Program-made: the position numbers and the translations under genes
Assembly (NCBI GenBank): GCA_900315245.1
Contig: OMYJ01000003.1
Location: 1-32,120 of the forward strand
Origin: an uncultured Bacteroidales bacterium
GTDB lineage: Bacteria; Bacteroidota; Bacteroidia; Bacteroidales; WCHB1-69
Direction of reading: 5' to 3'
DNA: 32,120 nt
Notes under the pieces: generated by a model
The model's database searches: none
Told to the model about the DNA's origin: nothing
What the model saw: only the letters and a program-made list of their open reading frames with translations
In this document: in pieces, positions 1 to 32,120 of the stretch
Layout of the letters: each line of letters starts with the position of its first letter
Position numbering within the stretch: position 1 is the stretch's first letter

Positions 1-76
1 AGTCGGCTTGCTTGCCCACTTGTGCATATGGACGGATGTCCATGTAAATATTCTCAAGTATTTGATGGTAGTTCAT
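1..76 (-). CDS. glsA: Glutaminase, N-terminal fragment (gene runs off the window)
   Basis: Reading the minus strand from the ATG at 76-74 gives 25 codons to the window edge. The peptide starts MNYHQILENIY and continues with a DIRPYAQVGKQAD segment. This resembles, from memory, the N-terminus of bacterial glutaminases (GlsA), which open with MNYxxIL and an RPY..G..ADYIPAL stretch. The enzyme hydrolyses glutamine to glutamate and ammonia in the cytoplasm. The serine beta-lactamase-like catalytic core lies outside the window, so the assignment rests on the N-terminus only. It lies 85 bp downstream of the mini-flavoprotein gene on the same strand and may share its transcript. Confidence 0.7.
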   Translation of the reverse strand, partial: MNYHQILENIYMDIRPYAQVGKQAD

Positions 77-161
77 GTCGATTCAGATATTCAAATGTTC
101 CGATTTATCTGTCTATTGGTGTATATTCAATCTTGGCTTCCTATCTTTTTTCATGGCTCGC

Positions 162-380
162 TTATCGGATGAAGTTCATGGGCTGCCACGGTTCGCGCTC
201 CGGATAGGCTGCTGAGGCACCACCACGGCGACAGATGGCCACTGCGCGCACTGGCTTGTTGCCCAACTGCATGATTTCCGCCTCTATGCCGTTCTTTTCA
301 AGTTGTCCGGCAATCTCCGAGAGCGCCGTGAATGTGTTGCCTTTCTGGTTGGCACTACCGTTTAACAATAACACTTTCAT
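162..380 (-). pseudogene. Flavodoxin-family NAD(P)H oxidoreductase, internally deleted 72-residue derivative
   Basis: The first 45 residues begin MKVLLLNGSANQKGNTFTAL, the phosphate-binding start of NADPH-dependent FMN reductases. Residues 46-58 (AVAICRRGGASAA) match a motif that normally lies in the middle of this family of roughly 180 residues, and residues 59-72 (PEREPWQPMNFIR) look like its natural C-terminal tail, which ends in NFIR. The cysteine-rich segment and most of the flavodoxin fold between these blocks are missing, yet the frame is open and ends at a normal stop. I infer two in-frame deletions. Flavin binding is unlikely. A good -7 box remains upstream at 448-455, so the gene may still be transcribed toward glsA. 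The family assignment is from remembered homologues. Confidence 0.65.
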
Positions 381-447
381 TTCTTAGGGGTTTTATTTAT
401 GAATCATTTCTGCTTTCCTGAAGACATTGTTGTTTTCTTTGAGGTGG

Positions 448-455
448 CAAAGATA
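448..455 (-). promoter_or_regulatory. -7 promoter box for the mini-flavoprotein gene
   Basis: The minus strand reads TATCTTTG followed by C, which fits the Bacteroidota -7 consensus TAnnTTTG. It lies 68 bp upstream of the start codon at 380. Confidence 0.6.
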
Positions 456-487
456 CACTTTCCTTTCGACACTCCCGACAAACTCCT

Positions 488-1273
488 TTACAACAGCCGC
501 AGATAAATATCCCTGTCCACATCCTTGAACACATTGAAAACCACCTGCTTGACGCTGCAATCGGGATGTGCGTTCAGGTAGTCTTTGACGGTTTGCACGG
601 CAATTTCGGCGGCCAGCCGGTTCGGGAAACGGAACTCGCCCGTGGAGATGCAGCAGAAGGCGACGCTTTCGAGATCATTTTCATCGGCACACGACATAAT
701 GTTACGGTAACAGGAGGCTAATTGGTCCTTCTGGGATGCCGTCGGGATGCCGTTGGGAATGATCGGCCCGACGGTGTGGATGACATACTTGCACGGCAGG
801 TTGTAGGCCTTGGTGATTTTGGCCTGCCCCGTCGGTTCTAGATGTCCTTGTTGCAGCATCAGCCGGTGACACTCCTCGCGCAGCTGTACGCCCGCTGCGG
901 AATGGATGGCGTTGTCGATGCATCTGTGCAACGGGTGGAAACAGCCCAGCATCTGCGCATTAGCGGCGTTGACGATGGCATCCACGCGGAGACGGGTGAT
1001 GTCGCCCTGCCATAAGAGAATTGAAAATTGAGAATTGATAATTGATAATTGTTGGACGGCATCCAATTCCACCACACCCATCTCCTGCAATTGCGCCTGC
1101 AATTCCTCGTCCTGCAAACGCAGGAACTCCTCGCTGACGGGTTTCGGTTCGCGCACGTTGCGCAGGGCGCGGAACAGGTCGCGCTTGCCTTGCAAATCTT
1201 CGGGAATCCGCATCTCGGCATATTGCGGGTCTTCTTTTATCAAATAATCAATTAAAAAATCTAAACAATTCAT
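488..1273 (-). CDS. Zinc-type macrodomain ADP-ribosyl hydrolase, SirTM partner
   Basis: This 261-residue protein has an N-terminal helical region (1-75) and a macrodomain (about 86-261). Seen motifs are WQGDIT at 88-93, NAAN at 102-105 and the GCFHPLHRCIDN block at 110-121, whose Cys111, His116 and Cys118 match the zinc ligands of the macrodomain subclass paired with SirTM sirtuins. The family removes ADP-ribose from modified proteins. I chose the ATG at 1273 (MNCLDFLIDYL), the usual family start; an upstream ATG at 1300 would add nine residues from a repeat-like spacer. It lies 99 bp downstream of the SirTM gene and is probably co-transcribed. A segment of about ten residues (LSIINSQFSI, 76-85) encoded by an AT-rich repeat lies in the linker and is treated separately. 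The usual GcvH-L and LplA2 partners are not in the window. Confidence 0.85.
   Translation of the reverse strand: MNCLDFLIDYLIKEDPQYAEMRIPEDLQGKRDLFRALRNVREPKPVSEEFLRLQDEELQAQLQEMGVVELDAVQQLSIINSQFSILLWQGDITRLRVDAIVNAANAQMLGCFHPLHRCIDNAIHSAAGVQLREECHRLMLQQGHLEPTGQAKITKAYNLPCKYVIHTVGPIIPNGIPTASQKDQLASCYRNIMSCADENDLESVAFCCISTGEFRFPNRLAAEIAVQTVKDYLNAHPDCSVKQVVFNVFKDVDRDIYLRLL
1018..1051. repeat. AT-rich tandem repeat inserted inside the macrodomain gene
   Basis: The plus strand carries repeated units of the type GAATTGA/TAATTGA, a low-complexity sequence typical of intergenic spacers. Read on the minus strand it encodes LSIINSQFSI in frame, exactly in the linker between the N-terminal region and the macrodomain. 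The flanking coding sequence has normal, GC-richer codon use. Confidence 0.6.
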
Positions 1274-1287
1274 TTTTTTGTTTTTTT

Positions 1288-1367
1288 CACAAATTACCAT
1301 AAATTCATCATGAATTTCCCATCAATATCATTTTTGATAATTTGTGAGAAATTTATGGCAATTCGTG
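1288..1367. repeat. Imperfect inverted-repeat element between sirTM and macrodomain genes
   Basis: Arms CACAAATTACCATAAATT (1288-1305) and AATTTATGGCAATTCGTG (1350-1367) are reverse complements at 16 of 18 positions, separated by 44 bases of AT-rich DNA. It fills the operon spacer, so it would be transcribed as a hairpin. It resembles a small non-coding repeat element rather than a terminator, because no T-run follows the stem. Confidence 0.55.
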
Positions 1368-1372
1368 TTTGT

Positions 1373-2203
1373 TCACAATAGTTTCTCCAAAATTTCTCCG
1401 ATGTCGGCGTTGATCACAATCGACCGGTCCGCGATCTGGTCCACGGTGAACGCCTCGCCGAGGTTGATAGTGGCGTAGGTGGCGTTCGGGTTCTGCATCG
1501 TCCAACGGATGAACGGGATCTTAAAGATGACGGGCGTGTTGCCGCCGCTGCCGAGGTCGAGGAACAACACCCTGCCGTCTTTGTGCCGCCGGATAAATTC
1601 GGTGTATCGTTCCGATGCCGCGTGCCAGCCCTCGTCTTCCACGAAGGTCTCGTCGGCGCGCAGGTTGACCTTCATCGGACCGCCACAGACGGGACAACGG
1701 GGAATCAATTCCGTCGGGATACGCATATCCATCTGTTCCGCAATCATCCGTTTCACCAATTCCTCATTGTCGTAGGTTTTCTGGTGACAAGGTTTCGCGC
1801 ATTGGAACAGGCCGTAGTCTCCCTGCGTGTAGAACAGCCGTTTTTTGTCAAATCCAGCCTTCTGGAACTGGTGATCGACATTGGTGGTGATGACAAAATA
1901 GTCCTTTCCATGCAACAGTTTGACCAGGTTGTCATAGACGGGCTTCGGGGCGGGCACATAGCGGTTGTAGTAGATATGGCGGCTCCAATAGGCCCAATGT
2001 TCCTCCTCGGTGGGAAACGGGTAGAAGCCCGCCGAGTACATGTCGGTGAATCCGTATTGGCGGATGAAGTCGGCAAAGTGCCGCTCGAAGCGTTCCCCGG
2101 AATAGGTGAAGCCCGCCGAGGTTGATAGTCCCGCGCCGGCACCAACGACGATGGCGTCGGTTTCACGTAAGGCTTCTTGTAGTTTTTCAATTTCCGTCAT
2201 CAT
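1373..2203 (-). CDS. SirTM-class sirtuin (protein ADP-ribosyltransferase)
   Basis: The 276-residue protein has a Rossmann NAD-binding start with GAGAGLSTSAGF at 21-32, TTNVDHQF at 106-113 in place of the classical TQNID, and a zinc ribbon with Cys135, Cys139, Cys170 and Cys173. At the position of the catalytic His-Gly of classical sirtuins the sequence is Gln127-Gly128, as I recall for class M sirtuins. These enzymes ADP-ribosylate a target protein, in Firmicutes a lipoylated GcvH-like protein, and the linked macrodomain reverses the mark. A -7 box lies 17 bp upstream at 2220-2227, and the macrodomain gene follows on the same strand. The modified substrate is not evident here. Length and motifs are complete. 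A start at the second ATG (2200) is equally possible. Confidence 0.87.
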   Translation of the reverse strand: MMTEIEKLQEALRETDAIVVGAGAGLSTSAGFTYSGERFERHFADFIRQYGFTDMYSAGFYPFPTEEEHWAYWSRHIYYNRYVPAPKPVYDNLVKLLHGKDYFVITTNVDHQFQKAGFDKKRLFYTQGDYGLFQCAKPCHQKTYDNEELVKRMIAEQMDMRIPTELIPRCPVCGGPMKVNLRADETFVEDEGWHAASERYTEFIRRHKDGRVLFLDLGSGGNTPVIFKIPFIRWTMQNPNATYATINLGEAFTVDQIADRSIVINADIGEILEKLL

Positions 2204-2219
2204 TCATTGTTTTGAAGTG

Positions 2220-2227
2220 CAAAGATA
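2220..2227 (-). promoter_or_regulatory. -7 promoter box of the sirTM-macrodomain operon
   Basis: The minus strand reads TATCTTTG, matching TAnnTTTG, 17 bp upstream of the sirTM start codon. This implies a leader of only about ten bases. Confidence 0.65.
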
Positions 2228-2389
2228 CGATATTTGCCGAAAATGGGCGAGATTTTTTGAAGTAGGCCTTGGTATAGTTTGGGATTCCAATTTACAATGA
2301 ATATACTTTCCGAAAATACCCACTTATTGGGATATTCACACGCTCAGGAAATCGGATTTTTGCCGTCAGAAATATCAAATGGACAGATT

Positions 2390-3016
2390 ATGGGACTTTT
2401 GAGCAAATTTTTCAGCAATGCCAGAAAGCCGGAGGGCTTTTTAGGCAAAATAATGGTGAATGGAATGAACGGCGGCAGTCATGCTGCGATGGCGAATTGG
2501 GCGTTGGAAATGGTGACGATTGGCCGTGACGACCGCATTCTCGACATCGGGTGCGGCGGAGGCGCGAATATCGCCCGGCTGCTGCAACGCACCCTGCGGG
2601 GAACCGTCACGGGTATCGATTTTTCGCCAGTGTCCGTACGGAAATCAACGAAAGTGAACGCCAAAGCCATACAGGAAGGCCGTTGCAGGGTCTTGGAAGG
2701 CAATGTCGCCAACCTCCCGTTCGCCGAAGGCTCGTTCGACTTGGTGACCGCCTTCGAGACCATCTACTTCTGGCCCGATATCGAGCACTGCTTCAACGAG
2801 GTGAAAAGGGTAATGAAACCCGGCAGTCAATTCGTCATTGTCAACGAATCAGACGGCAGCGGCGAAATGGATGCCAAATGGGAGAGCATGATCGAAGGCA
2901 TGCACACCTACACGCCAGAAGAAATCAGGCACCATCTGACGAATGTCGGCTTCCGCGACCTCAACATCACGGTGAACGAAGAAAAGCGGTGGCTGTGCGC
3001 GACGGCGGGGAAATGA
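2390..3016 (+). CDS. Class I SAM-dependent methyltransferase
   Basis: The protein (208 residues from this start) has the SAM-binding motif DIGCGGGAN, an acidic loop GIDFS, and the post-I/II elements NLPFAEGSFDLVTAFETIYFW typical of UbiE/COQ5-like methyltransferases. The substrate is unknown. The start at 2390 (MGLLSKFF) is chosen because relatives begin shortly before the KPEGFLGKxMVNGMN segment and a weak GGACAG lies just upstream. The frame is open further upstream, with an ATG at 2297 that would add 31 residues (MNILSENTHLL...) lacking any recognisable motif, so the longer form cannot be excluded. The gene is cytoplasmic and monocistronic. Its 3' end abuts an SDR relic on the other strand. 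Confidence 0.8.
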   Translation: MGLLSKFFSNARKPEGFLGKIMVNGMNGGSHAAMANWALEMVTIGRDDRILDIGCGGGANIARLLQRTLRGTVTGIDFSPVSVRKSTKVNAKAIQEGRCRVLEGNVANLPFAEGSFDLVTAFETIYFWPDIEHCFNEVKRVMKPGSQFVIVNESDGSGEMDAKWESMIEGMHTYTPEEIRHHLTNVGFRDLNITVNEEKRWLCATAGK

Positions 3017-3022
3017 TCAACC

Positions 3023-3111
3023 GTGTGGTAGATCATCTGGCGGGTCATTCCGCCGTCGATGCAGATGTTCTCGCCGGTGATGAAGCTGGCAATCTTGTTG
3101 TTGAAATCCAT
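3023..3111 (-). pseudogene. SDR gene relic: first 8 codons fused to the C-terminal 20 codons
   Basis: The minus strand starts MDFNNKIA, identical to the start of the SDR gene at 4617-5330, then jumps in frame to FITGENICIDGGMTRQMIYH, the SDR C-terminal segment. The roughly 200 residues between are absent. Both break sites in the intact gene carry GGC and the relic keeps one GGC, which suggests a microhomology deletion. After the shared tail the frame runs on into the antisense of the methyltransferase gene without the SDR stop, so this is unlikely to be a working gene. Confidence 0.75.
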
Positions 3112-3133
3112 ATCTATTTTCAGTTAAAAAACT

Positions 3134-4474
3134 TTATACCTCTGTGAGCAGAAATCCCATATAGAAGGGAAGAGTGAGCAGCTGCCCATCACGTCCAATG
3201 TTATAATCGCCCAACTTGATAGCATCCGTGACGTGATAGACTTCCGGATGTTTCAATATGGTTTTGGTGCTTTTCACATTTCCCGACGACGCTTTCACTT
3301 CCAACAATGTGCATTTTCCTTTATACCGGATGACAAAATCCACTTCCAACCCCGAATCTTTATGAAAATAGTAGAGTTTTCTGCCCATTTTGGACAATAT
3401 GTCTGCCATAAGATTCTCATAGATGGCACCTTTGTAACCTAACAAGTTCCCCTTCAGCACATCTGCTTGGGTTCCATATTCCAGCATGGACATGAAAAGA
3501 CCGGTGTCCTGCATATACACTTTAAAGACATCCTCCTTGGCGTTTCCGTCCAAGGGAAGTTCTGTAACAGACAGATTATAGCAACGTTTTGCAATTCCGG
3601 CATCCTCAATCCATTGCAAACTTTCATAGTATTGGGCTGCCCGCCCCCCCTTCTTTATCACAGAATATTGAAATTTCTTGTTTTCCTTGCTCAGTTGTTT
3701 GGGGATGGATTCGAAACACTCCCGAATACGGTTTTTGAAAGAATCATCCGCATACTTGACCATATCATCCTTATATTCGTCAACAATACCACACTGAATA
3801 TCAACCACTTGTGATATGTTATGCGTGGAAATGAACGTGTTTACCGCCTCGGGCATTCCTCCCACGACCGCATATTGCCGGAGTAGATCGATCATCCTTT
3901 TATGTATGGCCGCTGTGACCGGTGTTTCTGTTTCCAAATGTTTTTTCAACAAGGCGATAATTTCTTCACTTACCCCGTTTGCCCATAAAAATTCTTCAAA
4001 ATCAAGAGGGTACATCTCCACGATGGTCTCATAACCGACAGGAACAGACGACCCCTTGTCCTTCTCTTTCTTCTTGTTTTTGCTCCCATAACCTTTAACT
4101 CCCAATAACGACCCTGTGCAAATGACATCATAGCGGCCGTCCATTTTGAAATATTTCAACGAAGTCCTCGCTTCCGGACAATCCTGAAGTTCATCAAAAA
4201 TTAGGCAAGTCTCGTTAGGGATAAACTTCGCATTTTCAATTATGGCAGACAAGTTCATAATGATGGTGTCCACTGTTTTGGCACCATAAAAGGCCTCCTT
4301 GAAATCAGGATTCTCCACAAAATCCACATATACAAAATGGTTGTAGTGCGTCTTCGCGAACTGTTGAACGGAATAGGTTTTCCCACATTGCCTTACACCT
4401 TTGATTACCAAAGGTTTATGATTGCTATTCCTTTTCCATTCTTCCAAATAGGATTCAATCTTTCTTCTTAACAT
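3134..4474 (-). CDS. AAA ATPase with C-terminal DUF4143 domain
   Basis: The 446-residue protein has a Walker A motif GVRQCGKT at 26-33, Walker B CLIFDELQD at 90-98 and a sensor-like ICTGS segment, followed by a winged-helix region and the C-terminal DUF4143 nuclease-like fold (EVDFVIRYKGKCTLLEVKAS). These abundant Bacteroidota ATPases are of unknown function, although the C-terminal D...E.K arrangement resembles PD-(D/E)XK nucleases. The gene stands alone with its own -7 box at 4502-4509. It is unrelated at the sequence level, beyond family, to the second DUF4143 ATPase at 7799-8947. The start is the only ATG close to the Walker A motif. Confidence 0.88.
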   Translation of the reverse strand: MLRRKIESYLEEWKRNSNHKPLVIKGVRQCGKTYSVQQFAKTHYNHFVYVDFVENPDFKEAFYGAKTVDTIIMNLSAIIENAKFIPNETCLIFDELQDCPEARTSLKYFKMDGRYDVICTGSLLGVKGYGSKNKKKEKDKGSSVPVGYETIVEMYPLDFEEFLWANGVSEEIIALLKKHLETETPVTAAIHKRMIDLLRQYAVVGGMPEAVNTFISTHNISQVVDIQCGIVDEYKDDMVKYADDSFKNRIRECFESIPKQLSKENKKFQYSVIKKGGRAAQYYESLQWIEDAGIAKRCYNLSVTELPLDGNAKEDVFKVYMQDTGLFMSMLEYGTQADVLKGNLLGYKGAIYENLMADILSKMGRKLYYFHKDSGLEVDFVIRYKGKCTLLEVKASSGNVKSTKTILKHPEVYHVTDAIKLGDYNIGRDGQLLTLPFYMGFLLTEV

Positions 4475-4501
4475 GACATTTTTTCAAATGAGTTTCAACG
4501 G

Positions 4502-4509
4502 CAAAGATA
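4502..4509 (-). promoter_or_regulatory. -7 promoter box of the first DUF4143 ATPase gene
   Basis: The minus strand reads TATCTTTG, 28 bp upstream of the start. Directly upstream are two exact copies of TCCCTTGAAAAAGTGT (minus strand; plus positions 4509-4524 and 4542-4557), 33 bp apart, which could be paired binding sites or a local duplication. Confidence 0.6.
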
Positions 4510-4616
4510 CACTTTTTCAAGGGACTTTTTGTTAACACAACACACTTTTTCAAGGGATATTTGTATATGTGTTTGATAACATGTATGTTACGAATTTAAA
4601 AAAGTATTTGCTGTCA

Positions 4617-5330
4617 TCATTCCATTGGCGACAACCTCCACCCGTTGTCCCCGTGGTAGATCATCTGGCGGGTCATTCCGCCGTCTATGCAGATGTTCTC
4701 GCCGGTGATGAAGCCGGCCTTGTCAGAGCAGAGATACAGCACCATGTTGGCGATGTCCAAGGGATTGCCCACACGGCCCGCCGGTTGCTGCACGGCGTCA
4801 GGACCCTCATAGACAGTGTACTGGGTATCGATCCAGCCCGGGGATATGGAGTTGACGCGCACCTTCCCCGCCAGACTGACTGCCAGCGCGTGGGTCAGCG
4901 CGGCGATGCCACCCTTTGCGGCCGTGTAGCTCTCGGTCTGCGGCTGACTCATACGGTCGCGGGAGGAGGAGATGTTCACGATGGCGGCCCCTTCGGCGAA
5001 GTGCGGGGCAAAGAGTTTGGCAAGGTAGAACGGGGCTGTCACGCCCACACTCAGGGCATACTGGAACTCCTCGTAGCTGCACTCCGCAAGCCCCTTCATC
5101 AGCGGCAGGGCATTGTTGACGAGGCAATCCACACGACCGTGCTTCGCAATCACCTCCTTGGCGAAGTGTTCCAGCACATTCTTGTCGGCAAGGTCGCCGA
5201 CGAAGTGGTCGCCTGGCTGCTTGTCGATGACACAAACGGTGGCCCCGGCTTTCCGGAACTCCTCGACGATGCATCGTCCGATGCCCTGCGCGCCGCCCGT
5301 GACGATGGCAATTTTGTTGTTGAAATCCAT
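4617..5330 (-). CDS. Short-chain dehydrogenase/reductase (SDR)
   Basis: The 237-residue protein has the cofactor motif TGGAQGIGR at 11-19, a CLVNNALP segment replacing the usual NNAG, and a catalytic YTAAKGG (Tyr-x3-Lys). The C-terminal ITGENICIDGGMTRQMIY is the typical SDR tail. It is a soluble NAD(P)-dependent oxidoreductase of unknown substrate. The start MDFNNKIAIVTGG is the normal family start. No neighbour explains its pathway. Its 3' tail, encoding about GGMTRQMIYHGDNGWRLSPME, is present in four further places in the window (3023-3111, 6568-6640, 9110-9155, 15182-15240), which makes this the only intact member of a dispersed set. Confidence 0.88.
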   Translation of the reverse strand: MDFNNKIAIVTGGAQGIGRCIVEEFRKAGATVCVIDKQPGDHFVGDLADKNVLEHFAKEVIAKHGRVDCLVNNALPLMKGLAECSYEEFQYALSVGVTAPFYLAKLFAPHFAEGAAIVNISSSRDRMSQPQTESYTAAKGGIAALTHALAVSLAGKVRVNSISPGWIDTQYTVYEGPDAVQQPAGRVGNPLDIANMVLYLCSDKAGFITGENICIDGGMTRQMIYHGDNGWRLSPME

Positions 5331-5344
5331 AATGGTCAGATTTT

Positions 5345-5447
5345 TATTGCTTTAATCTAGTTCATCAGCGAACGTACAACTTCTTTCGTGCGAGAGGGTT
5401 GCAGAAAGCCGGCACATCTCCCGCAACGATGTAGTCCGGGATGGTTC
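5345..5447 (-). other. Short spacer with possible coding relic
   Basis: On the minus strand two overlapping frames look coding-like: one reads GLHRCGRCAGFLQPSRTKEV and ends in a stop near 5355, another reads IPDYIVAGDVPAFCNPLARK. Neither has a start and I do not recognise the source. It is most likely the tail of a lost gene. Confidence 0.3.
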
Positions 5448-5894
5448 TCAAGGTTGGCCGTGTCCTATCGTCATGGTGACGTTTTGCTTTTCGACTTCTC
5501 CTTCGGCAGACAATATCTCTGCACCTTGAACCGCGTTGCCTGTGACAGTCAATTTATATTCAATATGAGAGCCTGCTTGACTCACTCCATCCACTGTGAT
5601 GTTGTCACCCTGCCAAGTACCTTCCACATTGATAGGCACACAATAGTCACATCGCGTGACGACACCCGTCACATCGTTGCCGTTCTTATCCAACACCATA
5701 CTGGCATTGTCTTCACCAATGGTGCCCGTCAGACGGTAGCTTTGGGGATGACTTGCCGTCGGGTCCGTTTCTTTCGGTGCCATCACTTCCGTTGAATCCG
5801 CAACGGCTTCGCCAGCACTTCCTGCCTGCGTTTGCCTGCCACGACAAGCTGTAAGCATTATCAAGGCAAAGATTATCAAAATACTTTTTCTCAT
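5448..5894 (-). CDS. Small lipoprotein, beta-sandwich-like, unknown function
   Basis: The 148-residue protein starts MRKSILIIFALIMLTAC, a signal peptide with a lipobox cysteine at residue 17, followed by a linker rich in Ser, Thr and Glu and then a compact domain with RLTGTIGEDNASMVLDKNG and paired short strands. It is predicted to be anchored in the outer membrane or periplasm. The start at 5894 is chosen over an upstream ATG at 5939 because it begins the signal peptide and lies downstream of the -7 box at 5918-5925. A truncated, frameshifted copy lies at 15963-16306, and the upstream regions of the two copies are also homologous. I do not recognise the family. Confidence 0.75.
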   Translation of the reverse strand: MRKSILIIFALIMLTACRGRQTQAGSAGEAVADSTEVMAPKETDPTASHPQSYRLTGTIGEDNASMVLDKNGNDVTGVVTRCDYCVPINVEGTWQGDNITVDGVSQAGSHIEYKLTVTGNAVQGAEILSAEGEVEKQNVTMTIGHGQP

Positions 5895-5917
5895 ATTTCT
5901 ATCTTCTTTTGAGACGG

Positions 5918-5925
5918 CAAAGGTA
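5918..5925 (-). promoter_or_regulatory. -7 promoter box of the lipoprotein gene
   Basis: The minus strand reads TACCTTTG, fitting TAnnTTTG, 24 bp upstream of the start codon at 5894. The equivalent box in repeat copy 2 reads TACTTTTG. Confidence 0.6.
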
Positions 5926-5941
5926 AAAAAAATCAGCAAGC

Positions 5942-5959
5942 CCGAAACCTCTCTTTCGG
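5942..5959. promoter_or_regulatory. Conserved hairpin between divergent genes, copy 1
   Basis: CCGAAA and TTTCGG flank a CCTCTC loop. A few outer base pairs (GCAA with TTGC) extend the stem. In the second repeat copy the outer stem has changed on both sides (see 16339-16375). It sits upstream of both divergent genes. Confidence 0.45.
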
Positions 5960-6122
5960 AGTTGCAAAATGCGCTTGCAAAACCATGTGAATACCAGCCA
6001 CTTACAACCCAATCGTAAAAAATTCATTTTCAATGTAACGAAATCGGCTTTTTTTGCGACACAATAAGGTGTAAAGGGAAATGTGTGTCAAATCCAGTGA
6101 ACAATCATCAAAAGTATTAAAT

Positions 6123-6554
6123 ATGAAACATTTAAGCATTAAAAACATCACCGTTCTTACCCTCGTCACCATCCTGATGGCGGCCTGCGGCAAAGACAAC
6201 ATGAACAAAGATGCTCTTGTCGGCCAATGGGTCAACACGGCGCAGACGTTCGAAATAACCATCGCAGGACAGGAGTACATCCCAGAAGGATGTATCTGTA
6301 TGGAGTTCACAAACAACAAGGTGTGGATACTCGACTCACGAACGGACTGTCTCCCAGCGTGGCATCGTTATACTCTCTCGAAAAAATCCGGCAAATGGTG
6401 GCTGGAGATTCAAGGAGGTTGCTATAATGGAGGGGTGTTTATAGTGGAAAAGCTCACCAACGACGAGCTGGTGCTGGCACCGTTCTCCAGTGGAGTCGAC
6501 TGGGACTTCCGCTACATCATGAAACGGGACGAGTCATCGATCTGGCCCAATTAG
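6123..6554 (+). CDS. Small lipoprotein, lipocalin-like
   Basis: The 143-residue protein starts MKHLSIKNITVLTLVTILMA followed by an ACGK lipobox, then a domain beginning ALVGQWVNTAQTFEITIAG. Alternating strands with MEFTNNKVWIL, KKSGKWWLEI and ELVLAPF are reminiscent of the small lipocalin-like folds common in Bacteroidota. The start is placed at 6123 because an in-frame ATG at 6081 would put 14 polar residues in front of the signal peptide. The gene is divergent from the lipoprotein gene at 5448-5894. Its upstream region belongs to repeat B and is shared with the unrelated T9SS gene at 16527. The function is unknown. Confidence 0.72.
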   Translation: MKHLSIKNITVLTLVTILMAACGKDNMNKDALVGQWVNTAQTFEITIAGQEYIPEGCICMEFTNNKVWILDSRTDCLPAWHRYTLSKKSGKWWLEIQGGCYNGGVFIVEKLTNDELVLAPFSSGVDWDFRYIMKRDESSIWPN

Positions 6555-6567
6555 CCGTTTATTGCAA

Positions 6568-6640
6568 CCTCCAACCGTTTTCCCTGTGGTAGATCATCGG
6601 CGGGTCATTCCTCCGTCGATGCAGATGTACTCGCCGATAA
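6568..6640 (-). pseudogene. SDR 3'-tail relic
   Basis: The segment matches the 3' end of the SDR gene (plus-strand landmark GGTAGATCATC, then CGGGTCATTC), encoding ICIDGGMTR-like sequence with small deletions, and stops at the TCGCCG corresponding to ITGE. It runs directly into dispersed repeat A. Confidence 0.7.
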
Positions 6641-6852
6641 TCCCTGTTTTTCGCAATGATTTGAGCCGATTCTCAGCGGAGGTTCTTCATTCGCGCCAAC
6701 ATCTCCAACAGTTGGGGTGCCGTGCAAAAATCATCTATCGGAAATCCGCGCAGATCCGCGCGAACCGTGGAGATTTCCCCGCAAAATAGCCATTTATAGG
6801 GATTCCTATTTGACAGAAAATGTGCATTTTTGCGGCGTGAAAGATTAATGTA
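6632..6852. repeat. Dispersed repeat A, copy 1 (upstream region of the ZIP gene)
   Basis: About 220 bp match 9279-9498, including CAATGATTTGAGCCGATTCT, a hairpin region, quasi-repeated ATCCGCG units, TATAGGGATTCCTAT and GCATTTTTGCGGC just before the start codon. Here it ends at the ZIP gene; in copy 2 it ends at an outer-membrane protein gene. The GCATTTTTGC is a plausible -7 element, weaker than consensus. The 6555-6852 gap holds only this repeat and the SDR relic. Confidence 0.85.
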
Positions 6853-7641
6853 ATGAATGCCATAATCATCGGAATACTGCTGCCGCTGCTCGGCACGATG
6901 CTGGGCTCGGCTTTCGTCTTCTTCATGAAGAAGGAGATTCCCGACAGGATGCAGAAGACGCTGCTGGGGTTCGCCAGCGGGGTGATGGTGGCCGCCAGCG
7001 TGTGGTCGCTGCTGATACCGTCGATCGAGATGGTTGCTCCCCTTGAAGGGGAGCTGTCCGCAGGACTGAGGGGTGTGCTGCCGGCTGCCATAGGCTTCCT
7101 GGCCGGTATCGCGTTCCTCCTGCTGATTGACGAACTGACACCGCACCTGCACAGCGGCGCCCTGAAAGCCGAGGGACCGAAATCAAAGCTCTCGCGCACG
7201 GCGATGTTGGCGCTGGCCGTCACCATCCACAACCTGCCCGAGGGCATGGCCGTGGGCGTGGTCTTCGCCGGCGAAGCGCAAGGACTGACCCTCAGCGCCG
7301 CCCTCGCGGTGAGCATCGGTATCGCCATACAGAACATCCCCGAAGGCGCCATCATTTCGATGCCCATGCACGCGGAGGGCAACTCCCGTATGAAGTCGTT
7401 CCTCATCGGCACCCTGAGCGGCGTGGTGGAACCCATCGGGGCGGTGGCCATTCTGTTGCTGGCAGGTGTGCTCGGCGTGGCACTCCCCTACCTGCTGGCC
7501 TTCGCCGCCGGCGCCATGATGTATGTGGTCGTGGAGGAGCTCATCCCCGAGACCGCACAAGGCACCCACACCAACCTCTCCACGATCGGCTTTGCCATCG
7601 GCTTCGTCCTGATGATGGTGATGGATGTGGTGTTGGGGTAG
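6853..7641 (+). CDS. ZIP-family divalent metal transporter (ZupT/GufA-like)
   Basis: This 262-residue inner-membrane protein has about eight hydrophobic segments and the two ZIP signature helices, HNLPEGMAVG at 126-135 and QNIPEGAIIS at 160-169, whose His, Asn and Glu residues line the metal site. It probably imports zinc or other divalent metals. The start ATG follows the conserved end of repeat A. Residues about 62-74 (APLEGELSAGLRG) lie in an external loop and are encoded by a palindromic repeat. The first 13 codons are duplicated as a relic at 13728-13785. Downstream 7642-7798 holds no recognisable gene. Confidence 0.88.
   Translation: MNAIIIGILLPLLGTMLGSAFVFFMKKEIPDRMQKTLLGFASGVMVAASVWSLLIPSIEMVAPLEGELSAGLRGVLPAAIGFLAGIAFLLLIDELTPHLHSGALKAEGPKSKLSRTAMLALAVTIHNLPEGMAVGVVFAGEAQGLTLSAALAVSIGIAIQNIPEGAIISMPMHAEGNSRMKSFLIGTLSGVVEPIGAVAILLLAGVLGVALPYLLAFAAGAMMYVVVEELIPETAQGTHTNLSTIGFAIGFVLMMVMDVVLG
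7037..7074. repeat. Palindromic repeat inserted in frame in the ZIP gene
   Basis: CTCCCC and GGGGAG flank TTGAA (7037-7053), followed by a second small hairpin, GTCC-GCA-GGAC (7056-7065), and GAGGGGT. From memory this two-hairpin sequence resembles a dispersed element found in intergenic regions of Bacteroidota. Here it is translated within the loop between two transmembrane segments. Confidence 0.6.
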
Positions 7642-7798
7642 TCCGCAAATAGGTAGAATCCGTGCCGCGACCACATCAGCGACACAGGAACGCTTGACAT
7701 TCCTCGTCGCCAAACTTGTTCTGCAAGATGAACGTACAGGCAATCCTATGTTTATTATGATGGCAAAAAGCCGAAAGGATGGGCAGTTAGTCGGTTTT

Positions 7799-8947
7799 TC
7801 AAATAATCTTTCCCTCCCACAATTCTTTGAAAAAGTCCGTCACATAATACAAATCGACATCCCCGCTCCGTCGGGTGACCCGGTCGCGGGAAACTAAAAT
7901 CTGCCTGACGTTGGGGTGCTCCTTGGCAAATTCGGCAAGACCTTTCTTGTGACTTGCTTGAACCGAATCGGTCGATTTGATTTCGATGGCCACCCGCGCA
8001 TCCCCGATGACAGCGTCCACCTCCAGATTGTCGTACGTATGCCAATATGCCAACTTTTCCTCGCTATCGCTGTAACCGAGATACGCCACAATTTCCTGCA
8101 TCACAAGATGCTCGAAAGCATGACCGTATTCAGGAGTCTTTGGGGCGAGATGATGACGGCCTGTCAGATAGTTGGCGATACCCACGTCAAAGAAATAGAA
8201 TCGCGAGGCCTTGGTCAGTTTCCGTTTGATGACTTTCGAGTAAGCGGGCACCTCGAATCCTAACAAGGTGTCACAAAGTATCTTGTAATAAGCTTTGACC
8301 GTATTGGCTGAAACGCCACAATCCGCTGCCACATTCTCATAATTGAGCATCTCACCGTCCGAAATGGCAGCCACCTCCAGAAAACGGATAAAGTCATCCA
8401 CGTTTTGAACAACGGCTTCTTCGATGATTTCCTCCTTCAGGTAGAGTTCAATATAGGATTTAAGGCGGTTGCGGGCATTCGCGACCATATAGTGCCGTGG
8501 AATCATACCGTTTTGTACAGCTCTTTCGAGATCGTAATCCGGAATCTCCGCACTGACCAAAGGGAATAGCGTTTCAGGAATAGCCCGCCCGCCGAGATTG
8601 TTGGCACCGCTCTTTTTCAACTTTCGAGCACTGGAGCCGCTAAGAATAAAGAAAAGACCCCTGTTCACCATCAGCCAATGGACTTCATCCAACAAATCGG
8701 GTACTTTTTGGATTTCATCCACGATGACTAACGTCTCCGGCGGATAACGCAGCAACGATTCACGAAAAACTTCAGGGTGCTGACGGAATCGATTTCTCAA
8801 CTCAGAGTTCAGGAGGTCGAAGTAAACAGCCTTCGGGAAACGCTCTTTCAATAGCGTTGATTTTCCCACCTGACGGCCTCCGAACAAGAACATGGCCTCG
8901 TCCAAACGGTTCTCAATATCGAATATTCTATGGTACATAACAAACAA
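7799..8947 (-). CDS. AAA ATPase with DUF4143 domain, second copy type
   Basis: The 382-residue protein has Walker A GGRQVGKS at 23-30, Walker B LVIVDEIQ at 73-80, a sensor FILSGSSARKLK, a winged-helix region (SVSANTVKAYYKIL-like) and a C-terminal DUF4143 part with LEVDAVIGDARVAIEIKST, which keeps a D...E.K nuclease-like motif. The function is unknown. The start at 8947 (MFVMYHRIF) could also be 8938 (MYHRIF), the more usual family start. The promoter at 8999-9006 is followed at once by a perfect 17-bp inverted repeat that would form a hairpin at the 5' end of the mRNA. Confidence 0.87.
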   Translation of the reverse strand: MFVMYHRIFDIENRLDEAMFLFGGRQVGKSTLLKERFPKAVYFDLLNSELRNRFRQHPEVFRESLLRYPPETLVIVDEIQKVPDLLDEVHWLMVNRGLFFILSGSSARKLKKSGANNLGGRAIPETLFPLVSAEIPDYDLERAVQNGMIPRHYMVANARNRLKSYIELYLKEEIIEEAVVQNVDDFIRFLEVAAISDGEMLNYENVAADCGVSANTVKAYYKILCDTLLGFEVPAYSKVIKRKLTKASRFYFFDVGIANYLTGRHHLAPKTPEYGHAFEHLVMQEIVAYLGYSDSEEKLAYWHTYDNLEVDAVIGDARVAIEIKSTDSVQASHKKGLAEFAKEHPNVRQILVSRDRVTRRSGDVDLYYVTDFFKELWEGKII

Positions 8948-8954
8948 AATTTCC

Positions 8955-8999
8955 GCAGCGTCGTTGCGGATTTTTCAAGAATATCCGCAACGACGCTGC
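8955..8999. promoter_or_regulatory. Perfect 17-bp inverted repeat at the 5' end of the ATPase transcript
   Basis: GCAGCGTCGTTGCGGAT (8955-8971) and ATCCGCAACGACGCTGC (8983-8999) are exact reverse complements separated by 11 bases. The outer arm begins right at the end of the -7 box, so the hairpin would occupy most of the leader of the minus-strand ATPase mRNA. It could be an operator, a 5' stabilising stem, or a small mobile element. Confidence 0.75.
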
Positions 9000-9006
9000 A
9001 AAAATA
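8999..9006 (-). promoter_or_regulatory. -7 promoter box of the second DUF4143 ATPase gene
   Basis: The minus strand reads TATTTTTG, matching TAnnTTTG, 52 bp upstream of the start codon. Confidence 0.65.
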
Positions 9007-9019
9007 CAATAAATTTTGA

Positions 9020-9097
9020 TTATGCAATAGTTGCCCGAAAAAATATTTTCACGTCAGGTTTGAGCACTTCGTTTCGGTGCCACACATAATCCGGCAT
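9020..9097 (-). other. Short open frame, possible gene-start relic
   Basis: An ATG at 9097 opens 25 codons (MPDYVWHRNEVLKPD then KIFFRATIA) ending in TAA. Codon use in the first part looks coding. I do not recognise it, and it is too short to call a gene. Confidence 0.25.
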
Positions 9098-9109
9098 TGT
9101 CGCTTTTCA

Positions 9110-9155
9110 GCCATCATCATTCCATTGGCAACAACCTCCACCCATTGTCCCCGTT
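9110..9155 (-). pseudogene. SDR 3'-tail relic (last codons)
   Basis: The stretch matches the last 14 or so codons of the SDR gene, encoding NGDNGWRLLPME then stop in the same frame. Similarity ends at CCCCGTT on the plus strand. Between this relic and repeat A (9156-9278) there is no recognisable gene, only sequence with two TTCGCA/GCGAAA motifs. Confidence 0.65.
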
Positions 9156-9278
9156 AAAAACACTCTTCCGTGGCAAATTCGTACTGCGAAATGAATATCT
9201 GCTTGAAAGCGTGCAGATTGTTCTATTCCGTATCGGTGCGAAAACAATAATTTTTCGCAAATTATCGGCTCGATCTGC

Positions 9279-9498
9279 GCCGATAATCTGTATTTTTTGC
9301 AATGATTTGAGCCGATTCTTAACGAGGGCTCCTCACCTGCGTCAGCATCCCCAACAGTTGGGGATGCTGGCAAAAATCATCTATCGGAAATCCGCGCAAA
9401 TCCGCGCGATCCGTGGAGATTCCCCCACAAAATAGCCATTTATAGGGATTCCTATCTGACAGAAAATGTGCATTTTTGCGGCTTGAAAGATTAAGGAT
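9279..9498. repeat. Dispersed repeat A, copy 2, with a perfect hairpin
   Basis: This matches 6632-6852. It contains an exact hairpin CAGCATCCCCAA (9343-9354), loop CAG, TTGGGGATGCTG (9358-9369); the hairpin is degraded in copy 1. It ends at the start codon of the outer-membrane protein gene. Confidence 0.85.
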
Positions 9499-10074
9499 AT
9501 GAAAAAAGCAGCCTTATTACTCCTATTACTGATATTTGCCGTCGGCCTCAAAGCACAGAAAAAACAGTTGTTCGACGGGGGAATGATGGTCCACACGGGC
9601 TACCTCATTGACAATATTCCGGCCTTGGATTACAAAGCCAGTGGGATGTCTTTTGGACTTGGCGGCGTGCTGCGCTTCCACGTCGGCAATCACGTGCGCT
9701 TAGGTGGCGAAGGCTATGTCTCCACGCTCCCCCAGAAGCGCAACGGCAGCTATGTCCGCATGGGCTGGGGCGGAGTTGTGGCCGATTTCTACTGGCCGGT
9801 AAAACGGTGGAGTCCGTATGCCGGAGTGTGCGTGGGAGGCGGCAAAGCATCGACACTGCTCGTTCTCGTCGGTTTCGACAGCGACTGGGAAGCCGAGACA
9901 AACGCGGTGGTACACAAAGAGCACTTTTTCTTCGTCAACCCATACCTCGGAGTGGAGTTCGCGCTCACCGAAGCGGTCCACCTCACGCTCAAGGCCGACC
10001 ACCTCTTCCCCTTCAAGGGCGACGCCGTGCCCAAAGGAGTGCGCGTTTACTTCGGATTCGTGTTTGCGCATTAG
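9499..10074 (+). CDS. Outer-membrane beta-barrel protein, unknown function
   Basis: The 191-residue protein starts with a signal peptide MKKAALLLLLLIFAVGLKAQ and continues with amphipathic strands rich in Gly, Tyr and Val (YASGMSFGLGGVLRF-like, GWGGVVADFYWP, PYLGVEFAL) and ends VRVYFGFVFAH, an aromatic-rich terminal strand. This is the pattern of a small outer-membrane barrel of 8 to 10 strands, similar to PorT/OmpA-type porins of Bacteroidota. It starts directly after repeat A, which carries its presumed promoter GCATTTTTGC. The next gene is convergent. Confidence 0.75.
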   Translation: MKKAALLLLLLIFAVGLKAQKKQLFDGGMMVHTGYLIDNIPALDYKASGMSFGLGGVLRFHVGNHVRLGGEGYVSTLPQKRNGSYVRMGWGGVVADFYWPVKRWSPYAGVCVGGGKASTLLVLVGFDSDWEAETNAVVHKEHFFFVNPYLGVEFALTEAVHLTLKADHLFPFKGDAVPKGVRVYFGFVFAH

Positions 10075-10117
10075 CGGTAATCAGGATTTGGGGGCCTGCC
10101 GCTGTATTTCCGCCTTC

Positions 10118-10480
10118 CTATTTCACCCCTTTGAACTCGAAGCCCGCCTGCTCCACGGCCTTACGGATATCGTTCTCGCTTGCGGTGCCCGTGACCACAA
10201 GCGTGTTGGCGGCCGGGGTGGCCTCGCAGGTCTCAACGCCTTTCAGCTTGCCCACCGACTGCTCGACGGCGGCCTTGCAGTGGTTGCAGTGCATGCCCTC
10301 GACGGTATAAACCACCGTACCGGCTTCGGTTTCCTGTTTCTTGAATTTGTCAAAGAATTTCATACCCAATGCCCCTTTCGAGGCACCCTCGTTCTTGAGC
10401 CCGACCGTCGTGGGTATAACCCCGCACGAGCAGAGCGGCAGCGGGATGCCCAGCAATGCCGCCCATAGCACTGAAAGCAT
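10118..10480 (-). CDS. Mini heavy-metal permease: one CSCG membrane segment fused to an HMA domain
   Basis: This 120-residue ORF is a deletion derivative of the permease at 13798-15039. Residues 2-37 match that protein's LSVLWAALLG to ASKGA segment, including the CSCG motif (17-20). Residues 38-120 match its last 83 residues, including the HMA metal-binding CNHC at 65-68. The 245 residues between are missing, and the frame is preserved. Over the shared parts I count about 15 base differences but only two amino-acid changes (A to T), so most are synonymous. It may still make a membrane-anchored metal-binding protein, or it may be a recent deletion in an older duplicate. The ATG replaces the Lys codon of the parent and no strong promoter is seen. 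Confidence 0.7.
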   Translation of the reverse strand: MLSVLWAALLGIPLPLCSCGVIPTTVGLKNEGASKGALGMKFFDKFKKQETEAGTVVYTVEGMHCNHCKAAVEQSVGKLKGVETCEATPAANTLVVTGTASENDIRKAVEQAGFEFKGVK

Positions 10481-10553
10481 ATGGTCATATCACTTCATTG
10501 CTTAGCTGCAAAATTCCGCAACCCAAGCTTTTCGCCTGAATTTGTGCCAATGA

Positions 10554-11069
10554 CTACTCCAACCGTCCAAACTTCATTTCCTCCCCTTGTTTGTCGTACT
10601 GCTTGCGCTTGCCGATGGGAGGCTCCGTGAGGGTGATGCGCACCACGGCCGTCCGTTCGAGGCTGCGGACAATGGCAGCATCGAAAGCGTCCATGTGCTT
10701 GGGGAGGAACCGTTGGCAGATGACCCGCAGACCTTCGATCTTCTCTTCGCGGTCGGTCACCATCTCTGCCTTTCCAACGGCAGTTGCTGATTTGTACTGC
10801 AGCGTGAAATTGCCGTCTTTCGGACCAACGGTAGGCGCACATTTCGTGACGGCCGACAGGAAGACCGTCGGACAGTGTGCTATGCAGTCGAGCTTTTCGC
10901 CCTCCAAGGCACAATGGAAATAGAACGTCCTCTCATCTGTCCGCGCCAACGACAGGGGTAATCCGTAGGGTGTTCCATCGGGACGGATGAAACTGACTGT
11001 CACGTATGGAGCCTTGTCCAACACCTCCAATGCAAAGGTGGCATCCATTTGGCGGCTTGATTTTCTCAT
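10554..11069 (-). CDS. Pyridoxamine 5'-phosphate oxidase family protein, Nim-like
   Basis: The 171-residue protein has the split-barrel FMN-binding pattern: RQMDATFALEVLDKAPYVTV at the start, DGTPYGLPLSLAR, TFYFHCALEGEKLD (heme/FMN-site His and Glu-Gly), then FLSAVTKCAPT and a C-terminal GKRKQYDK. These match NimA-type proteins, which in Bacteroides reduce 5-nitroimidazoles, although most homologues are housekeeping flavin- or heme-binding proteins. Acquired drug resistance cannot be claimed from the sequence. The gene lies downstream of hcp on the same strand, separated by a terminator-like hairpin. Its own promoter is not clear. Confidence 0.8.
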   Translation of the reverse strand: MRKSSRQMDATFALEVLDKAPYVTVSFIRPDGTPYGLPLSLARTDERTFYFHCALEGEKLDCIAHCPTVFLSAVTKCAPTVGPKDGNFTLQYKSATAVGKAEMVTDREEKIEGLRVICQRFLPKHMDAFDAAIVRSLERTAVVRITLTEPPIGKRKQYDKQGEEMKFGRLE

Positions 11070-11117
11070 ATAATTATACTGTTTTCTCTATAGGAATAGC
11101 ATTTCATTAAAACCTTG

Positions 11118-11148
11118 CCAGCATCATCCGTGAAACCGGAGATGCTGG
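11118..11148 (-). terminator. Terminator-like hairpin downstream of hcp
   Basis: On the minus strand CCAGCATC-TCCG pairs with CGGA-(T)-GATGCTGG around a loop of about six bases, giving 12 base pairs with one bulge, followed after a few bases by TTTT. It lies 44 bp past the hcp stop. Confidence 0.55.
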
Positions 11149-11191
11149 ACGTAGGTTTACAGATCAAAGACGGGAAAGGTTACAAGAAACC

Positions 11192-12853
11192 TTAGATACC
11201 GAACAACTTCATGTCCTCTTCTACCGTGCTGATTCCGCCTATACCGAAGTTCTCGACGAGCACATTGGCCACATTGGGCGAGAGGAATGCGGGTAAGGTC
11301 GGGCCAAGGTGGATGTTCTTCACACCAAGGCTCAGCAGGGCCAGCAGCACAATGACGGCCTTCTGCTCGTACCACGCGATGTTATAGGCGATGGGCAGTT
11401 GGTTCACATCGTCCAAACCGAACACTTCCTTGAGTTTCAATGCGATAAGAGCTAAAGAATAGCTGTCGTTGCACTGGCCGGCGTCCAACACGCGCGGGAT
11501 GCCACCGATGTCGCCTAAGGCGAGCTTGTTGTATTTGTATTTGGCACAACCCGCCGTCAGGATGACGCAATCCTTGGGCAGCGCTTTAGCAAACTCGGTG
11601 TAGTATTCGCGGCTCTTCATGCGACCGTCGCAGCCCGCCATCACCACGAACTTGCGGATGGCACCGCTCTTCACGGCCTCCACCACCTTGTCGGCGAGGG
11701 CAAACACCTGCTCGTGCGCGAAACCGCCCACAATCTTGCCCGTCTCAATCTCCTTCGGGGCCTGACAGGTCTTGGCTAATGTGATGATTTCGCTGAAGTC
11801 TTTCTTGCCGTTGGCATCGGCGGGGATGTGCTTCCAACCCGGGAATCCCGTGCTGTTGGTGGTGAACACGCGGTCTTTGTAGGTGGCGCTGCCGGTTGGC
11901 GGCACGATGCAGTTGGTAGTGAACAAAATAGGACCGTTGAAGGCTTCAAACTCCTCGCGTTGCTTCCACCAAGCATTGCCGTAGTTGCCCTTCAGGTGGG
12001 CGTATTGTTTAAGTTTGGGATAGTAGTGTGCAGGGAGCATCTCGCTGTGGGTATAGATGTCGATGCCCGCGTCCTTGCTCTGCTCCAGCAGTTGCTCGAT
12101 GTCGTTCAGATCGTGTCCGCTGATGAGGATACCCGGACGGTTGCCCACTCCGATGTTCACTTCTGTGATTTCGGGGTTGCCGAAAGCGGTGGTGTTGGCT
12201 TTGTCGAGCAGGGCCATTGCCTTCACGCCCCATTCGCCGGTCTTCAGTGCAAGGGCGGTGAGCTCGTTGGCATCGTTGCAGGTGACAAGCTGTCCGAGGG
12301 TTTGCAGGATAAACTCGTTGATATCGCTATCAACCTGACCAAGGCGGGCGGCATGCTCCAAATAGGCGGCCATACCTTTGAGACCGTACATGGTGAGTTC
12401 TTTCAGCGAGCGGATATCCTTGTTGCTTTCAGCGAGGATGCCCACGGTTTGCGCTTTCTCATCGTATTGTTCGCGAGTGCCGTTCCATTCCAAAACATCA
12501 AGTTTAGGCAGCTCAATACCTTGCTTGTTGGTTACGCGATCTTTGAACATATCGCGGATTTCCAAGCCCTTGTCAATGCGGGCGTAGATGCTCTCCATGT
12601 CGAAATTGGCGTTGGTAATGGTGCAGAACAGCGCGTCGTTCACAAAAGCGTGGATGCTCTTGCGGAAGTCGCAATAGTCGTGACCGCAACCATGTTGATG
12701 GTGATTGGCGATAACGCCAAGTCCTTTGATGACATAAATCAGAAGGTCTTGTGCATGAGCCACTTGCGGGGTCTTTCCGCACACACCTGAAATCTTGCAG
12801 CCGGCGCATCCGGCAGTTTCCTGACACTGGAAACAAAACATTTTCTCGTTCAT
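11192..12853 (-). CDS. hcp: Hydroxylamine reductase (hybrid cluster protein)
   Basis: The 553-residue protein is full length for the anaerobe-type hybrid cluster protein. Cys7, Cys10, Cys19 and Cys25 form the N-terminal CX2CX8CX5C cluster motif. Hybrid-cluster regions are visible as [50 protein letters not shown] and [12 protein letters not shown]. It reduces hydroxylamine and is linked to nitric oxide detoxification in anaerobes. The divergent Crp/Fnr-type gene at 12969 is its likely regulator. A -7 box at 12891-12898 and a palindrome centred about 42 bases upstream of the predicted transcription start suggest activation by that regulator. A terminator-like hairpin follows the gene. Confidence 0.95.
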
Positions 12854-12890
12854 AATGTATAAGGTTTAAGTTAATACTGAATTCTGGTGG

Positions 12891-12898
12891 CAAAAATA
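12891..12898 (-). promoter_or_regulatory. -7 promoter box of hcp
   Basis: The minus strand reads TATTTTTG, an exact match to TAnnTTTG, 38 bp upstream of the hcp start. No good -33 TTTG is seen at the usual spacing, as expected for an activator-dependent promoter. Confidence 0.7.
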
Positions 12899-12920
12899 CA
12901 ACCGCCCCACAACGTGAAGC

Positions 12921-12934
12921 GTAACATTTGTTAC
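12921..12934. promoter_or_regulatory. Palindromic operator for the HcpR-like regulator
   Basis: GTAACATTTGTTAC is an inverted repeat (GTAACA-TT-TGTTAC) between the divergent hcp and regulator genes. Its centre is near -42 relative to the predicted hcp start, the class II activator position, and it overlaps the -33 region of the regulator gene. The half-site type fits Crp/Fnr dimers. Confidence 0.65.
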
Positions 12935-12951
12935 CAGACGCATTTTTTTGT

Positions 12952-12959
12952 TATTTTTG
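12952..12959 (+). promoter_or_regulatory. -7 promoter box of the Crp/Fnr regulator gene
   Basis: TATTTTTG is followed by C; TTTG (12927-12930) lies 21 bases upstream as a possible -33 element. The start codon is only 9 bases downstream, so the mRNA is nearly leaderless. Confidence 0.65.
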
Positions 12960-12968
12960 CCGAAAATT

Positions 12969-13580
12969 ATGGGTATGGAGGAACTGAAACGAATCAAGCT
13001 CTTTGCAAAATGCGGCGACGAGGCCTTGGAATGGCTGTTGAACCAGCCTTGCCGCCGGCAGGAATACCCGGCCGGAAGGCGCATGTTCAACCCCGGCGAC
13101 CCATGTCGGGCGTTGATGGTGCTTGTGGAGGGTCAGGCCGAATCGCGGATGATGGGCGAGGAGGGGCGCGAACTGCTTGTTGACCGCCTGAAAGCCCCGA
13201 TGCTGCTGGCACCGGCGTTCCTTTTCGCTACCCCCAACATCATTCCCGTTGAAGTTACCGCAGTTACGGACTGCGTCGTGTGGCACATCAACCGCGAAGC
13301 TTTCTTCGAGTTCATGCAGCAAGAGCCGACCGTTCTCCGTGCCTTCTTGGAAGAGCTTTGCGCAAAAGGTCATTTCCTGAGCGGCAAGATGCGCTCTTTT
13401 GCGGTAAAGGGACTGAAAAACCGTGTCGTCGAATATCTTGAGACGAATGGCAGCATCACCTCTGTGGCCGATGTCGCCCAGCAATTAGGCGCCACAAGGC
13501 CCTCGCTCAGCCGCGTGCTTTCTGACATGATGGACGAAGGGCTTGTGGTTAAGGATGGGAAGGGATACAGGAAGGCTTAG
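12969..13580 (+). CDS. hcpR: Crp/Fnr-family transcriptional regulator, probable HcpR
   Basis: The protein (203 residues from this start) has an N-terminal cyclic-nucleotide-binding-like beta roll with PAGRRMFNPGDPCRALMVLV, a long dimer helix, and a C-terminal helix-turn-helix at about 165-187 (SVADVAQQLGATRPSLSRVL). It lacks the Fnr-type N-terminal cysteine cluster. Its divergent position to hcp and the shared palindrome support the HcpR role, control of hcp in response to nitrosative stress. The ATG at 12969 is chosen; 12975 is also possible. An upstream TTG at 12948 lies before the promoter box and is rejected. Confidence 0.85.
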   Translation: MGMEELKRIKLFAKCGDEALEWLLNQPCRRQEYPAGRRMFNPGDPCRALMVLVEGQAESRMMGEEGRELLVDRLKAPMLLAPAFLFATPNIIPVEVTAVTDCVVWHINREAFFEFMQQEPTVLRAFLEELCAKGHFLSGKMRSFAVKGLKNRVVEYLETNGSITSVADVAQQLGATRPSLSRVLSDMMDEGLVVKDGKGYRKA

Positions 13581-13596
13581 GGAATAAACGCAGCTG

Positions 13597-13665
13597 TCAC
13601 ATCTCCGCCGTGAACGACTGCTCGCAGGTTTGCGGGTGGTTGAGACCAGGGAGGATGTCGAACAT
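13597..13665 (-). other. Short coding-like relic
   Basis: A minus-strand frame of 22 codons (MFDILPGLNHPQTCEQSF..) ends in TGA. It has no promoter and no recognised family. The region 13581-13797 otherwise contains only the ZIP relic. Confidence 0.25.
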
Positions 13666-13727
13666 AACATCACCTCAAAGGCACGAAAATCCTTGCAGCA
13701 CTCATTATCAGTGTAATACCAAATTAT

Positions 13728-13785
13728 TTGTGTTTGAAAGATTAATTTATGAATGCCATAATCATCGGAATACTGCTGCCGCTGC
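13728..13785 (+). pseudogene. Relic of the ZIP gene start (upstream bases plus about 13 codons)
   Basis: TTGAAAGATTAAT then ATGAATGCCATAATCATCGG and the following CTGCTGCCGCTG repeat the 5' end of the ZIP gene at 6841-6890. Similarity ends abruptly and the sequence runs into the 3' flank of the permease gene. Confidence 0.75.
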
Positions 13786-13797
13786 ATTTTCCCCTTC

Positions 13798-15039
13798 CTA
13801 TTTCACCCCTTTGAACTCGAAGCCCGCTTGTTCCACGGCCTTGCGGATGTCGTTCTCGCTTGCGGTGCCCGTGACCACAAGCGTGTTGGCGGCCGGGGTG
13901 GCCTCGCAAGTCTCAACGCCTTTCAGCTTGCCCACCGACTGCTCGACGGCGGCCTTGCAGTGGTTGCAGTGCATACCCTCGACGGCATAAACCACCGTCC
14001 CGGCTTCGGTTTCCTGTTTCTTGAATTTGTCAAAGAATTTCATACCCAATGCAATTATGATGAATAAAACTAATAATGACGAACATACGATTTTGAACAC
14101 GCTGGGCGCGGCGGCCTCGGTGTGACAACAAGCACCGTGCATTCCGCAACTTTCGGACATGCCGACGACATTGATGCCGAAAGCGTTGATCAGCAACCCG
14201 AACAGAATGGAAAAGCCCACGATGGTGAGCAGATAGATCCACGTGAAACGGCTGCCCATCGACTTTTTCACCACGAGGATGGAGGCGATGTTGACCGCCG
14301 GACCGGCCATCAGCATCACCAAGGCGGCGCCAGGCGAGAGACCTTTCATCATCAGGGCCGCCGCCACAGGAATGCTGCCGGTGGAACAGATGTACATCGG
14401 CACCGCCACCACCAGAATGACCAACATCTGCAACAGCGGCTGGCTCCCGAAGGAGAGGAAGAACTCGTCGGGCACGGCCACATTGATGAGGGCGGCCACC
14501 AACAGCCCGATGACTAATCGCAGCCCGATGTCCTGAATCATATCGAAGTAGGCGTACTTGAGCACGCGCCACAGTCGGTTGCCGCCTTCCACCTGACAAG
14601 ATGCATCAGCAACATATTCTCCCTCGTCGGCTTTCACGAAACGGTTCACCAGAAAGCCGCCACAGATGCCGGTGACCAGTGCGGCCACGGGGCGAACGAT
14701 GGCGAAGCCCAGCCCCATCAGCGAGAAGGTGGCAAGAATGGAGTCGATGCCCGTCTGCGGCGTGGCGATGAGGAACGAGGCCACCGCCCCTTTCGAGGCA
14801 CCCTCGTTCTTGAGCCCGACGGCCGTGGGGATGACCCCGCACGAGCAGAGCGGCAGCGGGATGCCCAACAATGCCGCCCATAACACCGAAAGCTTGTTGT
14901 CGCGCGACAGATACTTGACATAGAACCGCTTCGGCACGAACACGTGCAGGATTCCGGCGATAAGGAATCCCAGCAGCAGATAGGGGCTCATGGCGTTGAG
15001 CACTGCCAGAAACGCATTGCAAAATTCTCCCGCAGTCAT
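13798..15039 (-). CDS. Heavy-metal efflux permease with C-terminal HMA domain (SO_0444/DUF318 type)
   Basis: The 413-residue inner-membrane protein has about eight transmembrane segments, the signature CSCGVIP at 65-71, GxxxTPQTGIDS and CSTGSIPVAAALMMKG, followed by a basic linker and an HMA domain with MHCNHC at about 356-361. The family is proposed to export copper or zinc, the HMA domain delivering the ion. The start MTAGEFCNAF is preceded by a -7 box at 15089-15096. It is monocistronic. An internally deleted copy lies at 10118-10480 and shares also the 3' flank CCTTCCTATTTCACCCC. Confidence 0.88.
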   Translation of the reverse strand: MTAGEFCNAFLAVLNAMSPYLLLGFLIAGILHVFVPKRFYVKYLSRDNKLSVLWAALLGIPLPLCSCGVIPTAVGLKNEGASKGAVASFLIATPQTGIDSILATFSLMGLGFAIVRPVAALVTGICGGFLVNRFVKADEGEYVADASCQVEGGNRLWRVLKYAYFDMIQDIGLRLVIGLLVAALINVAVPDEFFLSFGSQPLLQMLVILVVAVPMYICSTGSIPVAAALMMKGLSPGAALVMLMAGPAVNIASILVVKKSMGSRFTWIYLLTIVGFSILFGLLINAFGINVVGMSESCGMHGACCHTEAAAPSVFKIVCSSLLVLFIIIALGMKFFDKFKKQETEAGTVVYAVEGMHCNHCKAAVEQSVGKLKGVETCEATPAANTLVVTGTASENDIRKAVEQAGFEFKGVK

Positions 15040-15088
15040 TTTATTGTCAAAGGGTTAGATGAAATTACACCGATTCTTGTTTTTGTGG

Positions 15089-15096
15089 CAAAGATA
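15089..15096 (-). promoter_or_regulatory. -7 promoter box of the permease gene
   Basis: The minus strand reads TATCTTTG, 50 bp upstream of the start codon at 15039. Confidence 0.6.
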
Positions 15097-15181
15097 CATG
15101 AAATTCGATTACACTTAAACAAATAGAAATATCTTTAGAGATGTTGTACGCAACGTCTCTATGGTGTGTTGAGGGGTTATC

Positions 15182-15240
15182 GCAACCTTCACCCATTGTC
15201 CCCGTGGTAGATCATCTGGCGGGTCATGCCGCCGTCGTAG
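15182..15240 (-). pseudogene. SDR 3'-tail relic
   Basis: The minus strand encodes DGGMTRQMIYHGDNG followed by a premature TGA, matching the SDR tail at high identity. It is preceded in frame by ISY and unrelated codons, and by a promoter-like repeat at 15278-15300. Confidence 0.7.
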
Positions 15241-15277
15241 CTGATAGCAAGGCGGATTGCGTCCTCCTAGTTTTTAT

Positions 15278-15300
15278 GCTGCAAAAATACACATTATTTA
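15278..15300 (-). promoter_or_regulatory. Recurrent promoter sequence, copy 1
   Basis: The minus strand reads AATAATGTGTATTTTTGCAGC, with the -7 box TATTTTTG. The match to the other four copies extends well beyond the box on both sides. It points at the SDR tail relic. Confidence 0.55.
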
Positions 15301-15307
15301 AAACTCA

Positions 15308-15490
15308 AACCCCGTCAGGGGTTCCCTGTCTGTAGCCGTTGGCGATGCGGCATCCCCCACAACCCCGTATGGGGTTGCATATCGGGAACAACAATATTCC
15401 GGCAACATGTTGAAAATGAATCTCCTACGGAGATTTGAAACCACACGTGGGCATCCGTTGGCTACAGACAGGCATCCCCTAACGGGGATG
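15308..15490. repeat. Composite element of small hairpins bounded by a 13-bp inverted repeat
   Basis: In 183 bp lie AACCCC-GTCA-GGGGTT (15308-15323), CAACCCC-GTAT-GGGGTTG (15360-15377), GGAA..TATTCC (15385-15400), AATCTCC-TAC-GGAGATT (15419-15435) and CATCCCC-TAAC-GGGGATG (15473-15490). CCTGTCTGTAGCC (15325-15337) and GGCTACAGACAGG (15460-15472) are exact inverted copies that enclose the middle part. There is no ORF. It looks like a structured repetitive element or a non-coding RNA locus. Confidence 0.65.
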
Positions 15491-15500
15491 AGTCACCCCC

Positions 15501-15592
15501 TCACCAACGCTCCACCGACACGGTGCTGTCCATCAACCCGATGCGAGGGTCGGAGGCGTAGCGGTTGACGCCGCAGTGGGACGGGACTTTTA
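15501..15592 (-). pseudogene. 3'-end relic of an unidentified gene
   Basis: The minus strand encodes VPSHCGVNRYASDPRIGLMD then STVSVERW and a stop, with GC-rich, coding-type codon use and no start codon. It begins immediately after the promoter-like repeat at 15594-15619, as if the gene body had been deleted between promoter and tail. I do not recognise the family. Confidence 0.45.
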
Positions 15593-15593
15593 C

Positions 15594-15619
15594 GCTGCAA
15601 AACACGCATTATCTAATAC
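15594..15619 (-). promoter_or_regulatory. Recurrent promoter sequence, copy 2
   Basis: The minus strand reads TTAGATAATGCGTGTTTTGC then AGC. The -7 box is degenerate (one T missing). It faces the gene-tail relic at 15501-15592. Confidence 0.5.
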
Positions 15620-15646
15620 AACAACGGCACGTTTGAAAGAAATGCT

Positions 15647-15654
15647 TATTTTTG
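15647..15654 (+). promoter_or_regulatory. -7 promoter box for the truncated membrane protein gene
   Basis: TATTTTTG followed by CGG matches TAnnTTTG, 19 bp before the ATG at 15674. Confidence 0.6.
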
Positions 15655-15673
15655 CGGACTGAAAAACAGGAAG

Positions 15674-16006
15674 ATGGAAGAAGCCCAGCCCAGACAATAT
15701 CCCCGTTATGTTCGGACTATCCGCCGAAGCAAACGCAAATTATCCATAGTGTCAAGATGGTATCTCCGTCTTGCCATTATTACTTTCATCATTCTTGTAG
15801 GCCTTTTCTTGGTCTCTTTGTTTGATAAGGGCTCGATGCTTTCTTTTTTTAAAAGGCCGTTCCCTTATCTCATATCTTTGTGCATTGCCTTGTATTATTC
15901 CCTCATCAACAAGGGGAGCTTAGTGGAATCTGTAAGTGTTGATTATTTGAGACGGGAAATCTGTATTCAATATGTGAGCCAGCTTGACTTACTCCATCCA
16001 CTGTGA
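15674..16006 (+). CDS. Small membrane protein, 3' end replaced by antisense lipoprotein sequence
   Basis: The 110-residue ORF begins with a basic segment (RYVRTIRRSKRKLSIVSRWY) and has two transmembrane helices, LAIITFIILVGLFLVSLF and LISLCIALYYSLI. From about residue 97 onward the DNA is the antisense of the duplicated lipoprotein gene (repeat B copy 2 begins at 15963), so the last 14 residues are not original. I infer that the duplication landed inside, or joined to, a longer membrane protein gene and cut off its 3' part. It has a good promoter and may still be expressed. The family is not recognised. Confidence 0.55.
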   Translation: MEEAQPRQYPRYVRTIRRSKRKLSIVSRWYLRLAIITFIILVGLFLVSLFDKGSMLSFFKRPFPYLISLCIALYYSLINKGSLVESVSVDYLRREICIQYVSQLDLLHPL

Positions 16007-16306
16007 TGTTGTCACCCTGCCAAGTACCATCCACATTGATGGGCACGCAATAGTCACATCGCGTGACGACACCCGTCACGTCTTGCCGTTCTTATCCAGC
16101 ACCATGCTGGCTTTGTCTTCACCAATGGTGCCCGTCAGACGGTAACTTTGGGGATGACTTGCTGACGAGTCCGTTTCTTCCGGAGCCATCACTTCCGTTG
16201 AATCAGCGACGGCCGCGCCAGAACTTTCCGACTGCGTTTGCCTGTTATGACAAGCTGAAAGCATTATCAAGGCAAAGATTATCAAAACATTTTTTCTCAT
16301 ATTCAT
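15963..16306 (-). pseudogene. Truncated, frameshifted copy of the small lipoprotein
   Basis: The copy starts MNMRKNVLIIFALIMLSAC and matches the lipoprotein at 5448-5894 through DKNG. A one-base deletion near 16078 (compare 5690) then shifts the frame and ends it with a stop after 76 residues. The DNA match continues to 15963, where the remaining third of the gene is missing. Its promoter box TACTTTTG (16324-16331) is intact, so a short secreted peptide may still be produced. Confidence 0.8.
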
Positions 16307-16338
16307 ATCATCTCTTGAGGCGACAAAAGTAAAAAAAA

Positions 16339-16375
16339 TTCCGCAGACCCGAAACCTCTCTTTCGGAGTGCGGAA
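16339..16375. promoter_or_regulatory. Conserved hairpin between divergent genes, copy 2
   Basis: The inner stem CCGAAA/TTTCGG with loop CCTCTC is identical to copy 1. An outer stem of 7 bp (TTCCGCA with TGCGGAA) replaces the shorter GCAA/TTGC outer stem of copy 1, so both sides have changed while pairing is kept or improved. Confidence 0.5.
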
Positions 16376-16526
16376 TGCGCTTGCAAAACTCCACGAATAT
16401 CAACCACTTACAAGCCAATCGTAAAAAATTCATTTTCAATGTAACGAAATCGATTTTTTTTGCGACTAATAGGGTTGAAGTGGGTTAATAAATCAATTAA
16501 TCAAGACAATTAAAACAGTATTCAAA

Positions 16527-18566
16527 ATGAAAGCAATCAAGAGAATCCTTCTGCTGGCGGTGTTCGTCGTGTTGTCCCTCGCCGCCCATGCCCAACATTT
16601 CGACTGGGTGAAATCCTATTCCGGCCAGGAGCCGTCGGGCAAGTACTGGAACTACATCGTCAGTTCTGTCACCGATTCGCAGGGAAACCTTTATGTCGCC
16701 GGACAGTTCGCCAACGGGGCTTCCATCGACGGGCAAGACCTGCTGCCGTTCTCTCCTCACGGCGGGCAAACCGAAAATGCCAACTCGTGCATCATGAAAA
16801 TCACCCCGCAAGGGGATGTTGTCTGGCGGAAGATACTTCATGCAAACTATGGGCAGCCGTCGCAAATCTACGGCCTGCAACTGGTCGGCGACACGGCCCT
16901 CTTCGCGAATGTCCTTTTCGCCCTGCCCAAAGAGAATAATGAATACCTGTATTTCTACGATACGTTGATAACGAAAGACAATGTAGATTATCTTTTGTAT
17001 AGGGACAGTCTCGCTTCCACAGGCATATCGACGGCGATTTCCGTCTTCGACCTTGACGGGAACCTGACAGAGAACTACATTTTCCATACGGCATATAAGG
17101 ACAGCAAGGGCAATCTGATAACACTTGACAGACAGAGCAACAACAGTTTCGACTCGGTGTATATTTACAACCAGCAGTTCAAGCCGGGCGATTTCCATGT
17201 GGACAACCAGGGCAACATCTATTTCGGACACCTTGCCACCGATGCGTTGTGGCTTTATTGCGACACTTGCGAATACCAATCGCAGCGCTATGACCTGGAA
17301 AACGGGTTGATAAGTGAGGTTGTCGTTATGGTGAACGGTCGTCAGCGTTTTTTCGATGCGCCGGTCTTTCACCCTAGTCCCTACAATTACAGATTGTTCA
17401 AGTTCTCTCCTCATTTCAACGACATGTTGGCTTGCCGGTACATATTCGATGAATCCAACAGCAGCTGGAGCTATTGGGATTATGGTGCGCGTGAACTTAC
17501 TACCGATAACGACAACAATGTTTTGCTCCTTTGCAACATCGAGTCCGACATTGGAAGACTGCCATTGTCTGGCGACACAACCCTGGCGGTCCGTCTCGAC
17601 AATTTCACAGAAGGGATGGTGATAAAGTTTGATGAGGAGTTGATGCCTTTAAGCGTGACGCAACTAACCATCGGCAGTAGCGAACCGGGCCTGTCGATGA
17701 CCATCAACCTTTTTAACCAATGCATTGTTGAACCCGATTCCAACTCCATAATAATTCTGGGATCGATAGGCCGCATCCCGCAGGACTATGGCTACCCTGT
17801 GTTCTTCGGTCAGGACACATTGGATATTCAGGATAATTGTGCCTGGTTCGTGAGGATTGACAATCAAACGGGAGCATTGCAATCCTACGGATACATCCCC
17901 TCCTCGTCGCAGACGACATTCCTGACGAATCATTCTATAATGCGGTCTATTGCACAGAAGAACAGAATCATAACACAAGTCGGATACAAGGAAAACATTC
18001 AAACCGGCAACAGCACGATTTCGATTACTCCCTACCGCTTCGGTGCTGGACTCTATATCTGCGACTATAACGGCAACTACATAGACTTCATAGACTACAG
18101 CATCGATGCTCCCAGCGTTCTCCTTTCGGGGTGTCTGTCATTGCACGACAGCATCCTGTACATCATGGGTGGCTCGCGGTTCGACCTCACGCTGAACAAC
18201 ACCCAGCTTTCCCCCACGGGTAACAGCGTGGCGTATATTGCCAAATATGTCGATACCGCATTCATGTCTCCTTATGTCCATACGGGCGACACAGGCAGTG
18301 TGAGCATTACCGTAGTGGGCGACAAAGGGACTTTCGTAGCCTATCCGAATCCCTTCCGGCAGCATGTCACCATCGAGAGCAGCGAGACCTTGACAGAGAC
18401 CGCCTGGCTCACCGACCTCACAGGTCGCCGCGAGCAGGTGCGCCTAACAGCCGATGGCCCCGGCCGCTACAGTCTCGACCTTACCTCGCGCCCACAGGCT
18501 ACCTACCTGTTGACATTGATCACCAATGACGGAAAACAGCATACGATAAAATTATTGAAGCGATAG
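16527..18566 (+). CDS. Secreted protein with type IX secretion (T9SS) C-terminal sorting domain
   Basis: The 679-residue protein starts with signal peptide MKAIKRILLLAVFVVLSLAAHAQ. Its middle has SBBP/beta-propeller-like repeats such as TDSQGNLYVAGQF and VDNQGNIYFGHL, and FDEELMPLSV-like strands. The C-terminal 75 residues, from VAYPNPFRQHVTIES through LTDLTGR to HTIKLLKR, are a type A T9SS sorting domain. It is therefore expected to cross the outer membrane and be released or attached at the cell surface. No catalytic motif is seen. Its upstream region is repeat B. The next gene, 38 bp downstream, starts with nearly the same signal peptide DNA and is probably in the same operon. Confidence 0.85.
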   Translation: MKAIKRILLLAVFVVLSLAAHAQHFDWVKSYSGQEPSGKYWNYIVSSVTDSQGNLYVAGQFANGASIDGQDLLPFSPHGGQTENANSCIMKITPQGDVVWRKILHANYGQPSQIYGLQLVGDTALFANVLFALPKENNEYLYFYDTLITKDNVDYLLYRDSLASTGISTAISVFDLDGNLTENYIFHTAYKDSKGNLITLDRQSNNSFDSVYIYNQQFKPGDFHVDNQGNIYFGHLATDALWLYCDTCEYQSQRYDLENGLISEVVVMVNGRQRFFDAPVFHPSPYNYRLFKFSPHFNDMLACRYIFDESNSSWSYWDYGARELTTDNDNNVLLLCNIESDIGRLPLSGDTTLAVRLDNFTEGMVIKFDEELMPLSVTQLTIGSSEPGLSMTINLFNQCIVEPDSNSIIILGSIGRIPQDYGYPVFFGQDTLDIQDNCAWFVRIDNQTGALQSYGYIPSSSQTTFLTNHSIMRSIAQKNRIITQVGYKENIQTGNSTISITPYRFGAGLYICDYNGNYIDFIDYSIDAPSVLLSGCLSLHDSILYIMGGSRFDLTLNNTQLSPTGNSVAYIAKYVDTAFMSPYVHTGDTGSVSITVVGDKGTFVAYPNPFRQHVTIESSETLTETAWLTDLTGRREQVRLTADGPGRYSLDLTSRPQATYLLTLITNDGKQHTIKLLKR

Positions 18567-18604
18567 GACATCTTTTCACGGTAATTATCAAAACCTTATT
18601 CAAC

Positions 18605-20305
18605 ATGAAAGCAATCAAGAGAACTATCCTTCTGGCGGTGTGCATTGCGGTTTCGCTTGTCGCAAATGCCCAGTCGGAGCAGTGGAAGGCTTATTTGGAC
18701 ATCTGCAAGCAGTCCCGTGCTGACATGACACCCTGCGAGATGATGACACTATATGCGCGAACAGATTCCCTGTTTGATGGGTACATTCCTGTGCGCCGTG
18801 TGGAAATGAACTACATGGAGGCAGCCCTGCAGTGCGGTGACACGGCGACGTTCAAAAAGATGGCCTTTCGTGTGGTCAGGTGGAAGGGGTGGAATCCTCT
18901 TGTATTCTACTACAAAGACCAATACAAGTTCTTGAAAGACTGCGACTATTGGCCTGTATTGGACTCCATTCAGCAGGCCATCCACAGCAAGAAGGACTAC
19001 CAATACGCCGAAACGCTATATCAGATGGAACTAGAAGACCAAGCGGTACGGCGTGCCTTCCACGACCCTGATCACACTCATACGAAGGCCGTCGAGGATT
19101 CGCTTTCGAGACGAATGCACGAAGTGGATTCGGTCAACCTCGCCAAGCTAATACGGTTGATAGATACTCTGGGATTCCCCTCATGGGATCGGGTGTGTTC
19201 CTACGGTTCACGCTCAGCCTGGCTCATCGCACAGCATGCACACCCATGGTTCCAGTACGGCTACGTCAAACAGATGCGACAAGCGGTGGCGGACACCAAC
19301 GCCGACCCGTCAAATTTGGCCTACCTTGAAGACCGTCTGCGCACAGGGCGCGGTCTGCCACAGATTTATGGCACACAGTTCACTTCCACAGGCGAGAACA
19401 ACCGGACGGTGTGGCAATGCCCCACCGCCGACATCAAGAACATCAATCTCCGTCGTGAGCAAATGCTTCTGTCGCCTCTGGAGGAGTATCTCGAGGGTTA
19501 TCTAAAAACCGAGACCGAACAGGGGCTGCTCGACAGCGACACCCCACTGACAGAGATTGGGGACAACTATGTGCGATACTATTACATCGGCGACCAGTAT
19601 TCGCTTCAGCCTATAGATAAGCAGGAGGGAGTGACAGATGCTGTGGCATACGCGACCACAGGCGATTACTGCGCTGCAGTTCCCATCTTCTGCTCACGAC
19701 TCTCGAACCTCTACCCCTTTGTGCGCGACCTGAAGCACTATCTGGAATGCCTTCTGCGTTGCGAGTGCGTAGGGGACCAATACTGCTACATCAGCCATTA
19801 TGAGGTGCTGGAGCGCATGGTGCTCTGCGGCTACGAGCTAGACGCATGGCTCGACTCGCTGCCCGACACGCTCTCTGTGCCCCTGCTGACCGATTACGCC
19901 AACCTGCGCGAGGAATACCTGCGCTACCTCAACCACGAGGACGACAACGAGCTCACCGCCGCCCTCTCCAGCCGCGCCGACTTCGAGGCTCTGCTTCGAA
20001 GCGGAAAGAACTACCACCGCTACGAACTCGACGCATGGAACCACGCCTATCCCTTGTTGCAGAAGATGACCGACGATTTGACCAAAGGCGACTATGAGGA
20101 GTTCTTTGCTCTTCTTTGGCGCGAAGTGGAGCGTGGCAACCTCCACGCCGAAGATTACGCCTCGCTCTACGAGCATACCTACTATCGACTTTATGGCAAA
20201 GACTGGTACGGAACCCTTGCCGCAACCGACAAGCATATCCGTACCGCCGAACCGAAGACTCTCAACGAGCGCCGCCGCGCAGCATGTCTGCCGTCAGCAA
20301 GATAG
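18605..20305 (+). CDS. Exported protein with DUF6624 domain and a degenerate second copy
   Basis: The 566-residue protein has signal peptide MKAIKRTILLAVCIAVSLVANAQ but no T9SS domain. Residues about 165-300 fit DUF6624: a LGFPSWDRVCSYGSRSAWL stretch, then AQHAHP, LAYLEDR and GLPQIYGTQF, with INLRREQ after it. The C-terminal 40 residues (YGKDWYGTLAATDKHIRTAE, then LNERRRAACLP) look like a shortened version of the same YGT...NxRR ending, so I infer a decayed tandem duplication. The function is unknown; it is predicted to be periplasmic. It ends only 3 bp from the convergent SDR gene. Confidence 0.75.
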   Translation: MKAIKRTILLAVCIAVSLVANAQSEQWKAYLDICKQSRADMTPCEMMTLYARTDSLFDGYIPVRRVEMNYMEAALQCGDTATFKKMAFRVVRWKGWNPLVFYYKDQYKFLKDCDYWPVLDSIQQAIHSKKDYQYAETLYQMELEDQAVRRAFHDPDHTHTKAVEDSLSRRMHEVDSVNLAKLIRLIDTLGFPSWDRVCSYGSRSAWLIAQHAHPWFQYGYVKQMRQAVADTNADPSNLAYLEDRLRTGRGLPQIYGTQFTSTGENNRTVWQCPTADIKNINLRREQMLLSPLEEYLEGYLKTETEQGLLDSDTPLTEIGDNYVRYYYIGDQYSLQPIDKQEGVTDAVAYATTGDYCAAVPIFCSRLSNLYPFVRDLKHYLECLLRCECVGDQYCYISHYEVLERMVLCGYELDAWLDSLPDTLSVPLLTDYANLREEYLRYLNHEDDNELTAALSSRADFEALLRSGKNYHRYELDAWNHAYPLLQKMTDDLTKGDYEEFFALLWREVERGNLHAEDYASLYEHTYYRLYGKDWYGTLAATDKHIRTAEPKTLNERRRAACLPSAR

Positions 20306-20308
20306 AAT

Positions 20309-21154
20309 TTATTCGTAGCGAATTCCGCAAAGCCGCTCACTGAGTTTAAACAGCCGTGTGGCATTTTCCGTCGTCACCTGTTTATTGTACTTTTTTGGCT
20401 TGCCATGATGAAAATACAAACCGGCCGGGGGCTCGCATTGCTCGCACAGGTACAGATAGTCCTGTGCAGAGACGGATGGATGCACACCGAAGCGTTTGCG
20501 GAATTTCCACACAAAATCCACGATTCCTGTTGTTTTGTTTCCGATGTCCGTGTTCACAAGGCCTGGATCCACACCGTATGCATGTAGCCCCTTGGCCCCG
20601 TAGCGGTCGCTCAGTCCCAGGGCGAAAAGCATGTTGCAAAGTTTTGACTGTTTGTAGGCGAGAAGCGGATTGTAGTGCTTTCTCATCATCACATCACTCC
20701 AACGGACTTTCATATTCTTGTGGGATTCGCTGCTTGTCATGATTACGCGCCCTCCTTCCTTCAGAAGGTAAGGCAGCAGTTCGTGGGTGAGCCGGAATCC
20801 GGCAAGATGATTTAAAGCAAATTGCTGCTCATAGCCATCTTCGGTGGTCATATACCGGCTTCGGGTGCATCCAGCATTATTGATGAGTGCGTACAACGAT
20901 TCGGTACCGTTCTCATTCAGCCGTTTTTTTATCTCACCGGCCACGCGTACGACCTCCCGCTGCTGCATCAAGTCTCCAGCGAACCAAGAGATATCGGCAT
21001 CAGGTATGCCGAACCTGATATCCTGGTCGGCTTTTTCACAATTGGCGGTGCTGTGGCCTACGGCGAGAATGCAATAGCCCTTGCCCGCCAGAAGACGGGT
21101 GGCTTCAAGCCCTATTCCAGAGGTGGCACCGGTGATGATGATGGTCTTCTTCAT
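20309..21154 (-). CDS. Short-chain dehydrogenase, retinol dehydrogenase-like
   Basis: The 281-residue protein begins MKKTIIITGATSGIGLEATR with the TGxxxGxG cofactor motif, and has NNAG in ALINNAGCTRS, a catalytic serine region VIMTSSESH and the YKQSK catalytic motif. GVDPGLVNTDIG follows. It is an NAD(P)-dependent oxidoreductase with an unknown substrate, close to the WWOX/retinol dehydrogenase-like SDR group. The start at 21154 is chosen over the open frame back to 21271, which is non-coding leader containing a hairpin (21187-21202) and a recurrent promoter (21241-21268). Confidence 0.87.
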   Translation of the reverse strand: MKKTIIITGATSGIGLEATRLLAGKGYCILAVGHSTANCEKADQDIRFGIPDADISWFAGDLMQQREVVRVAGEIKKRLNENGTESLYALINNAGCTRSRYMTTEDGYEQQFALNHLAGFRLTHELLPYLLKEGGRVIMTSSESHKNMKVRWSDVMMRKHYNPLLAYKQSKLCNMLFALGLSDRYGAKGLHAYGVDPGLVNTDIGNKTTGIVDFVWKFRKRFGVHPSVSAQDYLYLCEQCEPPAGLYFHHGKPKKYNKQVTTENATRLFKLSERLCGIRYE

Positions 21155-21186
21155 AATGGCGGCAAAAGCATTCCTACCAAGCCCTT

Positions 21187-21202
21187 CAGCCCTAAAGGGC
21201 TG
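21187..21202. repeat. Small hairpin in the SDR leader
   Basis: CAGCCC-TAAA-GGGCTG resembles the stem-TAAC-stem units at 15308-15490. It lies between promoter and start codon of the minus-strand SDR gene. Confidence 0.5.
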
Positions 21203-21240
21203 GTTCGCGTATGGAACAGTGTCACGTGTTATCGGTTTTA

Positions 21241-21268
21241 TGCCGCAAAAACACGCATTATCTAATAC
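21241..21268 (-). promoter_or_regulatory. Recurrent promoter sequence, copy 3
   Basis: The minus strand reads GTATTAGATAATGCGTGTTT then TTGCGGCA. The -7 box is TGTTTTTG. It faces the SDR gene at 20309-21154. Confidence 0.55.
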
Positions 21269-21288
21269 CATATTGATTTGTGTTTTGG

Positions 21289-21699
21289 TTATTTACAACC
21301 TATCACTACATTACAATCATTAACCTCTTTTTTAACAGTATCCCCTTCTTTAATCTGATTATAAACATTTTGAGGAATATGAATTGTTAGTAAACTATCA
21401 CAAGTATAATCAAAATAAATATTACTATTATAAGGAAATGATGGTTTTGGTTCTATTTGATGCAATAATAGTGTTACTGAATATTCATCTTCATGTTTTT
21501 TTGATAAAAACATTATATTTTTTTCAACAACAACCCCTTCAAATTTAAGTCCTAAAAAATAATCTTTCTCTTTTTGCAATCTTATTCGCGTTTCTTCTTG
21601 AATGGCTTTTCCATATTGAAGCAATTCAAAAGTACAACAACCAACTATTGCAAGAGCAATTAAACAAATTATTTTCAATACGGTTGTCTTTTTAATCAT
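21289..21699 (-). CDS. AT-rich orphan membrane-anchored protein
   Basis: The 136-residue protein starts MIKKTTVLKIICLIALAIVGCC, an N-terminal membrane helix or lipoprotein-like signal, followed by a basic helix (EETRIRLQKEKD) and short strands. The DNA is far richer in A and T than its neighbours, with codons such as TTA, AAT and ATA prevailing, which points to recent acquisition. The promoter is the recurrent sequence at 21752-21778. No family is recognised. Being transcribed alone between an SDR and an EamA gene, its context gives no hint of role. Confidence 0.6.
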   Translation of the reverse strand: MIKKTTVLKIICLIALAIVGCCTFELLQYGKAIQEETRIRLQKEKDYFLGLKFEGVVVEKNIMFLSKKHEDEYSVTLLLHQIEPKPSFPYNSNIYFDYTCDSLLTIHIPQNVYNQIKEGDTVKKEVNDCNVVIGCK

Positions 21700-21751
21700 A
21701 TTTTTTTCTAATTATGGAATAAACCTCCAAGCATTTCGTCTTTATGTTTTA

Positions 21752-21778
21752 CTGCCGCAAAAATACACATTATCTAAT
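21752..21778 (-). promoter_or_regulatory. Recurrent promoter sequence, copy 4
   Basis: The minus strand reads ATTAGATAATGTGTATTTTT then GCGGCAG, with an exact TATTTTTG box, 53 bp upstream of the AT-rich orphan gene. Confidence 0.6.
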
Positions 21779-21863
21779 CTTATGGCTTCTTTACGTTGAA
21801 ATATTATTGTATCGGCCGCGGCGTGCGTTTGCGTGAAGCAATGAAAGCAAGATATATGACCAA

Positions 21864-21920
21864 GGCAAAAATCATCTATCGGAAATCCGTGCAGATCAGC
21901 GTGATCCGTGGAAATCCCCT
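21864..21920. repeat. Partial copy of dispersed repeat A
   Basis: GCAAAAATCATCTATCGGAA then ATCCGTGCAGATC and GTGATCCGTGG match the middle of repeat A (about 6725-6778 and 9372-9424). It sits directly at the 3' end of the EamA gene. Confidence 0.7.
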
Positions 21921-21922
21921 CC

Positions 21923-22828
21923 TCACGCCGGATTCTTCACCCTGACTTTCGACCACGTCTGCAGCACCACCGAGACGATGATCAGCACGATGCCGAGGAC
22001 AAACGAGAAGTTCAACTCGTGGTATTCCTGGAAAATCAACATCGCGAGGATGATGCTATAAACGGGCTCCAGATTGTAGGTGAGGTTGACCGTGAAAGCG
22101 TCAATCTTCTGCAGGACAATGATTTGCAACAGGCATAGCCCGATGGTGCAAACCACCACCATAAAGGCCATATAGGGATAGTCCATACTCGTCGGAAGGA
22201 ACTTCCCGACCGGCAGGAAGGCGTTGTAAACTGGCAGGATGACGCTGAGGACGACAATGCCGCCGACCATCTCCCAGAAGAGCATATTCTTGGCTTCGTA
22301 GTGCTTGCCGACGTGCTGGTTGGCGATGGCGAACAGGGCGTACAAGGCCGAGGAGACAATTCCGAGGGCAATGCCCAAACGGTATCGGGTGTCGAAGTGG
22401 AAAATGAGATAGACGCCGCATACCGTGAGAATGCTGAACAGGAACTCGCGCACGGAGAAGCGGTGCCGGTTGATGATGGGTTCGAGAAACGCGGTAAAGA
22501 ACCCGACCAAGGAGAAGCAGACCACCCCGATGGAGACGTTCGACGCCTTGATGCTGGCGTAGAAGAAGATCCAGTGCAGGCACAGCAGCACGCCCACGCC
22601 GCCCATCCGCGCCATATCCTTGAAACGGAAATGCCGCATCTCTTTTCGGAGGACAAGAAACAACGCCATCAGGGCAGCAGCCCACGTCATCCGGTGCCAT
22701 ACGAGCACCACGGGATCCAGCTCGATGAGCCGTCCCAGCACCCCAGTGAACCCCGCGATGAACACGGAGAGGTGTAGCAGCAGGAAGTTTTTTGAAATAC
22801 GAAAATCTACTATTGAACCGTGCAACAT
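21923..22828 (-). CDS. EamA/DMT-family transporter
   Basis: The 301-residue protein shows ten hydrophobic segments arranged as two EamA repeats, with the typical WHRMTWAAALMALFLVLRKE and NLEPVYSIILAMLIFQE motifs at corresponding ends. It is an inner-membrane permease of the drug/metabolite superfamily; substrate unknown. The start ATG at 22828 overlaps the end of the upstream lipoprotein gene by 19 bp, so the two are probably translated from one mRNA with coupling. It is not closely similar to the second EamA protein at 25601-26497. Confidence 0.88.
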   Translation of the reverse strand: MLHGSIVDFRISKNFLLLHLSVFIAGFTGVLGRLIELDPVVLVWHRMTWAAALMALFLVLRKEMRHFRFKDMARMGGVGVLLCLHWIFFYASIKASNVSIGVVCFSLVGFFTAFLEPIINRHRFSVREFLFSILTVCGVYLIFHFDTRYRLGIALGIVSSALYALFAIANQHVGKHYEAKNMLFWEMVGGIVVLSVILPVYNAFLPVGKFLPTSMDYPYMAFMVVVCTIGLCLLQIIVLQKIDAFTVNLTYNLEPVYSIILAMLIFQEYHELNFSFVLGIVLIIVSVVLQTWSKVRVKNPA

Positions 22829-23514
22829 GTCCCTTGCATTTGCGGACCATTTTCGATGAACTCCTGAACACTCTTGCTGAATGCCGACTCGTTGGTGAAA
22901 CCGGCTGCAAGTTCCTTGACGAGCTCGAAGTCAAGTTCCTGTTTCATCTGGTCAAGCATAAAATGGCCTATGTAGCTGTCGGAGTGGTTTTTGATGAAGT
23001 CAACCTGATAGTCGAAGTATTCTTTGATGATGGGTTGCACTTGTGCGTTAAGTTCCTCAACCTTGGCGGAATCTGACTGTGCCATTTCAGCATAGATAGC
23101 CATAATCCGGCCCTCGTATAGTTCCGCACTCTTCTCGTGATGCGCTGACAGCTCGTTCATTGCAGGACAGCTGGATATAGTCCAGTGGGGCATATCGTCA
23201 ATGTTTCCCGAGATGGTCGTGTTTTGGTTTTCAGTGAAGAAGGGGAACATGCCGCAGCTAGCGTTTTTGTCGAACTTGATGATGTAGAGCCTCTGCGGAT
23301 CGTCGAACGGCACGCTCAGCACCGCTTGGTTCCCCGAGACGACGACGCTGTCAACCACCACATCCGTGCCCTCCACGGTCTTGGACAGGAACAGAGTCCG
23401 GCCATCTGCATTTTCGAGATTCAGCGTCACCTGAAACTTTTCGGATTGCTTGCAGCCGCTGAAGAGAAGCAGAATGGTGCATACTATTGCGCTGTAGAAA
23501 AGGAGCTTTTTCAT
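22810..23514 (-). CDS. DUF4369-domain lipoprotein lacking the thioredoxin domain
   Basis: The 234-residue protein has a lipobox at Cys21 (LLLFSGCKQ), a DUF4369 beta domain (FQVTLNLENADGRTLFLSKT through NQNTTISGNI) and a helical region to about 215. Family members normally continue into an AhpC/TSA-thioredoxin domain, but this protein stops at MQGTCCTVQ. Either this is a naturally short variant or the redox domain was lost by fusion to the EamA gene, whose start overlaps it. The start at 23514 begins the signal peptide; its -7 box is at 23539-23546. Confidence 0.75.
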   Translation of the reverse strand: MKKLLFYSAIVCTILLLFSGCKQSEKFQVTLNLENADGRTLFLSKTVEGTDVVVDSVVVSGNQAVLSVPFDDPQRLYIIKFDKNASCGMFPFFTENQNTTISGNIDDMPHWTISSCPAMNELSAHHEKSAELYEGRIMAIYAEMAQSDSAKVEELNAQVQPIIKEYFDYQVDFIKNHSDSYIGHFMLDQMKQELDFELVKELAAGFTNESAFSKSVQEFIENGPQMQGTCCTVQ

Positions 23515-23538
23515 ATTTTCTGAATTAAGATTAGGGCG

Positions 23539-23546
23539 CAAAAGTA
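23539..23546 (-). promoter_or_regulatory. -7 promoter box of the DUF4369 lipoprotein-EamA operon
   Basis: The minus strand reads TACTTTTG, matching TAnnTTTG, 25 bp upstream of the lipoprotein start. Confidence 0.65.
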
Positions 23547-23588
23547 CAAAAACATTGATAAATTTTTCCTCTCACGTCACATTTTTGA

Positions 23589-23596
23589 TATTTTTG
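23589..23596 (+). promoter_or_regulatory. -7 promoter box of the ECF sigma operon
   Basis: TATTTTTG followed by C, 28 bp upstream of the sigma factor start. It diverges from the lipoprotein promoter 43 bp away. Confidence 0.65.
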
Positions 23597-23623
23597 CAAC
23601 TAATATGGCAAAACGACCCTGAC

Positions 23624-24130
23624 ATGAGAGACCAACGAGAATCGGAATTCATGGAGATGCTGGCGCGGTGCGAGCGGACGCTGTTCAAGGTGTGCCTCTT
23701 CTACACCGACCGGCAGCCCGACAACGTGCGCGACATGTACCAGGACATCGTGTGCAACCTCTGGCAGGCGTGGCCGAACTTCCGGCACGAGAGCAAGGAG
23801 AACACCTGGGTCTATCGCGTGGCGTTGAACACCGCTGTCGCACAACTGCGCAAGCGGAGCCGAACCCCCTCGTTCGTGCTGCTCACCGACGAGATGGTCG
23901 CCACACTCGCCGACCTCAAACACGAGGAACTTGCCGAAAGCCTCTACCGCCTGATCGACCTCTTAGGCAAAGCCGACAAGTCGCTTATCCTGCTGTACTT
24001 GGACAAGATTCCGTACGATCAGATAGCCGAGATTGTAGGCATCAGCGAGGCCGCCGCAAGGAAACGGGTGGAACGTATCAAACAGAAGTTAGTCATATTA
24101 AACACCGAAAACAATGGAAAAGACATTTGA
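23624..24130 (+). CDS. ECF-type RNA polymerase sigma factor
   Basis: The 168-residue protein has sigma region 2 (LFKVCLFYTDR, MYQDIVCNLWQAWPNF, TWVYRVALNTAVAQLRK) and region 4 (LIDLLGKADKSLILLYLDKI, YDQIAEIVGISEAAARKRV). The start MRDQRESEFMEML at 23624 is chosen because the upstream open frame runs back through the promoter. It overlaps the next gene by 17 bp, and the genes downstream are its likely regulators. The target promoters are unknown; no FecR-type anti-sigma or SusC/D genes follow, so it is not the usual glycan- or iron-uptake type. Confidence 0.9.
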   Translation: MRDQRESEFMEMLARCERTLFKVCLFYTDRQPDNVRDMYQDIVCNLWQAWPNFRHESKENTWVYRVALNTAVAQLRKRSRTPSFVLLTDEMVATLADLKHEELAESLYRLIDLLGKADKSLILLYLDKIPYDQIAEIVGISEAAARKRVERIKQKLVILNTENNGKDI

Positions 24131-24734
24131 ACAGATAGAAGCGCTTTGGCAGCAGCAGGATGAACGGCTGCAGCGCATCGAACACGTGCAGCAGGAGTCC
24201 GTGCGGCGGCTTTTGCACCGAAGCATCACCTCGACCCACCGCCGCTTCCTGATCGAAAACCTCTGCGCCGTGGTTCTGGGCATCTTGTTGGAAGTCTTCG
24301 TGCTTTCGAAAGCGGAGATGTGCTTCGCCAGCTGGAGCTTGGCCATACCCTACTTGATATTCAACGTTCTGTTCCTCGCCAGCGTAGTGTGGTACACTGT
24401 ATGGGTGGTCCGCTTCTGGAAACATGACCCGCTGAACTCCCCCACCCTTTCCGCAATGCGCTTCGCCGACCGCTGGCATCTGGCGTTGAAACGCTCCACA
24501 ATATGGGGATTCTGCGTCATCCTGCCCCTTTGCCTTGCCGCAAGCTTCCCCATTTTCGCCTACATCTTCTATAGAAAACCCTTCCATTTTACGGATCTCC
24601 AATATCTTACCCCTCTGCAGATTCTCTTCTCCGTGCTGTTTTACGCCGCCTGCATTGCGTATGCGATTTATGAGCTGAGACTGACGCGCGAGCTGAAAGA
24701 AAACCTGAAGATTTATGACGAACTATTAGATTAA
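24114..24734 (+). CDS. Four-helix membrane protein, probable anti-sigma partner
   Basis: The 206-residue protein starts with a charged, Gln-rich coiled-coil segment (about 1-40, EALWQQQDERLQRIEH) followed by four transmembrane helices: about 50-70 (LCAVVLGILLEVFVL), 80-105 (IPYLIFNVLFLASVVWY), 145-168 (FCVILPLCLAASFPIFAY) and 180-200 (LFSVLFYAACIAYAIY). The 17-bp overlap with the sigma gene implies translational coupling. Such cytoplasmic-coil-plus-membrane proteins next to ECF genes are common in Bacteroidota and are thought to hold the sigma factor at the membrane, but no anti-sigma motif such as ZAS is present. Confidence 0.75.
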   Translation: MEKTFEQIEALWQQQDERLQRIEHVQQESVRRLLHRSITSTHRRFLIENLCAVVLGILLEVFVLSKAEMCFASWSLAIPYLIFNVLFLASVVWYTVWVVRFWKHDPLNSPTLSAMRFADRWHLALKRSTIWGFCVILPLCLAASFPIFAYIFYRKPFHFTDLQYLTPLQILFSVLFYAACIAYAIYELRLTRELKENLKIYDELLD

Positions 24735-24747
24735 CGATATGTCTAAG

Positions 24748-24804
24748 TTGGCTTTTAGCTATTGGCTATTAGCCTTTAGCCAACAGCTAACAGCCAAAAG
24801 CCAA
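24748..24804. repeat. Low-complexity hairpin repeat after the sigma operon
   Basis: Units of TTGGCT, TTAGCTATTGGC and AGCCAATAG alternate. TTGGCTTTTAGCT (24748) pairs with AGCCAAAAGCCAA at the end with one mismatch. It may serve as a terminator-like stem between the anti-sigma gene and the next lipoprotein gene, but it resembles a dispersed intergenic repeat type. Confidence 0.5.
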
Positions 24805-24841
24805 TAGACAAAGAAAATACAAACCTAACAATCAAATCAAT

Positions 24842-25531
24842 ATGAAAAAAATCTTTTTTTGTCTCCTGACCGGAATAATCCTCTTTACGGGTTGTTATCA
24901 AACCAAAGCCGTCCAGTACTATGTCGATCCCGACCAAGTTTTCGGGCAACATTACACCGCCAAGGATTTCGGAATCTGGTATCTGTTAAGCTATTCCGAT
25001 AATTTGTACAGCTCGTTGGTTAACGAGACGATGGAACGTTTGCCTGAGGAAAAGCAAATCGCCTGGGACAACCAAAACGGTCTGCGGATGCCGTCTTCCG
25101 ACACTGCCGCGTTCATGAATGCCCTGCGGACGGGCAAAATGCCGGTCTCGCCCGAAGGCAGCCAATTCATCCCCTGCTGGATTCTGATGTCCGCGCCAGA
25201 GGAGGATCTGTACCAGTTCAATTTGTGTTACGGCGACGCTTCGGGGAACCCCGTCATTGACGGCACGCACGTCAAAAAGGTCTCCGTCGAGAAAAGCGAC
25301 TACACGGGAAGGTACGAAGTGCTGATGCAGTTCGATATGAGAACGGCGGATCTGTGGCAGAAGTTCACGGCTGCGAATGTCCACAAACGGATCGCGATGA
25401 TGCTCGGCACCGACCGGCTGCTGAGTGCCCCGCAGATCATGTGCGAGATTGCGGGAGGCGCCTGCTGCGTCTCGGGTCCGGAGGAAGACGAGTGTTACGC
25501 CATCGCCACTGTCCTGCAAGGGAACAAGTAG
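24842..25531 (+). CDS. Lipoprotein with a SecDF first-periplasmic-domain-like fold
   Basis: The 229-residue protein has a signal peptide with lipobox cysteine 18 (ILFTGCYQ). Residues about 145-215, containing KSDYTGRYEVLMQFDMRTAD then KRIAMMLGTDRLLSAPQI and EIAGGACCVSG, resemble the P1 head domain of SecD, where the consensus has IAIVLDGKVxSAP and IxGGxxxIxG. SecD's P1 domain helps pull exported proteins through the Sec channel; here the transmembrane part is absent. The same stand-alone domain is known in Bacteroidota lipoproteins of unknown function. It follows the sigma operon with 107 bp between and could be co-transcribed. Confidence 0.7.
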   Translation: MKKIFFCLLTGIILFTGCYQTKAVQYYVDPDQVFGQHYTAKDFGIWYLLSYSDNLYSSLVNETMERLPEEKQIAWDNQNGLRMPSSDTAAFMNALRTGKMPVSPEGSQFIPCWILMSAPEEDLYQFNLCYGDASGNPVIDGTHVKKVSVEKSDYTGRYEVLMQFDMRTADLWQKFTAANVHKRIAMMLGTDRLLSAPQIMCEIAGGACCVSGPEEDECYAIATVLQGNK

Positions 25532-25557
25532 GCGGTAGCCGTTTTGGGGACTCCTGT

Positions 25558-25600
25558 TTACTTTTCCCCGACGACGAACCGGTAGATATTCTTGCGACGC
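25558..25600 (-). pseudogene. 3'-end relic of an unidentified gene
   Basis: The minus strand encodes KRRKNIYRFVVGEK then TAA, in a frame that is closed by TGA a few codons upstream inside the EamA gene end. It looks like the preserved tail of a lost gene. The family is not recognised. Confidence 0.4.
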
Positions 25601-26497
25601 TTATGTCAGGGTGTCTGTCTGTTTTTTCTGTTGTGCCAAGGCAATGATGACCACCGCCGCGAGAATGAGCACGATACCTATGGCCAGATAAGCCGTGAAC
25701 GGTTCGTTGAACACGAGCAGACCGATGAGCACGGCGGTGAGCGGCTCAAGCGCCCCCAGGATGGCGGTGGCGGTGGAACCGACGTATTTGGCGGCATACA
25801 CCATCAGCACCAAGGCGAAGATGCCGGGCACCAAAGCGAGCCAGCATACATAGAACCAGCTGACGGCTCCCCGAGGCAGCGTGAGCGGCAACCCCGCGAC
25901 CAAAGAATAGACCACCATTCCCAAAGCACAGTACAGGAGAACGTAAAAGTTGATCTTGATGGAGGACATCTGCAGGTTGCCTTTGTTCATCAAGATGATG
26001 TAAAGGGCGTACGACAGCGCCGAGGCCAGCACCAAAAGCACCCCTATCGTTGACAATGCTTCGCCGTTGTCGCTCCAATACAGCAAGACGACCCCCACGC
26101 CCGACAGCAATAGCGACAGCAGCGTGGCGAAGGTGACGCGTTCGTGAAAGAAGAGCGCCATAATGACGGCGGTCATCACGGGATAGGTGAAAAGTATGGT
26201 GGAAGCCACACCTGCCGCCATGTAATGGAAACTCAGATACAGGGTGAGCGACGACACGATGAACAGCAGTCCCAATCCTGTCAGCACGCGGAACTCCTGC
26301 CTTGTCACCTTGAAATTCTCTTTGCGGAAAAGCATCACGATGGCGATGATCACCCAGGCCAGCCCGAAACGGTAGAACAGAACGCTGTTGGTCTGCATTC
26401 CGGTGGCATACAACTTCAAGGCACCCAGCGGGTTGGTGCCATAGCAAACGGCGGCGGCGATGCCTGCCAATGTCCCTATAAACTTACGGTTTTTCAA
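25601..26497 (-). CDS. EamA/DMT-family transporter
   Basis: The 298-residue protein has ten hydrophobic segments as two EamA repeats; the first repeat opens with GTLAGIAAAVCYGTNPLG and the second ends in ILGALEPLTAVLIGLLVF, the usual signature near the eighth and ninth helices. It is an inner-membrane drug/metabolite permease with unknown substrate. The -7 box at 26503-26510 lies only 6 bp before the ATG, so the mRNA should be leaderless or nearly so. It lies downstream of a DUF362 gene on the same strand. Confidence 0.87.
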   Translation of the reverse strand: MKNRKFIGTLAGIAAAVCYGTNPLGALKLYATGMQTNSVLFYRFGLAWVIIAIVMLFRKENFKVTRQEFRVLTGLGLLFIVSSLTLYLSFHYMAAGVASTILFTYPVMTAVIMALFFHERVTFATLLSLLLSGVGVVLLYWSDNGEALSTIGVLLVLASALSYALYIILMNKGNLQMSSIKINFYVLLYCALGMVVYSLVAGLPLTLPRGAVSWFYVCWLALVPGIFALVLMVYAAKYVGSTATAILGALEPLTAVLIGLLVFNEPFTAYLAIGIVLILAAVVIIALAQQKKQTDTLT

Positions 26498-26502
26498 CTT
26501 TT

Positions 26503-26510
26503 CAAAAATA
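26503..26510 (-). promoter_or_regulatory. -7 promoter box of the second EamA gene
   Basis: The minus strand reads TATTTTTG, ending 6 bp upstream of the start codon, which predicts a leaderless transcript. Confidence 0.5.
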
Positions 26511-26542
26511 TTATTGTTGTTCAGAGACTTAGCAGAGAGCTG

Positions 26543-27562
26543 CTATTTGTCAATCTCCACCAACGTGTATTTCTTCGTCCCCAAACCGATTTTCTCAGCC
26601 CAGTCAATGGTGTGGGTGCCGTGCTGCTGGTCGATACGGGAGAGCAGGTCGGTGGGGTCGTTGGTGGCGGTCACCTTCTGCTGGTTGATGATATCGACGC
26701 AGGCCTGGTCGAGGGCCACGGGGTCGGTGCTGGCGAGGATGCCGTAGTCCTCCAGTTTCACGGGTTCGGGATGATCCACACAGTCGCAGTCAATGCTCAT
26801 GTTGTTCATCACGCTGATGTAGATGATGCCCTCCTTTTTCTGGAAGTAGTCGGTCACGGCTTGCGCGGCCGCGGCCATGCTCTCGAGAAAGCCGTCCTGG
26901 TCGCCGATGTACTCGGGGGTCCAGAGTTTCTCCATATCGAGGACCTCCATCTTGCCGGCGGAGTGGATGTAGGCCTTGCCGTTCTGGCTGGCGCAGCCGA
27001 TGCTGAGGTTCTTGAGCGCGCCGCCGTAGCCGCCCATGGGATGGCCTTTGAAGTGGTTGAGTGCGATCATGAAGTCGTAGTTGGCCATGTGGTTGCCCAC
27101 GATGTCGTACTTGATGTGCGAATCGTCTTTCACGGGAATGTGCATCTCACCCTCCTCGTCCATGATGTCAACCTTGAACAGCGGTGTGAAGCCGTGCCGC
27201 TCGATGATTTTCCAGTGGTTGGCCGAGCTGTTGCGGTCATCCTGAGCGTCTTCGGGGCCGCTGCTGTAGGCGGTGTTGCACTCCACGATGGTGCCATCGA
27301 CCAGCATCACGAGGTCTTTGATGAGTTCGGGCTTCAGGTAGTTGGGGTTGCTGCCCTCGCCGGTGGAGATCTTCACGGCCACGCGGCCCTTGGCCTCCAC
27401 GCCCAACGCTTTGTAGATCTTCACTAACGCCTCGGGACTGATGTCGCGGGTCAAATAGACGGTTGCGCCCTCTTCGGAAGGCTGGGGTTGGTTGTTTTTG
27501 CCGCTTTGTCCGCAGGAAGCGAGCACCAGAGCGGCGACGACGATAAAGGGGATGTTTTTCAT
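26543..27562 (-). CDS. DUF362-domain lipoprotein
   Basis: The 339-residue protein starts MKNIPFIVVAALVLASCGQ with lipobox Cys17 and contains a DUF362 domain: VAVKISTGEGSNPNYLKPEL, MLVDGTIVECNTAY, DFMIALNHFKGHPMGGYGGA and LKNLSIGCASQNGK. Related proteins often carry an extra [4Fe-4S] ferredoxin segment, which is absent here. The conserved Cys and His residues (DCDCVDHPEPV) may bind a metal. The function is unknown; it is expected in the periplasm or outer membrane. The -7 box at 27602-27609 lies 40 bp upstream. Confidence 0.82.
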   Translation of the reverse strand: MKNIPFIVVAALVLASCGQSGKNNQPQPSEEGATVYLTRDISPEALVKIYKALGVEAKGRVAVKISTGEGSNPNYLKPELIKDLVMLVDGTIVECNTAYSSGPEDAQDDRNSSANHWKIIERHGFTPLFKVDIMDEEGEMHIPVKDDSHIKYDIVGNHMANYDFMIALNHFKGHPMGGYGGALKNLSIGCASQNGKAYIHSAGKMEVLDMEKLWTPEYIGDQDGFLESMAAAAQAVTDYFQKKEGIIYISVMNNMSIDCDCVDHPEPVKLEDYGILASTDPVALDQACVDIINQQKVTATNDPTDLLSRIDQQHGTHTIDWAEKIGLGTKKYTLVEIDK

Positions 27563-27601
27563 TTTGATTAATTTCTATTTACAAATATGGATTTTCTTCT
27601 G

Positions 27602-27609
27602 CAAAGATA
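27602..27609 (-). promoter_or_regulatory. -7 promoter box of the DUF362 gene
   Basis: The minus strand reads TATCTTTG, matching TAnnTTTG. It sits just after the stop of the upstream TlpA-like gene. Confidence 0.6.
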
Positions 27610-27615
27610 CACTTT

Positions 27616-28674
27616 TTATTGGAGCAATTCGCCCAGTATCTTGTCCATATCCACATCTCGGGCAATGATAGCGCCAGTCTCGCCATCGATCAGCAGGACG
27701 GTCGGAATGCCAGGAAGGGTATAATCTTTCCATGCCTTGCTGTCTCGTCCGGGCTGATCGTCACATACATTCACCCACGTCATACCTTTTTCTTTGATGA
27801 AGGTCTTCCAATAGTCCACATCGGGGTTCTCCGCTACGGAATAGATCTCCAATCCCTTCTCATGATACTTGGCGTAGAGTTCCTTAAGTTGTGGGATCTT
27901 CTCCACGCATCCGCTGCACCAGGTTGCCCAGAAATCCAGCAGGACGTAGCGGTTGGCCGGATTGTTCACCACCGACTTCAGGCTGACAGGCTTCCCGGTA
28001 GCGTCAGGATAGGTCATGTCAATGAAATAGTTGGGCTTGCTGCCTTCCGGCGCCGGCTCGGTTTTCAGACGGCGTGTAAGTTCCTCACGTAATTCGGCGA
28101 CGTATTGCTTCTCAGCCAACTCGGGCGTCAAGCGGTCGAGGATTCCAAGCGCCTCTGCCGATGAATACCAATGTGCCGCATAATACAATGCCAACGGACC
28201 AGCTTGTTCTGCGTTAATCACTTCTCGCTTGAGCGCCTCGACCGCCTCTTGATCGCCACTGTTTTCTAATTCGTCAATCTTCTTGAAGGTATTGTTAGCG
28301 GCAGTGCCAGTCGCGTTGTTGACCTCATAATCTTCTTCGTCAGAGGCGTCCACATCGACGACAATCGTTCCCGGTTCCAGAAAGAAATCTTTCAACTGCG
28401 TGTCGTCCTGTGAATACAGATACACGTGGGTTGGTGATGAGATACGAGGATGGAACTCAAAGTGTCCATCTTTGACACGGGTCGTCTCAATAACCTTGAA
28501 ATGGTCAAACTCGTCTTCCAGTCTGATTTTTGTTCCCTCTTTCAGTCCCTTGATGGTACCTTTCACGGTGCAATACTCGGGTTGGCAGTTACGGCATCCG
28601 CTGACACCGATCATCAGCGCCACAGCCGCCACCATCAGACAGCAAACTGTGAGAATTTTAGTAATGTGTTTCAT
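27616..28674 (-). CDS. TlpA-like thiol-disulfide lipoprotein with N-terminal DUF4369
   Basis: The 352-residue protein has a signal peptide with a lipobox at Cys27 (GVSGCRN), a DUF4369 beta domain (about 35-115), a helical linker (125-205) and a C-terminal AhpC/TSA-thioredoxin domain with LLDFWATWCSGC, the redox pair being Cys253 and Cys256, and the cis-proline segment GIPTVLLID. It acts in the periplasm, probably reducing disulfides of exported proteins or cytochrome-type cysteines. Compared with the DUF4369 protein at 22810-23514 it is the complete form. The -7 box is at 28717-28724. Confidence 0.9.
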   Translation of the reverse strand: MKHITKILTVCCLMVAAVALMIGVSGCRNCQPEYCTVKGTIKGLKEGTKIRLEDEFDHFKVIETTRVKDGHFEFHPRISSPTHVYLYSQDDTQLKDFFLEPGTIVVDVDASDEEDYEVNNATGTAANNTFKKIDELENSGDQEAVEALKREVINAEQAGPLALYYAAHWYSSAEALGILDRLTPELAEKQYVAELREELTRRLKTEPAPEGSKPNYFIDMTYPDATGKPVSLKSVVNNPANRYVLLDFWATWCSGCVEKIPQLKELYAKYHEKGLEIYSVAENPDVDYWKTFIKEKGMTWVNVCDDQPGRDSKAWKDYTLPGIPTVLLIDGETGAIIARDVDMDKILGELLQ

Positions 28675-28716
28675 GTTGGATTTGTTTTAAAATTTTCTTT
28701 ATTTGTTTTTGAGCGG

Positions 28717-28724
28717 CAAAAGTA
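28717..28724 (-). promoter_or_regulatory. -7 promoter box of the TlpA-like gene
   Basis: The minus strand reads TACTTTTG, matching TAnnTTTG, 43 bp upstream of the start codon. Confidence 0.6.
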
Positions 28725-28778
28725 CTAGTTTTTCAATTTCTTTGAACGAAAAATATCAAATCACAACAAAATAAAAAT

Positions 28779-28833
28779 GCAGACTTTCGGGCTATATCTC
28801 GATTTTTTGTTGACTTATAGCCCGAAAGTCTGC
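28779..28833. repeat. Perfect 18-bp inverted repeat
   Basis: GCAGACTTTCGGGCTATA (28779-28796) and TATAGCCCGAAAGTCTGC (28816-28833) are exact reverse complements around a 19-base loop. It lies in AT-rich intergenic DNA between the TlpA-like and hepT genes. Its geometry and its GCAG...CTGC ends resemble the hairpin at 8955-8999. Confidence 0.75.
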
Positions 28834-28844
28834 AATATTGCTGT

Positions 28845-28864
28845 CGAGGCTATTTTATGCCTCG
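28845..28864 (-). terminator. Hairpin downstream of hepT
   Basis: CGAGGC-TATTTTAT-GCCTCG forms a 6-bp stem 27 bp past the hepT stop. There is no T-run, so termination is only a possibility. Confidence 0.35.
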
Positions 28865-28890
28865 ATGTGTACCTTCTTTATCATAGTTTT

Positions 28891-29388
28891 TCAAATCCCC
28901 TTAATCTCCTCCTCTGTCAGGCCCGTAATCTCAGCAATGTCGCTAACGGCGTAACCTTTGGCTTTCATACCGCGGACGATTTTTGCCATACTTTCGTCAA
29001 CAGATTCTTCAAAATCGTCAGGAGCGGAAGCCCATGCCTCCCAGTCCGTTTCTGCAAGGTACTTTTCTACCTGTTCGCGTAGTTCGGGGATGCCGTTGAC
29101 TGCGGTGTCATAGAGTGTTTCTGTAACGACATTTGCATAGTCGTGAACTAAGACGTGACGCATGCCCTGAACGGTTTTCCAAGGTGTTTCAGGATGAATC
29201 TTTTTGAATGCTTTGCTTAGCATATAGGCAGCTTCACCGACTACCTCCACATTCTTCATCACGGAATAGTAAGTGCGTTTGTCGGCAACAAATGTCTCAA
29301 AAGTGTGGCCGCTGATGAACTTCGTTACATTTTCAGAGTACTCAACAATGTCTTCCAGTCGGCCCTTGTCTCTAGCTCTTTCTCTCAT
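28891..29388 (-). CDS. hepT: HEPN-domain toxin (HepT-like) with a C-terminal extension
   Basis: The 165-residue protein has the HEPN RNase motif R77-x4-H82-x-Y84 (RHVLVHDY), exactly the RX4HXY form of HepT toxins of type VII systems, in which the antitoxin nucleotidyltransferase adenylylates the motif tyrosine. The HEPN fold ends near residue 115. An extra tail of about 45 residues ends with GYAVSDIAEITGLTEEEIKG, a small helix-turn-helix-like unit also seen at the end of Rpn/YhgA-type transposase-like proteins. The start overlaps the mntA end by 17 bp, typical for the pair. The tail is not needed in described HepT proteins as far as I know. Confidence 0.85.
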   Translation of the reverse strand: MRERARDKGRLEDIVEYSENVTKFISGHTFETFVADKRTYYSVMKNVEVVGEAAYMLSKAFKKIHPETPWKTVQGMRHVLVHDYANVVTETLYDTAVNGIPELREQVEKYLAETDWEAWASAPDDFEESVDESMAKIVRGMKAKGYAVSDIAEITGLTEEEIKGI

Positions 29389-29686
29389 AAATCAGTATTT
29401 TATCACGGTTAGCAGTTTCAGCGGCGTACGGACGAAGTGCCCCCTCCTCCACCAAATCGACCTCGCGTCCGAGCAGTTCCTGCAAATCCATCAGCATACC
29501 ACCATGCGTAAAAAGGGTAAAGGGTTTACCAGAACGGTCAGGTACGAAAAGGATGTCCACATCGCTTCGCGGTGTCTCTTCGCCTCGGGCGAAAGACCCG
29601 AAAAGCCATGCTTTCAGGACGGGCTGTGTCTTGAAATAATCGGCAATGATCTTTTTCATTATCTCAGTGCTCATACGTTTCCGCAT
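29372..29686 (-). CDS. mntA: MNT-domain nucleotidyltransferase antitoxin (MntA-like)
   Basis: The 104-residue protein has the minimal nucleotidyltransferase motif GSX10DXD: Gly30-Ser31 and Asp42-Val-Asp44 (GSFARGEETPRSDVD), with a third carboxylate at about Asp77 (REVDLVE). It is expected to neutralise the HEPN toxin by adenylylating its RX4HXY tyrosine. The catalytic residues are all present. Later ATGs at 29674 and 29659 could be the true start, since the first residues are basic and non-conserved. The promoter is the recurrent sequence at 29697-29718. Confidence 0.87.
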   Translation of the reverse strand: MRKRMSTEIMKKIIADYFKTQPVLKAWLFGSFARGEETPRSDVDILFVPDRSGKPFTLFTHGGMLMDLQELLGREVDLVEEGALRPYAAETANRDKILIYERKS

Positions 29687-29696
29687 TTTAAATTAG

Positions 29697-29718
29697 GCCG
29701 CAAAAATACACATTATTT
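29697..29718 (-). promoter_or_regulatory. Recurrent promoter sequence, copy 5
   Basis: The minus strand reads AATAATGTGTATTTTTGCGG then CC with an exact TATTTTTG box (29701-29708), about 15 bp before the first mntA start. Confidence 0.6.
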
Positions 29719-29720
29719 GT

Positions 29721-29813
29721 TCAATGGACAGCATCAAAAAAGAAAAAATCAGGCAGTTCCGCGCCGTCCCAGCTCTGCGAGGTACGGATAAGTTCAGTTT
29801 TTTGTGTGCTCAT
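29721..29813 (-). pseudogene. Relic of a cupin-domain protein gene (first 22 codons)
   Basis: The ATG at 29813 opens STQKTELIRTSQSWDGAELP, which resembles the start of small cupin proteins (..SWDGxELPxYPxGxPE). After LPD the sequence degenerates into FFFF and stops. The rest of the gene is absent, cut off next to the promoter of the mntA-hepT operon. Confidence 0.5.
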
Positions 29814-29894
29814 TTCACTCTATGATTTCGGTTGCTAAAGTAGTAATTATTTTTATATTTGATGCAAAATGACCAAATGGATGCGTTTTTTTTA

Positions 29895-29902
29895 TATTTT
29901 TG
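29895..29902 (+). promoter_or_regulatory. -7 promoter box of the YD-repeat protein gene
   Basis: TATTTTTG followed by CG, 26 bp upstream of the start at 29929. Its position excludes the in-frame ATG at 29869 as the start for this promoter. Confidence 0.6.
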
Positions 29903-29928
29903 CGTTCATATTTATTCATCTAACTGTT

Positions 29929-30909
29929 ATGCTGTCTCGCCGCGTCGTCATACATCATAATACTTGCAAGAAGATTGCCACTTTCTTGCTTCTTTTGTCG
30001 TTATGTCTGGTGGGACGGATTTCAGCCCAAATCAACATATATGGTGTTGAACACTTTCCAAAGTCCTTGTCGGAGAGTGGATTGCACGGACCAGTAAAAT
30101 CCATTGCCTATTCGAAGCTTATTATTACAAAGGATAGGGCTGTACACTATTCCACCCAAACTTTCCTCACTTTTAACAGAAAGGGACAGTTGATGGAGTC
30201 TATGACTGTAGGAGAAAGTTTTGATTGGGATGGGGACACGCTCATCGAGCGTTACTCATACGATTCGTCGGGTCGCTTCACTTCCAGATACACCACCGAT
30301 GGCAAATTTCGCCAAGAAGCTGTTTACGACAGTCTTGGACAGTTCCTTTATAGTGTTTACACTCGGTCAGACGGGACACCAAAACCGTCGCTACGATATT
30401 ATTACGACGAGCAGGGCCGCTGTGTTCGAAATGAATATGTGCCAACCGTTGATGAAGAAGATCTTGGATATACGATTATGACACATCCGTTTTCCTATGA
30501 TTCTGTAGGCAATTGCATCGCAACGGCTGAAATTGTGGACGGAGACACCGTACAAGTTAAATGGTGCAAATACGATAAAGATGGGAATCTGACGGAATAC
30601 GGTTTCACTTTAATGGGAGAAAGCAGGTATTTGTATTTCTATGACGACAGCTCAAAAAGAGTGAAGAATTTGGATTATTATAACGGAGAACTATCCGGAG
30701 AAACGATTTATGAGTATGATGAGAAGGACAGATTGGCTCGCACTAGGCGTTACGACAAAGACGGCAAGCTGGAGTATGGATGGGATTATCTCTACGACAG
30801 TTTTGATAATACGATAGAATGTGTTATGTACAGCTGGAATCCGGATCAGACACTAAGCACTACGATGAAGACCATTGCAGAATTTGAGTATTACGAATCT
30901 GACAATTGA
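29929..30909 (+). CDS. Secreted YD/RHS-type repeat protein
   Basis: The 326-residue protein has a signal peptide (HHNTCKKIATFLLLLSLCL then VGRISAQ) and then a chain of short repeats of the type YDxxGRxxxxxxxxDG: YSYDSSGRF, YYYDEQGRCV, YDSVGNCIA, KYDKDGNLTEY, YEYDEKDRLA, RYDKDGKLEYG and YDSFDNTIE. These beta-hairpin YD repeats form extended or shell-like surfaces in RHS and teneurin proteins, and in this short form are common secreted or surface proteins of Bacteroidota. No toxin domain follows. The start is placed downstream of the -7 box at 29895-29902. Confidence 0.8.
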   Translation: MLSRRVVIHHNTCKKIATFLLLLSLCLVGRISAQINIYGVEHFPKSLSESGLHGPVKSIAYSKLIITKDRAVHYSTQTFLTFNRKGQLMESMTVGESFDWDGDTLIERYSYDSSGRFTSRYTTDGKFRQEAVYDSLGQFLYSVYTRSDGTPKPSLRYYYDEQGRCVRNEYVPTVDEEDLGYTIMTHPFSYDSVGNCIATAEIVDGDTVQVKWCKYDKDGNLTEYGFTLMGESRYLYFYDDSSKRVKNLDYYNGELSGETIYEYDEKDRLARTRRYDKDGKLEYGWDYLYDSFDNTIECVMYSWNPDQTLSTTMKTIAEFEYYESDN

Positions 30910-30957
30910 TCTGTTTCTGGATGATCATTCTTTCCGGGATAAAGGCTATGAAAGGAG

Positions 30958-32120
30958 CTATCTTAGATACGGCCCCGTGACAGACCCCTTATCCTCCGCC
31001 ATCGCCTTGGGCGTTCCCTCGAAGATGATTTCTCCGCCCATCGCGCCGCCGCCGGGACCGAGTTCGATGAGCCAGTCGCAGGACTTCAGCATCTCGATGT
31101 TGTGCTCGATGAGGAAAATGGTGTTGCCCGCCTCCACCATCGTGTCGAAGAGGTTGAGGATGCGCTTGATGTCACCCGCGTGGAGACCGTCGGAGGGCTC
31201 GTCCATGATGAAGATCTTGCCCGCGTCGCGCAGGTAGGAGGCCAGTTTGATGCGCTGCAGCTCGCCGCCGGAGAGGGTGGAGAGCGACTGGTTCAGATGC
31301 AGATACCCCAAACCGACCTTGCGCAACGGTTCCAGTTTCTCGGCAATCACACTTCCGGCAAACAGCTCGGCGGCTTTGTTGGCGGTGAGGTCCATCACCT
31401 CGGCGATGTTGAGGCCGTTCACCTTGTAGGAGAGCACTTCCGGCGAATAACGCAATCCGCCGCAGGCCTCGCAGGTGGTCTCGATGGCATCCATGAAGGC
31501 CATGTCGTTGACGATGACGCCCTTGCCCTGGCAGACGGGACAGCCGCCCTTGCCGTTGAAGGAGAAGAGGTCGGCCTTGGTCTTGTTGGTCTTGGCGAAG
31601 AGCTTGCGGATGTCGTCGGCCACGTCCAGATAGGTGGCCGGGGTGCTGCGCAGACTGATGCCGATGCTCTTCTGGCTGATATAGACGATGTCTTGGTGGG
31701 ATTGTACGGGTTGTAGGGGCGAATAATTATTCGCCCCTACGGTCCGTATGGACCATGCGTTTCTGAAACATTCCATCAGAGAACTTTTTCCAGAGCCCGC
31801 CACGCCCGCGATGCCGCACATCACGCCCAACGGCAGCTTGACGGAAACATTCTTCAGGTTGTGCAGGTTGGCACTCTCCAACAGGAAGAAGCCCTTGGGC
31901 GTGCGCACCTGCTCCTTGATGGCACTCGTCGCGCTCAGCATCGTGCCCGTAAGCGTCTGACTGTGCAGCAGTTCCTCGTAGGTGCCCTCGAAGACGATTT
32001 CGCCGCCCTTCATCCCTGCACCGGGACCCATATCGATGATGTGGTCGGCGATTTTGATGATCTCCTTGTGGTGCTCCACGAGGATGACGGTGTTGCCGTG
32101 GTTCTTGAGTTTCTGCACCG
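30958..32120 (-). CDS. UvrA-like excinuclease ATPase (UvrA2 type), 3' part
   Basis: The visible 387 codons are the C-terminal half of a UvrA-family protein; the 5' part lies beyond the window. Seen are the end of the first nucleotide-binding unit (VILVEHHKEII, IDMGPGAGMKGGEIVFEGT), the second Walker A (GVAGSGKSSL), a zinc module CPVCQGKG with CEACGG, the ABC signature LSGGELQRIKLA, Walker B IFIMDEPSDGLHAGD and the H-loop LIEHN. Shorter linkers than in true UvrA and the 750-800-residue class suggest the UvrA2/drug-resistance-type paralogue. Between the Walker A helix and the next strand (IVYISQKSIG) there is an insertion of about 17 residues (IRTVGANNYSPLQPVQS) encoded by a perfect palindrome, which relatives lack as far as I recall. 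Confidence 0.9.
   Translation of the reverse strand, partial: VQKLKNHGNTVILVEHHKEIIKIADHIIDMGPGAGMKGGEIVFEGTYEELLHSQTLTGTMLSATSAIKEQVRTPKGFFLLESANLHNLKNVSVKLPLGVMCGIAGVAGSGKSSLMECFRNAWSIRTVGANNYSPLQPVQSHQDIVYISQKSIGISLRSTPATYLDVADDIRKLFAKTNKTKADLFSFNGKGGCPVCQGKGVIVNDMAFMDAIETTCEACGGLRYSPEVLSYKVNGLNIAEVMDLTANKAAELFAGSVIAEKLEPLRKVGLGYLHLNQSLSTLSGGELQRIKLASYLRDAGKIFIMDEPSDGLHAGDIKRILNLFDTMVEAGNTIFLIEHNIEMLKSCDWLIELGPGGGAMGGEIIFEGTPKAMAEDKGSVTGPYLR
31713..31754. repeat. Perfect 28-bp palindrome plus a second small palindrome inside the UvrA-like gene
   Basis: Positions 31713-31740 form an exact palindrome whose left half is GTAGGGGCGAATAA. It is followed directly by GGTCC-GTAT-GGACC (31741-31754). 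Both are translated in frame within the second ATPase unit. The base composition and symmetry are those of an intergenic repeat element, not of coding sequence. Confidence 0.75.

Follow-up and report, generated by a model that had tools for sequence, protein, structure and literature searches.

A perfect 28-bp palindrome, P28, lies within the coding frame of a class II UvrA-like ATPase gene (UvrA2) of an uncultured Bacteroidales bacterium, and is with good confidence a dispersed REP of double-foot form lodged in a predicted, presumably tolerant loop of the protein, to which it was likely delivered in trans by a RAYT. Coding REPs, even in uvrA, and coding RPEs are already known; the new element here is the sharing of one protein slot by REP families of equal length.

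The palindrome and its host gene

P28 (GTAGGGGCGAATAATTATTCGCCCCTAC; positions 31,713–31,740, without strand) has the GTAG...CTAC ends of a double-foot REP and is identical to its reverse complement, as the first-pass annotation had read from the sequence. It is the longest perfect palindrome in the window, which is the whole analysed stretch of 32,120 nucleotides, the next-longest measuring 16 bp (6,918–6,933). It had no match in 100 dinucleotide shuffles, and a palindrome scan of the window for a GT[AG]G 5' foot with a complementary C[TC]AC 3' foot returned P28 and only P28. As single-stranded DNA it folds into a hairpin with a 12-bp stem (z −8.0). Just one of its three frames is open, beginning with GTA (Val), while the other two run into TAG or TAA, so that one peptide is common to the coding copies; here, on the minus strand, it is VGANNYSPL (residues 527–535). 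An Rfam search of the window gave no match. Elsewhere in the window a short tandem repeat (7/14 nt) occupies positions 1,016–1,051.

The adjoining 14 nucleotides (GGTCCGTATGGACC; 31,741–31,754, without strand), which had been described as a second palindrome, form an imperfect inverted repeat with 5-bp arms around 4 nt and two mismatches to its reverse complement. This 14-mer was not seen in the other five P28-bearing orthologues of the same genus and probably lies outside the P28 element; as a second element it was rejected for its imperfection and by its absence from those orthologues.

The part of the host gene in the window occupies 30,958–32,118 of the minus strand, and the full gene of 786 codons extends to contig position 33,318. 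P28 lies within an open frame of 791 codons and would be translated as part of the protein, which agrees with the in-frame position near Walker A noted at first pass. The encoded protein has a UvrA fold with two ABC ATPase domains, and residues 140–261 of the 2r6f chain, which we take to be the UvrB-binding domain, are unmatched in the alignment, this domain being missing. All of the following features are on the minus strand: the Walker A motif of the second ATPase domain, recognised from sequence (GSGKSSL, residues 508–514; 31,777–31,797); the variable loop B (31,690–31,764), which holds P28 or other repeats elsewhere; the IVYISQ strand after it (residues 544–549; 31,672–31,689); the ABC signature LSGGELQ (residues 682–688; 31,255–31,275); and loop C (SYLRDAGK, residues 694–701; 31,216–31,239), which is empty here and a repeat hot spot in other loci. 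Loop B comprises 25 codons in this gene and 9 in empty orthologues, giving a net gain of 16 residues between ECF and IVYISQ rather than the 17 given earlier. In the AlphaFold model residues 527–540, between helix 511–528 and strand 544–547, have pLDDT below 50, and the P28 segment sits in a predicted loop. The available part of PMC10192343 defines class II UvrA proteins by the lack of the UvrB-binding domain and places Ecm16 (PDB 7sh1) in this class; unlike Ecm16 as described in that part, the UvrA2 orthologue group studied here carries repeat-derived loops. Protection against DNA-binding antibiotics is a further trait of the Ecm16-like class.

Strong purifying selection acts on the UvrA2 gene, which has dN/dS of 0.046–0.096 in seven of seven genome pairs, compared with 0.036–0.057 for canonical UvrA in the same pairs. 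The dS between the UvrA2 of three genomes (G002, G017 and G026) and the own gene was 0.22–0.32, against 0.98–1.87 for canonical UvrA (in one pair 0.22 against 1.87); the two were closer in G006, G010 and G014, at 0.20–0.25 and 0.29–0.37. A UvrA2 dS so far below that of UvrA in some pairs makes it probable that the UvrA2 gene itself has been exchanged between species, and suggests that this was recent, in which case the allele patterns would not all represent independent insertions.

Among 14 same-genus genes with a legible loop B, including the own gene, this loop was empty in seven (FRNAYPHPE[DEH]IVYIS), as had been predicted for related orthologues, carried a P28-type insert in six, and in one (L050) carried an unrelated repeat. 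None of the orthologues was seen to encode the same residues in non-palindromic DNA, the observation that would have spoken against an inserted element, although decay is visible at the ends of several among the six P28-type inserts. In the UvrA gene the insert comprises a further 20 nt net beyond P28, partly a tandem-like tract, and neither a target duplication nor a clean 28-bp insertion was seen there.

Dispersal of P28 and candidate movers

A search of the own genome for P28 found 41 places with at most three mismatches, 16 of them exact, and none for the reversed-pattern control. Of the 40 copies that were fetched, 31 lie, by eye, outside any long coding frame, matching the earlier expectation of many copies outside genes, and no common flank was evident by eye. 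The other nine loci (L001, L005, L010, L017, L029, L034, L038, L040 and L032) place P28 in frame within long open frames, again by eye; they represent eight distinct places, as L032 and L034 are one place at an overlapping contig end, with L034 cut by the contig start. In eight other genomes 25 of 77 fetched copies were in frame by eye, and of the 40 genus genomes searched 34 contain P28-like sequences (0 to 39 matches per genome). The dispersed copies and the empty orthologues thus support the earlier description of P28 as a mobile element, whose transposition itself we infer. Exact P28 was also found in two IMG/VR viral contigs (L405, L406 and L407). In-frame copies were noticed towards the end of an EcoRI-type methylase and within a ResIII-like helicase (L268 and L248).

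Many of the proteins containing in-frame P28 carry a T9SS type A sorting domain: 22 of 33 match TIGR04183 at E ≤ 0.01 and 21 match PF18962. A sorting-domain motif, a pattern devised for this analysis, followed P28 in the GTA phase in 23 of 117 copies (22 distinct places), against 0 and 0 for the remaining phases. Some of these T9SS domains seem to be duplicates of a single cassette, and the 22 places therefore do not amount to as many independent events.

Candidate movers were sought among Y1 and RAYT genes. RAYT-profile matches were present in 36 of 40 genomes, many of them weak and some IS200-type, and were above cut-off in two. Double-foot palindromes accompanied 11 of the 34 Y1/RAYT loci returned by searches, compared with 11 of 110 background loci, which were longer (Fisher p 0.003). 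They also accompanied 11 of 20 further loci hand-picked from the match list, among which L384 was chosen in knowledge of its adjoining REPs; all 54 loci together, including the 20 hand-picked ones, gave 22 with double-foot REPs (p 9e-6 against the background). These REPs were of GTAGAGAC-type, of GTAGAGCCG-type (in three loci) and, once, GTGGGG. One locus (L384:1281–2114) is a clean REPtron, with GTAGAGACGTTTCATGAAACGTCTCTAC on both sides of the RAYT frame, and ten loci have double-foot REPs inside the RAYT frame (L385, L389, L391, L392, L396, L192, L198, L202, L205 and L207). The P28-type REP itself was found in none of the 54 Y1/RAYT loci read, which are a part of the RAYT matches, and the own-genome RAYT-like gene (L209) has none. 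In these loci P28 did not turn up as part of a REPtron, and that reading was set aside for them. A single P28 copy was noticed near a Y1 match (G026:C48); the match is an IS200-like fragment, and a peroxiredoxin-like frame separates the two.

These observations point to P28 as a double-foot REP that would be moved in trans by a RAYT. A RAYT-type single-strand transposase would deliver it by cutting and joining folded single-stranded DNA, the tolerance of the loop would allow in-frame copies to be kept, and out-of-frame insertions would be lost through selection. It had been suggested that the element selects in-frame entry, but selection for keeping the frame, together with a permissive loop, explains the pattern.

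It is also conceivable, though doubtful, that no transposase was involved and that replication slippage, hairpin template switching and homologous recombination between species generated and spread the repeats, the loops tolerating whatever arises. Loop C and part of loop B do contain tandem arrays of 7 and 8 nt, the low dS of UvrA2 relative to UvrA suggests gene exchange, and no RAYT lies beside P28 in the loci read. Slippage, however, does not yield copies such as those of P28, which are often exact and dispersed and have no common flank by eye, and the sister families are tied to RAYT genes. Derivation of P28 as a miniature element of an ordinary IS family (IS200/IS605-like or DDE), and not from a RAYT, is unlikely. 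The own genome does encode four IS200-type Y1 genes, one scoring just under the IS200 cut-off, but no double-foot palindrome of the P28 kind lies within about 1.5 kb of any of them (L100–L103), and the GTAG foot of P28 is that of RAYT-linked REPs.

The REPs at the RAYT loci match a known system: double-foot REPs and in-frame REPs have been described for TnpAREP subclass 2.4, which is abundant in Cyanobacteria and Bacteroidetes (PMC6006769). Like the REPs of that subclass, as far as the available part of the source describes them, P28 has a GT[AG]G end with its complement at the other end, forms a hairpin and occurs in many copies, and its sister families lie beside RAYT genes and in frame inside them. 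Unlike them, P28 had no RAYT neighbour in 54 loci, and the families share coding slots in proteins that are not transposases. Intragenic GTAG REPs translated in frame are known, including in uvrA of O. terrae and Thioalkalivibrio (PMC3733652, available part), and in-frame reading, including in uvrA, is common to those REPs and P28. The present case differs from the available account in concerning Bacteroidales and a class II UvrA, in having a single loop that unrelated repeat families occupy in different species, and in showing same-slot replacement at the DNA level in two other proteins.

The likeness to the palindromic elements of Rickettsia proposed at first pass was partly borne out. P28, like the rickettsial RPEs, is palindromic and dispersed and, with the open frame running through the element, would be read in frame inside conserved proteins. 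It is nevertheless of double-foot REP form, with GTAG/CTAC feet and a Bacteroidales host, and its length of 28 bp, against the 105–146 bp given for RPEs in the available part of PMC2229807, rules out its being one.

Repeat hot spots in the UvrA2 loops

The loops of UvrA2 were compared across 81 loci, comprising the own gene and the best 80 of 95 from named genome contigs, mostly MAGs; nearly all are titled Bacteroidales, Bacteroidia or Bacteroidetes bacterium, with many from ruminants, and two (L182 and L183) are not Bacteroidales. In this set of the own and the best 80 of 95 loci, loop B was readable in 74, being empty (9 residues) in 49 and bearing inserts in 25, which by eye comprised 6 P28, 12 inverted GTTGAAT-type arrays and 7 others. 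Loop C was at least three residues longer than its 8-residue form in 19 of 80 readable loci of the same set, the inserts being by eye 6 tandem repeats of the 7-nt AATCACT, 6 of GTTGAAT-type and 7 others. In loop A, 6 of 73 readable loci of that set carried inserts classed, again by eye, as LTPNPSPKGEG-like. The inserts in the three loops thus belong to several unrelated repeat families, and every one lies within an open frame, a result partly built into the method, as sites were taken from open frames and translated BLAST pieces.

Each locus was read in its best open frame, such that a frame broken at a loop would have given an unreadable site. Unreadable rows numbered seven for loop B, one for loop C and eight for loop A, owing to divergence or contig ends. 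When the seven loop B rows were rechecked, six proved to be frames of 753–778 codons. In one locus, L160, a true frameshift or a sequencing error interrupts the UvrA-like frame in mid-contig, upstream of loop B; its loops B and C carry no insert. A single MAG (RGIG10164) contributes two UvrA2 contigs, L113 with P28 and L171 with an empty site, which may be paralogues, a strain mixture or contamination, so that the loci are not all from separate species. In L177 an expanded 7-nt tandem gives a loop C of 84 residues, in frame within the ATPase domain.

Canonical UvrA served as a control: across 30 loci of the genus, its counterparts of loops B and C differ by no more than one residue, with one row cut short; a single 15-residue insert occurs elsewhere in the protein in three of these loci, and two residues of the same in a fourth. 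A quick loop-free tree (76 rows) requires at least 6 changes of insert state for loop A, 19 for loop B and 15 for loop C, counts that are inflated by interspecies recombination and derive from a tree with weak support at 34 of 73 inner branches. Because of this weakness and of the probable gene exchange, that many independent insertions are not claimed.

For the loop A repeat, predicted folding is barely stronger than in shuffled versions (z −1.3; 18 of 200 shuffles as good), and the pattern used for this LTPNPSPKGEG repeat found nothing in 40 genomes, being so strict that it also misses the own copy. The 7-nt inserts of loop C are plain tandem repeats, which slippage without a transposase could produce; the reversed control was uninformative for them, as the sequence read backwards is nearly itself. 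When the repeat class in the UvrA gene was compared with genome-wide abundance in 14 genomes, P28 gave p 0.14 and the 7-nt tandem p 0.11. Only the 8-nt tandem class clearly tracks genome-wide abundance, with 13 partly overlapping matches in its bearer (G024) and 0 or 1 in each of the other 13 genomes.

That three loops of one gene were struck repeatedly, with canonical UvrA showing one 15-residue insert in three of 30 loci, might suggest that the inserts are selected, either tuning the ATPase or forming a binding peptide, and that the loops are functional modules. This is quite improbable given that unrelated peptides occupy the same loop, that empty alleles are in the majority (49 of 74 at loop B) and that the loop has low confidence in the AlphaFold model. 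An artefact of assembly or binning is barely credible: most loci are on MAG contigs and five own P28 copies lie less than 700 bases from a contig end (L011, L015, L032, L033 and L034), but the inserts recur across many genomes that were assembled independently, for the most part far from contig ends.

Protein slots occupied by different REP families

P28 also lies in frame in a GH2 enzyme (Pfam Glyco_hydro_2) and in a linker of a 4Fe-4S protein. Both proteins were traced through the genus, the slot classes being assigned by eye. The GH2 slot was readable in 28 of the 30 loci returned, with 10 of P28-type (one displaced), 4 of GTAGAGAC-type, 3 longer GTAGGGACG inverted pairs, 2 P28-like remnants and 9 with none. 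The Fe-S linker was read in 15 of the 30 loci returned (L354–L368), the remainder being partial, distant or bare P28 matches, and held 9 P28-type REPs (several decayed), 2 of GTAGAGAC-type and 4 with none. Slot lengths in the two proteins were divisible by three in 43 of 43 cases. The longer inverted pair of the three GH2 loci that have one (L327, L330 and L341; GTAGGGACGCG...) is REPIN-like and read in frame. The GTAGAGACGTTGC family is also dispersed, occurring in 33 of 40 genomes.

Comparison of two GH2 loci (L326 and L338) found the near flanks identical at 30 of 39 and 40 of 47 positions, and those further out at 245 and 250 of 300, with only 6 of 20 identical in the REP core between the feet, which is near chance. 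One REP family thus occupies the very position that another has in a related species. In a second pair (L328 and L336) the core agrees at 10 of 20 positions and the right flank at 38 of 47, and the left flank beside the REP has no match (5 of 21).

As P28 and the GTAGAGAC-type REP are both 28 bp long, swapping one for the other would in itself preserve the frame, and it is likely that in an established slot either can replace the other without a frame shift. Slot exchange may be an active process or serial loss and gain. A coding-repeat exchange system, in which 28-bp GTAG...CTAC REP families swap foot to foot in fixed protein slots, can be put forward only tentatively. Among the papers listed by the literature searches, which covered few subscription journals, none described equal-length REP families replacing one another at a single protein site, or these repeats in Bacteroidales.

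Earlier accounts describe coding REPs and RPEs as scattered insertions; here, unrelated repeats occupy three loops of one conserved gene in different species. It is likely that such repeats move about as small interchangeable protein inserts, and their role as raw material for protein loops becomes testable with natural alleles of one gene, with VGANNYSPL providing a marker peptide for finding such events in proteomes. If the exchange system is real, a loop peptide would change in one step, among forms such as VGANNYSPL, VETLRATSL and VETGRAPSL, with the frame never lost.
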